Positions 1-64,000 of a DNA stretch of 64,000 bases are shown in pieces. The notes below the pieces were generated by a model that saw only the letters and a program-made list of their open reading frames with translations, had not been told where the DNA came from and did not search any database. Position 1 is the first letter of the stretch; each line of letters begins with the position of its first letter. Position numbers and translations under genes: made by a program. The stretch comes from Flavobacteria bacterium MS024-2A (GTDB lineage: Bacteria > Bacteroidota > Bacteroidia > Flavobacteriales > Flavobacteriaceae): NCBI GenBank assembly GCA_905182305.1, contig CAJJBB010000009.1:1-64000 (forward strand), read 5' to 3'.

Positions 1-150
1 TAACGATTGTTACAAAATATCACTAGTATAGTGAGATTAAAAACATCAAATAAAACTACCTAAATCTTTCTTAAATGTTTATTTGTTTAACCCTTAAGCA
101 ATATTTTTTAAAACTATGTATGACTAATAAGTAAAAAGTATATATACTTT

Positions 151-834
151 TTATATAAAATAAGAGATTAAAAAAGCAAGAAGTATACTCAAAAGTTTTC
201 TGATATTAAAAGCATGCCCTTGATTACTTTCAAATAATATAGTTGTAGATATATGCAGTAACATTCCTAAAACAATAGCTGTAATTTGAGTTTGATAATT
301 CTGAAAAGTATCGCTATGTTCTAATGTAATACTGCCTAAGGAACTCATGATAGCAAAAATAAAAAGAGCAGTTATTTTTAATACTTTAGAGTTTTTAGTA
401 TTCCAAATCATATAAAATAGTACCATTCCTATAGGAATTTTATGAATAAAAATTCCCCACACTAATGATGATTCGTGTCCGAGTGGTAAGCCTTCAATAA
501 ATGCATGCAGGCATAAACTTATAAATAATAACCATGGTAAGAATTCATTTGATTTTATATGGCTATGACCATGTTCAGTGCCTTGTGACAAGTATTCTAA
601 AAGTATTTGTAATATAATTCCACAAACAATCCATAGACCTGGTTTACTATTAACCTTAGAAAACGCTTCAGGCATTAAATGAAAAATTGTAATACCAAGA
701 AGGAATGCTCCACTAAATGAAAGGATAAGTTTGAGTCCGTTTGGTGATTTAGAAGGCATTTTATATCCAATACCCATACCTAAGACAGCACCAAAAAATG
801 GTAGAATATTACTCAAAGAATTAAAAATACTCAT
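151..834 (-). CDS. ZIP family metal (zinc) transporter
   Basis: Predicted inner-membrane divalent metal transporter of the ZIP family, importing zinc or a similar ion into the cytoplasm. The 227-residue protein is mostly hydrophobic helices. The family signature is visible as HAFIEGLPLG (residues 110-119, with His110 and Glu114) in one helix and HKIPIG (131-136) in the next; a short His-rich stretch (EHGHSH, 87-92) lies in the cytoplasmic loop between the N- and C-terminal halves, as is usual for ZIPs. The second motif has Ile where many ZIPs have Glu (HKxPEG), so selectivity may differ. It is transcribed divergently from the RlmL-like methyltransferase, with about 60 bases between them. Substrate is inferred from the family only. 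Confidence 0.85.
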   Translation of the reverse strand: MSIFNSLSNILPFFGAVLGMGIGYKMPSKSPNGLKLILSFSGAFLLGITIFHLMPEAFSKVNSKPGLWIVCGIILQILLEYLSQGTEHGHSHIKSNEFLPWLLFISLCLHAFIEGLPLGHESSLVWGIFIHKIPIGMVLFYMIWNTKNSKVLKITALFIFAIMSSLGSITLEHSDTFQNYQTQITAIVLGMLLHISTTILFESNQGHAFNIRKLLSILLAFLISYFI

Positions 835-897
835 GTGTTAATGCTTCTGTCTTTCTAGTCAATAAAATTAAAGTATTTTTGAAAGTTAATACTGCAC

Positions 898-2061
898 ATG
901 GAACAAAATTTTAAAATGATAGCCAAAACTTTTTTTGGTTTTGAAGAATTACTTGAAAAAGAATTAAAGCAACTTGGTGCTCAAGAGGTAGAAAAGGGAA
1001 ATAGAATGGTCTCTTTTATTGGTGATAAAGGGTTTATGTATAAAGCAAATCTTTGCTTAAGAACAGCCTTAAAGGTATTAAAACCGATACATACTGCTAC
1101 TGTTGGTGATGATCAAGCACTATATCAATTATTTTATAATTTTCCATGGGAAGATTATCTTAACGTTGATTCGAAATTTGTAATTGACAGTGTTGTTTTT
1201 GGTGAGAATTTCAACCATTCACAATACGCATCACAGAAGGCTAAAGATGGTTTAGTTGATCAGTTTAGAGATAAATATGATGCACGCCCTAGTGTAGATT
1301 TAAATAGACCCGATCTCCGAATAAACCTACATATTTATATGGATCAATGTACTATTTCATTGGATAGCTCTGGGGCATCACTTCATCATCGAGGATATCG
1401 TATTGCAACAAATATTGCTCCTTTAAATGAAGTACTTGCAGCAGGATTAATTCAGCTTTCTGGATGGAAAGGGAATACTGATTTCTTAGACCCTTTATGT
1501 GGAAGTGGCACCATTTTAATTGAAGCTGCTCTTTTCGCTTGTAATATACCGGCTAATATTAATCGTAATCTTTTTGCTTTTGAAAAATGGAGTGACTGGG
1601 ATTCAGAGTTGTTCGAAACTATTAAAAACAGTCAGCTCAAAAAAATCATAAATCCAAATATTCAAATTAAAGGATCCGACAAAGCTCCTTCTGCAATTGA
1701 AAAATCAATTCAGAATATTGAAAATGCAAATCTGAGTGATTTTATTAAAGTTGAAAAAAAAGACTTTTTTCAAGTTGAAAAGGATACAGTTGGACCATTA
1801 CATTTACTAACAAATCCTCCTTATGGAGAACGTTTGGAGGGAGATATGAATGTTCTCTATCAAGGGATAGGTGATTCGTTTAAACAGAGTTTTCCAAATA
1901 CACATGCTTGGATTATTAGCTCTAACATGGAAGCCATTAAACATGTAGGCTTGAGGCCTAGTAGGAAAATTAAATTATTTAATGGAAAATTAGAGTCTAG
2001 GTTACTTTATTACCCAATCTATGAAGGGACTAAAAGGGTGCATAAATTAAAAGAAGAATAA
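898..2061 (+). CDS. THUMP-domain class I SAM-dependent RNA methyltransferase (RlmL-like)
   Basis: Predicted 23S rRNA N2-guanine methyltransferase of the RlmL/YpsC type. The N-terminal part (about 1-160) is the ferredoxin-like plus THUMP RNA-binding region. The C-terminal Rossmann fold has the SAM-binding motif DPLCGSGTILIEAAL (about residues 198-212) and the N-methyltransferase catalytic motif NPPYGERL (about 308-315). At 387 residues it matches the stand-alone form rather than the double-length E. coli RlmL fused to RlmK. The ATG at 898 puts the start directly before MEQNFKMIAKTFFGFEELL, the usual beginning of this family. The exact rRNA target is inferred, not visible. Confidence 0.88.
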   Translation: MEQNFKMIAKTFFGFEELLEKELKQLGAQEVEKGNRMVSFIGDKGFMYKANLCLRTALKVLKPIHTATVGDDQALYQLFYNFPWEDYLNVDSKFVIDSVVFGENFNHSQYASQKAKDGLVDQFRDKYDARPSVDLNRPDLRINLHIYMDQCTISLDSSGASLHHRGYRIATNIAPLNEVLAAGLIQLSGWKGNTDFLDPLCGSGTILIEAALFACNIPANINRNLFAFEKWSDWDSELFETIKNSQLKKIINPNIQIKGSDKAPSAIEKSIQNIENANLSDFIKVEKKDFFQVEKDTVGPLHLLTNPPYGERLEGDMNVLYQGIGDSFKQSFPNTHAWIISSNMEAIKHVGLRPSRKIKLFNGKLESRLLYYPIYEGTKRVHKLKEE

Positions 2062-2062
2062 C

Positions 2063-2815
2063 TTATTTTTTTTTAAAAGAAAGAGGGATTTTATATGTTA
2101 GTGAATAATTAAATCCTGCACCAAATTTATTTTCATCTGTTTTTTGATTAAAACCAGGTATGTATATATTATCAAAGTTGTCAGGTACAGTATCGTTAAT
2201 TAATCTGTTTAATCTAATACTTAATCCCAAATAGATATTTTTAAGAAGTTGAACTTTAAATCCAGCTACAAATTCAAGCCACTGAGCATTTAGATTTTCA
2301 CGTTTACCGGTAGCAAAACCATTAGTTACTTCATTCGCTGAATTTGGCCAAAAAGGAGTTCTGTCTAATAGAGTATACTTATTTAAAATATGACGATAGT
2401 TACTAGTAGCAAATCGAAGCCCTAAATGTACTTGATTGTCTAAGCCTGCTAAATTTTCATACATATTGTAGTCAAAGCCAAGTTTATAATAAGAACCATC
2501 TGTTGTGAAATTAACTTGTTCCGACTGTTTTGTAGCTTCTTCTCTTCCAATTTCAACAGCAAGATAGAATTCTTTACTTATTTTAAAATCTCCAACTAAT
2601 TCAAGACCACTATAATCATTTGAAAATTGTGTCAAACCAATTCGGTAAAGATCTAATCCAAAACGTAAACTAAGGGGTGCTTTACTACTGGAGTTTATGC
2701 TGTCTTTCAAGAGCTCGTTCTTGGAGCCTGATTCCTGAATTTTTTCCTGTGCTAGTATGGGAAGCCCATACGCAAGAATACTAATGTAAAATACCCAAAT
2801 GCGCAGCTTTTTCAT
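2063..2815 (-). CDS. DUF6048 family outer-membrane beta-barrel-like protein
   Basis: Secreted protein of 250 residues with an N-terminal signal peptide (MKKLRIWVFYISILAYGLPILAQ) followed by alternating hydrophobic/polar segments rich in Tyr, Gly and Asn, consistent with a small outer-membrane beta barrel. Its size and its place directly after a DUF6452 lipoprotein and rlmD match the DUF6048 family of Flavobacteriia. The start overlaps the end of the upstream lipoprotein gene by 35 bases, implying translational coupling. Function is unknown; an envelope role is inferred. Confidence 0.75.
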   Translation of the reverse strand: MKKLRIWVFYISILAYGLPILAQEKIQESGSKNELLKDSINSSSKAPLSLRFGLDLYRIGLTQFSNDYSGLELVGDFKISKEFYLAVEIGREEATKQSEQVNFTTDGSYYKLGFDYNMYENLAGLDNQVHLGLRFATSNYRHILNKYTLLDRTPFWPNSANEVTNGFATGKRENLNAQWLEFVAGFKVQLLKNIYLGLSIRLNRLINDTVPDNFDNIYIPGFNQKTDENKFGAGFNYSLTYKIPLSFKKK

Positions 2816-3284
2816 CTGATACAGTGTCTTTTAATATGATAAATCCTTTAATCCAATTATTTCCTGAATTCAAAATGATTGCCGAGAGAGGTTCTAATAT
2901 AAAGTTAGCCCGATAACCACAGGCTCTATTAATAAATTTGTCAATACGATCATAATTAATTTGAAGAGTGTCAATATTTTCATTTTCGCTGCCTGAATTT
3001 TGAATAAACTCAAATTGTGTCAGTTTCTCTTGAAAATTTAGTGGCAGAGCTAAAGAATCATCACTACTTTTTTGAATTTCCTTAGCATTACCAATAGGTT
3101 TAATAATAAACCCAGAGGGAGATTTTCTTATTTTTGGATTTTGATTATCTAAAAGCAGTATTACTAAATCAGGTGACTCTTCCACACTTGAAATACAGAT
3201 ATCATCTTTTTCACAGGTAAAAAAGAAACACCCAAAAATCAAAGTAAAAAAGAATTTTATATTGAAGTTACTCATTGATTTCAT
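2781..3284 (-). CDS. DUF6452 family lipoprotein
   Basis: Small exported protein with a hydrophobic N-terminus ending in a plausible lipobox cysteine (FGCFFFTCEKDD), so probably lipidated. The rest is a compact beta-rich domain with few distinguishing motifs. Neighbours on both sides (rlmD upstream, DUF6048 downstream) match the conserved flavobacterial order rlmD-DUF6452-DUF6048. I chose the ATG at 3284 (MKSMSNFN), which overlaps the rlmD stop; the ATG at 3275 is an equally possible start. Function unknown. Confidence 0.7.
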   Translation of the reverse strand: MKSMSNFNIKFFFTLIFGCFFFTCEKDDICISSVEESPDLVILLLDNQNPKIRKSPSGFIIKPIGNAKEIQKSSDDSLALPLNFQEKLTQFEFIQNSGSENENIDTLQINYDRIDKFINRACGYRANFILEPLSAIILNSGNNWIKGFIILKDTVSDEKAAHLGILH

Positions 3285-4687
3285 TACGCTGTAAAAGTAC
3301 AACATTTTCTACATGGTGGGTTTGTGGAAACATATCTACTGCTTGACTTTTAAGAACACTATAGTCGTTTTTCATTAATTCTAAGTCTCTTGCTTGTGTA
3401 GCACTATTACAGCTAATGTATACGATTTTTTTTGGTGATAATTTTAGTAATTGCTTTACCACATCAATATGCATACCATTTCTGGGAGGGTCAGTAATCA
3501 CAACATCTGCCTTACCATGTCGCTCAATAAATTCATCATTAAAGCAATCTTTCATGTCGCCTACTTCAAAATAAGCATTTTCTATTTTATTAAAGAGAGC
3601 ATTCTCTTTTGCAGCGTCAATTGCTTCTGGAACTGATTCAACTCCTATTACTTTAGCGCACTGGTCTGCGATATAAAGAGCGATTGTTCCTGTTCCCGAA
3701 TATAAGTCATAGGCCGTTTCGGTTCCTTCTAAGTTTGCGAATTGTTTTCCTATAGCATAAAGTGTCTCTGCTTGTTTTGGGTTGGTTTGATAGAATGACT
3801 TAGCCGTAATCTTAAACTGTAATTTTCCAAGATGTTCAGTTATATAATTTTGTCCATAAAAACAAAAAACATCTTGATCATAAAGGCTATCATTTCCCTT
3901 AATATTTATGCAGTAAAGAATTGAGGTGATTGATGGAAAACGTTCTTTCAAGAAACTTAAGAGTAGTATTCTTTTTTCTTGGTGTTCTTTATAAAACTGT
4001 AGTAAAACCATTAACTCTCCTCTAAGGGTATTCCGAATCATTAAAGTACGTAAAAACCCTTTTTGCGCAAGTGGATCATAGAACTCAAGCTCATGGTCAA
4101 TGGCAAAAATTTTAATGGCGTTTCTTATTTCATTTGAAGGATCCGCTTGAAGATGGCACTTATTAATATCAACAACTTTATCCCACATATTAGGTTTATG
4201 AAATCCTAATCCGTTCCTCTCAATTTCATCTTCACTAGAAATTTCCTCTGAAGTTAGCCAACGTTTATTTGAAAAAGAAAACTCCATTTTATTTCGATAA
4301 TAGTAAGGATTTTCTACCCCAAGAATTGGGAGGACCTCTTTAATATCAAGTTTTCCTATATTTTTTAAATTATGAAGCACACCTTTTTCTTTAAAAGAAA
4401 GTTGAGCCTCATAGTCTAGATGTTGCCATTTACAGCCTCCACAAACACCAAAATGTTCACAAGGTGGGGCAACTCTATATTTAGAAGTTTTAACCCATTT
4501 TAGCGGCTCTGCTTCAAAATATCCCTCTTCTTTTTTTATAAACCCTTACGTCCACAACATCACCTGGAACTACATTTTTTATAAAAAAAACAGCCCCTTC
4601 TTCATTTTTTGCAACACCCATGCCTTTTGCATTGATGTCATGTACTTTTAATCCGGTTTCAGTCCGATCAATTTTTTTTCTTGACAT
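3268..4687 (-). pseudogene. rlmD: 23S rRNA (uracil-C5)-methyltransferase RlmD, frameshifted
   Basis: m5U methyltransferase acting on 23S rRNA U1939 or equivalent. The catalytic part is intact in one frame: SAM motif DLYSGTGTIALYIA, DPPRNG, and the nucleophile region YISCNSATQARDL. The true start is the ATG at 4687 (MSRKKIDRTETGLKV), which opens an N-terminal TRAM domain; the iron-sulfur cysteines (CEHFGVCGGC) follow near 4430-4465. The frame breaks in a seven-A run on the coding strand (about 4541-4547): read as printed it reaches a TGA about eight codons later, whereas six A's would continue through YKKEEGYFEAEPLKW into the cysteine motif and the rest of the enzyme. Total span is one base over a multiple of three, as expected for one extra base. 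Either a sequence error or a real lesion. Confidence 0.85.
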
Positions 4688-4755
4688 TTTACAAATGTAA
4701 CGGGCTTCATAAAATAAATCGTTATTTACGCTAGGTTTTTGGAATAGATATTGAT

Positions 4756-4763
4756 TACTTTTG
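4756..4763 (+). promoter_or_regulatory. Putative Bacteroidota -7 element upstream of ornithine aminotransferase
   Basis: TACTTTTG matches the TAnnTTTG consensus, 41 bases before the rocD ATG. A TTTG at 4738-4741 is nearer than the usual -33 spacing, so only the -7 box is called. Confidence 0.35.
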
Positions 4764-4804
4764 AATCATAAGCCACTTGAGAAAAGTAATTAAATTAATT
4801 TTAG

Positions 4805-6082
4805 ATGGAAACAATCATAAACGCTGATCATTTTATAGAGCTTGAGCACAGGCATGGTGCGCATGATTATCATCCATTACCTGTTGTCTTAGAGCGTGGT
4901 GAAGGTGTTTATTTATGGGATGTGGAAGGAAAAAAATACTTTGATTTTCTTTCTGCATATTCTGCAGTCAATCAAGGACATTGCCATCCTAGAATAGTAA
5001 ATGCACTACAAAAACAAGCTCAAGTTTTAACGTTAACTTCTCGTGCTTTCCACAATAATAAGTTGGGAAAGTACATGGAATATGTTACCAAATACTTCGA
5101 TTTTGAAAGATTACTTCCATCTAACACTGGTGCTGAAGCTGTAGAAGCTTCAATAAAAATTACTCGTAAGTGGGGGTATACTGTTAAAAACATTCCTTCC
5201 AATAAAGCAGAAATTATTGTGTGTTCTCAGAATTTTCATGGACGTACTTCTACTATTATTTCTTTTTCAAGTGATTCGGAGTCCAAAGTTAATTTCGGTC
5301 CACATGCTTCGGGATTTATCACTATTCCTTACAATGATTTAGAAGCTCTAGAGGCTATTTTAGAAACGCACCCAAATATTGCTGGATTTCTTGTTGAACC
5401 AATTCAAGGTGAGGCTGGTGTATATACTCCAGATGAAAATTTTATTAGAAAAGCACGTTCATTATGTTCTGAATATAATGTACTTCTTATAGCAGATGAA
5501 ATACAAACAGGAATAGGTCGAACAGGTTCTTTATTGGCTGTCTGTGGAAATTGTTCATGTGCTGGTGATTGTGAACGTCAAGAAAATTCATACACACGAC
5601 CAGATATATTGATATTAGGTAAAGCAATTAGCGGTGGTACTTATCCGGTTTCAGCTGTTTTATGTGACAGTTCTATTATGGATGTTATCCAGCCAGGACA
5701 ACACGGAAGTACTTTTGGAGGAAATCCAATGGCGTGTAGTATTGCTATGGAAGCCCTAGAAGTTATTCGTGATGAAAAATTAACTCAAAATGCACGTCAT
5801 CTGGGAGAGCTTTTTAGAACTGCTATGCAAGAGTATATAGAAACAAGTACTATTGTATTAAAAGTTCGTGGAAAAGGTTTACTAAATGCAATTGTTATTA
5901 ATGATACTGAAACAAGTAACACTGCTTGGAATATTTGCATACAATTGAAAGAGAATGGTTTGTTGGCTAAGCCAACTCATGGAAATATTATCCGTTTTGC
6001 TCCTCCTTTGGTTATTTCTGAAGACCAACTTTATGAGTGTGTTGAAATTATCACAAAAACACTCAAAGCTTTCGAAAAATAA
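4805..6082 (+). CDS. rocD: Ornithine--oxo-acid aminotransferase
   Basis: PLP enzyme converting ornithine and 2-oxoglutarate to glutamate-5-semialdehyde and glutamate in the cytoplasm. Class III aminotransferase hallmarks are present: NTGAEAVE (107-114), FHGRT (144-148), DEIQTG (231-236) and the PLP lysine in [12 protein letters not shown] (Lys273). Compared with typical ornithine aminotransferases there is a short insertion after the DEIQTG motif carrying four cysteines ([10 protein letters not shown], 247-256), which looks able to bind a metal. An arginase gene at 52.3 kb would supply ornithine. A cysteine desulfurase follows 21 bases downstream in the same direction, so the two may be cotranscribed. 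Confidence 0.93.
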
Positions 6083-6103
6083 TAATCCTTAAAGACTATT
6101 AAA

Positions 6104-7246
6104 ATGAATGTGTATTTTGATAACGCAGCAACCACGCCTATTAGAAAAGAAGTGATTCAAGTAATTTCTTCTGTTATGGAAAATTGTTTTGGAAATCCAT
6201 CTTCAGTTCATGCTTATGGAAGAACAGCTAAAACAAATCTTGAAACTTCCAGAAAAGGAATTGCTGCTGCATTAAATGCTGCTCCTCAAGAAATCATCTT
6301 TACTTCTGGTGGAACAGAGTCTGATAATATGATATTGCATAGTGCAGTTAAAGATTTAGGAGTTAAGACGATCATTTCATCTTCTATTGAACACCACGCT
6401 ATACTTCATGCAATGGATGCTTTGAAACTATTACATGGTATAGAAGTGTTATTTGTAAATCTTTTGGATGATGGTTCAATAGATTTAAAAAATCTTGCTT
6501 CTTTATTACAAAAAGATACTTCTAAAAAATTAGTTTCCTTAATGCATGTAAACAACGAAATTGGAAATATATTAGATTTAACTAAAGTAGGGGAATTATG
6601 CCATGTCAATAATGCTCTTTTTCATACAGATGCTGTTCAAGGAATAGGACATTATACATTTGATATGGATCAACTTCCAGTTGATTTTTTGTCTGCTGCA
6701 GCACACAAATTTCACGGTCCTAAAGGAGTAGGCTTTTCTTTTGTACGTAAAAATTCTGGACTTCAGCCATCTATTCATGGTGGTTCACAAGAACGAGGAC
6801 TTCGAGCAGGAACAGAGTCTGTTCACAATATTGTTGGTATGTGTAAAGCCCTTGAACTTGCTTATGCAAATCTAAACTCTGAAAAAAAGCAGGTATTAGA
6901 CTTAAAAAAATACTTTATTGAAAAAATAAGTATACTTTTTCCAAACGTTGTTTTTAATGGTCTTTCGGGTTCAGATAATGGAAGTACTTTTACACTAGTT
7001 AATGTAGCATTACCTATTTCAAAAGAGAAATCCTCACTATTAGATTTTCATCTTGACTTAAAAGGAATTGCTTGTTCAAAAGGAAGTGCCTGTCAGTCGG
7101 GGAGTAGTTCAGGCTCTCACGTTTTAAATGCTGTACAACAATCAACCATAAAAGATTGGCCTTCTTTACGCTTTTCATTTTCTATCTTTAATTCCAAAAA
7201 GGAAGTAGATTATTTAATGGAGGTTTTAAAGGACTTTTCTGCCTAA
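6104..7246 (+). CDS. Cysteine desulfurase (NifS/IscS-like)
   Basis: PLP-dependent enzyme releasing sulfur from cysteine as an enzyme persulfide for iron-sulfur cluster or thio-cofactor synthesis. The start MNVYFDNAATTPIRKEV is typical. HTDAVQGIG and the PLP lysine in SAAAHKFHGPKG are visible, and the persulfide cysteine lies in the mobile loop ACSKGSACQSGS. Length (380 residues) is normal for the IscS/NifS group. No iscU or suf genes are adjacent, so its acceptor cannot be named. It sits 21 bases after rocD. Confidence 0.88.
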   Translation: MNVYFDNAATTPIRKEVIQVISSVMENCFGNPSSVHAYGRTAKTNLETSRKGIAAALNAAPQEIIFTSGGTESDNMILHSAVKDLGVKTIISSSIEHHAILHAMDALKLLHGIEVLFVNLLDDGSIDLKNLASLLQKDTSKKLVSLMHVNNEIGNILDLTKVGELCHVNNALFHTDAVQGIGHYTFDMDQLPVDFLSAAAHKFHGPKGVGFSFVRKNSGLQPSIHGGSQERGLRAGTESVHNIVGMCKALELAYANLNSEKKQVLDLKKYFIEKISILFPNVVFNGLSGSDNGSTFTLVNVALPISKEKSSLLDFHLDLKGIACSKGSACQSGSSSGSHVLNAVQQSTIKDWPSLRFSFSIFNSKKEVDYLMEVLKDFSA

Positions 7247-7256
7247 ACAAATTAAA

Positions 7257-8924
7257 TTACTGCTTATTTTTTTTATAAAATTCTACAGAATATTCAGTCT
7301 TATTACCAACAAGATCTTCGGCTTTAATGGTCAATTGGTGTAACGCTTTATCAGAAGTAAGGTCATTTAGATCATATATTAATGATTTATTTTTTGGTTC
7401 GTATTCTAATAGAATCCATTCGCCGTCCAGTTCACCTCGATATGATTTTATTCCTGTAAAATCATCATCTATTTTAAGTTTTAGGAAATTATAATTTGAG
7501 AGCCATTGCTTGTTTTTGAAATTAACAGGCACAATTTTTGGAGCTATACTATCTCTAAAAATCATGAAGCTTCCAAGGGTTTTCGAAGATCCTTCCAAAA
7601 CCCCATTTTTAATTTTATTACTTAAAAACCGAGATTTTCCTTTTGGGTCTAATTTAGCAATAAAATACTGAGCACTTTTCAAACTGTCCATTTTAGGTAT
7701 ACTAAAACTTACTTCAAATGACTTTTTGAGTGGGATAATATCTTTACCAACTTTTAAGGTATCTCCAACTTGTTCTGAATAAACAGATACTTCTTTGTAA
7801 AAAGCTTCTTTTGGGAAATAAACACTACTTGATTTAAATTCATAGAAGTAGTCCATAATAGGATTAATCAAGCTTACGGATTTTTTTTTAGGTAACAGAA
7901 GTTTTGATACACCTAATATATAACTCTCTACATAACTTGTGTTCCCTTTAAAATCACTTATTTTTAGTATTAGTTGGTATGAGTTGTTAGGTTTAATGTT
8001 TAATTCTCCATTCTGTTTTTTAGAATCAATAAAGCTAAAACCAGAATCTTCTATAGCAGCAAAACGTTGAATTCTTCTTTTATCTTTTTTGAGTGTTTCA
8101 TAATCAATCATTAAATTAATTTTATCCGAATCATTAAATGATATAGTATCCATGGTAAAAGAAAATTCCTCTTTACCATTTAAAAGAACGGATGCTTTGT
8201 AAATGCCGTTTTTATTAAAAGAAAAATCTTGTCTATCAAATAGACTTAATCCAACATGAATATAACCTTCTGTGTTAATGGTTGGAGTTGAATAAACACT
8301 ATCGTTTTTACGAATAAGAGAGTATTCTTTTTTTATGTAGTCATTTTCATTTGATGTAAATAAATAGAAATTTTTAATTTGAGGTCGCTGTGTATCTTCA
8401 ATTTCAAAAGGAAATAACATGGGATTAATAGGGCTTTGATCTTTAGAGTTTCGCATTTCAAAATGAAGGTGAGGTCCATTAGATCCACCTGTATTTCCTG
8501 AATACCCAATTATTTCACCTTGATCAATATTTAATTTATTCCCTTTTGGAAAAATTTGAATTGTATATGTTTCTTTAAGGTATTGTTGCTCTTTAACATA
8601 AGCCTCTATTCTAGGCGAAAATTTTTTAAGATGTGCATAAACAGAAGTAGTACCATCAAGGTGCTCTATGTAAAGCGCTTTTCCATAGCCACTTGTGCTT
8701 ACACGAATACGATTTATTTTGCCAGACTTAACACTTCCTATTTTAAAACCCTCACGACCTTGAGTTCTAATATCAATTCCTGCATGAAAATGATTACCCC
8801 TTAATTCTCCAAAAGTTCCTGAAAGTCTAAGCGGGATGTCAAGAGGGACAACAAAATTATTTTTTTCCTGACTCACTAATATTTTAGAAATTAACAGGAC
8901 AATTAAAAAACGTTTTAAAATCAA
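7257..8924 (-). CDS. M23 family metallopeptidase (LytM-like), exported
   Basis: Predicted periplasmic peptidoglycan endopeptidase or a catalytic relative. A signal peptide (residues 1-18, ending VSQ) precedes an N-terminal LytM domain. Zinc-binding residues are present: HFHAGID (His47, Asp51), YAHL (His98) and PHLHFEM (His152, His154). Residues beyond about 170 form a long beta-rich region of unknown fold, as in the roughly 550-residue Bacteroidota M23 proteins. Convergent with the cysteine desulfurase (10 bases apart) and divergent from the coiled-coil/zapA pair. Confidence 0.88.
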   Translation of the reverse strand: MILKRFLIVLLISKILVSQEKNNFVVPLDIPLRLSGTFGELRGNHFHAGIDIRTQGREGFKIGSVKSGKINRIRVSTSGYGKALYIEHLDGTTSVYAHLKKFSPRIEAYVKEQQYLKETYTIQIFPKGNKLNIDQGEIIGYSGNTGGSNGPHLHFEMRNSKDQSPINPMLFPFEIEDTQRPQIKNFYLFTSNENDYIKKEYSLIRKNDSVYSTPTINTEGYIHVGLSLFDRQDFSFNKNGIYKASVLLNGKEEFSFTMDTISFNDSDKINLMIDYETLKKDKRRIQRFAAIEDSGFSFIDSKKQNGELNIKPNNSYQLILKISDFKGNTSYVESYILGVSKLLLPKKKSVSLINPIMDYFYEFKSSSVYFPKEAFYKEVSVYSEQVGDTLKVGKDIIPLKKSFEVSFSIPKMDSLKSAQYFIAKLDPKGKSRFLSNKIKNGVLEGSSKTLGSFMIFRDSIAPKIVPVNFKNKQWLSNYNFLKLKIDDDFTGIKSYRGELDGEWILLEYEPKNKSLIYDLNDLTSDKALHQLTIKAEDLVGNKTEYSVEFYKKNKQ

Positions 8925-9059
8925 AGGAAATAACTCTTTAAAGATTATAATGATCGATATGCAATATAAAAAATCAAATATTTACAAGCTATTTTAATTA
9001 AATAAAAAAAGTATAACGAGTAGGTTTATTAAATTATTTAAAACAATGTTAGCTTCTGG

Positions 9060-9088
9060 TTTGAATTCAAAAAGATTGAATAACTTTG
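9060..9088 (+). promoter_or_regulatory. Bacteroidota-type promoter for the coiled-coil protein/zapA operon
   Basis: TTTG at 9060-9063 and TAACTTTG at 9081-9088 match the -33 (TTTG) and -7 (TAnnTTTG) consensus of Bacteroidota with a 17-base spacer, about 28 bases before the first ATG. Confidence 0.65.
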
Positions 9089-9115
9089 TTTAGGTGGATT
9101 ATTATATTAATAAAA

Positions 9116-9412
9116 ATGCAAGAAAATAAATCAGAGATTATAATTTTAGAAGAAAAAATTATTGGGCTACTCAATAAACTAAAAGGAAATCACTTAGATT
9201 TAGTTAAAATTAAGGAACAAAACGATATTTTAGAATTTAAATTTAAAGAGATCAATCAAAAATATGTTATTCTAGAGAGTGAAAACAAGTCATTGAAAAT
9301 TGCAAATAATTTACTTGGTAGTAATGAAGGAAATCAAGAAACAAAAAGTAAGATAAACAGTTTAATAAAAGAAGTTGATTTTTGTATTCAACAAGTTTCA
9401 GAAATGAATTGA
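9116..9412 (+). CDS. Small coiled-coil protein encoded upstream of zapA
   Basis: A 98-residue highly charged protein predicted to be mostly one coiled coil (heptad-like Leu/Ile spacing through residues 5-70). It lies just before zapA, the position at which Flavobacteriia encode a small coiled-coil partner; a ZapB-like role in cell division is inferred from position and shape only. The ATG at 9116 is chosen because it follows the promoter; the upstream in-frame TTG overlaps the -7 box. Confidence 0.7.
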   Translation: MQENKSEIIILEEKIIGLLNKLKGNHLDLVKIKEQNDILEFKFKEINQKYVILESENKSLKIANNLLGSNEGNQETKSKINSLIKEVDFCIQQVSEMN

Positions 9413-9417
9413 GAATT

Positions 9418-9714
9418 ATGAGTGATTTATTAAAAATAAAGATTACAATCGCAAATAGAGTTTATCCTCTTTCGGTTGCTTCTGAACAGGAAGCCTCTCT
9501 AAGAGCCTCTGCAAAAAAAATTGAAACTACCATACAACAACTTGAAAAGAATTATGCTGTTAGGGATAAGCAAGATGTCCTTGCTATGTGTGCCCTTCAA
9601 TTTGCAGCTCAATCTGAACAATCAAAAGGAAAAACAAGTTCTATTAAAGATGAATCGAAAGAGAAAGTAAAAGAACTCATCGATATGATTGAGGTTCATA
9701 TGGCGGCATATTAA
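9418..9714 (+). CDS. zapA: Cell division protein ZapA
   Basis: FtsZ-ring-associated protein of 98 residues. The N-terminal beta strands (KIKITIANRVYPLSV) and the SEQEASLRASAKKIE segment are typical of ZapA, followed by a helical, coiled-coil C-terminus. The ATG at 9418 is five bases after the previous stop. A 6S RNA follows on the same strand, matching the zapA-ssrS linkage known in many bacteria. Confidence 0.85.
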   Translation: MSDLLKIKITIANRVYPLSVASEQEASLRASAKKIETTIQQLEKNYAVRDKQDVLAMCALQFAAQSEQSKGKTSSIKDESKEKVKELIDMIEVHMAAY

Positions 9715-9737
9715 GTTTAAATAATAAGATTACAGTA

Positions 9738-9904
9738 CTACCTGTATTAGTATTTTTTTGATAAACTCAACGAGCTTTTAATTCAGAAAGGCGAGTTTCT
9801 ATTGCTAAAGCAAGCTGCCTTGAGCAGATCCTTGAACAGTGGAGTAGCCTTAAACGTGATTTTTAGGAGTTTATACAAAAGGCACGCTAATACAGGTTTT
9901 TTTA
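9738..9904 (+). ncRNA. ssrS: 6S RNA
   Basis: The stretch after zapA has a perfect 11-base closing helix: ACCTGTATTAG at 9740-9750 pairs with CTAATACAGGT at 9887-9897, followed by a T-run to 9904. A second helix lies inside it (GATAAACTC near 9760 with GAGTTTAT near 9868), giving the long, internally looped rod typical of 6S RNA, which mimics an open promoter and sequesters RNA polymerase. Length (about 165) and location downstream of zapA fit the family. No protein is plausible here. Exact ends are estimated from the helix. Confidence 0.75.
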
Positions 9905-10651
9905 AAAATGAGCAATGATTGAATAAAGTAATCCTGCTATACTTCCACCTATAAAAGGTCCTACTATTGGAACCCAAGCATAGGACCAATCTGCATTTTT
10001 ATTTTTTCTCGGAAGCATTTGATATATTAAACGTGGACCAAAGTCACGTGCAGGATTAATCGCATAGCCAGTAGTTCCACCAAGTGCAATTCCAATCACC
10101 CAAACCACAATTCCAATGGGTAATGCATCAAGTGCACCTAAGCCAAAATTTTCTACTTCTGTACCTGCAATTTCTATATTAGGACTTACAATAAATAGTG
10201 CTCCAAATACTAATATAAATGTTCCAATACCTTCACTAAATAAATTATTTTTTATATTTCTAATGGCAGGCCCAGTACAAAATGTACTTCTAACGGCATC
10301 CTCGTCTTTGGTAGCCTTATAGTGATCAATGTAGGTTAAATAAGCAAGCCAACTTCCTAGCATTGCTCCTAATAATTGTGCACCAAAGTACATTGGAACT
10401 AAAGACCAAGAAAATTTTCCAGCCATTGCTAACCCAACTGTAACAGCAGGGTTTAAATGGGCACCACTTGATTGTGCACTTATAAAAACACCTACGAATA
10501 CTGCAAATCCCCATGCACTAGTGATTAATATCCAGGGATTCTGAGCTTCAGCTATTGTTTTCTTTAATTTTACATTTGCTACTACTCCTGCTCCAAGAAG
10601 GAGTAATATAGTAGTCCCTATAAATTCAGCAATGAATGGATGCATAATCAT
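9902..10651 (-). CDS. glpF: Aquaglyceroporin (glycerol uptake facilitator)
   Basis: MIP-family channel for glycerol diffusion across the inner membrane. Both selectivity motifs are intact: NPA at residues 67-69 (HLNPAVTVG) and NPA at 199-201, continuing as NPARDFGPR, where Asp203 after Arg marks aquaglyceroporins rather than water-only aquaporins. Six hydrophobic segments are evident. It is last in the glpK-glpD-glpF operon and overlaps glpD by four bases (ATGA). Confidence 0.93.
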   Translation of the reverse strand: MIMHPFIAEFIGTTILLLLGAGVVANVKLKKTIAEAQNPWILITSAWGFAVFVGVFISAQSSGAHLNPAVTVGLAMAGKFSWSLVPMYFGAQLLGAMLGSWLAYLTYIDHYKATKDEDAVRSTFCTGPAIRNIKNNLFSEGIGTFILVFGALFIVSPNIEIAGTEVENFGLGALDALPIGIVVWVIGIALGGTTGYAINPARDFGPRLIYQMLPRKNKNADWSYAWVPIVGPFIGGSIAGLLYSIIAHF

Positions 10652-12198
10652 AATTGATACGTTTTTATTAATTCATTAAATTGTTTTACTTGGTTTTCTT
10701 CCCAAGTCTTTTTAAAACCGAGTGTTTTAGACATTATTTCAGCAACTTTAGGTGCTATAATTCCAGTTTCTTTGGCGTCAAGAAATAAACAACGAGTCCT
10801 TCGAGCTAAAACATCTTCTAAGTTAAGTGCCATTTCTTGTTGAATGGCCCATATGATTTGATTTTCTGAAATAAAAAATTTCTTTGATAATGACGTCTCT
10901 GCTTTTTCAGGATTAATGGCTTTGATCTTGAGAGCTTCTGTTCCATAAAAGTACAGAGGTTCTGTCCATTTTGATTTGTGATCATGTCCAAAAATGGGAA
11001 GGTGTTCCGTATTACACTTTCTTTCAGGTAATCCACCAACTGCTTGTGCTTTATTTAAAGTGTCTTCAGCAATTTTCCTGTAAGTTGTCCATTTACCACC
11101 CAAGATACTTACTAATCCACTATTACTAATAGTTATTTTATGGCTTCTTGAAATTTCTTTTGTTTTTTCTGAATTTCCTTTTGAAGCAGCTAAAGGTCTA
11201 AGTCCAGTAAAGACACTTTTCACATCTTTTCTGGTTGGTTTTTTTGTCATATATACTCCTGCATTTTCAAGAATAAAATCAATTTCACTTTCCATAGCAA
11301 TAGGTTCATCTAAAGCCAATTCTACAGGGGTATCTGTTGTTCCTAAAACAACATAACCATTCCATGGGACAGCAAAAAGGACACGTCCATCTGAAGTGTG
11401 GGGAACCATAATTGCATGTGGACCGTCTAAAAATGTTTTATCAATAACTAAATGAACTCCTTGGGAAGGACGTATCTTAGGTTTTGATTCAGGATAATCT
11501 AGAGCAATTATTTCATCAGAGAAAACTCCAGTTGCATTTATAACTACTTTTCCCTTAATTTCTTTTTCTAAACCACTAACTTGATTTTTAATAGTCACTC
11601 CTGTTATTAGGTTATTTTCTTTATTAATTCCTATTACATTAATATAATTTAGGAGGCAAGCTCCTTCTTGTGAGGCAGTTAGTGCTAGGCTTATGGCCAT
11701 TCTGGCATCATCAAACTGGCCATCTTGGTAAATTACTCCACCTTTTAACCCCTTTTTATTAACATTGGGTATTAATGAAATTATTTCTTTTCGATCTAGA
11801 ATTGTAGAGGGACCCAAACCTAACTTTCCCGACATCATATCATAAATTTTTAATCCTAAGCCATAAAATGGACTTGTCCACCAATCATATGAAGGAATTA
11901 CAAAACTCATGTCACGAACTAAATGCGGTGCATTTTTTCGCATAATACCACGTTCTTTTAGAGCTTCTATAACAAGCGAAACATCTCCATTTTGAAGATA
12001 TCTAACCCCGCCATGAACTAATTTTGTACTTCGTGATGAAGTACCTTTGGCAAAATCATTTTTTTCTAAGAGTAGCGTTTTGTATCCCCGATTTGCTGCG
12101 TCAACTGCTACTCCGAGGCCTGATGCTCCTCCGCCAATAATAATTACATCCCATTGTATAGTTTCATCAAGTCGTTTTAGGTTATTAGTTCTATTCAT
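10648..12198 (-). CDS. glpD: Glycerol-3-phosphate dehydrogenase (FAD-dependent)
   Basis: Membrane-associated flavoenzyme oxidising glycerol-3-phosphate to dihydroxyacetone phosphate and passing electrons to quinone. The FAD dinucleotide-binding motif IIIGGGASGLGVAVDAANRG is near the N-terminus, with KGTSSRSTKLVHGGVRYL (substrate/FAD contact) soon after, and the C-terminal GlpD domain follows the GGKWTTYR motif. I start it at ATG 12198 (MNRTNNLKR), which overlaps the glpK stop by eight bases; a longer in-frame start lies entirely inside glpK and is less likely. About 516 residues, normal for the family. Confidence 0.92.
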   Translation of the reverse strand: MNRTNNLKRLDETIQWDVIIIGGGASGLGVAVDAANRGYKTLLLEKNDFAKGTSSRSTKLVHGGVRYLQNGDVSLVIEALKERGIMRKNAPHLVRDMSFVIPSYDWWTSPFYGLGLKIYDMMSGKLGLGPSTILDRKEIISLIPNVNKKGLKGGVIYQDGQFDDARMAISLALTASQEGACLLNYINVIGINKENNLITGVTIKNQVSGLEKEIKGKVVINATGVFSDEIIALDYPESKPKIRPSQGVHLVIDKTFLDGPHAIMVPHTSDGRVLFAVPWNGYVVLGTTDTPVELALDEPIAMESEIDFILENAGVYMTKKPTRKDVKSVFTGLRPLAASKGNSEKTKEISRSHKITISNSGLVSILGGKWTTYRKIAEDTLNKAQAVGGLPERKCNTEHLPIFGHDHKSKWTEPLYFYGTEALKIKAINPEKAETSLSKKFFISENQIIWAIQQEMALNLEDVLARRTRCLFLDAKETGIIAPKVAEIMSKTLGFKKTWEENQVKQFNELIKTYQL

Positions 12199-13684
12199 TT
12201 TTATTAGTATTGGTGACTTGAACAATTCTTTTTTGCCATGATTCAATAATTTTTTGATTTTCTATTTCTTGAACGGGATTAAATTTCTTATCAATTTTCC
12301 AAATGCTAGCAAGACTTTCTAATGAAGGCCAATAACCACTTGCTAATCCTGCAAAAAAAGCAGCTCCCAATGCGGTTGTTTCAGTTGTTTTAGGTCGAAT
12401 AACCTTAGTTTGAAGAAGATTCGATTGAATTTGCATTAAGAGGTCGTTTGTACTTCCGCCTCCATCTACCTTTAAACTTACAAAGGTAGTGTTGGCATCT
12501 TTTTGCATTTCTATTATAATCTCCCTTGTTCGCATTGCAATAGCCTCAAGTGCAGCTCTTGCTATATGTCCTTTTTGCGTACCTCTGGTAATTCCTAATA
12601 TAGTACCAGTGGCATGTGGATCCCAGTAAGGCGCACCAAGTCCAGAAAGTGCAGGAATAAAAGTAACACCTCCATTATTTTCAACAGTTTTTGCCAATAC
12701 TTCTATTTCAGGGGCAGAGGAGATAATACCCATTTGATCTCTTAGCCATTGCACTACTGCTCCTGCAATAAATACACTTCCTTCTAGTGCATAGGTCACT
12801 TTTCCGTTTAGTTGATACCCAATTGTGGTAAGCATTTTATTTTTAGATTGAACAGGTTTTTCTCCTGTGTTCATTATACAAAAACATCCTGTTCCGTAGG
12901 TATTTTTCACATCACCTGGGTGAATACACATTTGACCAAATAAAGCTGCTTGTTGATCCCCAGCTATTCCAGAAATTAATATTTCATGTCCAAAAAGATT
13001 AAAAGAAGTTACCCCTACTTTTTCTGAGGAAGAAACTACTTCGGGGAGAAGTGCTGCTGGAATATCCAGAATGTCAAGTAATTCTTTATCCCATTTTAAG
13101 GTATGAATATTAAATAAAAGAGTTCTGCTAGCATTGGTAACATCTGTTACGTGTACTTTTCCATTTGTTAAATTCCAAATTAACCAACTATCTATAGTTC
13201 CGAAAGCTAGCTCTCCATTTAAAGCTTGTTTTTTTAATTCAGGATCTTGATCTAAAATCCATTTTATTTTTGTTCCAGAAAAATAGGCATCTAATAAAAG
13301 TCCAGTTTTTTCATAAAAAACAGAAGCTTTTCCTGATTTTTTTAATTCATCACAAATAAAAGCGGTTCTTCTGTCTTGCCACACAATTGCTTTATGAACA
13401 GGTTTTCCAGTGGAGCGATTCCAAAGAACTGTAGTTTCTCTTTGGTTAGTTATCCCTATTGCATGAATTTGGGACGCTTTAGTATTGGTTTTTTCTAGTA
13501 CTTCTCTTATGGCCAATAATTGAGTATCCCATATCTCTAGGGCATCGTGTTCAACCCAACTTTCTTTTGGAAAATGTTGAGTAAATTCATGTTGTGATGT
13601 ACCAATAGTGTCACCATTTCGGTCAAATATAATTGCTCTAGAACTAGTCGTACCAGCATCTACAGCTAAAATAAAATCTTTCAT
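12191..13684 (-). CDS. glpK: Glycerol kinase
   Basis: ATP-dependent phosphorylation of glycerol, trapping it after GlpF-mediated entry. FGGY-kinase features are clear: N-terminal AVDAGTTSSRAIIFD, TNQRETTVLW, the WQDRR substrate region, GDQQAALFGQ, and GGGSTNDLLMQ in the C-terminal ATPase half. Length of 497 residues is typical. First gene of a three-gene operon with overlapping glpD and glpF, so the whole route from external glycerol to dihydroxyacetone phosphate is encoded together. Confidence 0.95.
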   Translation of the reverse strand: MKDFILAVDAGTTSSRAIIFDRNGDTIGTSQHEFTQHFPKESWVEHDALEIWDTQLLAIREVLEKTNTKASQIHAIGITNQRETTVLWNRSTGKPVHKAIVWQDRRTAFICDELKKSGKASVFYEKTGLLLDAYFSGTKIKWILDQDPELKKQALNGELAFGTIDSWLIWNLTNGKVHVTDVTNASRTLLFNIHTLKWDKELLDILDIPAALLPEVVSSSEKVGVTSFNLFGHEILISGIAGDQQAALFGQMCIHPGDVKNTYGTGCFCIMNTGEKPVQSKNKMLTTIGYQLNGKVTYALEGSVFIAGAVVQWLRDQMGIISSAPEIEVLAKTVENNGGVTFIPALSGLGAPYWDPHATGTILGITRGTQKGHIARAALEAIAMRTREIIIEMQKDANTTFVSLKVDGGGSTNDLLMQIQSNLLQTKVIRPKTTETTALGAAFFAGLASGYWPSLESLASIWKIDKKFNPVQEIENQKIIESWQKRIVQVTNTNKNE

Positions 13685-13740
13685 ATTTTAATATTATTTT
13701 TTGCTCTATTTGAAAATGAATATTTTACTAGGATTATGTT

Positions 13741-14436
13741 TTATGACATTAAATTACCTTCTTCATCCCACTTAGCAATGTCATTACGTTTAGATTGGTC
13801 AACAAACTTCGGCATCCATGAAGCATCATAAGACATTCCGTGATCTTTCAAAACATCTTCGGGCACACCGTCCCAAACGTTCGGTTGGTTTCCTTTATAG
13901 CCTAATTCTTTAATCCCAATTGCAGAAGTAAAATATCCTGTCATGACTAAATTTCTCATTAAGGAAAAGAATTTAACTTCTTGTTTTTGCTCTCCTTTTG
14001 ATTCGGGATAGGCTATTTGATCTAAAATTTCGTGTTGCTTGTCTTCGGTAATATTTATAAAATCATTATCAAAATGTCTATTAGCATGATTGTCAAGCCA
14101 CATAATTCCACCTCTTATTGGTGTTTGAAGTCCAGGGAAATCTTTAGCCATAAACTCTATAAATTTAGGCACACCAGCATCTTCAATTGTGCCATCAGTA
14201 GTTGGAGGTAAAATTAAATTTGCGAGTCGAGTGATCACATTTATTTCGGTATTTTCAAAATATTGGGTAGCAAGTAATTTTTCATCTCTTGCGGCCTCCT
14301 CTGGAGTTCGTCCATATTGATATTCCCATATTTTTTCATTGATTGTTTCTTCAGATGCTGATATACAACTCTCAAGGGCCAATCCTCCCGCCATGCTTCC
14401 TAAAAAAAGGGAACGTATACTATCTCTTCTATTCAT
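13741..14436 (-). CDS. Gluconate 2-dehydrogenase subunit 3 family protein, Tat-exported
   Basis: Small subunit partnering a GMC flavoprotein, expected in the periplasm. The N-terminus MNRRDSIRSLFLGSMAGG carries a twin-arginine motif and a hydrophobic stretch, so it is probably Tat-exported, possibly carrying the folded large subunit with it. The 231-residue size and the pairing two bases downstream of the GMC oxidoreductase gene fit the family. The sugar or alcohol oxidised cannot be told from sequence. Confidence 0.82.
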   Translation of the reverse strand: MNRRDSIRSLFLGSMAGGLALESCISASEETINEKIWEYQYGRTPEEAARDEKLLATQYFENTEINVITRLANLILPPTTDGTIEDAGVPKFIEFMAKDFPGLQTPIRGGIMWLDNHANRHFDNDFINITEDKQHEILDQIAYPESKGEQKQEVKFFSLMRNLVMTGYFTSAIGIKELGYKGNQPNVWDGVPEDVLKDHGMSYDASWMPKFVDQSKRNDIAKWDEEGNLMS

Positions 14437-14438
14437 GA

Positions 14439-16158
14439 CTATATATTTTGTTTTTTTAATTCTTCAATAATAAATTCTGAGGTTCTCCACGAAAGTGCCA
14501 TAATTGTCCAGGTTGGATTTTTATCTGCTTGTGAAACGAAGGGTCCAGCATCAACAACAAAGACATTATCAACATCGTGAAGTTGTTCAAATTCATTTAC
14601 AACTGATGTTTTAGGATTACTCCCCATTCTTGTAGTACCCACCTCATGTATAATCCTACCTGGATTAAGTAAACCATAATCTTTATCTGCTCCAGGTTTG
14701 TCACCTAATACTTCACCTCCCATGTTATGAATAATATTCTTCAAACGTTTCATGCATGTGACGGGCCTGCTTTCTTTCGTGGTCAGACCAACTATAGTTG
14801 AATCGTAATACTGGAATTCCAAATTCATCCACAGTTGTAGGGTCAATTTCACAATAGTTATTGACATTAGCAATAGATTCTCCACGTCCTGACATTCCCA
14901 TGACAGAACCATAGAATTTTTTTACATCTTCACGTAATCCATTTCCGTAGCCACCAACCTTAAGTCCAAGATATTTATTTAAACTATTTGGATCAAATCC
15001 AGTCCCGTAACTTGGCATGCCTAAACCTCCCCATACCTCAATATGGTATCCTCTTGGGAAGTCTAATTTTTTATTATCGAGCCACCAAGGTGAGTATAAG
15101 TGCATTCCTCCAACTCCATCTTCGTTATAGCGTTTTCTATTCATCATTTCTGGAACAAATGCCATACGATCACTTCCAGTAGAATCATGTAAATATTTCC
15201 CTACCATGTTACTGCTGTTCCCTAAGCCATTTGGATGCTGAGGACTTTTAGAATTAAGTAAAATTCTGGCAGTACTACAGGCAGATGCTGCTAATACAAC
15301 CACTTTCCCAGAGATACGGTATTCTTTTCGGTCTTCTTTATTAATGTATAAAACACCAGTAGCTTTTCCTTCATCATTTACGGTTACTTCTCGCACCATA
15401 CTATTTACATAAAGATCAACTTGACCACCAGATTTTTGAGCAGGGAAGATTAGGCATGAACCTGCAGAGAAGTCACCATATACAGAACAAGATCTACTAC
15501 ACTGGTTACAATAAAAACAAATACCACGTTCATTATTAATCCTTTTGGTTAAAATAGAAAGTCTTGAAGGCATTACTTTAACTCCAGATTTTTCAGCTCC
15601 TTTTTTATAATATAATTCGTGTAATCTTGGTTTAGGGGCAGGTAGGAAAAAACCGTCAGGTTCATTATACATCCCTTCTTTACTTCCAAAAACACCAATA
15701 AGTTTATCCACTTTATCGTAATAAGGTCTTACATCCTCATAGCTAATTGGCCAGTTTTCTCCCAAACCATCCCTATCTTTTCCTTTAAAATCCCGAGGGC
15801 CAAAGCGTAAAGAGATACGCCCCCAGTGATTTGTTCTTCCACCTAGCATACGTGATCGAAACCAATCAAACTGTGAATCACCTACTTGATTATAAGGTTC
15901 TCCTTCAATTTCCCAACCGCCATAGGCCATGTCAAATTCTCCAAAAGCACGTGTAGTTCCAGCCCCTCTTCTTGGTGATTCATGTGGCCATTTAAGCTGA
16001 GTTTGTTGTGCTGGATTTGCTGGATCAAAGTAGGGACCAGCTTCAATTACTGCTACTTTTAAACCAGCTTCAGATAATACTTTAGTCGCCATTCCACCTC
16101 CTGCTCCAGAGCCAACAATAACTACATCGTATTTTTTTTCATTTTCAATTATTTCCAT
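14439..16158 (-). pseudogene. GMC family FAD-dependent oxidoreductase, frameshifted
   Basis: Large flavoprotein subunit partnering the subunit 3 protein. The N-terminal FAD motif VVIVGSGAGGGMATKVLSEAG, RMLGGRTNHWG, and the C-terminal GMC_oxred_C part ([27 protein letters not shown]) are all present, but in two frames. The first frame runs to HMHETF and stops at about 14725; the second resumes as [11 protein letters not shown]. One surplus base near 14739-14750 (in ACGTTTGAAGAA on the coding strand) explains it, and the total length is one base over a multiple of three. A Cys-rich segment (CFYCNQCSRSC) lies about 40% of the way along. Eleven bases after the asparaginase gene, same strand. Confidence 0.85.
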
Positions 16159-16169
16159 TAATTTTGGTA

Positions 16170-17147
16170 TTAAAACATTGCTTTTGAAGTAATGTTATGA
16201 TTTGTTTTATTTTTATACTTGGTAAAGGAAAATCCTTTATGGATACTAAAGGCTCCTATGTCACCTTTTTTATTTGTTGCTAAATACGCTACTTGAAAAT
16301 CAGGTTTACCGTTTTGTTTTTCAACAATTCTTCCTACGGCTTCCTCACAGGCTTCTTGTGGTGTTCTGCCTTGTCTCATAAGTTCTACTATAAGAAAACT
16401 TCCTACTGTTTTTATAACTTCTTCGCCAAGACCAGTTGCAACTGCTCCTCCTATGTTGTTATCTATGAATAGACCTGAACCAATAATAGGGGAGTCTCCA
16501 ACGCGACCTTTCATTTTATAAGCAAGACCACTAGTTGTACAGACACCCGATAGCAAACCTTCCTGATCACAGCAAAGCATTCCAATGGTATCATGATTTT
16601 CTATATTAATTTCAGGGCGATAGTTTCCATTTTCTAACCATTTTCTCCAAGCTTTTTTTCCTTCATCACTCAATAAGTTTTCAGGAAGATATCCTTGACT
16701 GATAGCAAAAGTTCGAGCGCCTTCACCCGCTAATATAACATGTGGTGTTTTTTCCATAACCTCTTTGGCTAGTGAAGCAACATGAGTGATATCTTCAACA
16801 GCAAGAACGGATCCACAGTCACCTTTATGATTCATTACACAAGCATCTAAAGTTACTGAGCCATCCCTATCAGGTGTTCCACCTCTACCCACAGTTGTAT
16901 TTAAAATATTAGACTCTTCAAAAGCCACGCCTTTAACAGCAGCATCAAGGGCATTAGCACCATTATCTAAAGCTTCACCTGCAATTTTAGTTGCCTGCGG
17001 AACATTCCAAGTGCTAATTGCATATGAAATGTGTATGTTGTTAGTGTTTAAGGGTTTGACTATTTTTTTTGCTTTCAGGATGCTCGGAGCAACTAAAACA
17101 CCTAGAGTGGCTAATGAACTTTGTCCTAAAAAAAGCTTTCTTTTCAA
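16170..17147 (-). CDS. N4-(beta-N-acetylglucosaminyl)-L-asparaginase / isoaspartyl peptidase family Ntn hydrolase
   Basis: Self-cleaving N-terminal-nucleophile amidohydrolase. The autoprocessing site is NHDTIGM with Thr187 as the new N-terminal nucleophile; GRVGDSPIIGSG and GATGxGE-like VATGLGEEVIK downstream complete the active site. The N-terminus (MKRKLFLGQSSLATLGVLVAPSI) is a signal sequence, so it acts outside the cytoplasm. It could cleave the GlcNAc-Asn link of glycopeptides or isoaspartyl peptides; the family cannot be split further by eye. Eleven bases upstream of the GMC gene. Confidence 0.88.
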   Translation of the reverse strand: MKRKLFLGQSSLATLGVLVAPSILKAKKIVKPLNTNNIHISYAISTWNVPQATKIAGEALDNGANALDAAVKGVAFEESNILNTTVGRGGTPDRDGSVTLDACVMNHKGDCGSVLAVEDITHVASLAKEVMEKTPHVILAGEGARTFAISQGYLPENLLSDEGKKAWRKWLENGNYRPEINIENHDTIGMLCCDQEGLLSGVCTTSGLAYKMKGRVGDSPIIGSGLFIDNNIGGAVATGLGEEVIKTVGSFLIVELMRQGRTPQEACEEAVGRIVEKQNGKPDFQVAYLATNKKGDIGAFSIHKGFSFTKYKNKTNHNITSKAMF

Positions 17148-17223
17148 TTGGTTAACAATATAAAAAGATTTTTTTTTAAAAGAAAATTTGTTCTCAATAA
17201 AACATCTTTTTAGAGAGTTATTT

Positions 17224-17231
17224 TAACTTTG
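17224..17231 (+). promoter_or_regulatory. Putative -7 element for cutC
   Basis: TAACTTTG matches TAnnTTTG and lies 23 bases before the cutC ATG. No convincing -33 TTTG at normal distance. Confidence 0.45.
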
Positions 17232-17253
17232 TTTAAGTTAATAAAAATGAATT

Positions 17254-17976
17254 ATGATTGTAGAAGTTTGTGCAAGTTCAATTGCCTCTGTTAAAAATGC
17301 TGCACAAGCAGGTGCAGATCGCATTGAATTGTGTAGCGCTCTAGGAGTCGGAGGAATTACACCTTCAAAAGGTTTAATAGCTGAGGCAGTTGCTTTGGAT
17401 TTATTGCCTATTTATTGCTTAATACGACCTAGAGAAGGTCATTTTATATATACAGATTCAGAAGTTAACGTTATAAGTCAAGATGTCTTACTTGCTAAAG
17501 AAATGGGCTGTAAAGGTGTTGTTTTAGGGGCACTAACTCAAAATTTTAATTTAGACAAGAAACGTTTGAAGCATTGGATTTCATTGGCCGGTTCTATGAG
17601 TTTAACATTTCATAGAGCTTTTGATGTGGTTACCAGCCCAATAGAGGCGCTACAAATATTGATAGATTTAGGGTTTAATTCTGTCTTAACTTCGGGGCAA
17701 GAAGAGAAGGCAATCGATGGTCTCGTTAATTTAAAAAACTGGCATAATAATCTAGGTGCACAAATAACAATTATGCCGGGAAGTGGAATAAATGCTTCAA
17801 ATTGTTTAGAATTTAAAAAATATGGTTTTAAAGCACTTCATCTTTCAGGCTCTAAATTATTACCTTCCATTTCAATTCCTGAAAAAGTAAATTCAAAAAT
17901 ATCATTCTTACATCAGAAAATTGGAGAAAGTAATCAGAAAAATATTCGAGCAGTTGTCGATAAATTGACTAATTAA
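17254..17976 (+). CDS. cutC: Copper homeostasis protein CutC
   Basis: Cytoplasmic TIM-barrel protein of the CutC family, 240 residues. MIVEVCASSIASVKNAAQAGADRIELCSA is the usual start, and the LIRPREGHFIYTDSE and FHRAFDV motifs are conserved. Linked to copper tolerance by early E. coli genetics, though its molecular activity is unresolved. Its end overlaps the convergent TauE/SafE gene by eight bases. Confidence 0.9.
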   Translation: MIVEVCASSIASVKNAAQAGADRIELCSALGVGGITPSKGLIAEAVALDLLPIYCLIRPREGHFIYTDSEVNVISQDVLLAKEMGCKGVVLGALTQNFNLDKKRLKHWISLAGSMSLTFHRAFDVVTSPIEALQILIDLGFNSVLTSGQEEKAIDGLVNLKNWHNNLGAQITIMPGSGINASNCLEFKKYGFKALHLSGSKLLPSISIPEKVNSKISFLHQKIGESNQKNIRAVVDKLTN

Positions 17977-18709
17977 ATAAAATGGCAATACCTCCTATAG
18001 CAGTGAAAAATAAAATCAGCTTGCGATAGTGGTCATCTTTGATTTTTTTAACAATAAAAACCCCTGAAAATAATCCAATAATGACAAATGGCACAAGCTC
18101 AATACTTTTTAGAATAGAAACTTCGTTTATAGTTTCCCAACTCCAAATGTGAAAAGGTAATTTAAATGTATTTATCAAAAAAAAAAGCCATGCAGCTGTT
18201 CCAATGAAAGTGTTTTTAGGAAGGCGCATCGCTAAAAAATAAATATTAGAAAATGCCCCTGCTAAATTTCCTATCATGGTTGTAAAGCCCGCAAGAATAC
18301 CCATAGAACTAGCGAAAGTCCAATGCGAGGGTATAGTTTTATCTTTTTTATTTTCCCAATAATACATTAAGGCAACGCTAAAAAGAATGATTGAAGCCAT
18401 CCCATATTTAAAAATATCCTCTGAGATAAATTTTCCGCCAAGAACTCCCATAAGAACACCTGCTATCATCCAGGGTAGTAGTTTGGCTATATATTTCCAT
18501 TTCACATGCCTTTTGTAATAGATAATTGCAAAAACATCTCCCACTAATAAAAGAGGCATTAGTACACCTGTTGAATTTCGTGCATCATACACTAATGCAA
18601 AACCAGTAACTATTAATGCTGCAATACCCTTGAGACCAGATTTTGAAATACCAAGTAAAAAAGCACAAAAAGCAGCAAGTGTAAAATTAAAAAGAGAAAG
18701 TGAACCCAA
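17969..18709 (-). CDS. Sulfite exporter TauE/SafE family membrane protein
   Basis: Inner-membrane protein of 246 residues with about eight hydrophobic segments and the family's N-terminal GxSKSGLKG pattern (LLGISKSGLKGIAALIV) and mid-protein GFTTMIGNLAGAF. TauE/SafE proteins are thought to export sulfite, sulfonates or other small organic anions. No sulfur genes adjoin, so the substrate is open. Confidence 0.85.
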   Translation of the reverse strand: MGSLSLFNFTLAAFCAFLLGISKSGLKGIAALIVTGFALVYDARNSTGVLMPLLLVGDVFAIIYYKRHVKWKYIAKLLPWMIAGVLMGVLGGKFISEDIFKYGMASIILFSVALMYYWENKKDKTIPSHWTFASSMGILAGFTTMIGNLAGAFSNIYFLAMRLPKNTFIGTAAWLFFLINTFKLPFHIWSWETINEVSILKSIELVPFVIIGLFSGVFIVKKIKDDHYRKLILFFTAIGGIAILFN

Positions 18710-18820
18710 AAGGCATCATTTTTTTAATGAATTTCGAAGATACTACTTATTTTATCTAGTGATAAAACCTTTACTAAATCACTCAATTTATCCATATTTG
18801 CAAAAAAAAATATTCATTAA

Positions 18821-19675
18821 TTGAATTCAACTTTTTATAAGGCCGTAAAATATATGTTACTTAGTACATTATCATTTGCTTTTATGAATGCTATTGTAAA
18901 GTATTTAGTAAATTTTTCAACCTTTCAACTCGTTTTTTTTAGGTCAATAGGTTCATTGCTAATAACGTATAGTTTTCTGAAATCTCAAGGGATTCCGCAG
19001 TGGGGAAATCAAAAGAAATTATTGATTCTTAGATCTTTAGTGGGTTTAACTTCAATGATTTTATTTTTCTGGGGATTACATTATATATCTATGGGAAGTG
19101 CAGTAACTCTTCGCTATATATCTCCAATTTTTGCTGCTTTATTGGCAGTAGTATTTCTTAAAGAAGTAATCAAACCTATACAATGGATTTTTTTTTTCAT
19201 GGCGTTTGTAGGAGTTTTTCTTATAAAAAGTTTTGACAGCTCTGGATCAAGTTTTGGAGTTTTTCTTGTCTTATTAGCTGCTTTTTTTTCTGCCATCGTT
19301 TACATTTTAATTGCAAAAATTGGAAGTGGAGACCATCCCGTAGTTGTTGTTCATTACTTTATGTTACTCGCTACAGTTGTTGGAGGAATTGGAAGTTTTT
19401 TTTCTTGGAAGACCCCTTCTGGTGAGAATCTAATTCTTTTAATTAGCTTAGGTTTTTTTGGTTTTTTTGGACAATTATTTATGACTAAAGCTTTTCGAAA
19501 TGGTGAGGCACACATGGTGGCACCTTTTAAGTACGTAGAGGTATTATTTACTCTACTGTTTGGTTTCTTTGTGTTATCAGAACAGTATGATTTTTTTCAA
19601 CTATTAGGGACTTTTTTAGTTATTTTTGGCTTAGTTTTTAATATTTTATATAAAAGTTATCTTAAAAAAAAGTAA
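18821..19675 (+). CDS. DMT superfamily (EamA) transporter, TTG start
   Basis: Drug/metabolite transporter with ten predicted membrane helices in two EamA repeats. The N-terminal KAVKYMLLSTLSFAFMNAIVKY is typical for flavobacterial EamA proteins. The best start is a TTG at 18821 (MNSTFYKAV); the next ATG, at 18854, would trim the first helix. The C-terminus ends in Lys residues (YLKKK). A strong bidirectional terminator follows at once. Substrate unknown. Confidence 0.85.
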   Translation: MNSTFYKAVKYMLLSTLSFAFMNAIVKYLVNFSTFQLVFFRSIGSLLITYSFLKSQGIPQWGNQKKLLILRSLVGLTSMILFFWGLHYISMGSAVTLRYISPIFAALLAVVFLKEVIKPIQWIFFFMAFVGVFLIKSFDSSGSSFGVFLVLLAAFFSAIVYILIAKIGSGDHPVVVVHYFMLLATVVGGIGSFFSWKTPSGENLILLISLGFFGFFGQLFMTKAFRNGEAHMVAPFKYVEVLFTLLFGFFVLSEQYDFFQLLGTFLVIFGLVFNILYKSYLKKK

Positions 19676-19703
19676 AAAAAAACACCCTAAGGTGCTTTTT
19701 TTT
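19673..19703. terminator. Bidirectional rho-independent terminator
   Basis: A-run, CACC-CTAA-GGTG hairpin and T-run (CACC 19683-19686, GGTG 19691-19694) form a stem extended by A:T pairs on both sides. It sits between the convergent EamA and DUF2911 genes and can serve both. Confidence 0.8.
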
Positions 19704-19717
19704 AAAAGAGTTCACTT

Positions 19718-20554
19718 TTACTTAGACCATTCTTCAATGGATTTAGTATTTAAACGAATATAGTCTTTATTACCTGCCTCTTCCGCTAACTTCAAAGAGG
19801 TTTTAGCAGCTACAATGGCAGCTTCTGTTTCTTTTAATTCTGCAAGGATAAGTGATTGTTGACGATACATCCAGTATTTCCCTTCATCAAGATCAATTGC
19901 TTTAGCAATCCATTTCTTAGCTTGTCTTAAATCCTTTCCAGTTTCTCTATAATAAATGGCAGCACTATAGTAATCTCCAGATTTGGGGGATCCTTTCATG
20001 GTTTCCTTGATTGAAGCCATTGTTTTTTTATCTGTAGGTACTTTAAAAGGAATTTTAACCTCGGTGTTTTCCCATTTAATATTTAGAGTAGCTCCAGTAT
20101 TATTAAGATCATCAATTGAAATAGTAAAAGATTCCCAGGTAGTTTCAGTTGTATGAGGAACAACTTCCGCAACCGCTACAATTAAGTTCGTATTCCAGTT
20201 TTTTGGGAGCCCTGAATTTTCAGTATTACTGTAGAAAAAAACCTCCCATAAGGTTTTGCCTGGACGAATAAATAAAGCATAATTTCCTTTAGCTATTTTG
20301 GTGCCATCTAAAATTACATCATCAGAAAAGTTGATCATGGTATTTTTGTTTGCACCAGCTCTCCATAGTTCACCGTAAGGGACTAGATCACCCATTACGG
20401 TTCTACCCCGTAGTGCAGGTCTAGAATATTCAATAGTCACTTCAGTTAACCCAACAGTTTGTTGAATTTTACTATATGGGCTAGGTTGTGGCGTTAAGAT
20501 TTGAGCAAATCCAAAAGAGCTTATCAAAAGCACTAAATATTTCAATTTTTTCAT
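19718..20554 (-). CDS. DUF2911 domain-containing exported protein
   Basis: A 278-residue protein with a signal peptide (MKKLKYLVLLISSFGFAQ). The DUF2911 domain covers roughly residues 25-170 (EYSRPALRGRTVMGDLVPYGELWRAGANK is the signature region). The C-terminal 90 residues are helical and look like tetratricopeptide-type repeats (IAKAIDLDEGKYWMYRQQSL). Common in Bacteroidota; function unknown. Confidence 0.85.
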   Translation of the reverse strand: MKKLKYLVLLISSFGFAQILTPQPSPYSKIQQTVGLTEVTIEYSRPALRGRTVMGDLVPYGELWRAGANKNTMINFSDDVILDGTKIAKGNYALFIRPGKTLWEVFFYSNTENSGLPKNWNTNLIVAVAEVVPHTTETTWESFTISIDDLNNTGATLNIKWENTEVKIPFKVPTDKKTMASIKETMKGSPKSGDYYSAAIYYRETGKDLRQAKKWIAKAIDLDEGKYWMYRQQSLILAELKETEAAIVAAKTSLKLAEEAGNKDYIRLNTKSIEEWSK

Positions 20555-20572
20555 GATGTTTTTTTAGTTTGT

Positions 20573-20580
20573 CAAATATA
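20573..20580 (-). promoter_or_regulatory. Putative -7 element for the DUF2911 gene
   Basis: TATATTTG on the minus strand matches TAnnTTTG, 19 bases before the DUF2911 ATG. Confidence 0.45.
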
Positions 20581-20672
20581 ATTTATTAACGGATGTTTTT
20601 TATTTATTATTCTAAATTAAATCAACTGAATATTTGTTGTTTAACCATGTGTTATAATATTTAAACATTTAG

Positions 20673-20680
20673 TAGATTTG
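20673..20680 (+). promoter_or_regulatory. Putative -7 element for the photolyase operon
   Basis: TAGATTTG matches TAnnTTTG, 18 bases before the first ATG of the SRPBCC-SDR-photolyase operon. No -33 TTTG at standard spacing, which may indicate dependence on an activator. Confidence 0.45.
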
Positions 20681-20697
20681 TTTTTATAAAAAAATAA

Positions 20698-21174
20698 ATG
20701 AAAATATATCGTTTAAAAACGGTTCAAAACCTTCCAATTTCTCAAAAAAAAGCATGGGATTTTCTTTCTGATCCAAAAAATTTAAAAAGGATTACTCCTG
20801 ACTATATGAGCTTTAATATTTTAGAAGGAGCCGCAGATAAAATGTATGCAGGACAAATCATTCAATACATTGTTACGCCATTATTAAATATACCAACAAA
20901 ATGGGTCACTGAAATAACTCATGTTGATGAGGGGAATTATTTTGTAGACGAGCAACGTTTTGGCCCATATGCACTATGGCACCATAAACATTTTATTAAA
21001 CCCATAAAAAATGGAGTAGAAATGATTGATATTATTGATTATAAAATTCCATTAGGAATTTTAGGTCAATTAGTCCATCCAATTATAGTAGCACCCAAAT
21101 TAAAAGAAATTTTTGAATACAGAGAAAAAGCACTTATTAACCTTTTTGGAGAATATACAAATGATGAAAAATAA
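20698..21174 (+). CDS. SRPBCC family ligand-binding-like protein
   Basis: A 158-residue protein of the START/Bet v1-like (SRPBCC) fold; PISQKKAWDFLSDPKNLKRITP and the later WHHKHFIKP are typical of the polyketide-cyclase-like group with a hydrophobic pocket. Ligand unknown. It is the first gene of the photolyase operon, overlapping the following SDR by 14 bases (ATGATGAAAAATAA). Its recurrence beside photolyases is something I recall from other Bacteroidota and Proteobacteria but have not checked here. Confidence 0.82.
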   Translation: MKIYRLKTVQNLPISQKKAWDFLSDPKNLKRITPDYMSFNILEGAADKMYAGQIIQYIVTPLLNIPTKWVTEITHVDEGNYFVDEQRFGPYALWHHKHFIKPIKNGVEMIDIIDYKIPLGILGQLVHPIIVAPKLKEIFEYREKALINLFGEYTNDEK

Positions 21175-21862
21175 AAATATATTAGTGATCGGTGGAAGTT
21201 CAGGCATTGGCCTAGCTTTAGTTACATTATTATCACCAGATAATAATGTTTATGTTGCAAGTCGTTCTAACGAGGGAATTGCTGGTCTGAAGGTTAATTA
21301 CATTCCTTTTGATGCTACTAAAGATACAATTGACACCTCACTTTTACCTGAAACTTTAGACGGTTTTGTATACTGTCCAGGGTCGATTAACTTAAGGCCC
21401 TTTAAGGGGCTGAAAATTGAAGCCTTTACAGATGATTTTGAGATTAATGTTATGGGAGCTATCAAGTCCTTGAAATCAGTCTTAGGATTGTTGCAAGCAA
21501 GTGCTAAAGCTTCAGTTGTTTTTTACAGTACTGTAGCCGTCCAAACGGGAATGCCCTTTCACAGTTCTATTTCTGCTTCAAAAGGTGCTATAGAAGGATT
21601 AACTAGGTCTTTAGCAGCAGAGTTTGCTCCTAAGATTAGGGTAAATGCGATTGCACCTTCAATCGTAGACACTCCCTTAGCCTCAAAGTTTTTAAATAAC
21701 GATATTAAAATGGAAAAAGCTAATGAGCGTCATCCGCTTGGAAGAATTGGTACTGCAAAAGAGTTAGCAGATGTAACAGCTTTTTTATTAGGTGATAAGA
21801 GTAGTTGGATGACTGGAAGAATATTACAAATTGATGGTGGAATTGGTAATTTAAAAACATAA
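21161..21862 (+). CDS. SDR-family protein lacking the catalytic tyrosine
   Basis: Short-chain dehydrogenase/reductase fold, 233 residues. The NAD(P)-binding GGSSGIG is intact (11-17) and the Ser region is present (YSTVAVQ, Ser123), but the YxxxK catalytic motif reads ISASK (Ile137-Lys141): the tyrosine is replaced by isoleucine. The C-terminal PSIVDTPLA and DGGIG elements are normal. So it probably binds a nucleotide but may not be an ordinary dehydrogenase. ATG at 21161 (or 21164) overlaps the SRPBCC gene; photolyase follows eight bases after the stop. Confidence 0.85.
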   Translation: MMKNKNILVIGGSSGIGLALVTLLSPDNNVYVASRSNEGIAGLKVNYIPFDATKDTIDTSLLPETLDGFVYCPGSINLRPFKGLKIEAFTDDFEINVMGAIKSLKSVLGLLQASAKASVVFYSTVAVQTGMPFHSSISASKGAIEGLTRSLAAEFAPKIRVNAIAPSIVDTPLASKFLNNDIKMEKANERHPLGRIGTAKELADVTAFLLGDKSSWMTGRILQIDGGIGNLKT

Positions 21863-21870
21863 ACATATTA

Positions 21871-23175
21871 ATGGAAAAAATCACATTATTTTGGTTCAGA
21901 AGAGATCTTAGGATTGAAGATAATTGTGGATTATTTCATGCTTTGAACGGTAAAAACAAAGTACTCCCCATCTTTATTTTTGATAAAGAAATTCTCAAAA
22001 AACTTCCGAAGCAAGACGCACGCCTTGAAATGATATTGATATCCTTAAACAATATTGATCTTGCTATGAAGGCTAAACGATGTTCTGTTGGAAGATTTCT
22101 TGGTACACCAAAGACTATTTTCCCAGAGTTAATAAAAAAATGGCGGGTTGAAAAAGTTATTTGTAATGAAGACTATGAACCTTATGCTACCAATCGAGAT
22201 GCTGAAATTCGTCAACTATTAGAAAAAGAGGGGGTAGTTTTTGAAATGTATAAGGATCAGGTGATTTTTGCAAAAGATGAAATCGTTAAAAAAGATGGAA
22301 GCCCTTATAAAGTTTATACACCATTTTCAAGAAAATGGCTTGAACGTTTTGAAGAGAATCCATTAAAAACATATCCTTCAGAAACTTTATTAGGAAATTT
22401 AACTTTAAACGAATCGTTGCCTAAAATCAATCTTGCTGACTTAGGATTTGATAAAAGTACTATTGTAGAGCCAAAATATTCCTTTGATAATAAAGTTATT
22501 GATGAATATGAAGAGACAAGAAATTTCCCCTCATTAGACTCAACCTCTAGATTAGGATCTTATTTGCGTTTTGGAATAGTTAGTGTTCGTGCTTTGGTTC
22601 AAAAAGCAGCTTCGCGTTCTAACCATATTTTTTTAAAAGAATTGATTTGGCGTGAATTTTTCATGCAAATATTATGGCATTTTCCCCATACGTCTTATAA
22701 AAGCTTTAAGCCACAATACGATAAAATTGAATGGTTAAATAATCCAGCGGATTTTGAAAAGTGGTGTAAAGGTGATACTGGTTATCCTCTTGTTGATGCA
22801 GGGATGCGTCAGTTAAATCAAACTGGTTTTATGCACAATAGAGTGCGAATGCTTGTAGGGAGTTTTCTGTGTAAACACTTATTAATTGATTGGCGTTGGG
22901 GGGAAGCATATTTTGCTGAAAAACTACTAGACTATGAAATGTCTAGCAACGTTGGGAATTGGCAGTGGGTTGCAGGCTGTGGAGTAGATGCCGCTCCTTA
23001 TTTTAGGATTTTCAACCCATCAGAGCAAGTTAAAAAATTTGATAAGGAGTTACGATATATTCAAAAATGGGTGCCTAATTTTCAGGAAATTGATTATCCC
23101 AACCCTATGGTAGATCATAAGAAGGCTCGTGAACGCTGTCTAATGGTTTATAAGACTGCCTTAAGTACTTTATGA
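21871..23175 (+). CDS. phrB: Deoxyribodipyrimidine photolyase (class I CPD type)
   Basis: Flavoprotein that repairs cyclobutane pyrimidine dimers using blue light. N-terminal Rossmann antenna domain begins [13 protein letters not shown]; the FAD domain contains the signature [16 protein letters not shown] and the [13 protein letters not shown] stretch, in which Asn sits four residues before the first Trp, the arrangement of true photolyases. Length of 434 residues is normal for the family. Its TGA overlaps the next ATG (ATGA). The antenna pigment cannot be assigned by eye. Confidence 0.92.
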
Positions 23176-23306
23176 AAAGAGTATTAAAACAGCATCTACC
23201 TCAAAAAATTTGCCTTAGCTGTAAACGTTCGTTTCATTGGAGAAAAAAATGGGAACGAGACTGGGAATCTGTAAAATATTGTAGTAAAAAATGTAAAGGA
23301 GTATGA
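23172..23306 (+). CDS. DUF2256 domain-containing microprotein
   Basis: A 44-residue protein starting [19 protein letters not shown] and ending YCSKKCKGV. Two Cys pairs (CLSC and CSKKC) should form a small zinc ribbon; [15 protein letters not shown] is the DUF2256 signature. It starts in an ATGA overlap with the photolyase and stops in an ATGA overlap with CRY-DASH, so it is certainly translated with both. Function unknown; its position suggests a partner of the flavoproteins. Confidence 0.85.
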
Positions 23307-24604
23307 AAACTGCTATTGTATGGTTAAGAAATGATTTACGTTTTCAGGATCAGGAGTCTTTTTATAAGGCATGTAATGATTTTGATAGGGTAGTGGCTTA
23401 TTATACATTTGAGCCTAAAGAATTTTTAAATACACAATGGGGTTTTCAAAAATCAGGAGCCTATAGAATTAATTTTATCCTTGAAACATTAGCTGCTTTA
23501 AAAATAGAACTACTTCAAAAAAACATAACACTAATTGTAGAAAATAAAACTGCAAGTGAGAGAATCCCTTATTGGGTTAATACAATTAACGCTTCCACTG
23601 TTTTTTATCAAAAAGAGTGGACTTCAGAAGAAAAATTTGTAACAGATTCTCTAATTGCCTCACTGCCAAAAAAAGTTATTTTAGATTCTCATTATGATCA
23701 ATTTTTATTTCATCCTGAAGATCTTCCAATGACAATAGATTCAATCCCAGAGGTTTTTACTGTTTTCAGGAAACAATGCGAGAAATTTACTCAAGTAAGA
23801 TCCTGTATTTCAAGTCCTAAACTATTGTCCAAAGATTCATTACTTGCCAAAACCTATCCACTTCTTTCACTTAAATCTCTAGGATTTAATTCTTTTGAAA
23901 TACCTGTAAATACAGCATTTCCTTTTTCTGGAGGTACAAATTCAGCAATAGACCGACTAGATGATTATTTTTGGAAATCCAAACGGCTTTCATTTTATAA
24001 AAAAACAAGAAATGGAATGCTTGGTTCTAACTATAGCTCAAAATTTTCTCCCTGGCTTGCAAATGGATCACTTTCTGCTAAAACTATTTATTGGAGTATC
24101 AAAAAATATGAAAAAGAAGTTCATGAAAATGAATCAACTTATTGGTTAATTTTTGAATTAATTTGGCGTGATTATTTTAAATACATCTCCTTGAAGCACG
24201 GCACTAAGATATTTAAGTTGGGTGGAATTTTATCACAAAAGTATACTTGGAAAACTAACCATGAGATATATAAAAAATGGACAGAAGGTAAAACTTCAGA
24301 GCCTTTTGTTAACGCCAATATGATTGAACTTAAAAAAACAGGTTTTATGAGTAATCGTGGTAGGCAAAATGTAGCAAGTTATTTCACAAAAAATATGTTA
24401 ATGGATTGGCGAATGGGTGCCGCATATTTTGAACAACAATTAATAGATTATGATGTTCATAGTAATTGGGGAAATTGGATGTATGTTGCTGGAGTAGGAA
24501 ATGACCCTAGGGATCGAAAGTTTAACATTCAGTTTCAGGCAAGTAGATATGATGCTAAAGGCACATATCAAAAAAAATGGCTTCAAAATACCTTATTTAA
24601 ATGA
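23303..24604 (+). CDS. DASH family cryptochrome
   Basis: Photolyase-like flavoprotein of the CRY-DASH group (433 residues), known to repair dimers mainly in single-stranded DNA and possibly to signal. [12 protein letters not shown] opens the antenna domain; the C-terminal domain has the group hallmark GRQNVASYF and then [16 protein letters not shown], with Asn four residues before the Trp. Start and stop are both in ATGA overlaps with neighbours (DUF2256 and the iron-sulfur photolyase). Confidence 0.92.
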
Positions 24605-26133
24605 TTTTAAGACTTATTCTCGGTGATCAACTCAATAGTCAACATTCTTGGTTTAAAGAAGTGAATCCCTCTGTTTGTTACGTTATCATGGAAATGCGTC
24701 AAGAAACGGATTATGTAGATCATCACCTGCAAAAAGTTGTGGCATTTTTCAATGCCATGCGACAATTTAAAATTACATTGGAAAGTCAAGGACATATGGT
24801 TAGATATCTTGCTTTGGATGCACCAGAAAACAAACAAAACCTATTATTAAATCTAAACCTTCTAATTAAGGAATATAAAGTTTCACAATTTCAATACTTA
24901 TATCCAGATGAATTTCGTTTGGACCAACAATTAAAAAAATTCTGTACTGCTCTTTCAATTCCATCACTGGCATATGACACTGAGCATTTTATGACAACTC
25001 GAATTTTTTTAACAAATTTTTTTGAAGGAAAAAAGCAATCAATAATGGAATTTTTCTATCGAAGAATACGAAAGGATTTTCATTTGTTAATGGAGGGGGA
25101 AAAGCCTCTAGGAGGTGCTTGGAATTTCGATAAAAATAATCGTAATAAATGGAAAGGATCTCCTGAGATTCCTGCACCTTTTATTCCCAATAAAGTTGCT
25201 TTAGAATCTTTAGTAAGCCTCTTGAAATCAAATGATGTCAATACATTGGGAACCATTGATGTAACAGCTTTTCTATATCCTTCAAATAGAGAAGAAGCCT
25301 TGCAACAACTACAGTATTTTAATGAGAATTTATTACGTCATTTTGGCACCTATCAGGATGCTATGAATACGAATGAAACCAACTTATTTCACTCAAGAAT
25401 ATCATTTGCTTTAAACACTAAAATGATAAATCCTTTAGAGGTTGTGGAGTCTGTTATTAGCTATTATCACGACAATACTAAAGACATTGAACTATCACAA
25501 GTTGAAGGATTTGTTCGACAAATAATAGGATGGCGTGAATATATGAGGGGTATTTATTGGCGTGAAATGCCAGAATATTCAAAAAAGAATGCGCTAGAGA
25601 ATTATAATCCACTCCCTAATTTTTATTGGACTGCTGACACGAAAATGAATTGTCTAAATACTAGCATTCAAAATTCTTTAGATACTGGTTATGCCCACCA
25701 TATTCAGCGTTTGATGATTACAGGTAATTTTGCTTTGCTAGCACAGGTAAACCCTGATGAAGTTGATCGTTGGTATTTAGGTATTTACGCCGATGCTGTA
25801 GAATGGGTTCAGCTTCCAAACACGAGAGGTATGAGTCAGTGGGCAGATGGTGGAATTGTTGCCACTAAACCTTATGTTTCTGCCGCTTCATATATTAATA
25901 AAATGAGTAATTATTGTGATGAATGTATATATGATAAAAAGAAACGTGTTGGAGAAGATGCTTGTCCATTTAACAGTCTATATTGGAATTTTTTAGATGA
26001 TAAAAAACAGTATTTTTATAAAAATAACCGAATGGGAATGATGTTACGATTATTAGAAAAAATATCTCCGGCAGATCTTGCTGATGTTAAAGAAAGAGCC
26101 TACAAAATTATTGCCAATCCTGATGCTTTTTAA
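24601..26133 (+). CDS. Iron-sulfur bacterial (6-4) photolyase, PhrB type
   Basis: Homologue of the FeS-BCP group (Agrobacterium PhrB, Rhodobacter CryB), which repairs (6-4) photoproducts and carries a 4Fe-4S cluster. Four cysteines sit at 351, 439, 442 and 455 (NCLN, YCDECIY, DACPF); as I recall the Agrobacterium cluster residues are 350, 438, 441 and 454, a uniform one-residue offset. The catalytic HHIQR (His366, His367, Arg370) is present. N-terminal LRLILGDQLNSQHSWF is typical. 510 residues. Overlaps CRY-DASH (ATGA) and the next photolyase by 11 bases. Confidence 0.93.
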   Translation: MILRLILGDQLNSQHSWFKEVNPSVCYVIMEMRQETDYVDHHLQKVVAFFNAMRQFKITLESQGHMVRYLALDAPENKQNLLLNLNLLIKEYKVSQFQYLYPDEFRLDQQLKKFCTALSIPSLAYDTEHFMTTRIFLTNFFEGKKQSIMEFFYRRIRKDFHLLMEGEKPLGGAWNFDKNNRNKWKGSPEIPAPFIPNKVALESLVSLLKSNDVNTLGTIDVTAFLYPSNREEALQQLQYFNENLLRHFGTYQDAMNTNETNLFHSRISFALNTKMINPLEVVESVISYYHDNTKDIELSQVEGFVRQIIGWREYMRGIYWREMPEYSKKNALENYNPLPNFYWTADTKMNCLNTSIQNSLDTGYAHHIQRLMITGNFALLAQVNPDEVDRWYLGIYADAVEWVQLPNTRGMSQWADGGIVATKPYVSAASYINKMSNYCDECIYDKKKRVGEDACPFNSLYWNFLDDKKQYFYKNNRMGMMLRLLEKISPADLADVKERAYKIIANPDAF

Positions 26134-27593
26134 GCGCGAATCTTTAAATATTGTCTGGCTAAAACGTGATTTACGACTTTTAGATCATGAGGCTCTGCAT
26201 GCAGCTTTATCTAGTAAGAGACCTTGTCTTTTATTATATGTTTTTGAAGATATACTTCAAACGGATTCTCATTATAGTCCGCGACATTTTGATTTTATAA
26301 AACAGTCCATAGTTCAGTTAGATTCTCAATTAGCTATTTTTAATTCTAAAGTTATGACTGTAAAAGGTTCATTTTTAGATGTATTAGAAAACTTAAAACA
26401 ATTCTATAATTTCACCTTGTATTCACATCAAGAAACTGGGATTGGAATTACTTTTGAGCGTGATAAAACAGGTTAAATATTGGACAGATAAACATAAGGT
26501 TGTTTGGAATGAATATTTGCAACAAGGTGTTTTTAGAAGGCTCTCAAACCGAAAAAAATGGATTCAACTTTGGTCTAAGCATATGAATCGTCCTTTATTT
26601 AATTTTTCTCCAGACAATGCACAACTTCTTTCTTTAAATGAAATTTCTAGACTAGAAGCTTTATTAACTCCTGTCTCTAAAGAAACAAATTCTTCAAAAT
26701 GGTTTCAACCTGGAGGCGAGCAAAATGCACAACGGTATTTAAATTCCTTTTTTGATAAACGATATTTAAATTATCAAAAACATATTTCAAAACCTGATTT
26801 GGCTCGTAAAAGTTGTAGTCGTTTATCTCCATACATTGCTTGGGGTAATATTTCAATGCGACAGGTTTTACAACGTACAGAAGAGGAAAAAGAAAATGGG
26901 AAAAGGAGTAGGGCTCTTTCCTCTTTTGAATCAAGATTACGTTGGCAATCACATTTTATTCAAAAGTTTGAAATGGAGTGCGGTATGGAATTTAACAGTA
27001 TAAACAAAGGATACCATAGTTTACTAAAAGAAAAGCGCACAGACTATTTAAAAGCTTGGGAAACTGGACAAACAGGAGTTCCAATGGTAGATGCTGCAAT
27101 GCGATGTTTAGTGTCTACGGGTTATTTAAATTTTAGAATGCGTGCACTTGTTGTTTCTTTTGTTATTCATCATTTGTGGCAGCCATGGCAAGCGATTTCT
27201 TCATTTTTAGCTTGCCAATTTCTTGACTTTGAACCTGGAATTCATTTTCCTCAAATTCAGATGCAGGCAGGAGAAACAGGTATTAATACCCTTAGAATTT
27301 ATAATCCAGTTAAAAATGGTTTAGAGCATGACCCAGAAGGTGTTTTTGTTTTGCAATGGCTTCCAGAATTACATAAACTACCACCTAATTTTATACATAC
27401 TCCGTGGGAATTAACTTCTATGGAAGCAGCATTGTATAATTTTGAATTGGGAGTAGATTATCCAAAACCCATCATAGATCTTGAAGCGATGCATAAAAAA
27501 GCAAGTCAAATACTTTGGAACCTTAAAAAAAACACATTAGTGAAAAAAGAAAGTAAGCGCATATTAAACAAACACACTTTATCAATAAGATAA
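26123..27593 (+). pseudogene. Divergent photolyase/cryptochrome homologue, frameshifted
   Basis: Fourth photolyase-superfamily gene of the operon. N-terminal NIVWLKRDLRLLDHEAL (from the ATG at 26123) is in one frame, which stops after FERDKTG near 26476; the rest continues in the next frame from [18 protein letters not shown]. Removing one A from the four-A run at 26465-26468 restores GAT-AAA-CAG and a protein of about 489 residues. The FAD domain has [14 protein letters not shown], but the segment aligned with the photolyase Asn/Trp region reads [15 protein letters not shown], so His replaces the Asn and Ile the proximal Trp. Activity is therefore uncertain even if the frame is intact in nature. 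Confidence 0.85.
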
Positions 27594-27597
27594 TACC

Positions 27598-27882
27598 ATG
27601 AAAAAGAAACTCGAACTTAATGAAATTCAAATTGATCGTGTTATTGAAATGGCATGGGAAGATCGAACTCCTTTTGATGCCATTTTAATGCAATTTGGAT
27701 TAAAAGAACAAGATGTAATAACTTTAATGCGAACAGAAATGAAGGCTTCTAGTTTTAAAATGTGGAGAGCTCGTGTTCAAGGAAGAAAGACGAAACATAG
27801 TAAAAGTCGTTCTGAAACTGTAGATCGTTTCAAGTGCACAAGACAAGGTAACATTAATAATAATAAAATTTCAAAACGTTAA
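27598..27882 (+). CDS. DUF2805 / TIGR03643 family protein
   Basis: Basic 94-residue protein; the first 65 residues (IDRVIEMAWEDRTPFDAI, QFGLKEQDVITLMR, SFKMWRARVQGR) match the TIGR03643/DUF2805 family. The helix-rich, Lys/Arg-rich composition hints at nucleic-acid contact, but no function is known. Last gene of the photolyase operon, four bases after the preceding stop. Confidence 0.83.
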   Translation: MKKKLELNEIQIDRVIEMAWEDRTPFDAILMQFGLKEQDVITLMRTEMKASSFKMWRARVQGRKTKHSKSRSETVDRFKCTRQGNINNNKISKR

Positions 27883-27913
27883 TTTTACACCCCTCTTTTT
27901 TTAACTATTGAAG

Positions 27914-29230
27914 CTACTGTGTTTTTACACGTTTTATTTTAGCTCCAATTTTTTGTAATCGATTTTCAATATCCTCATATCCTCTGTCAATTTGTTCAAT
28001 GTTATGTATTGTACTTGTGCCTTTTGCAGAAAGTGCAGCAATGAGTAACGATACACCAGCGCGAATATCTGGGGATGTTAATGTAGCTGCTTTAAGTTTT
28101 GATTTAAAATCATGTCCAATAACAGTAGCTCTGTGCGGGTCACATAAAATTATTTTTGCACCCATATCAATCAATTTATCAACAAAAAATAAGCGACTTT
28201 CAAACATTTTTTGATGCACTAAAATACTTCCTCTTGCCTGAGTAGCGACAACTAAAACAATGCTTAAAAGGTCTGGAGTGAATCCTGGCCATGGTGCATC
28301 TGAAATGGTTAGAATAGATCCATCTATATAGCTTTGAACCTCGTAACCATCCGTATGTGCAGGAATATATATATCATCGCCTTTTTGTTCTAGTGTAATT
28401 CCTAATTTTCTAAAAATACTAGGCATTTGTCCTAAGTATTCCCATCGTACATTTTTTATCGTAATTTCACTTTGTGTCATTGCAGCTAAACCTACCCAGC
28501 TACCAATTTCAATCATGTCGGGAAGTATTGTGTGGATGGTACCTTTAAGATTTGTTACCCCTTCAACAACTAATAGGTTGGATCTTATTCCGCTAATTTT
28601 TGCCCCCATCCTGTTAAGCATATTACAAAGTTGTTGCAGATAGGGTTCGCAAGCAGCATTATATATAGTAGTTGTACCTTCTGCTAAAACGGCTGCCATA
28701 ACAATATTTGCAGTTCCGGTGACAGAAGCTTCATCGAGTAGCATATCAGTTCCAATCAATTTTTTAGCCTCAACACTATAAAAATAATCTTCACGGTTAT
28801 AGTTGAAGGTTGCTCCAAGTTTAATCAGACCTTCAAAGTGGGTATCTAATCGACGTCGTCCAATTTTATCTCCTCCAGGCCTAGGGATGCTTCCTTTTCC
28901 AAATCTAGCAAGAAGAGGTCCTACGAGCATTATAGAGCCACGAAGTCCTTTTCCATCGTTTTTAAATTTATCAGAGCTTAGGTAGTCAAGATCAATATTA
29001 TTTGCTTGAAAGCTAAAATGACCTTTGGAAATTTTCTTAACCAATACTCCAAAATTTTCAAGGAGTTTGATGAGTTTATTGACATCTACAATGTCAGGTA
29101 TATTATGAATGTTTACGACTTCTGGCGTGAGTAACACTGCACACAAAATTTGTAAAGCTTCGTTTTTTGCTCCTTGGGGAGTTATTGATCCTTTTAGAGG
29201 TTGTCCCCCTTCAATGATAAATGATTCCAT
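27914..29230 (-). CDS. murA: UDP-N-acetylglucosamine 1-carboxyvinyltransferase
   Basis: First committed enzyme of peptidoglycan synthesis, adding enolpyruvate to UDP-GlcNAc. The EPSP-synthase-like repeat fold is clear, with the start IIEGGQPLKGSITPQGAKNE and DIRAG near the C-terminus. The catalytic loop that reads PGGCTIG in E. coli (Cys115) is PGGDKIG here (Asp121). Cys-to-Asp at this site preserves activity and gives fosfomycin resistance in other bacteria, so intrinsic resistance is expected. Seven bases downstream of the DUF4290 gene. Confidence 0.93.
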   Translation of the reverse strand: MESFIIEGGQPLKGSITPQGAKNEALQILCAVLLTPEVVNIHNIPDIVDVNKLIKLLENFGVLVKKISKGHFSFQANNIDLDYLSSDKFKNDGKGLRGSIMLVGPLLARFGKGSIPRPGGDKIGRRRLDTHFEGLIKLGATFNYNREDYFYSVEAKKLIGTDMLLDEASVTGTANIVMAAVLAEGTTTIYNAACEPYLQQLCNMLNRMGAKISGIRSNLLVVEGVTNLKGTIHTILPDMIEIGSWVGLAAMTQSEITIKNVRWEYLGQMPSIFRKLGITLEQKGDDIYIPAHTDGYEVQSYIDGSILTISDAPWPGFTPDLLSIVLVVATQARGSILVHQKMFESRLFFVDKLIDMGAKIILCDPHRATVIGHDFKSKLKAATLTSPDIRAGVSLLIAALSAKGTSTIHNIEQIDRGYEDIENRLQKIGAKIKRVKTQ

Positions 29231-29236
29231 CTACTT

Positions 29237-29878
29237 TTAGTAACGTTTTCTTATGTTTCTTTTTTTTGCTTTATGCATGTTACTTTTTGGGCCATTTCCA
29301 TTTTTTGATTTCAACTTTAATAAATCATTAGAATCTGTTAAAGGTAGTTGTGATGCTACAACTTTTAATTTTCCGCCAGAGAGTTCATCTAAGTGTCCCA
29401 TAATAACATCATCATCAACGGTATCTTTATTCCAACCAAGGAAACATTTTTTCATATGGTTGGCAATTGTATAAACCAAGACCTCTTTCATTTCATTCTC
29501 TTCCCAGTTCATAGCCACATCAATCATACGTTTTATATTATTTCCATAAAATCGGTATTTAGGATAGTTCTGAGGATAAGGAAGTTTCGCAGGTTTTGCA
29601 TTGAGAATTTCTTTTTCCGGCATTTCAAAAGGACTTTCAACATCGATGTCAAAATTAGCCATTATGAAAAATTGATCCCATAATTTGTGTTGAAAATCTG
29701 GAACATCCCTCAGGTGGGGATTAAGATTTCCCATCACTCCAATAATAGCTTTCGCTTTTTTATTGCGCTCCAAGACATCTTCAGTTGCCATGGTTTGTTC
29801 AATCATTATGTGAATGTGCCTCCCATATTCAGGGATGATTAATTGCTTGCGCTTTGTATTGTACTGCAAGGTTTCCAT
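29237..29878 (-). CDS. DUF4290 domain-containing protein
   Basis: A 213-residue cytoplasmic protein of the Bacteroidota-specific DUF4290 family; YNTKRKQLIIPEYGRHIH is the usual opening and the C-terminal tail is very basic (HKAKKRNIRKRY). Placed directly upstream of murA as in related genomes. Function unknown. Confidence 0.85.
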   Translation of the reverse strand: METLQYNTKRKQLIIPEYGRHIHIMIEQTMATEDVLERNKKAKAIIGVMGNLNPHLRDVPDFQHKLWDQFFIMANFDIDVESPFEMPEKEILNAKPAKLPYPQNYPKYRFYGNNIKRMIDVAMNWEENEMKEVLVYTIANHMKKCFLGWNKDTVDDDVIMGHLDELSGGKLKVVASQLPLTDSNDLLKLKSKNGNGPKSNMHKAKKRNIRKRY

Positions 29879-29965
29879 AAAAAAAAGGTTACTAATTACT
29901 TAGTGAAGTAAAATTATATTGCAAATTAATAAATTCAATTGAATCGCCACTACTTTATTTCATAA

Positions 29966-30259
29966 TTACAAGGCCATTATACCCTCTAGTTGACTTGCTT
30001 TTTTGTAAATCGAAATAACTGCATCCGCACTTTTCATTTTGACTTTAATGGTTAAGCTAGTAAAAGTCTTTTTTGAAGATAATTTTTGAAAGAATTCAGC
30101 CTGTTTTCCATTGAAATAAGATTTCAATGTTTCTAGATGAAGCGCCTCTGATTTTATGACAAATTTAAACATATATATTCCAGGCCAGGCTTGTGATTCA
30201 ACGAGTTGCCCATGAAATCTTGAATAAAATTCGTCGGAGTTAGTATTGTTTTGCAACAA
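29966..30259 (-). CDS. DUF493 family protein (YbeD-like)
   Basis: A 97-residue protein with the ACT-like alpha/beta fold of the DUF493 family (YMFKFVIKSEALHLETLKSYF; SLTIKVKMKSADAVISIYKK). Members may be small regulatory domains; in E. coli the YbeD relative is near lipoate genes. Divergent from the AAA ATPase gene by about 54 bases. Confidence 0.8.
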   Translation of the reverse strand: MLQNNTNSDEFYSRFHGQLVESQAWPGIYMFKFVIKSEALHLETLKSYFNGKQAEFFQKLSSKKTFTSLTIKVKMKSADAVISIYKKASQLEGIMAL

Positions 30260-30313
30260 GGCGAGTATTTTTGTGTAAAGATACTGGTTTTTACAATTGA
30301 TTAATAGTGCTTT

Positions 30314-30818
30314 ATGAAAAACAAAAGAATCGTAATTACTGGAAGTCCTGGCGCAGGAAAAACAAGTATAATTAAAGGTCTTGAGGATAAAGGATATTCT
30401 GTTTTTGAAGAGTATTCAAGAACCTTAATTGATGAAGGCAAGGCAACTGGAAAAGCTAATTTTTTTCTTTCGAACCCTGAAGAGTTTAGTGAACTCTTAT
30501 TTTCTAGGAAGGAAAGCACAGTTTAAAGCATTTTCCTCACTTTATGTTGATGCTGCAAAGCCTTTCGTTTTTTTTGATCGTGGTATTCTAGATATATACG
30601 CTTATTTACTTGCTGTTAAAGGAAGAGATGATTTTTGGGAAAAAAGAATAATACCTTTTAAGTATGATCTTGTTTTTTTGGTTGAGCCCTGGAAAGAAAT
30701 CTATAAAAAAGACACTCAAAGAATGGAGACATTTATTGAAGCTAAACGTTACTTTCCTTATATCAAAAATCTATATAAGCAATCTCATTTATTGTTACAG
30801 TTCCTAAAGACACGATAA
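30314..30818 (+). pseudogene. AAA_28-type P-loop ATPase, frameshifted
   Basis: Predicted small P-loop ATPase or nucleotide kinase-like protein. The Walker A GSPGAGKTS (residues 10-18) is in the first frame, which ends after FSRKEST; the remaining part (RKAQFKAFSSLYVDAAKPF, FFDRGILDIYAYL) is in the next frame. Deleting one A in AGGAAGGAAAG near 30509-30516 joins them. Restored length is about 167 residues, normal for the AAA_28 family common in Bacteroidota. Role unknown. It is followed by recQ. Confidence 0.75.
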
Positions 30819-30857
30819 TAAATCGTGTTCTTTTTATTGAACATTATATAAAATTGC

Positions 30858-32750
30858 ATGGATAAGGAAACACTCTTGAAAAAACATTGGGGCTTCAAAA
30901 CCTTTAAGCCATTACAAGAAGACATTATTCTCTCTATAATGGCTGGACACGACACCTTTGCATTACTTCCAACAGGAGGCGGAAAGTCATTGTGTTATCA
31001 ATTACCAGCACTACTTAAGGAAGGTTTTGTTTTGGTTGTTTCACCTTTAATAGCTCTTATGGAGGATCAAGTTCAAGACTTATTAAAACGTGATATTAAA
31101 GCCATGTATTTCGAATCGCATAAAAAAAGTATTTCTTTGACTCAGCAACTAGATAATTGCACCTTCGGTGGCTATAAGGTAGTATATGTTTCTCCAGAGA
31201 AATTAACTAATGCTTTATTTTTACAACAAATTGTTCGTGCGCCAATTTCTTTAATAGCGATAGATGAAGCACATTGCATTTCTGAATGGGGTCATGATTT
31301 TAGACCTGCATACCGAAAAATTAATCTATTACTTGAACTACTCCCTGAGATTCCAATATTAGCTCTCACAGCTTCAGCAACATCTGAAGTTGTTCGTGAT
31401 ATTCAGACTCAATTAATATTGAAATCACCTAAACTATTTCAGCAGTCGTTTGAACGCCCTAATTTATCCTATAACATATGGAAAACAGACGATAAGTTAA
31501 ATGCTGTGATTCAAATTTTAACTCATCACAAAGGTAGTAGTATAATTTATTGTAATACACGTAAACAATCGGAGCAGTTGGCACGCAAAATGATTCGTCA
31601 TGGTCTTGTTGCTGATTTCTTTCATGGAGGCCTTTTATTAAAAGAGAAAAAGTCGAAACTAAGTGAATGGCAAAAAGGAACATTACTCCATATGACTGCT
31701 ACAAGTGCTTTTGGAATGGGAATAGATAAATCCAACGTTCGAACTGTAATTCATATGAACCTTCCTGAAAGTATAGAACATTATTATCAAGAAACAGGAA
31801 GAGCAGGTAGAGACGGTGATTTAGCCCATACTTTTTTAATATTTAGTGAATCTGATTCAGAGGAAACCAAACATCACCTTTTAAACCGACTACCTTCGAC
31901 AAAAGACTTAAAAGAAATATATAAAGACTTATGTAATTTTTTACAAATTGCCTACGGAGAAGGAGAGGGTATCATACATGAGTTGGACTTTGAAAGTTTT
32001 TGTAATCAGTATAACCGAAACTTTAGAAAAACATTATATTGTTTAGAGCAATTCGATAGAGAAGGAATTATATCTCTTAATACATCTAATAAAAAGCATA
32101 TTGATATTAACACTAAATGTTCTGCCCACCAAGCTACTGAATTTATTATATCTCAAAATACTCCAGCTAAAGTATTGGAATATTTAATGCGGCAAAACCC
32201 TTATTTTTTTAAAGAAAAAACTCAAATAAGTCCAGAAAAAATAATTGCTGAATTACGTCTTTCTTCTGACCAATTTACGGAAGCTTTAGAAAGGCTTGAG
32301 CGAGACGGAATACTGGATTTTACTAAGCAAAAAGCCTATTTTTATTATATTCCTAAAACCCCTAGGGAAGATAGCTATACTCTACAAACTTTAATTAAAA
32401 ATAATACCAACTTACATCAACAGAAGAAACTAAAAATTGATGCAATGATTGCATTTGTAGAAGATGAGACTAACTGTAAGCGCAATAAAATTTTATCATA
32501 TTTCGGAACTTTATTCGAAGGGTTATGTCATCAATGCTCTTCTCGTTCTTGTGCTAGTTTATATATTACAGAAAATGATTTTGAAAAGAAATTAATTCTA
32601 CTCCTAAAAGATCATCCTCAATCTATTCAAGACCTAAATGAAAAGTTGTATTTTGAACCAGCTGCTTTAAAAGAAGTTATAGAAAGATTACTAAAAACAA
32701 AAAAAATATATATTAATCACTTTCAACAATACCATTGGGTCAATGAATGA
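30858..32750 (+). CDS. recQ: RecQ family ATP-dependent DNA helicase
   Basis: 3'-5' DNA helicase of recombination and repair. Walker A PTGGGKSLCYQLP, DEAH box IDEAHCISEWGHDFRP, and motif VI QETGRAGRDG are all present. A Cys cluster (CHQCSSRSC) near the C-terminus fits the RecQ zinc-binding/RQC region; no HRDC domain follows. 630 residues. Its stop overlaps the fmt start by eight bases, so translation is coupled. Confidence 0.9.
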   Translation: MDKETLLKKHWGFKTFKPLQEDIILSIMAGHDTFALLPTGGGKSLCYQLPALLKEGFVLVVSPLIALMEDQVQDLLKRDIKAMYFESHKKSISLTQQLDNCTFGGYKVVYVSPEKLTNALFLQQIVRAPISLIAIDEAHCISEWGHDFRPAYRKINLLLELLPEIPILALTASATSEVVRDIQTQLILKSPKLFQQSFERPNLSYNIWKTDDKLNAVIQILTHHKGSSIIYCNTRKQSEQLARKMIRHGLVADFFHGGLLLKEKKSKLSEWQKGTLLHMTATSAFGMGIDKSNVRTVIHMNLPESIEHYYQETGRAGRDGDLAHTFLIFSESDSEETKHHLLNRLPSTKDLKEIYKDLCNFLQIAYGEGEGIIHELDFESFCNQYNRNFRKTLYCLEQFDREGIISLNTSNKKHIDINTKCSAHQATEFIISQNTPAKVLEYLMRQNPYFFKEKTQISPEKIIAELRLSSDQFTEALERLERDGILDFTKQKAYFYYIPKTPREDSYTLQTLIKNNTNLHQQKKLKIDAMIAFVEDETNCKRNKILSYFGTLFEGLCHQCSSRSCASLYITENDFEKKLILLLKDHPQSIQDLNEKLYFEPAALKEVIERLLKTKKIYINHFQQYHWVNE

Positions 32751-33701
32751 ATCCCCCTTACTTCCAAGAGTAATTTTTTATGGTACTCCAGAATTTGCTC
32801 GTTATTGTTTAGATGCATTAATTGTAGCTGGATATCCTATAATTATGGTTATTACTGCTCCCGACAGAAGGTCGGGAAGAGGAAAAAAAATAAACTCCTC
32901 TGCGGTTAAAGAATATAGTGTCAAAAAAAAATTACCACTTTTACAACCAGAAAATTTAAAAGATTCAAATTTTGTTTCCCGTTTAAAGAATCTTCAACCT
33001 GAAATTCAAATAGTAGTTGCTTTTAGAATGTTACCTAAAGTAGTGTGGAAAGTACCTTCTTATGGGACTATCAACCTTCATGCCTCTCTTTTACCGAATT
33101 ATCGGGGTGCTGCTCCTATTAATTGGGTGCTTATTAATGGTGAGAAAAAGACAGGGGTGAGCACTTTTTTAATTAATGAGCAAATTGATACAGGAGCTGT
33201 TTTGTTACAAAAAGAAGTTTCTATTGGTAAAGAATATAACGTGGGAATCCTTCATGATATTCTTTCGAAACTAGGAGCTCCATTAATTATAAAAACTATT
33301 GAAGGATTAGTTTCAAGATCTCTAAGCGCTATAAACCAACAAATTTCTGGTCAAGAAAAAGAAGCACCAAAGTTAACAACTGAGAATACCCGCTTGGATT
33401 GGACACTTCAAATTGAGCATATTCAAAATAAAATTAATGGGCTAAGTCCTAATCCTGGAGCATGGACATTTTTTAAGAATAAAGGTGAGAAGGGAGAATG
33501 AAGATTTTTAAAGCTAAAGTAGTTACCTCTTTACCCAATGAGTCAATAAATAAAATTATCGTAAAACAAGGTGAAATTTTAATTGTAATTAAAGATGGCT
33601 ATTTAAATTGCGTTGAATTACAGCTTCCAAATAAGAAACGAATGACCGCTAGTGCTCTATTAAATGGGTATTCTTTTGACGAGAATGCAACTGTTTTATA
33701 G
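32743..33701 (+). pseudogene. fmt: Methionyl-tRNA formyltransferase, split by a frame change
   Basis: Formylates initiator Met-tRNA. The catalytic domain is intact: IFYGTPEFARY, LHASLLPNYRGAAPINW, and DTGAVLLQ. It stops at 33501 after NPGAWTFFKNKGEKGE, and the C-terminal tRNA-binding domain (MKIFKAKVVTS... to 33701) continues in the -1 frame with an ATG overlapping the stop (AATGA). The total is one base short of a multiple of three, so one missing base near 33485-33500 would restore about 319 residues, the usual length. It could be made as two coupled pieces, but a sequence error is more likely because the gene is near-essential. Confidence 0.87.
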
Positions 33702-33716
33702 CTTAACCCCATCTCA

Positions 33717-33748
33717 TTATTAACAAAACCCCTTACTTATTAACAAAA
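33717..33748 (+). repeat. Tandem 12-base repeat at 20-base period upstream of the HU gene
   Basis: TTATTAACAAAA occurs at 33717-33728 and again at 33737-33748, exactly 20 bases (about two helical turns) apart, just upstream of the putative HU promoter. May be a regulator-binding pair; the core TTATTAACA is one mismatch from a DnaA box. Confidence 0.5.
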
Positions 33749-33767
33749 GGGCTAATTTTAAAGCGTT

Positions 33768-33801
33768 TTTGATGTCTACTATCAAATTCCATATAAATTT
33801 G
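33768..33801 (+). promoter_or_regulatory. Putative Bacteroidota-type promoter for the HU gene
   Basis: TTTG at 33768-33771 and TAAATTTG at 33794-33801 (22-base spacer) fit the -33/-7 consensus, 29 bases before the ATG. Confidence 0.5.
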
Positions 33802-33830
33802 TTAAATAACCTTAATAAATATAAAATATT

Positions 33831-34103
33831 ATGAACAAAACAGAATTAATTGACGCAATGTCAGCAGATGCTGGAATTTCTAAAGCAGCAGCAAAAAAAG
33901 CACTTGAATCATTTTTAGGAAGTGTAGGTGGAACTCTTAAAAAAGGGGGACGTGTTTCTCTAGTAGGTTTCGGATCTTGGTCAGTATCTAGAAGAGCAGC
34001 TCGTGATGGAAGAAATCCTCAAACAGGAGCTACTATCAAAATTAAAGCTAAAAATGTTGTAAAGTTCAAAGCAGGTGCTGAATTATCAGGTTCTGTAAAC
34101 TAA
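33831..34103 (+). CDS. HU family DNA-binding protein
   Basis: Nucleoid protein of 90 residues, binding and bending DNA as a dimer. MNKTELIDAMSADAGISKAAAKKAL is the helical dimerisation part, and the DNA-binding arms carry GFGSWSVSRRAARDGRNPQTG and IKIKAKNVVKFKAG. A clear terminator follows, so it is probably a single-gene unit with its own promoter. Confidence 0.95.
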   Translation: MNKTELIDAMSADAGISKAAAKKALESFLGSVGGTLKKGGRVSLVGFGSWSVSRRAARDGRNPQTGATIKIKAKNVVKFKAGAELSGSVN

Positions 34104-34123
34104 ATCTTTACATTGAATAATAT

Positions 34124-34150
34124 AAAAAGCTCCCTTGTGGAGCTTTTTTT
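34124..34150 (+). terminator. Rho-independent terminator after the HU gene
   Basis: Ten-base stem AAAAAGCTCC (34124-34133) with GGAGCTTTTT (34139-34148), loop CTTGT, and a T-run. Confidence 0.85.
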
Positions 34151-34164
34151 ATATATTAGAATTT

Positions 34165-34710
34165 ATGAAATCTGGAAAATTTCTTATTGCAACCCCATCT
34201 ATTATGGGAGACACTAACTTTCATCGCGCCGTTATTCTTTTAGTAGATCATAAAAACGATGGTACAGTTGGCTTTATTCTCAATAAGCAATTAGAATATA
34301 CATTAAATGATGTAATGGATGGGATTAATTTTGAAATCCCTCTTTATTTTGGAGGCCCTGTAGAAGATGACAATCTTTTTTTTATTCATCGTTCTTCGCA
34401 CTTAATTCCCAATAGTCTCTGTATAGAAAAAGATCTGTATTGGAGTGGTGATTTTAAGACGGTTGTCGCTCAAATCAATAAAGGGACACTTACTAAAAAT
34501 GAAATCCGTTTCTTTTTAGGATACTCTGGTTGGACTGAAGATCAATTAGAAAATGAAATATCTTTAAAATCCTGGAGAGTTGTAGATGATATAACAAATA
34601 ACACCTGGCTCAAAAAAAATCCTGTTAATTTATGGAGAGAGCATATGAAAGCAATGGGTGGTAACTATTTAATCTGGTCAAATACACCAAAAAACCCAAA
34701 TTGGAATTAA
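34165..34710 (+). CDS. YqgE/AlgH family protein
   Basis: A 181-residue cytoplasmic protein of the UPF0301 (YqgE/AlgH) family; FLIATPSIMGDTNFHRAVILLVDH, GFILNK and FFLGYSGW are the conserved blocks. Function not established despite wide conservation. The ATG at 34165 is used; an earlier in-frame start falls within the HU terminator. Convergent with the aminotransferase gene, overlapping by four bases. Confidence 0.87.
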   Translation: MKSGKFLIATPSIMGDTNFHRAVILLVDHKNDGTVGFILNKQLEYTLNDVMDGINFEIPLYFGGPVEDDNLFFIHRSSHLIPNSLCIEKDLYWSGDFKTVVAQINKGTLTKNEIRFFLGYSGWTEDQLENEISLKSWRVVDDITNNTWLKKNPVNLWREHMKAMGGNYLIWSNTPKNPNWN

Positions 34711-35522
34711 CCTAAGCTTTTTTTGAATTTTTCAAACAATGAGGCTGTCTTTCCTTTTGTGTAGTTTGTTTTTCGGTATTTTGTAATATTTTGAACACCT
34801 TGATTAAGAGATAGTACCATTAGTTCATCTGATTTTTGTAATTCAAATGGATTGATGGCTTGTTCTTTAAGCACATAAATAGTTTTCCCCTCTAAAATCC
34901 ATTCATTAAAAGCTGATCTTAAAGATAAATCTTGACAACCAGACTCTAGATTTGGAGTATAAATAGTATTACCGTGAAATAAGTAGAGCGTTCCTTTAAT
35001 TGATTCTGCTAGATTTTTTTGATCATTTAATAAAATACAATCGTCTAAACCATTTTCTATTGAATAACTAGTTGAAATAATTCGAAGTGAGTTGTTTGTG
35101 TATGTTAAATTTGAAAAAAAACCACTAGAAATCAACTCTTCTTTATAAAGGTCAACAGAATAGTAATCTAAGGGATTTACTGAAAATGGTAAAACTTTAG
35201 TTGCTGATATAATGAAATCAATATTTTCTTGATGTTTAATAAACGTAATATTTAAAAGAAAATCAGCTTCAATGGAGTCTTTGGATTTAATAGTTTTAAT
35301 TAATTCATTTTCTAAATAGATAAGCGTATATTCAACAGGAATATTAAAACGATGTCTTCTAAGGGCAGCCATCATTCTGAAATAATGTAATTCCCAAAAA
35401 AGGAGATTATTTTTTTGATAACGAAGCGTTTCTTTTACGGAAAATCCAGTCAACAGGCTTTGTAAAATAGATTCTGAAGCTTCTGTAATACTGGAAATTA
35501 AGTTGCCATTACAATTAATCAT
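34707..35522 (-). CDS. Aminotransferase class IV family protein (aminodeoxychorismate lyase-like)
   Basis: PLP fold-type IV protein of 271 residues, related to branched-chain aminotransferases and 4-amino-4-deoxychorismate lyases. The opening MINCNGNLISS and LLTGFSVKETLRY, and the mid-protein DDCILLNDQKNLAESIKGTLYLFHGN, fit the family. Folate synthesis is a possible role but not shown. The typical PLP lysine is hard to place by eye. Nine bases after the START-like gene. Confidence 0.7.
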   Translation of the reverse strand: MINCNGNLISSITEASESILQSLLTGFSVKETLRYQKNNLLFWELHYFRMMAALRRHRFNIPVEYTLIYLENELIKTIKSKDSIEADFLLNITFIKHQENIDFIISATKVLPFSVNPLDYYSVDLYKEELISSGFFSNLTYTNNSLRIISTSYSIENGLDDCILLNDQKNLAESIKGTLYLFHGNTIYTPNLESGCQDLSLRSAFNEWILEGKTIYVLKEQAINPFELQKSDELMVLSLNQGVQNITKYRKTNYTKGKTASLFEKFKKSLG

Positions 35523-35531
35523 TGAAAGGAA

Positions 35532-35924
35532 TTAACTAGCACCTAGCACTTGTTTTAAATCTGAAATAAGATTGTCCCATAACATTTTAGATTCTTCAAT
35601 TTCATCTTCATCTGAAAAGTCTGATATAATTAATGAAACATCTTTTGTGATCTCATCTACTTGAATTTTAAATTCGAAGTAGTATTTGTCTTGATCAGCA
35701 TCGTTATTTTGCCATTGAAAACGAACTTTATCATTATTTTTTTTTTGTATCATTTTCGCATGCTCTTCTGAGTCATCCCAGATGAAAGTGAACATTTCTC
35801 CCCTAGAGTTTACATTATCTGCAAACCATTCTGAAAGTCCAGAAGGGGTTGATAGGTATTGAAATAATAACTGAGGTGATGAATGGAAATCATATTCTAT
35901 GGAGTAGCTTTTTTTATCGCTCAT
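35532..35924 (-). CDS. START-like / SRPBCC domain protein
   Basis: A 130-residue protein starting MSDKKSYSIEYDFHSSPQLLFQYLSTP, with SGLSEWFADNV and a C-terminal amphipathic helix: the START-like (AHSA1-related) domain found beside the class IV aminotransferase in Flavobacteriia. The ATG at 35924 is preferred over a longer in-frame start. Ligand and role unknown. Confidence 0.8.
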   Translation of the reverse strand: MSDKKSYSIEYDFHSSPQLLFQYLSTPSGLSEWFADNVNSRGEMFTFIWDDSEEHAKMIQKKNNDKVRFQWQNNDADQDKYYFEFKIQVDEITKDVSLIISDFSDEDEIEESKMLWDNLISDLKQVLGAS

Positions 35925-36349
35925 GTTTAATTTTTCAAGTTCCCAATATATTGAAAAAACATTAAGAAGCATATTTATTTTTTAATATTTTATTGATTTT
36001 ATTTTAAAATTTATTATTGGGACAATTAATAATTAGGCTATTATTTTAAAGTTCATCTATAATGAATTATTCATAATATATTTAGCTTTAAATAAAATGT
36101 TTGAAATTTAATATTCTTCAATACTTTCTGCTATTGTAACAAAGAAATTTATTAGATATTTCATTAATAAATCATCATTAATTTTTGTCTACTAAAAATT
36201 TAAGTGATTAAATTCGTCAAGAATGTTTAATTAAAAACACTAAAATTAGACTATTTAATACTTAAAATTAAACATAATAGTTTTTTATATGATTATATAT
36301 GCATATCTTAAACTTATATTTAATATAGAATTCACAAAAAATAATAATT
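35925..36349. other. AT-rich intergenic stretch without a recognisable gene
   Basis: About 425 very AT-rich bases with stops in all frames and no plausible RNA or terminator that I can see. It marks the change from core genes to small orphan genes. Confidence 0.5.
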
Positions 36350-36580
36350 ATGAATGAATTTTTAATAACGATTGTATTTATAATAGTACTAGTTTTCAGT
36401 GTATATTCTTATGCTACGTATTTAACAAAATCTGGAAAAGCAGAAGATGCTGATGGAAATTTTATACCAGATGCTTGGGAAGAAAAATTTGGGTGGTTCT
36501 TTTCGTCTAAGGGAATTATAATGTTAATATTAGGAATTATTTTAGGATATGTCCTTGGTATTTTATTCCCATATATTTAA
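36350..36580 (+). CDS. Small two-helix membrane protein with an EF-hand-like loop
   Basis: 76 residues: a hydrophobic helix (2-22), a hydrophilic middle with DADGNFIPDAWEEKFGW (about 33-50), and a second helix (54-76). The DxDGNxxPDxWE pattern resembles the calcium-binding loops of thrombospondin-type-3/EF-hand repeats. No family name recognised. A ribosome-binding region is not obvious, but the codon usage is like its neighbours. Confidence 0.6.
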   Translation: MNEFLITIVFIIVLVFSVYSYATYLTKSGKAEDADGNFIPDAWEEKFGWFFSSKGIIMLILGIILGYVLGILFPYI

Positions 36581-36592
36581 TGATAATTCTTT

Positions 36593-36723
36593 ATGAAAGA
36601 GTGTAATTGTAAATGTATGCAATGTTTGAATGGTTGGGTAAAAGTTGCACATGTGATAATTGTGATTGCTTAGGTTGTGATTGTTCAAATAATACATTCA
36701 CGTCTAGTAACGTTTCTAGTTAA
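36593..36723 (+). CDS. Possible Cys-rich (metallothionein-like) peptide, frame interrupted
   Basis: Two overlapping short frames are both Cys-rich. From ATG 36593 comes MKECNCKCMQCLNGW; from ATG 36613 comes a 36-residue peptide containing SCTCDNCDCLGCDCSN, ending at TAA 36723. Adding one base in the GG(G)TAAAAG region near 36640 would fuse them into about 43 residues with ten cysteines in CxC and CxxC pairs, a metallothionein-like layout. As printed only the 36-residue form (six Cys) is open. No match to a known family is claimed. Confidence 0.35.
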
Positions 36724-36854
36724 CAAAAAACCTTCAATTTAGAGCTTTTATAGATCTTTAATTTTTTATTCTATTGTAGACATTATCATTCCAGTAGCAT
36801 CAAAATAGTCACCTGATTCAAAAACTTTTAATTTTAAAATAGTCAAGATTATGC

Positions 36855-37223
36855 TTAATTATTGATTTTTATTTTATTTCCATGTTCATCAATTGCAACA
36901 AAAACAATAAAACATTCACAATTTTTCTTCAAACTATTTTCTATTAAATTTTCACTATTAACTATAATTTTAATTCTTAATGATGAAACGCCAACCTTAA
37001 TTATTTCAGCATCTAATTTCACTAAATCTCCAATATTTATTGGTTTTAAAAATTCAATATCATCTACAAACTTTGTAACACAATACTTCTTTGTGTATTT
37101 TACAGATAATGCATATCCAATTTCATCAATCCATTTCATAACCTTACCACCATGAACATTTCCTCTGTAATTCGCATCATTTGGTTCGGCTAAAAATGAC
37201 ATTTCCATTTTTTTTTCTGACAT
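36855..37223 (-). CDS. Acyl-CoA thioesterase (hotdog fold)
   Basis: A 122-residue hotdog-fold protein of the YciA/BACH-like group. NYRGNVHGGKVMKWIDEIGYA carries the conserved GxxHGG and the catalytic acidic residue (Asp in the WIDE segment). It would hydrolyse acyl-CoA thioesters; chain length unknown. The C-terminus is short compared with YciA. Confidence 0.78.
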   Translation of the reverse strand: MSEKKMEMSFLAEPNDANYRGNVHGGKVMKWIDEIGYALSVKYTKKYCVTKFVDDIEFLKPINIGDLVKLDAEIIKVGVSSLRIKIIVNSENLIENSLKKNCECFIVFVAIDEHGNKIKINN

Positions 37224-37459
37224 AATTAATGATTTTTATTGATTAAAAGATATTTGAAATGCACTATAACTTCTTGATAACATTCGTATTTGTATAGTTA
37301 TTTTAGAGAATATTATTTTGGTTATAATTTGTTAAGAATCAAATCTAAAAATAATTAATTAAATCATGAATATCATTTTTTTCAGCAAAAGTTTTCTTTA
37401 AAACCGAATTGATTTTTTTATAATTTTAATGTATTCAATTTTTTGAAATTTAAATTATC

Positions 37460-37714
37460 ATGTTTAAAAAATATTTAAAGGACCCTTTGTCAACTATCGC
37501 TATTAATACAACTGTTTTTATAATGGGAAGTCTTTTTTTCGGTTCTATTGCTTTATTTGGAATTGCTTCTGAATTAATCAGAGACAGTAATAATGCGCCT
37601 ATAAATTATAGAATTCAACACATTCAACAACACGCAGATGAACAAGTCAAGTTTGATAAAATGATTCAGTTACTTGATTCAATAAATCTTAAATCAAAAA
37701 AGTTCAAAGACTAA
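37460..37714 (+). CDS. Hypothetical single-helix membrane protein
   Basis: 84 residues with one clear membrane helix (about 12-38, INTTVFIMGSLFFGSIALFG) and a charged C-terminal tail. No family recognised. Open frame and context support a real but unassigned gene. Confidence 0.5.
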   Translation: MFKKYLKDPLSTIAINTTVFIMGSLFFGSIALFGIASELIRDSNNAPINYRIQHIQQHADEQVKFDKMIQLLDSINLKSKKFKD

Positions 37715-37773
37715 ATCTCATGTATTTAATCATATTCAAAGAACTATAAGATTTATTATAAATAGTTTGTTTT

Positions 37774-38262
37774 ATGAAAAAATATCTTTTTATGGTTTGT
37801 ATTCTATCACAAATATGTTGCAAAAAAGATTTGATAATAAAAACTATAGATTTTAAAGAAGATACAAGTTGGCTTGCTCGTTATAAATTATTGAACTGCC
37901 CGACTTATGACCAGATAACAAACACAACTTGGGATTTAAATGGGTTTATGCTTTTTCATACAGATGGTTTAAGACAAATGGCTCTTAGTGGAATTGTAGA
38001 TCGTTTAAATGAAGAATATTGCAATTTTGGGTTATATGATGATAATATTCCAGGTGGAATGAGTGATGATTTTCAAGGAGTTGGCTATTCGGAAAGTCTA
38101 AATTTAAATGGTTGGTTAATAGCAAAATACACTTCAACTGAACTATATCCTGATAATTGGATACTTTATCGTATTTCAGATGGTTATTGGGAACGTTGGG
38201 ATTTAGCAGAAAATGAACCTGGTGAACCGATACCTTTTTTATTGAGTAACAGTATGGAATAA
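37774..38262 (+). CDS. Hypothetical lipoprotein
   Basis: 162 residues with a signal peptide ending in a plausible lipobox (CILSQICCKKD). The mature part is Trp/Tyr-rich (GYWERWDLAENEPGEP) and acidic. No family recognised; probably attached to a membrane facing the periplasm. Confidence 0.6.
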   Translation: MKKYLFMVCILSQICCKKDLIIKTIDFKEDTSWLARYKLLNCPTYDQITNTTWDLNGFMLFHTDGLRQMALSGIVDRLNEEYCNFGLYDDNIPGGMSDDFQGVGYSESLNLNGWLIAKYTSTELYPDNWILYRISDGYWERWDLAENEPGEPIPFLLSNSME

Positions 38263-38332
38263 ACTAACTAAAATTAAATTTAATTTTTTTATAGCTCTTA
38301 GAACATTAACTTTATTTCATAATCAGATATAA

Positions 38333-38476
38333 TTCATCAAATCCAGGAATCTGATTGTTTGTAAAACAACACTGAGAAAATCTCTTTTTATTGGGCTAAT
38401 AGCCTTTTTTATGCTTTATGTATGGGCTGAACTTGGTGTTTGAATGTTTTTTCAAGATAGTTGGGGAGGGGATTAA
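38333..38476 (+). pseudogene. Possible remnant of a small membrane protein
   Basis: One frame reads LRKSLFIGLIAFFMLYVW then AELGV, a TGA at 38441, then MFFQDSWGGD and a TAA, with no ATG before the helix. The hydrophobic run and the in-frame continuation after the stop look like a decayed or mis-sequenced single-helix protein. Confidence 0.3.
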
Positions 38477-38535
38477 TTTTAGTTTAAAGTGAAGAGATAT
38501 TATTTTTTTAAGTTTTAAAATAAAAAAAACATTAA

Positions 38536-39411
38536 TTAATCTCCTTTTTTAAAACCATAAATTAGTTGACCTATAAAATTATTAGACATTTTCTGATCAC
38601 CTTTATAACCAAGTTTTAAATATTCATTTGCATTGGGAATATAATTTGTTTTAAATAGATAATCCCAAATACTTAAACTGATAGCGAAATTAACTCCTGT
38701 TTTAAATTTACTTGGAAATGAATAAGCATGATGATGAAGATGCATAATAGGATTATTGAAAACATATTTCATAGGACCATAACTAAGCTTTATGTTAGCA
38801 TGGTTTAGATGTCCAATAACAATACTGAGGTAGTGAATTATATAGGCTTGCTCTGGTTCAAACCCACCAATCATCATAATAACAAAAACCTTAGAAGGTT
38901 TATACAAAATATTTTCTATCCAATGATAACGAAAATGAGCTGCAAAGCCCATTTCTTTGACCGAATGGTGAACTTTATGAAATTTCCATAAAAATGGAAA
39001 GCGATGCATTAATATATGAGTAAACCATTGAACGAAATCTAAAGTCACAAAAAATATAAGTAATTGAATTGCAGGAGAAAAATTTGATAGTTCAAAAAAT
39101 GCAAAAGAATCTGTCCTCAAATTGAATAAATCATTCATTAGTTTATTGAAAATTTCATAAAATCCATCAATAACTATTGAAAAAACAAAAAAGTTGAAAA
39201 ACATATAAAATACATCTAACCAAAAATCTACTCTAATTTTTTTTTGTTTTTTTCGCCATGGAAAAATTAATTCAAGAGTCCAAATTAAAATTGAAATGAT
39301 GATTAAACCCCAAAAATAATTTTCATGATTAGGTACTTCGAAAAAAATCTGTTTAAAGGTCCAGTCTAAGACACCTAAAAAAGATTTTGTAAGTAATTTT
39401 AAATATTCCAT
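38536..39411 (-). CDS. Sterol desaturase / fatty acid hydroxylase family protein
   Basis: Integral membrane di-iron oxygenase of 291 residues. The three His boxes are visible: HILMHR, HKVHHS and HLHHHA, with further His residues between. Membrane helices precede the first box and separate it from the others. Bacterial members hydroxylate or desaturate membrane lipids or carotenoids; no carotenoid genes adjoin, so the substrate is open. Confidence 0.87.
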   Translation of the reverse strand: MEYLKLLTKSFLGVLDWTFKQIFFEVPNHENYFWGLIIISILIWTLELIFPWRKKQKKIRVDFWLDVFYMFFNFFVFSIVIDGFYEIFNKLMNDLFNLRTDSFAFFELSNFSPAIQLLIFFVTLDFVQWFTHILMHRFPFLWKFHKVHHSVKEMGFAAHFRYHWIENILYKPSKVFVIMMIGGFEPEQAYIIHYLSIVIGHLNHANIKLSYGPMKYVFNNPIMHLHHHAYSFPSKFKTGVNFAISLSIWDYLFKTNYIPNANEYLKLGYKGDQKMSNNFIGQLIYGFKKGD

Positions 39412-39550
39412 TTGTTATTTCAAATTTAGGAACATTTTTCTCTAAAATTTAATTTATATCCAACTATTAGATAGAATTTGAGAATCATATGTAGATAAAA
39501 AACTTATGAAACTCTGTGTTGATGATCAATTGATAATTTCCAATATTTCA

Positions 39551-39573
39551 TACTGTCAGTTTTTACTGTCAGT
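39551..39573 (+). repeat. Direct repeat upstream of tRNA-Met
   Basis: TACTGTCAGT at 39551-39560 and again at 39564-39573 (13-base period), ending 10 bases before the tRNA -7 element. Confidence 0.4.
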
Positions 39574-39582
39574 AATATATTA

Positions 39583-39590
39583 TATATTTG
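39583..39590 (+). promoter_or_regulatory. Putative -7 element of the tRNA-Met gene
   Basis: TATATTTG matches TAnnTTTG and ends 11 bases before the tRNA 5' end. Confidence 0.5.
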
Positions 39591-39601
39591 CCACCTCAAA
39601 T

Positions 39602-39675
39602 GGCGAGGTAGCTCAGCTGGTTAGAGCGTCGGATTCATAACCCGGAGGTCGGGGGATCGTGCCCCCCTCTCGCTA
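39602..39675 (+). tRNA. tRNA-Met (CAT), elongator type
   Basis: Full cloverleaf: acceptor GGCGAGG with TCTCGCT (two G-T wobbles), D-stem GCTC/GAGC, anticodon loop TTCATAA with CAT at 39636-39638, five-base T-stem GGGGG/CCCCC, discriminator A at 39675. CCA is not encoded. The acceptor 1-72 pair is formed, so it is elongator rather than initiator-like. The T-loop ATCGTGC departs from TTCRANY, and position 31-39 is an A-C mismatch. Confidence 0.92.
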
Positions 39676-39683
39676 CATTTTTT

Positions 39684-39713
39684 ATAAACCTTTCAATTAT
39701 TTGAAAGGTTTAT
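39684..39713 (+). terminator. Terminator after tRNA-Met
   Basis: Perfect 13-base stem ATAAACCTTTCAA with TTGAAAGGTTTAT around a TTAT loop, followed by a short T-rich stretch. Confidence 0.75.
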
Positions 39714-39823
39714 TTGTTAAAATTCTATTTTCTACAAGACCTTTTTTTTATCAATTAAAATTTAATTAATCATTTAAATAAAAAGGAAAACTTATTTAAG
39801 ACTTAAATTTTAGCATTAATAAA

Positions 39824-41050
39824 TTATGTTTTTAATTGTCCTGCAACAAAACCGGTAGTCCAAGCAGATTGAAAATTATATCCGCCTGTAATACCATCAA
39901 TATTTAGTACTTCACCTGCAAAGTAAAGTCCTGCTGAGGTTTTGCTTTCCATTGTTTTTAGATTAATACTTGAAAGCGATACCCCTCCACAAGTAACAAA
40001 TTCATCTTTAAAAGTTGTTTTTCCAGAAACGAGATACTTATCATTAACTAAACATTCAACAAATCTACGACCTTCTTTTTTACTTAAATCAATCCATTTT
40101 TTAGTTTGAGGTATGTTATTTTTTTGAACTAGAAATTGCCATAATCGTTGGGGGAGTGAAAATGCTTTCTGATTAAAGAGTGTCTTTTGAGGATTTTGAT
40201 TTGCACAGGCTTGTAGTTGATTGAAAAGTATTGTCGTGTTTTTTTCTCCAACCCAATTTATTAGCAGTTCAAATTGATATTCACATTTAGCAAGTTTCTG
40301 GGCGCCAAAAGCAGATCCTTTTAAAATTGTAGGTCCGCTCATTCCCCAATGAGTAATTAGTAATGGACCACTGACTTCTATGCCATGTTTTTTAATTTTC
40401 ATATAAACATTTTCAACCGTTACTCCCATGAGTTCTGTGATCTTTTCATTGGGCATATTAAAGGTGAAAAGTGATGGTACCGGTGCAATAATTTTATGAT
40501 TTAGAGTTTTTATCCAGTCAAATCCAGAGATCTTAGGATTACCTCCGGTTGCGATAACTACAGCATTAAAATTTTTGGTTGCTGCTTCATCTTTAATAGA
40601 TAGATTCCACAGTATACCATCTTTTTTTAATGATGTAATCGTTTTATTATAATAAAGATCAATACCTAAATCTTCAGCCTCTTGCATTAAGCAATCAATA
40701 ATACTTTGTGACTTATTAGAGACGGGAAATACCCTTCCATCAGCTTCTGATTTTAAAGGTATCCCTCGAGATTCAAACCACTCTTGTGTGTCTGTTGTAT
40801 TAAAACGATAAAACAGATTTCTTAATTGCTTTCCTCCCCTTGGATATGCCATACATAAGGCATCAATGTCACTGTCTGAATTTGTCACATTACAACGTCC
40901 ACCACCAGATATTTTAACTTTAGCAAGTACCTTTGTTGTTTTTTCATAAAGTATAACCTTTGCCTGTGGATGGTGTTTTTTTACTGAAAGTGCTGCAAAA
41001 AAACCTGCAGCTCCGCCCCCTAATACTGCTACATTATTAATTTCTTTCAT
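39824..41050 (-). CDS. NAD(P)/FAD-dependent flavoprotein (HI0933/YhiN family)
   Basis: A 408-residue flavoprotein starting with the FAD-binding VAVLGGGAAGFFAALSVKKHHP. SGGGRCNVTN, VFPVSNKSQSI and the C-terminal GGYNFQSAWTTGFVAG are the family signatures. Members are named BaiN/YhiN; the reaction is not settled for most. Predicted cytoplasmic. Confidence 0.87.
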   Translation of the reverse strand: MKEINNVAVLGGGAAGFFAALSVKKHHPQAKVILYEKTTKVLAKVKISGGGRCNVTNSDSDIDALCMAYPRGGKQLRNLFYRFNTTDTQEWFESRGIPLKSEADGRVFPVSNKSQSIIDCLMQEAEDLGIDLYYNKTITSLKKDGILWNLSIKDEAATKNFNAVVIATGGNPKISGFDWIKTLNHKIIAPVPSLFTFNMPNEKITELMGVTVENVYMKIKKHGIEVSGPLLITHWGMSGPTILKGSAFGAQKLAKCEYQFELLINWVGEKNTTILFNQLQACANQNPQKTLFNQKAFSLPQRLWQFLVQKNNIPQTKKWIDLSKKEGRRFVECLVNDKYLVSGKTTFKDEFVTCGGVSLSSINLKTMESKTSAGLYFAGEVLNIDGITGGYNFQSAWTTGFVAGQLKT

Positions 41051-41085
41051 ACCTTTCTATTGTATTGACTTTTCTGTTCCTTAGC

Positions 41086-41512
41086 CTAAGCATTAAACTG
41101 TCTTAAGTGATGATGTAAATGATAGTTTGAAGTTTCATTCCATTGTGCTCGTGTTAAAAGGCCAAAATAAAAATGAGGAGGAAATTCTACTTTTTTAGGT
41201 GAATTAAAAAATAAAGTCATTTTTTCTTTTAAAAGGCGAATGTCATTTTGAAAGTTATGTAGGTTTAGTTCCTTTTCCAGCGACTTGATTTATGTCTTTT
41301 GGGGCTGGAACTGTTTTTCGTTCTTTTGCTAATATTAGCACTTCTTCTTTTGAAAGCTTAGGAGTTTCTGTTAGGGTAAGCTCCTCCGAAGCCATACGAT
41401 AAAAATCTGTGCAATGACATACCATTTGATGTACATTCATTTTACCATATTTTGCTTTATGATTTGGCGTTAAGCTATCTATACGCGTTCAAAAAGTGTA
41501 ATAATTTTTCAT
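41086..41512 (-). pseudogene. DUF1569/DinB-like protein with two lesions
   Basis: The start ATG at 41512 overlaps the symporter stop (ATGA), giving MKNYYTF, but codon 8 is TGA; the same frame then continues TRIDSLTPNHKAKYGKMNVHQMV. A second break lies at about 41255-41260: frame one ends GKGTKPT then TAA, while the next frame supplies NFQNDIRLLKEKM and the His-rich end YHLHHHLRQFNA (stop at 41086). Removing one base (CCT-ACA-AAC) repairs the latter. Restored it would be about 141 residues, a four-helix DinB-type domain. Real decay or sequence errors. Confidence 0.7.
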
Positions 41513-43170
41513 TCATTTTTAGTAGAAAGTGTTATTTGTAAAAGAAGTGCAAAAACAACTGTAAGTATAGCCCCAATTAAATTAAGCCATAAAAAGCTAA
41601 CCAAGTCATTTGAAAAAAGCAATAAAACAATTCCTTCTGAAATAATTGCTGCCCAAAAAACAGCATTTCCTTTCACATACTTTATGAAAATTGCTATTAG
41701 AAAAATTCCTAAAATTGTTCCATAAAAAACAGAGCCAATTATGTTTACCAATTGAATAAGGTTTTCAAATAAATTTCCAATACTTGCAAATAATATGGCA
41801 ATTATACCCCATAACAATGTAAATCCTTTGGAGACAGTTACATAATGTGCTGGTGATTTTTCAACAACATTTCTTTGATATAAATCAATTGTTGTTGTTG
41901 CTGCCAATGCATTAAGCTCTGAAGCAGTGGAACTCATTGCAGCAGAAAAGATAACAGCCAGTAATAAGCCAATGAGACCTGTTGGGAGATGACCTAAAAT
42001 AAATGAGATAAAGACATAATCTTTATCATTTGTTTCTAATGATGGATTCACTGACTTAATAAGGTTTTTAGCTTCTTGTCTTTGCGCTTTTTCAATTGTA
42101 CTAAGTTGTGTTATTTCTTCCTGAAAAGAAACACTTAAAGTCTTATTCAAAAGCTTTGTTCTTATTTCCTTTTGGGTAGCTTTATTTTTAAGTTCTAATA
42201 AATGGAAAGCTTCAGCTACTTCAGATTTTTTAACGGCAGCAATAGCTTTGGGATTAAAGTTTATTGGCGAAGGCTCAAATTGATAGAATATAAATACCAT
42301 GACCCCAACAAGGAGAATGAAAAATTGCATTGGAATTTTCAAAACACCGTTCATTACAAGTCCCATTTGACTTTCCTTTAAGGATTTTCCTGAAAGATAA
42401 CGTTGTACTTGTGATTGATCTGTACCAAAATATGAAAGTGCCAAGAAAAATCCTCCCGTTAAGCCACTCCAAAAGGTATACCTACTGTTTAGATTAAAGC
42501 TAAAATCAAGTACATTTAATTTTCCAGCTTTTCCTGCAATTTTAATTGCTTCATGAAAACCGATGCCTTCAGGGAATTGTTTAATTATAAAACCGAAGGC
42601 AAGAAACATTCCTAGAAATATGATAAACATTTGCTGTTTTTGCGTCACATTTACAGCTTTTGTTCCTCCAATCATTGTGTAGGTAATTACTAAACTTCCT
42701 ACAAGTAAAACCAATACTTTTAAATTCCACCCAAGCACTACACTTAAAATAATAGCGGGTGCATATATTGTAATTCCTGCAGCAAGTCCTCTTTGAATTA
42801 AAAACAATAAGGCGGTAAGGGTTCTCACTTTGAGGTCAAAACGTTTTTCTAAAAACTCATAAGCAGTGTAGACATTTAGACGGTGATATACTGGAATAAA
42901 AAACAAGCATATAATTAGCATCGCGAAAGGCAATCCAAAATAAAATTGAACAAAACCCATTCCATCATGGAAAGCTTGTCCAGGAGTTGATAAAAAAGTG
43001 ATGGCACTAGCTTGGGTAGCCATTACTGATAGACCTACGGTCCACCAACGAGCTTCATTACCACCCTTTAAATATTCTTTAATGTTTTCATGACTATTAT
43101 TTTTCCATATACCATAGAGTACAATAAAAGCTAAGGTTACGCCTAAAATGATCCAATCGAATATCTGCAT
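41509..43170 (-). CDS. Sodium:solute symporter (SSS family)
   Basis: Sodium-driven transporter, 553 residues, with about 13 hydrophobic helices and the family segment LTALLFLIQRGLAAGITIYAPA. An unusual soluble insertion (about residues 315-380, charged, helical) interrupts the helices. Its ATG overlaps the stop of a 28-residue membrane peptide (TAATG), and its stop overlaps the DUF1569 start (ATGA). Substrate unknown; the upstream PIG-L deacetylase suggests an amino sugar or sugar derivative, which is inference. Confidence 0.88.
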   Translation of the reverse strand: MQIFDWIILGVTLAFIVLYGIWKNNSHENIKEYLKGGNEARWWTVGLSVMATQASAITFLSTPGQAFHDGMGFVQFYFGLPFAMLIICLFFIPVYHRLNVYTAYEFLEKRFDLKVRTLTALLFLIQRGLAAGITIYAPAIILSVVLGWNLKVLVLLVGSLVITYTMIGGTKAVNVTQKQQMFIIFLGMFLAFGFIIKQFPEGIGFHEAIKIAGKAGKLNVLDFSFNLNSRYTFWSGLTGGFFLALSYFGTDQSQVQRYLSGKSLKESQMGLVMNGVLKIPMQFFILLVGVMVFIFYQFEPSPINFNPKAIAAVKKSEVAEAFHLLELKNKATQKEIRTKLLNKTLSVSFQEEITQLSTIEKAQRQEAKNLIKSVNPSLETNDKDYVFISFILGHLPTGLIGLLLAVIFSAAMSSTASELNALAATTTIDLYQRNVVEKSPAHYVTVSKGFTLLWGIIAILFASIGNLFENLIQLVNIIGSVFYGTILGIFLIAIFIKYVKGNAVFWAAIISEGIVLLLFSNDLVSFLWLNLIGAILTVVFALLLQITLSTKNE

Positions 43171-43256
43171 TAGTTATACATATTCATAAATTGATAAAAC
43201 ACTACCCAATACAGTAAGTTTATTACGATTAATAAAATATATGTAGATTTCTTCAT
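43170..43256 (-). CDS. 28-residue single-helix membrane peptide coupled to a symporter
   Basis: ATG at 43256 overlaps the PIG-L stop (ATGA) and its TAA overlaps the symporter ATG (TAATG). It encodes MKKSTYILLIVINLLYWVVF followed by YQFMNMYN: a short positive N-terminus and one membrane helix. Overlap at both ends, with no spare bases, argues for real translation. Small helical subunits accompany some SSS symporters, so an accessory role is plausible. No family recognised. Confidence 0.6.
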   Translation of the reverse strand: MKKSTYILLIVINLLYWVVFYQFMNMYN

Positions 43257-45710
43257 TGTCCATAAGAAATTATATTGGCAAACAATCTGTATGCCCCAGG
43301 AACTCCAGCAGGAAGTTGTCTAAAAAAACTAAGTCCTGTAAAAATAAATTTACCTTTTCCGTGATCTGCTACTAAAAGGCTTCCCTTTTTGGGAGTTTCT
43401 CCTTTGTCATTCATTGATAAAAGAGGTTCATACTTAGCATCCCATTTATTAGAGAAATATAAGCCACGTTCTTGAACCCAGCCATCAAAATCATTATCAG
43501 TAATTTTATTAGGTTTGTTTAAAAGTGGGTGCAAAGAGTTTAATAGGGTAACCTTTGAATTTTCATTTGTAACACGATCTCTATTGAAACTTATTGGATA
43601 TGGACCAGCTAAATCACTGTTAAATCCTCTACTGGTATTGTATTGTACAACCACTGTTCCACCTTGCTTAACATAATCCCAAAGTATTTGATTTTTAAAT
43701 GTAAGGTCTTTATGAACATTAAAAGCACGAATCCCTACCACTAGAGTTGGAAAGTTTATTAGACGTTCCAAACGAAGGTTGTTTATATTAAATTCTGTTA
43801 CTTCTATCCCAATATTTCGCAGATTTTCTGCTATTTTATCTCCTGCTCCTCTAAGGTATGCAATGTGATTTACATTTGTTTTAAGATCTATTTTAACAAC
43901 TTTTGTTTCATTGGGAGTTAATAAATATTGTTTTGAAATATGGGGGTAGGATATTTCGTTTAATTGCATATTATAATTCTGATCTCCTTGCGTTACAAGT
44001 GATGTAAATAGCCCAGTAGTATTTCCTTCTGGAGGGGTAACTTCAAAGATAAATTCTTGTGAAACCTCTGCCATGGGAATATAAAAGTCCTGTGATGAAG
44101 GACTGATTTTCCAGTATTTTGGGGTTGAAAGAGTCACACTTCCTTTTAAATTTTCAGTATGTGATGTGACAATTAAACTAACCTTTTTTGGAGTGTTTTC
44201 TTTAAAGAGGATTACCCGTTCATTAATTTGTGTGGTTATTTTAGGAACCAATTGAAAGTTTTCTACAACTTCACCCTTTACTCGATCCGTGGATCGGAAG
44301 GTGAGGGGAACATTAACTAAAATCAGATTACCATCTATATTTAATTCAAAAATAGCTTGAATAGGGTTAGGTGTTTCTGCTAATCCTTTTAAATCAGGAT
44401 TACTAACTTTATAGTTTCCTATATCTCCTTTTTCTATTAACCAATAAGGAGTAGTTTGTACTTTAGGTAGAAGTATAGACTTACTTTCTTGCCACGCTTT
44501 GTTTTCAGACAATGATTGCTTTGTGTCAAGATTTACTGCACCTACTATTTTCTCTATTGACACCTTAATTGGACTTGGATTTAGTGCTTTTAAAGTTATT
44601 TCGGTTAAAGTATTGGCAACACCTGTTGGTTTAGAGGTGTTGAATTGTAATCTAAGACCTAAGCAATATTGAACAAGGTTAGTCACTTCCTTGAGTTTTA
44701 CTGTGCGCCAATGGCCGGGTTTTAAAGCTTTAATTTTAGAGTGAATCTTCAATAATTGTTGGATACTTTTATAAGGTTTTTCAAAATTAAAATCAGCAAG
44801 TATCTCTTCAATAAGCAAGCCAATAGCTTTGCCTCCTTTCACTCTACTCCAGTTAGTATCAATTCCTTGAAAAGGATTGTTTTTATTCGGAATACTTCCG
44901 TTAATGAGTTCTAAATATTCTTCTTGACTTCCAAGGCCAGGTGAGCTTCCAAACCCCTGCGATTTATGCTGACTTCTACTTTTAGAAGCAATCTCAGCAT
45001 TCGAGCTACCTAATAAATTATTAATGGGATTACTTTCTAAAGTAATCATATTTGATTTGTCAGCATTTTTAAATTTTTCTCTACTACCATAAGCCCACCA
45101 TGAAGTATTATAAAATTGGCGTGTAGGTTGCCAAACAGCAACATCATTTAATTGCTCAGGATATGCTTTTGGATTGGCTGCAAGTGAAAAGGCCATTTCA
45201 CTTAAAATAGCAGAACTACTATGGTGTCCATGAGTACTTCCAGGAGTTCTATGGTCAAATCGATTAATAATAACATCAGGTTTAAATTCCCGGATACGAA
45301 ATACAATTTGTGCTAAAATCTCGTTTTTATTCCAAATTTCAAGTGTTTCATCAGGATGTTTAGAATATCCAAAATCATTAGCAGTAGTGAAAAATTGCTG
45401 TCCTCCATCTATTTTTCTTGCCTCTAAAAGCTCCTGTGTTCTTATGAGTCCTAGACTTTCTAGGAGTTCTGTTCCAATTAAATTTTGTCCCCCATCTCCA
45501 CGGGTCATTGAAAGGTAGGCTGTATTGTAATTGTATTGATTTGAAAATAACGAAATTAATCTAGTATTTTCATCATCAGGATGTGCTGCAACATATAGCA
45601 CTGATCCTAGAGTGTTTAGTTTTTGTATTTTTTTATAGATCTCTGAGCTACTTTGTCCACTAACAGAGGTTACAGCAATAATAAGTAATATGTATATTCT
45701 TGTGTTTCAT
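43253..45710 (-). CDS. PIG-L family deacetylase, large exported form (frame change in signal peptide)
   Basis: About 818 residues. The PIG-L metal-binding AHPDDE motif (VLYVAAHPDDENTRLI) lies near the N-terminus and HGHHSS further on; the C-terminal half is beta-rich with a terminal ThuA/glutamine-amidotransferase-like region (PTLVVGIRAFNVHKDL, VVQYNTSRGF). The frame containing AHPDDE can be extended back through IYILLIIAVTSVSGQSS, a clear signal peptide, but the ATG (MKHK, 45710) is in another frame; removing one base near 45695-45700 joins them. Expected activity is N-deacetylation of an amino sugar outside the cytoplasm. First gene of a coupled four-gene operon. Confidence 0.82.
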
Positions 45711-45818
45711 TGCGAATTATTTTATACAAAATAATTTAAAAAAACTTCTTCTACGAGATTTTTTAATTATCCTGTTTGGTAATTTAAGTGTTTTATTTTT
45801 TTTACTAAAATAAATGCT

Positions 45819-46421
45819 TCAAGATGATTTTTTTAGATGATTAATTTTTATTATTTCTTGTAATTTTTTATATACATGTGGCACAGGAAGACCAATGATA
45901 TTAGTATAACTTCCAGAGATTGAGTCAATATATAAGGTGCCAAATAAGTCCTGAATTCCATATGCACCTGCTTTATCCATTGGGGAGCCTGTGGCAATAT
46001 ACTCTTGGATTGCTTTTTTGGAGACTGGACCAAAGGTTACTTCAGAAACAACATTAATACATTCCCAAGTTTCTTTTTGTAAGAATCCTACAGCAGTTAT
46101 TACTTGATGTGTATCGTCAGAAAGTGTCTTTAAAATTTCTTCAGCATTTTGGATAGAGGTTGGTTTTCCTAGACATTTATTTTGATGCCAAACAATAGTG
46201 TCTGCAGTGATTATGATTTCATTGTCTTTTATAGTGTCTTTGAAAGCGTTTGCTTTTTGAGTAACTATGTATTCTGCTATCGCAGATCCAGATAAGGTTG
46301 ATGGAAAACTTTCTTCCACAGGAATCACTTTTTTTATAAAGGGAATTTTCATTTCCTTAAAAAACTGTTGTCTTCTAGGAGAACCTGATGCTAAAATAAT
46401 AGTATGTCCTTTTGTATCCAT
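45819..46421 (-). CDS. maf: Maf family nucleotide pyrophosphatase
   Basis: House-cleaning nucleoside triphosphate pyrophosphatase (dTTP/UTP or modified nucleotides), about 200 residues. IILASGSPRRQQFF, TADTIV and GKP, and the late GAYGIQD motif are all typical. The ATG at 46421 is one base after the preceding stop; a longer start lies within the KdsC-like gene. Third of the minus-strand set DUF2520, KdsC-like, Maf. Confidence 0.9.
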   Translation of the reverse strand: MDTKGHTIILASGSPRRQQFFKEMKIPFIKKVIPVEESFPSTLSGSAIAEYIVTQKANAFKDTIKDNEIIITADTIVWHQNKCLGKPTSIQNAEEILKTLSDDTHQVITAVGFLQKETWECINVVSEVTFGPVSKKAIQEYIATGSPMDKAGAYGIQDLFGTLYIDSISGSYTNIIGLPVPHVYKKLQEIIKINHLKKSS

Positions 46422-46422
46422 T

Positions 46423-46962
46423 TTAATCTTTTCCAACACCAATATCTTTAGAACCAATATCAATGCGCCACTTTCCTTGCACTCTTAAGACCTGTTCTAT
46501 GATTTCTCTTACACAACCTTCTCCTCCATTTTTATGTGATATATATGTAGCAATTGATTTCACGTCTGTTACAGCATCTGCAGGACAACAGCTTAATCCT
46601 ACTTTTTCCATTACTGGAATATCAGGAACATCATCTCCTACAAATAAAATAGTTTGAGGATCTATACTATAATTATCTATTAGATCATTATAGGCCTCTA
46701 TTTTATAGTTAGCTCCCATATAAATATCAAAAACACCTAATTCTTTAAAACGTTTACGAACTCCTTCATTTCTTCCGCCTGAAATAATAACGATTTTATA
46801 CCCTTGAACTAAGGCACATTTTATTGCATATCCATCTTTAGCATCAAAACTTCTGAGAAGTTCCCCCTCGTTGGTTATTAAAATTTTACCATCTGTTAGC
46901 ACCCCATCAACATCAAAAATAAATGTTTTGATAAAGGGTAATAAATTTTTATAATTTTTCAT
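46423..46962 (-). CDS. HAD-IIIA phosphatase, KdsC-like
   Basis: 179 residues. The HAD nucleophile motif FDVDGVLTDGKI, motif II VIISGGRN, and FVGDDVPDIPVM match 3-deoxy-D-manno-octulosonate 8-phosphate phosphatase (KdsC), a step in lipopolysaccharide core synthesis. One base downstream of the DUF2520 gene. KDO assignment follows the family and is not proved by context. Confidence 0.87.
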   Translation of the reverse strand: MKNYKNLLPFIKTFIFDVDGVLTDGKILITNEGELLRSFDAKDGYAIKCALVQGYKIVIISGGRNEGVRKRFKELGVFDIYMGANYKIEAYNDLIDNYSIDPQTILFVGDDVPDIPVMEKVGLSCCPADAVTDVKSIATYISHKNGGEGCVREIIEQVLRVQGKWRIDIGSKDIGVGKD

Positions 46963-47709
46963 TTAAGTGAGTAGCTTTTGGATCGAAGTAGTTAAGGTTG
47001 TATAAACCTTTTTTAATACTGGATTTTTAATTAACTCTAGATGTCTTTTCAAGGTGTTTTTATCGTTTCTTATTGCTGGTCCTGATTGCGCCTCTTCAGG
47101 TGAAATTTTATCAATTTTATTAAAGGTTTCTCGAATTAATGGACGTAGTAAATCAAAAGATAGTTCGTTGTCTTCACAAAATAAAGAGGCTTGTGTAAAC
47201 AAATGATTGATGAAATTATTTACAATTACAGCCGCTAAATGTAATTTTTCTCTTTGTTCGGAATTAATGTCAATTGGCTTTGCTTCAATGCTCTTAGTTA
47301 AGTCATAAATTAATTGTTTATCCGACAATTTGTTTGTTTCTATGCCAAAAGTTACTTCAGAAAAATCAATTTCTTGCTGATCATTAAAACTTTGGATGGG
47401 ATACCATACACCACGTCTTTTATGACTCTTTATTACGTCTATGGAAACACTTCCAGCAGTATGAATCAACAAAACATCTGTAGGTAGTTTTTTAGATATA
47501 CTAGATATCACGTCATCAGAAACCGCTAGAATATATAGATCCGCTTTTTCAATCGCATCTAGCGAGTTGGTTAGTGCAATTCCCTCGGGACTTATTAGAT
47601 TAGTTTCGGAACGATTATACCATTGAATGAGATCAATAGTTTGATTATTCACAAAAGATTTATACAATTGCTTACCAAGCTTTCCGGCACCAAGAAGAAT
47701 GACTTTCAT
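46963..47709 (-). CDS. DUF2520 / Rossmann-like domain protein
   Basis: 248 residues; the N-terminal KVILLGAGKLGKQLYKSF is an NAD(P)-binding Rossmann motif, and the C-terminal part (AAVIVNNFINHLFTQA, PLIRETFNKI, TGPAIRNDKNTL-like SGPAIRNDKNTL) is the DUF2520 dimerisation domain. Resembles pyrroline-5-carboxylate reductase-like proteins; substrate unknown. Upstream of KdsC-like and maf, as usual in Flavobacteriia. Confidence 0.87.
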   Translation of the reverse strand: MKVILLGAGKLGKQLYKSFVNNQTIDLIQWYNRSETNLISPEGIALTNSLDAIEKADLYILAVSDDVISSISKKLPTDVLLIHTAGSVSIDVIKSHKRRGVWYPIQSFNDQQEIDFSEVTFGIETNKLSDKQLIYDLTKSIEAKPIDINSEQREKLHLAAVIVNNFINHLFTQASLFCEDNELSFDLLRPLIRETFNKIDKISPEEAQSGPAIRNDKNTLKRHLELIKNPVLKKVYTTLTTSIQKLLT

Positions 47710-47869
47710 AGTTAATATGTAAAAATACTAAACCTAAATGACGAATAAGAAAGGAATATCTGTTTTTATTTTTTTTCCTTTTATAGTTCGATTTCGTTAA
47801 TGATAAATATTTATTAAAAGGATACTTTTTTAAATTTAAAATTCATAGGAAGGTTACCGTTACATGCTA

Positions 47870-47877
47870 TATATTTG
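47870..47877 (+). promoter_or_regulatory. Putative -7 element for ccsBA
   Basis: TATATTTG matches TAnnTTTG, 19 bases before the ATG. No clear -33 box. Confidence 0.45.
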
Positions 47878-47896
47878 CATTCTAGGATTATAATTT

Positions 47897-50800
47897 TTGA
47901 TGAAAAAACAGTTATTTAAATATCTCTTTTCCACACGATTAACAGCAGTACTTTTCATATTTTATCCAACAGCAATGGCTTTTGGAACTTTTATAGAAAG
48001 TTGGTATAGCACTGATACCGCTAAAATATGGATATATAATGCCTGGTGGTTTGAATTGATAATGGTGTTTATGGCAATTAATTTTTTCGGAAATATTTTT
48101 AAATATCGTTTGCTTCGAAAAGAAAAATGGGCCACATTGATGATTCATTTATCATTTTTATTAATTCTATTAGGAGCATTTGTAACTCGCTATATTGGTT
48201 ATGAAGGAATGATGCCGATTAGAGAAGGAACTACAGAAAATCAATTTCTGACTGAAAAAACGTACTTAACTGTTTATGTTGATGGTGAAATTAACGAAGA
48301 GCCTAGAAGACTAAAATTAGAAAATGATCTACTACTATCTGAGCATGTTAATAATGACTTTATTTGGAATAATGATTTTAACGGTCAAGATTTCAGTATC
48401 TCTTTTGTGGATTTTATGGAAAATGCTACAGAGGGACTTGTTATTGACGAATCCGGTGAACGTTATCTTAAAATAGTTGAAGCAGGCGACGGAAATCGAC
48501 ATGATCATTATTTAAAAGAGGGAGAGATAGCAAACATCCATAATATTTTATTTACCCTCAATAAGTTTCAAGCGGGTGCAATTAACATCCGTTTAGATGC
48601 AGGACTGTATTTTATAACTTCACCATTCGAAGGTGAATATATGAGAATGGCTGATCAATTTAAAGGTACTTTGAAATCAGATTTAGAATCTCCTTTACAA
48701 CTTCGGTCTCTTTATACACTTCCTAATTTTCAATTTGTGATTCCAGAGCCAGCGCTTCGCGGCAAATTTGACATTGTTAAAGCTGAAAATCAAAGTGACG
48801 CTATCCAAAATGCCCTACGTTTAAAAGTTTCCTCTCAGGGAGAGTTAGAATTAATAACTCTTTTAGGAGGCAAAGGAACTTCAAATGATCCTAAACAAAT
48901 TACTGTAGGAGGGCTTGATTTTAATTTGAAATTTGGATCCTTGTCTAAAGAACTTCCTTTTGCAATTAAATTGAATGATTTTATTGCAGAAAAATATCCT
49001 GGTACTGAAAAGAGCTATTCTTCTTTTATGAGTAAAGTGACCGTGGTGGATAAATCCCCTTTTGATTATGAGGTGTTTATGAATCATGTTTTAGACCACA
49101 AAGGCTATCGTTTTTTTCAAGCCTCATTTAATCCAGATGAAAAAGGAACTATTCTTTCTGTAAATCATGACCAATGGGGCACTTGGATTACCTATACAGG
49201 CTATATGTTGCTCTACTTAAGTATGATAGGAATCTTTTTTATTGGTAAAACTCGTTTTAAAGACTTGTCAAATTCTTTAGATAAAATTAATTTAAAGAAA
49301 AAAGCATTAACAGCTTTAGTTCTTGTATTTGGATTGACGTTTACTTCTCTTAAAGCTCAAGATCATTCTAATAAACAAAAAACGGCTATTGATTTCGATT
49401 CAATTATTCAAGTTGATGCATTTTCTGTTACCCATGCAGCTAAGTTTGGAAAGCTTATTATTCAAGACGCAGGTGGACGAATGAAACCCGCCAATACTTT
49501 TTCATCGGAATTATTAAGAAAAGTAAGTAAAAGCGATACTTATAAGGGGTTGAATTCTGATCAGGTACTTTTATCAATCATGAATAACCCTGCAGTTTGG
49601 TACAACGTACCTATGATTTTTTTAAAAAGAGGAAACGATAGCTTACGAAAATTAACTGGGCAAAGTATTAAAAGTAAGTATGCCCCATTACTTTCATTTT
49701 TTGATAATCAAGGGAATTACAAGTTGGCATCTCAACTTGAGGCTGCCTATCGTGAAGCAGTACCTAATCAATTTCAAAAAGATTTTATAGAATTAGATCG
49801 TCGTGTAAATTTATTGTATTCTGCGCTGGAAGGTAAAATCATGCGTATTTTTCCTTTACCTAACGAAGAAAATAATAAATGGGTTTCTTTTCCGGAATTA
49901 AAAGAGGCAAATTTTACTGGCAAGGACTCTCTTTATGTGCGAAACATTTTACCCTTATATTTCCAGTCTTTGCGTTTAGCTCAGCAAGATAATGATTACA
50001 CTCAAGCAGAAAGTTTATTAGAAAGTATTTACGGTTTTCAAAAAAAATTCGGAAGTGATGTGCTCCCATCTGAAGATCGTGTTGAAGCAGAAATTAGCTA
50101 TAACAAATACGATATTTTCAAAAAATTGTACAGTTGGTACATCTATGCAGGAACTCTCTTTTTTATTCTTTTATTAATTCAGATTTTTAAATCAAATAAA
50201 ATTATTTCTATCACAGTAAATGCCTTTAAAATTTTAATGGTATTACTTTTTGTATTGCATACAGGGGGATTAATATCCCGATGGTATATATCAGGTCATG
50301 CCCCTTGGAGTGATGCCTATGAGTCTATGATTTACGTTGCTTGGGCAACCCAATTTTTCGGATTAGCTTTTGGGAGAAAGTCAACACTCACTATGGCTTC
50401 TACAGCATTTGTAGCAGGAATGATATTAATGATTGCGCATTGGAATTGGATGGATCCAGCCATTGCTAATTTAGTGCCTGTGTTGGACAGTTATTGGTTA
50501 ATGATTCACGTAGCCGTAATTGTGGGAAGTTACGGCCCCTTTGCATTGGGAATGATCATTGGAGGGGTGTCATTACTTTTAATGTTGGTAGCTACCAAAA
50601 AGAATAAAGAAAAAATAAAACTTCAAATCAAGGAACTTACCATTATAAATGAACTTGCTTTAACTGTTGGATTAATAATGCTGACCATTGGAAATTTTCT
50701 TGGTGGAATGTGGGCAAATGAGAGTTGGGGTCGATATTGGGGCTGGGATCCTAAAGAGACATGGGCATTAATTAGTATTATGGTTTATGCTTTTGTGATT

Positions 50801-51046
50801 CATATGCGACTGGTTCCAGGTTTGCGTGGAGCATGGATTTTTAATCTCATGAGTGTGGTTGCTTTTGCCAGTATATTAATGACTTATTTTGGAGTTAATT
50901 TTTATTTAGTAGGACTCCATTCCTATGCGAGTGGGGATAAAATTATAACCCCTAGTTTTATTTATTATGCTATTGTGTTTGTATCTATTCTAGGAATAGC
51001 TTCTTATTTTAAATCCAAAGTACTTTATAGAAAAAGTGATGCATAG
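47897..51046 (+). CDS. ccsBA: Cytochrome c biogenesis protein, ResB-CcsA fusion
   Basis: Single 1049-residue heme-lyase of system II, exporting heme and attaching it to c-type cytochromes. N-terminal ResB/CcsB part: membrane helices (about 10-100) and a large periplasmic region. C-terminal CcsA part: helices from about 740 and the heme-handling WWD motif region ESWGRYWGWDPKETWAL, with flanking His residues (IAHWNW, VIHMRL). The fused form is typical of Bacteroidota. Followed by a DUF6174 lipoprotein. Confidence 0.93.
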   Translation: MMKKQLFKYLFSTRLTAVLFIFYPTAMAFGTFIESWYSTDTAKIWIYNAWWFELIMVFMAINFFGNIFKYRLLRKEKWATLMIHLSFLLILLGAFVTRYIGYEGMMPIREGTTENQFLTEKTYLTVYVDGEINEEPRRLKLENDLLLSEHVNNDFIWNNDFNGQDFSISFVDFMENATEGLVIDESGERYLKIVEAGDGNRHDHYLKEGEIANIHNILFTLNKFQAGAINIRLDAGLYFITSPFEGEYMRMADQFKGTLKSDLESPLQLRSLYTLPNFQFVIPEPALRGKFDIVKAENQSDAIQNALRLKVSSQGELELITLLGGKGTSNDPKQITVGGLDFNLKFGSLSKELPFAIKLNDFIAEKYPGTEKSYSSFMSKVTVVDKSPFDYEVFMNHVLDHKGYRFFQASFNPDEKGTILSVNHDQWGTWITYTGYMLLYLSMIGIFFIGKTRFKDLSNSLDKINLKKKALTALVLVFGLTFTSLKAQDHSNKQKTAIDFDSIIQVDAFSVTHAAKFGKLIIQDAGGRMKPANTFSSELLRKVSKSDTYKGLNSDQVLLSIMNNPAVWYNVPMIFLKRGNDSLRKLTGQSIKSKYAPLLSFFDNQGNYKLASQLEAAYREAVPNQFQKDFIELDRRVNLLYSALEGKIMRIFPLPNEENNKWVSFPELKEANFTGKDSLYVRNILPLYFQSLRLAQQDNDYTQAESLLESIYGFQKKFGSDVLPSEDRVEAEISYNKYDIFKKLYSWYIYAGTLFFILLLIQIFKSNKIISITVNAFKILMVLLFVLHTGGLISRWYISGHAPWSDAYESMIYVAWATQFFGLAFGRKSTLTMASTAFVAGMILMIAHWNWMDPAIANLVPVLDSYWLMIHVAVIVGSYGPFALGMIIGGVSLLLMLVATKKNKEKIKLQIKELTIINELALTVGLIMLTIGNFLGGMWANESWGRYWGWDPKETWALISIMVYAFVIHMRLVPGLRGAWIFNLMSVVAFASILMTYFGVNFYLVGLHSYASGDKIITPSFIYYAIVFVSILGIASYFKSKVLYRKSDA

Positions 51047-51075
51047 TTCTTGATAATATTCTCAAAAATGAAAAC

Positions 51076-51516
51076 ATGAAATTATATTTTGCTCCTCTTT
51101 TTCTTTTATTCATTTTTTTAAATTGCACAAAAAATACAGAAGTAATTTCAGAAGATGAAGTTCAACTTCAAGAACAAAAGTGGAAAAAGCAAGGAATCAT
51201 AGATTATGAGTTTACCTCACAAATCTCATGTTTCTGCCAGACAGACTATACTCTTCCCAAGACTATAGTGGTTAAAAGCAATGAAATTCTATCTGTTAAT
51301 GGGGTTGACTGTGCTGATTTAGAATATGAAACTCACAAGACTATTGATGAATTCTTTGATTACATTGAAGAACGTCAAAATCAAAATCCAGTGATTGAAA
51401 ATTTAGAATTTGATTCTATATATGGTTTCCCTAGCTATATTTATTTTGATATAAGTGAAATGATTGCGGATGATGAAATTGGCTATACCATTACTAATTT
51501 TATACCTACTAAATAA
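51076..51516 (+). CDS. DUF6174 domain-containing lipoprotein
   Basis: 146 residues with a lipoprotein signal (LFLLFIFLNCTKNTE, lipid-attachable Cys). The mature domain has QISCFCQTDYTLP with paired cysteines and a later GVDCADLEYETHKTIDEFF, fitting the DUF6174 family. Thirty bases after ccsBA. Function unknown. Confidence 0.75.
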   Translation: MKLYFAPLFLLFIFLNCTKNTEVISEDEVQLQEQKWKKQGIIDYEFTSQISCFCQTDYTLPKTIVVKSNEILSVNGVDCADLEYETHKTIDEFFDYIEERQNQNPVIENLEFDSIYGFPSYIYFDISEMIADDEIGYTITNFIPTK

Positions 51517-51618
51517 AACTTTACTTTTATATAATGTGTATTTCAACTGTGCTCATTTTAACAGAATGAATTCAATTGATTTAATAGCTATTTTAGTTTA
51601 AATTTAATATTCCAGTGG

Positions 51619-51834
51619 ATGAAAAAGAAATGGTGGATGTATTCTGTATTGGGACTTTTGCTCCTTGGATTTGGACTTTCCTTATTAGGTGAGGCAATTA
51701 TTTACAAGTTTCAAGATGATTTCAATTGGTTTTATTGGGGTACAGCAGCTCTAGTTGTGTTTAATAGTGGAATTGCGCTAGTAGGGGAGGCTATAGTGTT
51801 AAAATGCAAAATGATTAAAAAAAAATCTATCTAA
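51619..51834 (+). CDS. Small two-helix membrane protein
   Basis: 71 residues with two hydrophobic helices (about 8-28 and 42-60), each containing a LxGEAI motif (SLLGEAIIYKF and ALVGEAIVLKC), which suggests an internal duplication. No family recognised. It overlaps the convergent TerB gene by eight bases. Confidence 0.6.
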   Translation: MKKKWWMYSVLGLLLLGFGLSLLGEAIIYKFQDDFNWFYWGTAALVVFNSGIALVGEAIVLKCKMIKKKSI

Positions 51835-52246
51835 AAGATGCTATGAATTCTTCTTCATCGCTTCCTTTACTAATTTCTAAAAAGGATTTCTCAATAACTT
51901 GATCTACTTTGTCAACAGTAAATCCAAGCCCAATTACTAGACGTTTTAAAAGATTTTTTTCAGCCTCATCAGCAATGTTATCTGCAAAAACCATTCGAGA
52001 CAAATCATACAATCTTTCTAAACGACTTTGTTCAGTTGCTGGAGGATTAATAGGGTAAGAATCAATATTTGCTTTGATTTCTATAACCTCACTATCTTCA
52101 ATTTCTAAATTGATTGCGGTTCTATTAATAAAGGATTCTTCTTCCTTTGAAATTATACCATCTGCTAGGGCTATTCTTATTATAGCGGCAAAATGATCTC
52201 TGTTACGGGATTTAAATCCTGGAGTATATAAGTCTGAAAATGACAT
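51827..52246 (-). CDS. TerB-like protein
   Basis: 139 residues, helical; RDHFAAIIRIALADGIISKEEESFI and FADNIADEAEKNLLKRL are the two TerB-type repeats with conserved Asp/Glu. The TerB fold is named for tellurite resistance but is widespread, and no ter operon is near. Divergent from arginase. Confidence 0.8.
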   Translation of the reverse strand: MSFSDLYTPGFKSRNRDHFAAIIRIALADGIISKEEESFINRTAINLEIEDSEVIEIKANIDSYPINPPATEQSRLERLYDLSRMVFADNIADEAEKNLLKRLVIGLGFTVDKVDQVIEKSFLEISKGSDEEEFIASFR

Positions 52247-52332
52247 TTAAATATATTTTTATCAAATATAAAAAATGGAATTGGCAAAGGGTTTTAATTT
52301 TGATTGTATTTTTAACTTCTAGTAAATTTTTT

Positions 52333-53268
52333 ATGAAACCAATTAAAATTTTAAAAAATAGATCAGATATTGGAGCTGGAACACGTGGATCTGATATGGG
52401 TATTGATGCGCTAGAAATTGCGGCTATAAATATGGAGCATGATTTTTTTAATCGTCATCCTTTCATTGATATACCTACTCATAACGAAACCGTTTATAAT
52501 AAAGTTAAAAATACTACAGCAAAGCGAATCAAATTTGTTACCGCTCAATGCGAACGACTGAAGGCAGAGATAAAACAAACCCTCGAACATGATCTGTTCC
52601 CTTTGATTTTATCAGGAGATCATTCATCTGCTTTAGGATCATTGGCAGGAATTAAGAGTGCAAACCCAGAGAAAACCCTGGGAGTAATTTGGATTGATGC
52701 TCATGCTGATTTGCACACTCCTTTTAGTTCCCCCTCAGGTAATGTCCATGGAATGCCACTTGCAGCGGCTTTGGGACATGATAATATAGATCAAAAAATC
52801 AACCAAGTAAGTCAGGAAACAATTTCTGATTGGGAACAAATGAAAAATATGGGTTCGGTTTTACCTATTCTAAAGCCAGAGCATTTGATTTATTTTGGTG
52901 TTCGAGATACAGAGCACCAAGAGGATACGATCATGGAGCGGTGTAAAATAAAAAATTATAAAGTTCATGAAATGAGACATCGGGGTGTCGATGTTTGTGT
53001 TCAAGAAGCATTGAAACAGTTGAAAGGTGTTGATATGATCTATATCACCTTTGATGTAGACGCATTAGATTGCGACTTGATTTCTTATGGAACTGGAACT
53101 CCTGTTTCCAAAGGTTTCGATCCTTTAGAAGTCGTTACAATGATCAAAGGTGTTATGTCTAGTAAAAAAGTTGTAGCACTAGAAGTTTGTGAAATTAACC
53201 CACTCTTGGACCATAAAGGCAACCGTATGGCCGAGGCTGCATTTGAAGTGATAGACTCCATTTTTTAA
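52333..53268 (+). CDS. rocF: Arginase family enzyme
   Basis: Mn-dependent hydrolase of about 311 residues. All metal-binding segments are present: GDHSSALGS, WIDAHADLHT and DVDALDCD, plus SGNVHGMPLAAALG. SYGTGTPVSKGFD fits arginase, though agmatinase or formimidoylglutamase relatives share the fold. Arginine to ornithine plus urea would feed the rocD product at 4.8 kb. The ATG at 52333 (MKPIKILKNRSDIGAG) is the natural start; an upstream in-frame extension looks non-coding. Confidence 0.88.
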   Translation: MKPIKILKNRSDIGAGTRGSDMGIDALEIAAINMEHDFFNRHPFIDIPTHNETVYNKVKNTTAKRIKFVTAQCERLKAEIKQTLEHDLFPLILSGDHSSALGSLAGIKSANPEKTLGVIWIDAHADLHTPFSSPSGNVHGMPLAAALGHDNIDQKINQVSQETISDWEQMKNMGSVLPILKPEHLIYFGVRDTEHQEDTIMERCKIKNYKVHEMRHRGVDVCVQEALKQLKGVDMIYITFDVDALDCDLISYGTGTPVSKGFDPLEVVTMIKGVMSSKKVVALEVCEINPLLDHKGNRMAEAAFEVIDSIF

Positions 53269-53311
53269 TTAATATAAAGATAGAATCCCAAAGAGAGATT
53301 TTTTTCTATTC

Positions 53312-55651
53312 TCACTTTGAGATAAGATTCTTTAGGTAAGAATATTGATTTTTCTTTTCGTTAGTACCAGATTTACTTCTCTTTTTGGCAATTCGCTGGA
53401 TTTCTTTTTTATACGCTTCAATGCTCGTCATTATTCTTGGATTTAAGTCTTTTTTTTCAGAAAGCTCAAGAATTCTTTCAACATATCGAATTTGAAGTGT
53501 TTTAAAGGAATCATCCGCTGAGGCAGGATTGATTATGAATTGTAAAAAGAAATGATCTAAAATTCCATCGGGATGTAAGCCCTGACCAACAAGGGTCGAG
53601 TGAGAGGATAAAATTCTGTTTAAATTTTCAACACTTAAAATTCTATTTAATGCACTGAGTTGCAAGTTTTGAAGCAGTTTAAGCACTCCTTCCTCCTTGA
53701 TTTTTGAAATCAAGGATTTTTGCATAAGCCAGTTTTGTGTAGTCCACAAATGCACATCTAAAAAACTTAAAGCTAGTCTTTGCTCCTCACAATCTACATT
53801 TTTATAGGGAATATTGTCTTGCCCCTTATTTAAAAGAGTTTCATTGACCCCACCCACCATTCGGATAACATGATATATATACCTTCTATAAACACTGATC
53901 AGTTCATTATACAGTTCATTTAAGTCCTCATAAGATTGTCCTTCAGTGGTAGTCCAATTCTCTAAATTTTCAGCAACTACTTTTAAATTCTTTAATCCGT
54001 ATTCGCTTGCTTTGATTGGATCATCTCCGATATTTTCAGTCTGAGTATCGGGATCATTTCCACCAGAACCAAACATATATAAGGGGTTCATGCTTTTTTG
54101 ATCGACCACCTCATTTAAAAGTACTTTCTCACTTTCTGGTGTTTGGTTAGAAAAGTAACGATAGCCCCACTCAATAGCATAATCATCGTAAGGACCTAAT
54201 TGACGAACAAAACGAATGTTTTCATCTCCAGGTTGCGCAACATAATTAAACCTAGCATAATCCATTATAGTGGTGGCAATTCCCATTTTTTGAGTAAAAC
54301 TCCCTGATCGAAGTGAGTCTATGGGATAAGCTGAACTGGCTTTCATATTATGAGGTAATCCCAGGGCGTGTCCAACCTCATGAGAAATTACACGGCGCAT
54401 CATTTCGCCTATTTCTTTTTCGGGAGTATCCAAAGTTCTAGCTTTTGGATTTGCAGCTCCTGTTTCTAATAAATAACGATTACGATAGGAACGCAAATGA
54501 TTGTGATACCATATAATATCACTTTCAATAATTTCCCCACTTCTAGGATCTGAAACACTTGGTCCCGTTGCATTTCGTGTGGTGGTTGCCACATATCGAA
54601 TAGTTGAGTAACGAATATCTTCAGGACTAAATTGAGGGTCTTCTTCTTTTGACGGTGGGTCTTTAGCAATGATTGCATTTTTAAAACCTGCTTTTTCAAA
54701 AACAGCAGCCCAATCCTCAACACCTTGTTTAAAATAGGGGCGCCATTTCATTGGAGTAGCCGGGTCTAAATAATAAATAATTGGCTTTATAGGAGAAACT
54801 AGTTCACCATTATCATAGGCTTCTTTATCAGACGGTTCTAATCTCCAACGACGAATAATTTCAATACGATCTGACTTTAAAGCCTCTGAGCTATAATTAT
54901 ATTTTTTTAGACTAAACCACCCAACTCTTTCATCTGCGTAGCGAATCTGCATTGGATTTTCTGGTAATGCAATAATAGAATGGTTTATTTGAAAGCTCAA
55001 GGTGCTTGTTGGATTACTTCTAGGAGCGCTAGTAGCTTTGTATGTAAGTGTGTGACGTATTTCTGTATTCTTAGGGAAACTTTTTAAAGTATCTATATAA
55101 CTTCTTTTACCGTCTGGATTTCCAATACCATATTCTTTTTTCAATCCTTTTCTAATAATATTGAAGCCAGGAGAATCATCATTAAAATAGCTGCTTACAT
55201 CAATTAAATAACGATCATTCTCTATATTTTTTATCTTAAAAACAGCTAAAATAGGAGGGAAGTTATTTAGTGCAACACTCAATGATATTGGATCTTTTTG
55301 GTCTGCTATGTTTACATAACTCTCTTGGGTTAATAAAATTTGAGATCCTTTTTTCTTAAAATGGATAAGCTGTTGACTAGTTTTTGACCCTGCATTTAAA
55401 TAAGCTTGATAATTTGCCGGAAGTCTAACAAAGCGTGTCACCATTAATAAATCTTGATCAAGTAACTCTTTTGAAATTTCAAAAAAGACTTTACTCTCTT
55501 TCTGGTAGGTAGTTATTAGTCCTTCTTGTTTAGACATTTTAAGGGTCAAAGAGTCAATAGATTTAATTGGAACTTCTTTTTTATTTTTTTGAGCATTAAT
55601 ATGTGAAGTTTGAGTTAGAAGAATAATAAATATTAACCTTGAAAATGACAT
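53312..55651 (-). CDS. Zinc-dependent metalloprotease (DUF5117/DUF4953 type)
   Basis: Exported 779-residue protein with a signal peptide (MSFSRLIFIILLTQTSHINAQ). The metzincin-type zinc motif HEVGHALGLPHN lies near the middle, after DUF5118 and DUF5117-type regions, and is followed by the conserved SIMDYARFNYVAQPGD-like TIMDYARFNYVAQPGD (Met-turn). Typical of Bacteroidota peptidases of about 800 residues. Divergent from the sortilin-like protein, suggesting shared peptide-use regulation. Confidence 0.9.
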   Translation of the reverse strand: MSFSRLIFIILLTQTSHINAQKNKKEVPIKSIDSLTLKMSKQEGLITTYQKESKVFFEISKELLDQDLLMVTRFVRLPANYQAYLNAGSKTSQQLIHFKKKGSQILLTQESYVNIADQKDPISLSVALNNFPPILAVFKIKNIENDRYLIDVSSYFNDDSPGFNIIRKGLKKEYGIGNPDGKRSYIDTLKSFPKNTEIRHTLTYKATSAPRSNPTSTLSFQINHSIIALPENPMQIRYADERVGWFSLKKYNYSSEALKSDRIEIIRRWRLEPSDKEAYDNGELVSPIKPIIYYLDPATPMKWRPYFKQGVEDWAAVFEKAGFKNAIIAKDPPSKEEDPQFSPEDIRYSTIRYVATTTRNATGPSVSDPRSGEIIESDIIWYHNHLRSYRNRYLLETGAANPKARTLDTPEKEIGEMMRRVISHEVGHALGLPHNMKASSAYPIDSLRSGSFTQKMGIATTIMDYARFNYVAQPGDENIRFVRQLGPYDDYAIEWGYRYFSNQTPESEKVLLNEVVDQKSMNPLYMFGSGGNDPDTQTENIGDDPIKASEYGLKNLKVVAENLENWTTTEGQSYEDLNELYNELISVYRRYIYHVIRMVGGVNETLLNKGQDNIPYKNVDCEEQRLALSFLDVHLWTTQNWLMQKSLISKIKEEGVLKLLQNLQLSALNRILSVENLNRILSSHSTLVGQGLHPDGILDHFFLQFIINPASADDSFKTLQIRYVERILELSEKKDLNPRIMTSIEAYKKEIQRIAKKRSKSGTNEKKNQYSYLKNLISK

Positions 55652-55763
55652 AATTTAATTTTTTAGGAAATGAAATTACTAAATAATAATGTTAAATAAA
55701 TCTACTTATAATGTGGTATTAATAATAAATGTACATTTATAATAACAATTAATCAGTTTTGAC

Positions 55764-58700
55764 ATGAGAACACTATTATTATCAATATTTATTGCGGTTA
55801 TTATTTTTCCTTCTCAGGAAATCACAGCACAACGAAAAAAGAAAAACACAAAAACAACTTCGAAAGAAGTCTCTTTAGATGCTTTTAAATTTCGCAATGT
55901 AGGCCCTGCTTTTTTATCAGGAAGAATTTCAGACATAGTTACTCATCCTGACAATGAAAACGTTTGGTATGTTGCTGTTGGATCTGGTGGTGTATGGAAA
56001 ACGGAAAATGCAGGAACAACTTGGAACCCAATTTTTGATGATCAATCTACCTATTCTACGGGATGTATTTCTCTTGACCCTAGTAATCCCTCAACTGTTT
56101 GGGTCGGTTCAGGAGAAAATGTAGGAGGCCGCCATGTGGCATATGGAGATGGTGTCTATAAAAGTACTGATGATGGTAAAAGTTGGAATAACATGGGGCT
56201 TAAAAACTCTGAACATATTTCAGAAATCATCGTACACCCTACAAATTCTGATATTGTTTGGGTAGCAGCTCAAGGCCCTTTATGGAGTAAAGGTGGAGAG
56301 CGTGGATTATTTAAAACTGTAAATGGAGGAATTACCTGGAAGCAGGTTTTAGGCAATAAAGAATGGACTGGGGTAACCGACATTATGTTAGATCCAAGAG
56401 ATTCCAATGTGCTTTACGCAGCTACTTGGGATCGACATAGAACGGTTGCTGCATTAATGGGAGGAGGTCCAGGTACAGCAATTTATCGCTCAGATGATGG
56501 GGGAAACAACTGGAAGAAATTAGAAAAAGGTTTGCCAAAATCTAATATGGGAAAAATAGGTATTACTATTTCTCCACAACAACCCGATGTGATTTATGCT
56601 GCTATCGAATTAGACAGAAAACAAGGAGGTGTATATCGGTCTTCTAATAGAGGAGAGTCTTGGACAAAAATGTCTAATACTGTTTCTGGTGGAACAGGAC
56701 CACATTATTATCAAGAACTCTATGCTAGTCCTCACGAATTTGACCGATTATACTTAATGAATGTACGCGTTTTAACTTCTGGAGATGGTGGAAAAACATT
56801 CAATCAATTGCCAGAACGAAATAAGCACTCAGATAACCATGCAATTGTTTTTAAAGATGATGATCCAAATTACATTATGTTAGGAACGGATGCCGGAATT
56901 TATGAAAGTTTTGACAATGCTAAAACATGGCGCTATATTAAAAACTTACCATTAACACAGTTTTATAAAGTAGCAGTTAACAATGCCGCCCCCTTTTATC
57001 ATATTTTTGGTGGAACACAAGATAACGGGTCTGCCGGTGGTCCCTCTGCTACAGATGAGCGTGAAGGTATAGCAAATAAACACTGGTATAAAACTTTATT
57101 TGCTGATGGACATCAGTCCGCAACCGATCCAGTTAATGATAATATTGTTTATGCAGAAACTCAGCAAGGAGGCTTGTATCGTGTAGATCTAACTTCAGGA
57201 GAACAAGTTTCTATACAGCCACAAGCTTCTTCGGGAGATCCGCACGAGCGTTTTAATTGGGATGCACCAATTTTGGTGAGTCCTCATAATCCTTCTCGCT
57301 TATATTTTGCATCTTATAGAGTGTGGAAGTCTGAAAGCCGTGGTGACGATTGGACTCCTATTTCTGGAGACTTAACAAGAAATGAGGATAGAATTACACT
57401 TCCTATTATGGGGCGCCAACAAAGTTGGGATAATGCTTGGGATGTTGGAGCTATGTCAAACTATAATACAATTACTTCATTAGCAGAATCCCCAGTTCAA
57501 GAAGGACTTTTGTATGCTGGAACAGACGATGGATTTATTCAGGTTTCTGAAAATGGTGGAGATTCATGGCGTTCAATCCCTGTGACAAAACTCGGACTAT
57601 CTTCACGCTCATTTGTTAATGATATAAAAGCTGATTTGTTTGATGCCAATACAGTTTATGTTGCACTTGATAATCACAAAGAAGGTGATTTTAATCCATA
57701 TTTATTTAAAAGTATGGATAAAGGAATGACATGGGAATCTATTTCAAACAATATTCCTAAAAGAACTTTAGTTTGGAGAATAGTACAAGATCCTGTTAAA
57801 AAGAATTTACTTTTTACTGCTACAGAATATGGAATTTACACCTCACTAAATGGGGGGAGTTCTTGGCAGAAACTTCCGGGTACTCCAACAATTTCGTTTC
57901 GTGATTTAACTATTCAAAAACGCGAAAATGATCTAGTAGCTGCTTCTTTTGGAAGAGGTTTTTATGTTTTAGATGATTATTCTGCATTACGTGAGTTTAC
58001 CGAAGAAAATTTAGTTAAAAAAGCTAAACTATTTTCCCCAAGACCGGCTAAGTGGTTTATTCCTCGAAGTAAAGTAGGAAATACTGGTGCGGATTACTAT
58101 TTCGCTAAAAACCCTGAGTTTGGTGCTGTATTTACTTACCATCTTTCTGAAGATTATAAAACACAAAAGCAATTAAGAAAAATCAAAGAAAAGAAGCTTA
58201 AAAATGAAAATATTCCTTTTCCAGGATGGGATGCGTTAGATCTAGAAGCCACTGAAAAAGAAGCACATGTTATTTTGACAATTCAGGATACCGACGGTAA
58301 TTTGATTCAAAAAATAAATCAAAAGGCATCAAAAGGAAGTCATCGAATCGCTTGGAACTTGACTCATTTTAATCCATATGCCATTCCTAGTAATGGAAAT
58401 GTAAGAAGAAGCTATAATAGAAGCGGGGGAGCTATGGCAACGCCAGGAAATTATTCAGCCTCACTTCACATAGAAAAAGATGGTGTAGTATCTGATTTAG
58501 ATGGACCTGTTGAATTTAAAGTAATTCCAATTCACAATGGAGTTTTGAAAGGATCTAGTTATGAAAAGATTAATTCCTTCAGAATTTTATTAACTGAACT
58601 ACAAAGTCAGGTTAGTGGAGTTCAAGATGTATTGAATGCTAGTAAAGATAAACACAAGGCAATGTCGTTAGCATTGTCAAGGTCAAAAATTAAGCCTGGT

Positions 58701-59015
58701 TTAATTGAGGGGAAATTAGCAGATTTAAAAACTTCTATTTACCTAATTGAAACCATACTCTCAGGAAGTGATTCAAAAAGTGCTATTGGGGAAAGAAATC
58801 CTGCAGGAATGCAATCATACCTTCGTAATGCAATGAACGGATTAAGAAATAGTTATGGACCTACGGGTGTTCACAGAAAAAGCTTTGAAACGGCTAAAGA
58901 AATACTCATTTCAGTAAAAGCAAAGGTTATTAATATTGAGGCTTCTATATTACCAATTGAGGCAGCATTAAAAAATGCTGGAGCTCCACATATTAATGGA
59001 CAAGGTGTAAACTAA
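55764..59015 (+). CDS. VPS10/sortilin-like BNR-repeat protein, exported
   Basis: 1083 residues with a signal peptide (LLSIFIAVIIFPSQEITAQ). The first two-thirds form a multi-bladed propeller with many Asp-box repeats (ENAGTTWNP, DDGKSWNN, DDGGNNWKK, NRGESWTK, GDGGKTFNQ, NGGDSWRS, NGGSSWQK). The C-terminal third contains an Ig-like/beta region (KASKGSHRIAWNLTHFNP) and helical tail. Such proteins are abundant in Flavobacteriia and are often called glycosyl hydrolases, but no sialidase catalytic residues are evident. A terminator follows. Confidence 0.87.
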   Translation: MRTLLLSIFIAVIIFPSQEITAQRKKKNTKTTSKEVSLDAFKFRNVGPAFLSGRISDIVTHPDNENVWYVAVGSGGVWKTENAGTTWNPIFDDQSTYSTGCISLDPSNPSTVWVGSGENVGGRHVAYGDGVYKSTDDGKSWNNMGLKNSEHISEIIVHPTNSDIVWVAAQGPLWSKGGERGLFKTVNGGITWKQVLGNKEWTGVTDIMLDPRDSNVLYAATWDRHRTVAALMGGGPGTAIYRSDDGGNNWKKLEKGLPKSNMGKIGITISPQQPDVIYAAIELDRKQGGVYRSSNRGESWTKMSNTVSGGTGPHYYQELYASPHEFDRLYLMNVRVLTSGDGGKTFNQLPERNKHSDNHAIVFKDDDPNYIMLGTDAGIYESFDNAKTWRYIKNLPLTQFYKVAVNNAAPFYHIFGGTQDNGSAGGPSATDEREGIANKHWYKTLFADGHQSATDPVNDNIVYAETQQGGLYRVDLTSGEQVSIQPQASSGDPHERFNWDAPILVSPHNPSRLYFASYRVWKSESRGDDWTPISGDLTRNEDRITLPIMGRQQSWDNAWDVGAMSNYNTITSLAESPVQEGLLYAGTDDGFIQVSENGGDSWRSIPVTKLGLSSRSFVNDIKADLFDANTVYVALDNHKEGDFNPYLFKSMDKGMTWESISNNIPKRTLVWRIVQDPVKKNLLFTATEYGIYTSLNGGSSWQKLPGTPTISFRDLTIQKRENDLVAASFGRGFYVLDDYSALREFTEENLVKKAKLFSPRPAKWFIPRSKVGNTGADYYFAKNPEFGAVFTYHLSEDYKTQKQLRKIKEKKLKNENIPFPGWDALDLEATEKEAHVILTIQDTDGNLIQKINQKASKGSHRIAWNLTHFNPYAIPSNGNVRRSYNRSGGAMATPGNYSASLHIEKDGVVSDLDGPVEFKVIPIHNGVLKGSSYEKINSFRILLTELQSQVSGVQDVLNASKDKHKAMSLALSRSKIKPGLIEGKLADLKTSIYLIETILSGSDSKSAIGERNPAGMQSYLRNAMNGLRNSYGPTGVHRKSFETAKEILISVKAKVINIEASILPIEAALKNAGAPHINGQGVN

Positions 59016-59035
59016 AGAAGTTTATTTAAGTTTTT

Positions 59036-59067
59036 AAAAAGGCTGTTCATTAGGACAGTCTTTTTTT
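59036..59067. terminator. Rho-independent terminator between the BNR-repeat protein and MscS genes
   Basis: Stem AAAGGCTGT (59038-59046) with ACAGTCTTT (59055-59063), eight-base loop and T-run on the plus strand. Confidence 0.8.
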
Positions 59068-59073
59068 ATTTTC

Positions 59074-60315
59074 CTAACGAATAGGAGTTTGTGGAGACAA
59101 TTCAAAGCATACCAGCCCAAAATATTGAGTAGAAGCTAGTAAATGATCAAAAATATCAGCTGATATATGTTCGTAATTCTTCCAATCTTTATCAGAACAA
59201 AAAGCATATACCTCTAATGGAATACCTTGAGAAGTTGGGGAAAGCTGACGACACATAATAGTCATATTTGAATTTACCATTGGGTGTTCTTCCAAGTATG
59301 CTTCTGCATAATGTCTAAATAGCCCCAAATTTGTCAGGTTTCTACCGTTAATTAACATTGACTTATCGATGTCCCCATTCTTATTATGAGCTTCAATTTC
59401 AGTTTTCCTTGCTTGTAAAAAAGATTTAATACGTTCAATTTTCTCTAAATCTTTCAAAGCTTTGTCTTCCATAAAGTGAATACTATCAATTTTTATTAAT
59501 AGAGACCGTTTAATTCTTCTTCCTTGCGATTCACTCATACCACGCCAATTAATAAAAGAATCTGAAATGAGTTTATAAGTTGGTATAGAAGTGATTGTAT
59601 TGTCAAAGTTTTGAATTTGAACCGAAGAAAGACTGATGGAAATCACATCTCCATCTGCATTATTATTGGGCATACTGATCCAATCTCCAATTCGAACAGT
59701 ATCATTTACTGTAATTTGAACACTAGCTACAAACCCAAGAATAGTGTCCTTAAAAACAAAAAGAAGTACAGCGGATAAAGCTCCAAGTGTTGTTAAAAAT
59801 GTACCGATATCTTTTCCTGTTAAAACAGATAAAATCAGGATAATTCCAATAAACCATAAGAAAATCATAAATACCTGAATGTAACTATCTATTGGCTTAT
59901 CTTTAAAAGATGGGTATAGCTTTATGTAATCTTTCAGGGTATTAAGCAAAGCCATTATCAAATTAATTACTGCTACAATGGTAAGTGCTTCTAATATATT
60001 TTTTAATAAGGAAGATCCTGCAGGATAGTTTGAAATTACTGGTGGTAAAAATTCATATAAAAATAGAATTGGCAAAAAATGTGATATACGTTTAGCCGTT
60101 TTATTCTTTAATAATAGATCATCAAAACTAGATTTTGTTTTTTTAGCGAGTTTATTAAAAATTTGCAAAATAATTTTCCTTGTAAACCAGTATATCATAT
60201 AACTGACAGTGAGGAGAAATAAAATAATTAATGCTCTTCCTAAAAATTGAGCCCAGAAATTGTTTAATCCTTTTTCGGAAAGAAACGTTACAAAACGCAT
60301 TATTAAATCCATCAT
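59074..60315 (-). CDS. MscS family mechanosensitive ion channel
   Basis: 413 residues: about five membrane helices, then the MscS pore and beta domain (GALSAVLLFVFKDTILGFVASVQI; NDTVRIGDWISMPNNNADGDVISISL). The C-terminal region is larger than in E. coli MscS and resembles the YbdG group. It would gate on membrane tension under osmotic downshock. Confidence 0.9.
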   Translation of the reverse strand: MMDLIMRFVTFLSEKGLNNFWAQFLGRALIILFLLTVSYMIYWFTRKIILQIFNKLAKKTKSSFDDLLLKNKTAKRISHFLPILFLYEFLPPVISNYPAGSSLLKNILEALTIVAVINLIMALLNTLKDYIKLYPSFKDKPIDSYIQVFMIFLWFIGIILILSVLTGKDIGTFLTTLGALSAVLLFVFKDTILGFVASVQITVNDTVRIGDWISMPNNNADGDVISISLSSVQIQNFDNTITSIPTYKLISDSFINWRGMSESQGRRIKRSLLIKIDSIHFMEDKALKDLEKIERIKSFLQARKTEIEAHNKNGDIDKSMLINGRNLTNLGLFRHYAEAYLEEHPMVNSNMTIMCRQLSPTSQGIPLEVYAFCSDKDWKNYEHISADIFDHLLASTQYFGLVCFELSPQTPIR

Positions 60316-60419
60316 TTAAACTTAATTTAAGTAAACAAAATTAAGCAATTATGTTCTTCTTACAAGCCGTAAAATAGATCCAAATTCTTACACTTTTTTT
60401 TGAACTTACTATTCTCTAA

Positions 60420-61889
60420 TTATTTATCAGACTCTAGTAGTATTTTAGCTTGTTTTTCGATAGCGATTGTCAATAAAATGTAGTGGTCTTTTTGGGTTAA
60501 TGGATTCATCATCACGGTTCTTAGATATCTTTTGCCTTTAATTTCACATGATGTGATATAAAAATCACCTGTATTTATCAATTGATAGCGAAGTTCAAGT
60601 TGTTGTTTGTTTGTCAGTAAATCAGGACGGTATTGAAAACAAAGAATATTAGATTCTGGTTCATAGGGACAATAAAACTCTTCATGATTATTTAAAAAAT
60701 CATACAAGTCTCTTGCTTGTTGGAAGCTATTTTGGATAAAGTTACCTATTGCTTTTTCCCCCTCTAAAGCAAAACTCCAATATAGCTTCATTCCTAGAGC
60801 AGATTTTGTGCATTCAACGGTATAGGGCATAGAATCCATTCCAATGACATCTTCATCATGAAATACATAACTACCTTTTTGCTGAAAGGCGTTTATTTGA
60901 GAAATAACATTTTTGTAGAGAACGGCGGTGCAAAGCGCTGGGACTCGCATCATTTTGTGAGCATCCCATATTAATGAATCAGCACGTTCTATTCCTTTTA
61001 CTTTATGTTTGTCTTTTTCAGACAATAAAGCAGCAGCTCCATGTGCTCCATCTACATGAAACCATAGAGCATGTTTTTCACAAAAATCAGCTACACCTTC
61101 CAAATTATCAAAAAGGCCAGTAGAGGTTGCGCACGCATTTGCAACTATTGCCATTATACGTTTCCCTGCTTTTAATTGCTGATTATATACTTCTTCAAGG
61201 TTTTCTGTTATGAGTACTTCATTTTCATCAACCAATACAGGAATAAATGCATTTTTACCCATTCCCATTATAGAGAGTGCTCTAGTTATAGAATAATGTG
61301 CTGTACTTGGACCTATTACAATTAAATCTTTTGGAGATCCTTTTGTCCAGGCTTCGGGAGCAATTGCAGCTCTAGCCGCTGATAGTGCAGTTAGATTTGC
61401 AATTGAACCTCCATGTGTTAAAACACCACTTCCATTTTTTTTATTTAGTTTAAAATCATAAAGATCTTCACCCTTAAACCACCCTAAATGTTGCAACATC
61501 CAATTTATCATGAATCCTTCTAAGGTTGCTCCGGCTGGACCCATTTCATATAATGAGCTAGGGTTGTTAACGGTACCATGAATCCAATCAGGGATACCTG
61601 AAAGATCTTGAGGTACCGCTACCTGATGCCCCATATATTTTGGATTACGTAAATGGTTAGTATTGTCTAAATAGATAGAAATAAATTTTATCAATGCAGC
61701 AGTAGTTTTAAAACCATTTTTAAAATGATGCTCTGTTTGTAGTGCTTCTGCAATGCTTTTAGGACTTCTTTGATTTAGAACAAAAGTTTTTTCTTCACGG
61801 CTTTTCTCAATATAATCTTCCAGGAGTGCACTTATTTCAAAATTCACCTCTTTTAAAGGCAGTGTGTTTTGATCTTTTTGGTAGTTCAT
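60420..61889 (-). CDS. Pyridoxal-dependent amino-acid decarboxylase (group II)
   Basis: 489 residues. Group II features are clear: HGTVNNPSSLYEMGPAGATLEG, GVLTHGGSIANLTAL, HVDGAHGAA, and the PLP lysine in SLIWDAHKMMRVP. Relatives decarboxylate L-2,4-diaminobutyrate, aspartate, glutamate or aromatic amino acids; the substrate cannot be told by eye. The protein lacks an export signal. Isolated, with a wide gap upstream. Confidence 0.87.
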   Translation of the reverse strand: MNYQKDQNTLPLKEVNFEISALLEDYIEKSREEKTFVLNQRSPKSIAEALQTEHHFKNGFKTTAALIKFISIYLDNTNHLRNPKYMGHQVAVPQDLSGIPDWIHGTVNNPSSLYEMGPAGATLEGFMINWMLQHLGWFKGEDLYDFKLNKKNGSGVLTHGGSIANLTALSAARAAIAPEAWTKGSPKDLIVIGPSTAHYSITRALSIMGMGKNAFIPVLVDENEVLITENLEEVYNQQLKAGKRIMAIVANACATSTGLFDNLEGVADFCEKHALWFHVDGAHGAAALLSEKDKHKVKGIERADSLIWDAHKMMRVPALCTAVLYKNVISQINAFQQKGSYVFHDEDVIGMDSMPYTVECTKSALGMKLYWSFALEGEKAIGNFIQNSFQQARDLYDFLNNHEEFYCPYEPESNILCFQYRPDLLTNKQQLELRYQLINTGDFYITSCEIKGKRYLRTVMMNPLTQKDHYILLTIAIEKQAKILLESDK

Positions 61890-62400
61890 CGTTTAAAAGA
61901 TTTTGTTTGTGAAAATCTCAAAAATTCTGGATGAGATAAGCATAAAATACTCTCAACAAAATTTACAAACTTATTCATTGCTAGTTTTTTAATAATTAAA
62001 ATATTTTTTCGCATTGGAATTACAAATGTCAGAAACAATTTTTCTAATCCGTTCTGTATCATTGGGAAGTAATCTTTTTTCTATTTTTTTCCCGAAAAGA
62101 TTACATATCAAACGGCTAAAATATTTTTGATTTTATCTTCCATATTTGAAAATTTAATTCTATCAAATATATAAATCTTTTATTTTATTATTTAATAAAA
62201 TATTTGCTCAACTAGAATTTATATTCACTTGTAAAGTGAATAGTATTATATGTTTTAGATGTAAAATTTAACAATTTAAAATAGATCTATTAATCAGAAA
62301 GTATTCCAATTTAAATCACTTAATTTATGGCTAAATTTTAAAAAGAAAAAAACATTAAAAACTATACCTTAGGGCATGGTGTAAAGCAATTTTATATCTA
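61890..62400. other. AT-rich intergenic stretch
   Basis: About 510 bases with no plausible gene or RNA that I can see. It probably carries promoters for the divergent decarboxylase and DUF4249 genes. Confidence 0.5.
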
Positions 62401-63543
62401 ATGCTTCAAAAAAGAAGTCCTATTAGGATTAAATCATTAATAATTGGTTTATATCTTTTACTTCAATACGCCTGTATAGAACCTGTTCCAGCGATATTTG
62501 ATTACAAAGAAGATCTTATAATAATTGATGCAGTTGCATCAACTGTACCTGGAACAACTTTTGCTACCGTTAAAAAAACTTTTATTGAATATGGTCAATA
62601 CAAATCTGAATTTTTAACAGGTTGTACCGTAAGCTTAATCAATTCAGATACTCAGGAAGTTATTCCCTTTTTTGAGGGTTCAAATAGTTATCTAGTCTCA
62701 CCAGATTTCAAGATAACTTCTGGCTCAAGGTGGGAACTTGAAATCACTACTTTAGAGGGAAAAACATTTAAATCTTTTTCAGAAACAACACCTGATGAAG
62801 TTCGTATTGAATCTGTTTTTGAAACATATAATAAAGAAATGTCTTTTAATGAAGGTCTTGGTAAATATATTCCAGGGCATGAAATTCGTGTCGATTTTCA
62901 AGAACCAGAAGATCAAAAGAATTTTTATTATTTTCAATACCGTGCATATGAAAAAGAGATCTATTGTAAACTTTGTAATTATGGTGTTTTAAGAAATGGA
63001 GAATGTTTATCTCAAATAAATAATCCCCAAGCTAAAGATTATTACACATATTTATGTGATCAAACATGCTGGAAAGTTAGCTATAATCAAGAAATTTCAC
63101 TTTTTGATGATGCCTTCACTAATGGTAAAATGATTTCAAACCTCCTTGTTGGGAGAGTTCCTCTTAACAGCAAGCAAGCTGTTTTGGTTGAAATTTTACA
63201 ATTAAATATTACAGAAGAAGCTCATAAATATTATAAGACACTTAAGGATATAGTAGACAATAATAGTGGTTTTAATGCTCCCCTTCCTTCAGCATTAATC
63301 GGTAATTTTTATAATCCTTCTGACGATGAGGACCCTATTTTAGGAAGGTTTACTGCCGCTGCAGGTAATAACAAATCTTTATTTATTGAAAGAGGAAGTA
63401 TTCCCCAAAGGGCTCTAGGTGAGTATAAGCCCTCTGTTCCCGAACTTTTAGGAGATCCTTTACCGAATCCAATAACTTACGAATCTCCCTGCATTGAAGG
63501 ACGCTTTCGAACGACTATAAAACCATCGAGATGGGTAGAATAA
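62401..63543 (+). CDS. DUF4249 domain-containing lipoprotein
   Basis: 380 residues. The signal peptide ends in a lipobox-like LLQYACIEP, and the YKEDLIIIDAVAS opening and acidic Cys-containing middle (YCKLCNYGVL, LCDQTCWK) fit DUF4249. Family members are nearly always encoded next to a TonB-dependent receptor, as here, where the receptor gene starts 13 bases before this stop. Probably a surface lipoprotein assisting substrate capture. Confidence 0.85.
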   Translation: MLQKRSPIRIKSLIIGLYLLLQYACIEPVPAIFDYKEDLIIIDAVASTVPGTTFATVKKTFIEYGQYKSEFLTGCTVSLINSDTQEVIPFFEGSNSYLVSPDFKITSGSRWELEITTLEGKTFKSFSETTPDEVRIESVFETYNKEMSFNEGLGKYIPGHEIRVDFQEPEDQKNFYYFQYRAYEKEIYCKLCNYGVLRNGECLSQINNPQAKDYYTYLCDQTCWKVSYNQEISLFDDAFTNGKMISNLLVGRVPLNSKQAVLVEILQLNITEEAHKYYKTLKDIVDNNSGFNAPLPSALIGNFYNPSDDEDPILGRFTAAAGNNKSLFIERGSIPQRALGEYKPSVPELLGDPLPNPITYESPCIEGRFRTTIKPSRWVE

Positions 63544-64000
63544 AATCAAAAAAAATAAAATACGGATTATTGATGTTCTTCGCTTTTTTATTTTCGGATG
63601 GAATTCTTGCCCAACAAAATACATTAACACTTTCTATTACAGATAGTGAAACAAAAGATCCTCTTTCTAGCGTAACTATTCTGATTGATCCATGCAGCTG
63701 TGGGGGAATCACAAACGATAGTGGACTTCTTACAAAAAGATTAAAGCCAGATTCTTATACTTTAATAATTGAATATTTAGGATATAGAAAAGAAACAGTT
63801 AAGGTAGTTTTAGATAAAAATAAAACTTTAAACGTTTTGATGGAAGCCGAAGAGGAACAGCTTTCGGAAATTATTGTTTTAGCTAAAAAACGAAATCAAA
63901 ATGTGGAGAGTACTCAAATGGGAGTATTTGAATTAAATGCAAGAGATTTGATTAAAATTCCAACTGCTCTTGGAGAATTTGATGTTTTAAGAAGTATTAC
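63531..64000 (+). CDS. TonB-dependent receptor, cut by the window end
   Basis: First 156 codons of an outer-membrane receptor. Signal peptide (YGLLMFFAFLFSDGILAQQ), then a carboxypeptidase-regulatory-like domain (LSITDSETKDPLSSVTI; GLLTKRLKPDSYTLIIEYLGY), a linker (MEAEEEQLSEIIVLAKKR) resembling a TonB-box region, and the start of the plug (ELNARDLIKIPTALGEFDVLRSI). Overlaps DUF4249 by 13 bases, so the two are coupled. Confidence 0.87.
   Translation, partial: MGRIKSKKIKYGLLMFFAFLFSDGILAQQNTLTLSITDSETKDPLSSVTILIDPCSCGGITNDSGLLTKRLKPDSYTLIIEYLGYRKETVKVVLDKNKTLNVLMEAEEEQLSEIIVLAKKRNQNVESTQMGVFELNARDLIKIPTALGEFDVLRSI

Follow-up and report, generated by a model that had tools for sequence, protein, structure and literature searches.

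The 64,000-nt stretch of DNA from Flavobacteria bacterium MS024-2A that was analysed here, referred to as the window, belongs to a genome assembly with a completeness of 86.5%. On its minus strand, a short open reading frame (ORF) is stitched between two larger genes, and the features of this locus are as follows.

43253..45601, minus strand: deacetylase of the PIG-L type, C-terminally long (PF02585; ORF from GTG), the usual, non-constant upstream neighbour of the peptide gene
43253..43256, minus strand: ATGA, shared by the stop codon of PIG-L (TGA, 43255-43253) and the start codon of the peptide
43170..43256, minus strand: gene for a single-helix peptide, 28 codons, conserved and selected in its frame, reading MKKSTYILLIVINLLYWVVFYQFMNMYN and a stop
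43168..43172, minus strand: TAATG, shared by the stop codon of the peptide and the start codon of the symporter (ATG, 43170-43168)
41509..43170, minus strand: sodium:solute symporter (SSS/SLC5 type), 553 aa (PF00474 and TIGR00813), the usual partner of the peptide

The peptide is read on the minus strand from 43256 down to 43170 as MKKSTYILLIVINLLYWVVFYQFMNMYN followed by a stop, and the plus strand of 43170-43256 is interrupted by stop codons. An earlier note on this DNA had correctly placed an undescribed membrane peptide at 43170-43256 and was silent on the strand, which is the minus strand. The ATGA overlap with the PIG-L stop (43256-43253) and the TAATG overlap with the symporter start (43172-43168) that it described were both confirmed, and the N-terminus that it called lysine-rich amounts to two lysines (MKK). 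The neighbouring genes are also what the note took them to be. The upstream gene scores 49.1 bits against the PIG-L family PF02585 (cut-off 28.2), and the downstream gene scores 141.6 bits against PF00474 (cut-off 22.8) and 244.7 bits against TIGR00813 (cut-off 184), which makes it a member of the SSS/SLC5 family. A model of a relative of the window symporter (L061) has the SSS fold and aligns to the SiaT structure 5nva with a Z score of 44.0 over 470 residues at 2.4 Å. In the near-identical locus L009, the PIG-L gene opens with an ATG that in the window (45560-45730, minus strand) is out of frame with the remaining gene, and the window ORF is therefore listed only from a GTG past the signal-peptide-like stretch in this region. 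This may be due to a frameshift or an assembly error.

Hydrophobicity alone is weak evidence for a gene of this size, because 14 of the 169 ATG ORFs of 25-45 aa in the whole window reach a similar value. The earlier note had suggested looking for a conserved short helix upstream of the SSS genes of relatives. When the collection was searched with the window symporter and the best 80 of at least 570 relatives were kept, a homologous ORF of 28-44 aa was indeed found directly upstream of the symporter in all 80. In 74 cases this ORF was recognised by a text pattern and in 6 by eye, and those 6 align with the others. Among the 81 aligned peptides (80 relatives and the window), position 6 is Tyr or Phe in all 81, and Asn13, Tyr16, Phe20, and Tyr21 are conserved in 77, 79, 78, and 79, respectively. 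The family hallmark can be written as W(K)xxYxxVLxxNxxYIxxFYxxM/T, with the window peptide carrying a Lys at the leading Trp position. Using 16 ungapped members of 28 aa, we found a pN/pS of 0.32 in the peptide frame versus 1.01 and 1.27 when the remaining two frames are read, values that are pooled, uncorrected ratios of replacement to silent differences with nearly saturated silent sites. A 29-aa ORF in another frame (P0003, 43174-43263) has a similar sequence only in the near-identical L009, and with a pN/pS of 1.27 there is no sign of purifying selection on it. The peptide ORF itself behaves as a real, conserved protein-coding gene, and it stands out above chance because all 80 relatives keep it and purifying selection acts in its frame only. 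That it would be a hydrophobic frame open merely by chance where two genes adjoin, as the frequency of such ORFs in the window might suggest, is refuted by this conservation: homologs are in place in 80 of the best 80 relatives, as well as in all 100 loci of one set described below and in 38 of the 40 loci of another, and we give this explanation practically no weight.

To follow the peptide beyond the closest relatives, we used two profiles. The first, A1, was built from 53 peptides, all from Flavobacteriaceae. Among the 149 genomes of this family, it matches 142 at E <= 0.05, including 137 at E <= 1e-4; one of these strong matches (G137) contains an internal stop. Of 198 genomes of the phylum, 49 were matched by A1 at E <= 0.05; these 49 include 18 Flavobacteriaceae, and many of the others are marginal. 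Twelve of the weak matches outside the family were fetched (L112-L123), and 11 of them are followed directly on their 3' side by an SSS homologue that is 40-61% identical. At E <= 0.001, the second, broader profile, A2 (66 rows), finds the peptide in 127 of the 296 class genomes and in 89 of their 166 genera. The peptide family thus extends across many families of one class and also occurs in a second class of the phylum.

The gene context of these matches was read in both directions. Starting from the peptide, 100 of the 142 Flavobacteriaceae matches were fetched, with the weakest mostly left out, and a symporter ortholog was found downstream in all 100. The distance from the peptide stop to the symporter start is -14 to +12 nt in 99 of these loci, and approximately 370 nt in the remaining one (L278). 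In the other families of the class, the symporter (46-57% identity) follows directly in 38 of 40 loci, representing 34 families; the two genes overlap by 4 nt in 30 of these 38, and there is one gap of 88 nt. The two misses are spurious matches inside ORFs of 421 and 640 aa (L342 and L343) that had been taken in as possible fusions, and reading through the matches and loci brought no natural peptide-symporter fusion to our attention. In Aquimarina, the gaps between peptide and symporter measure 54-72 nt.

Starting from the symporter, we took 54 distant symporter genes (55 loci, two of which are pieces of one gene), and a six-frame search supported an adjacent peptide in 39 of them (16 of 27 and 23 of 27). 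The E-values in this search come from a model that was grown from its own matches, with the symporter strand required and the position left unused. Nevertheless, all 43 matches that were added to the growing model fall within approximately 180 nt upstream of the symporter, and among the matches listed none on the opposite strand was below E 3. The other 15 symporters comprise two with a visible, weakly scoring peptide, five with an unsupported membrane ORF, five with a peptide elsewhere in the genome, and three with none.

Absence was found to be shared as well. Of 12 Flavobacteriaceae genomes with an absent or marginal peptide match, 9 also lack a symporter ortholog at E <= 1e-30, two have a divergent peptide, and one, G060, has no peptide; G203 is a further genome without a symporter ortholog. 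The loci of the four other SSS genes found in the window genome and of three paralogs elsewhere gave no match to the peptide model. The gene 5' of the peptide, on the other hand, varies. It is PIG-L in most Flavobacteriaceae loci, other genes in Tenacibaculum and some Aequorivita (ORFs judged by eye), and a WbqC-like gene in another class (also by eye). We considered PIG-L as a partner and rejected it, because the upstream gene changes while the peptide still precedes the symporter. The peptide tracks the symporter, not PIG-L, and the "following PIG-L" part of the arrangement that the earlier note had included in its search is therefore incidental.

Since the reading frames overlap in the window (ATGA and TAATG) and 4-nt overlaps are common in relatives, the peptide ORF could be a cis-acting leader, the translation of which opens the start site of the symporter while the product is inert. 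An ORF that acts only in cis is expected to decay when it becomes separated from the symporter gene. Within one genus, four genomes have the symporter approximately 15 kb away from an intact peptide ORF, and these unlinked symporters are around 96% identical to the symporter of a relative in which the pair is linked. The four peptides were flagged by A1 at E 0.005-0.04, and the lower E-values obtained later come from a profile that contained one of them. In G381, the peptide and symporter are on different contigs, with the peptide frame intact and no symporter homologue within 8 kb around it. Thus, five genomes from two lineages keep both genes, with intact peptide frames, after separation, which indicates that the peptide is more than a leader peptide and that its product matters rather than the act of translating it. 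The amino acid-level selection, with its nearly invariant Tyr, Asn, and Phe positions, and the gaps in Aquimarina and L278 argue in the same direction. The leader explanation is therefore largely refuted, and we consider it very improbable.

The converse situation, a symporter without a convincing peptide anywhere in the genome, was encountered in four genomes from three lineages (G060, G303, G354, and G380). The best whole-genome peptide match has an E-value of 0.0015 and an internal stop in G303, and E-values are 0.28 or worse in the other three. In the phylogenetic tree these cases sit among peptide-bearing symporters, with a support of 0.82 for G060, 0.99 for G303, and only 0.37 for the G354/G380 pair, which suggests that they are secondary losses. 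In G060, PIG-L and the symporter are both present with no peptide between them. This is the arrangement that the earlier note had named as evidence against its reading; it does exist, but it is rare and looks like a secondary loss. Two SSS paralogs of G031 (L129 and L131) fall inside the wider clade and have no peptide upstream. In another class, five genomes (L133-L137) carry, where the peptide would be expected, a membrane ORF that does not match the model, and whole-genome searches of three of them gave no peptide match at E <= 1; these ORFs could reflect either extreme divergence or an independent replacement. These exceptions imply that a putative subunit of this kind is not indispensable and that some lineages manage without the peptide family.

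The same exceptions bear on the possibility that the peptide has another target in the membrane; it would then be produced and kept by selection, but merely co-transcribed with the symporter. Binding to the symporter is putative, there are four genomes with a symporter and no convincing peptide, and in five genomes the peptide is apart from the symporter, all of which would fit such a role. However, 38 loci representing 34 families keep the peptide beside the symporter even though the gene upstream of it differs, and peptide and symporter are jointly absent from 9 genomes. We therefore regard another target as improbable, and an action on the symporter as the preferred reading.

We compared the peptide group with known families. 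None in Pfam, NCBIfam, or the PDB matches it (66 peptides, with A2 used for the PDB). Weak database matches are scattered, with a best E-value of 0.0027 and none common to more than 3 of the 66 peptides, and we took them as chance; examples are YoaJ for the window peptide (12.7 bits versus a cut-off of 54) and a BCCT transporter for L059 (E 0.014). The NCBIfam model NF045580 (symport_access), with the product name "symporter small accessory protein", resembles the peptide in its size class (33 model positions) and, by name, in its type of partner. With its 35-bit cut-off, it matched none of the 66 peptides and nothing in the window genome at E <= 1, and none of the 198 phylum genomes at E <= 1e-4, while the control, Methanosarcina acetivorans, scored above the cut-off. 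DUF4212 (PF13937), the small partner of VC_2705-type SSS symporters, which are a different class of these transporters, is likewise a small membrane protein with a W-K motif before its first helix, but it is longer (79 model positions) and has two helices. The N-termini look alike by eye, but homology was rejected, as none of the 66 peptides matched at E <= 1 and hhalign gave a probability of 0.5-0.6, with a score of 10.1 that was exceeded by at least 10 of 40 column shuffles, up to 13.9. The window genome also encodes a DUF4212 protein (L357, G000:C10:103922-104152). Other small membrane proteins encoded beside SSS symporters are YjcH (DUF485) with ActP and YhdT (DUF997) with PanF; both are larger than the window peptide, and the 66 peptides gave no Pfam match to either DUF485 or DUF997.

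Transporters can also be modulated by small membrane proteins such as AcrZ, KdpF, and MgtS, which are described in passages of two articles (PMC7267776, PMC10710835) and differ from our case in that they serve other transporter families. In the excerpts of these two articles, SSS proteins are represented only by SbtA, whose partner SbtB is a soluble PII protein, and no single-helix partner of a bacterial SSS protein is listed. A search of the open-licence PMC literature for this phylum yielded no article that deals with a small accessory protein of bacterial SSS symporters. Neither "subunit" nor "accessory" occurs in the main text of a review on prokaryotic SSS proteins (PMC7918813), nothing relevant was found in PMC6498577, and PMC11364881 gave two general passages only.

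In 218 of 226 peptides, the part preceding the helix contains more Lys and Arg than the part following it, and because of this N-terminal excess the positive-inside rule predicts that the peptide spans the membrane once, with its N-terminus in the cytoplasm and its C-terminus in the periplasm. In an AlphaFold model of a joined peptide-symporter chain (L061), the 10-residue blocks of the peptide helix reached a moderate confidence of 73, 73, and 64, compared to 90.5 for the whole chain, and the helix was not confidently placed against the symporter, so that we took no docking site from this model. SSS structures (SiaT with Z 44, NIS, SMCT1, and SGLT2) match the joined model from residue ~34-45 onwards, and one from residue 78. 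By prediction, the symporter is thus a complete SSS fold without the peptide, and since these structures match the model without it, the peptide would be an added helix and not a missing piece. As for what is transported, the neighbouring PIG-L gene may hint at acylated amino sugars.

Coevolution was analysed with 220 pairs, which correspond to an effective number of 98 when 80% identity is applied. By one method, the leading inter-protein pair connects peptide M24 (and also F23) with symporter V220; when the 78,635 long-range pairs inside the symporter are scored, only 5 come out above the 24-220 pair. In a phylogeny-aware count, this pair showed 13 co-changes versus 3.6 expected (z 5.1), ranking seventh of ~18,000 pairs after six with smaller counts and higher z, and F23-V220 fell to z 2.6. 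As the 24-220 pair is not significant alone after ~18,000 tests, we rejected it as a docking site. Symporter residue 220 presumably lies in the periplasmic loop before TM6, going by the usual SSS topology, so that proximity to peptide residues 23-24 would fit the predicted topology, being on the same side as the peptide C-terminus, but this is only suggestive.

The closest parallel that we found is MAP17 (PDZK1IP1), which accompanies SGLT2 and SGLT1. The likeness consists of a single membrane helix that goes with an SLC5/SSS transporter, binding being putative in our case, and of a partner fold that the window symporter type appears to have in common with SGLT2, since the SGLT2 chain 8hez_A aligns to the L061 model with Z 37.3 over 496 residues (rmsd 2.8). 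The bacterial peptide differs in being shorter and predicted N-in/C-out, which is opposite to the orientation of MAP17. A2 matched no chain at E <= 1 in a PDB set that may or may not include MAP17, and no sequence relation to MAP17 was detected. According to passages of PMC10803289, the MAP17 helix contacts TM13 of SGLT2 and supports its activity, surface level, and thermal stability.

The earlier note had proposed an accessory subunit or stability factor of the symporter, and the linkage in 80 of 80, 39 of 54, 100 of 100, and 38 of 40 cases supports this, with binding or stabilisation itself as the inferred step. The peptide family is probably a small extra subunit of the symporter, because its gene is kept beside one sodium-driven transporter type in most Flavobacteriaceae and many other Bacteroidota checked. 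For the window, we think it likely that the peptide is a small integral membrane protein that serves as an accessory subunit of the SSS/SLC5-type symporter encoded directly downstream. We infer that the peptide is translated, binds the symporter at a docking site, and affects transport. As a result of the start-stop overlap, it would be made from the message of the symporter and, sharing this message, probably in near-equal amounts. It would most likely sit against the outside of the symporter helix bundle, and may help the symporter fold, stay stable, or hold an active state, as MAP17 does for SGLT2; a stabilising or activating subunit is proposed because MAP17 is a well-studied helper of the same fold and the peptide appears to be an added helix. 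The more detailed reading, that one Bacteroidota SLC5/SSS clade is a two-subunit transporter whose core is normally joined by a single-helix subunit, 28 to ~56 residues long and belonging to a family not yet described, an independently arisen counterpart of SGLT-MAP17 in which the C-terminal end of the helix touches the periplasmic loop before TM6, is one that we hold with middling confidence.

Instead of a structural subunit, the peptide could also bind the symporter as a regulator, i.e., an inhibitor, a modulator of the substrate range, or a protease adaptor, comparable to SgrT, AcrZ, or MgtR. Passages of PMC10710835 and PMC7267776 describe such small proteins in bacteria, and the genetics reported here fit any tight partner. 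The frequent overlap of the two genes (4 nt in 30 of 38 loci) suits a subunit in a fixed ratio more than a separately controlled switch, and we consider regulation rather unlikely.

The peptides add a protein family that is absent from Pfam and NCBIfam, in a size range that, according to the abstract of PMC7667032, is commonly omitted by annotation. In a ribosome-profiling study of Flavobacterium johnsoniae (PMC6847099), for example, annotated coding sequences were the units over which reads were counted. The accessory subunit reading suggests that SSS symporters from this phylum that are studied singly may lack their natural partner, which could explain failed expression or absent activity. 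The pair could also serve as a small bacterial model for the role of one extra helix on an SLC5 transporter, a question that SGLT2-MAP17 raises as well, and the split pairs and peptide-less symporters provide natural experiments. As a side observation, in a locus of the split-pair genus (L198, 31-2335) the stranded peptide gene lies, judged by eye, between a WbqC-like gene and a gene resembling an SLC13/DASS-type transporter.
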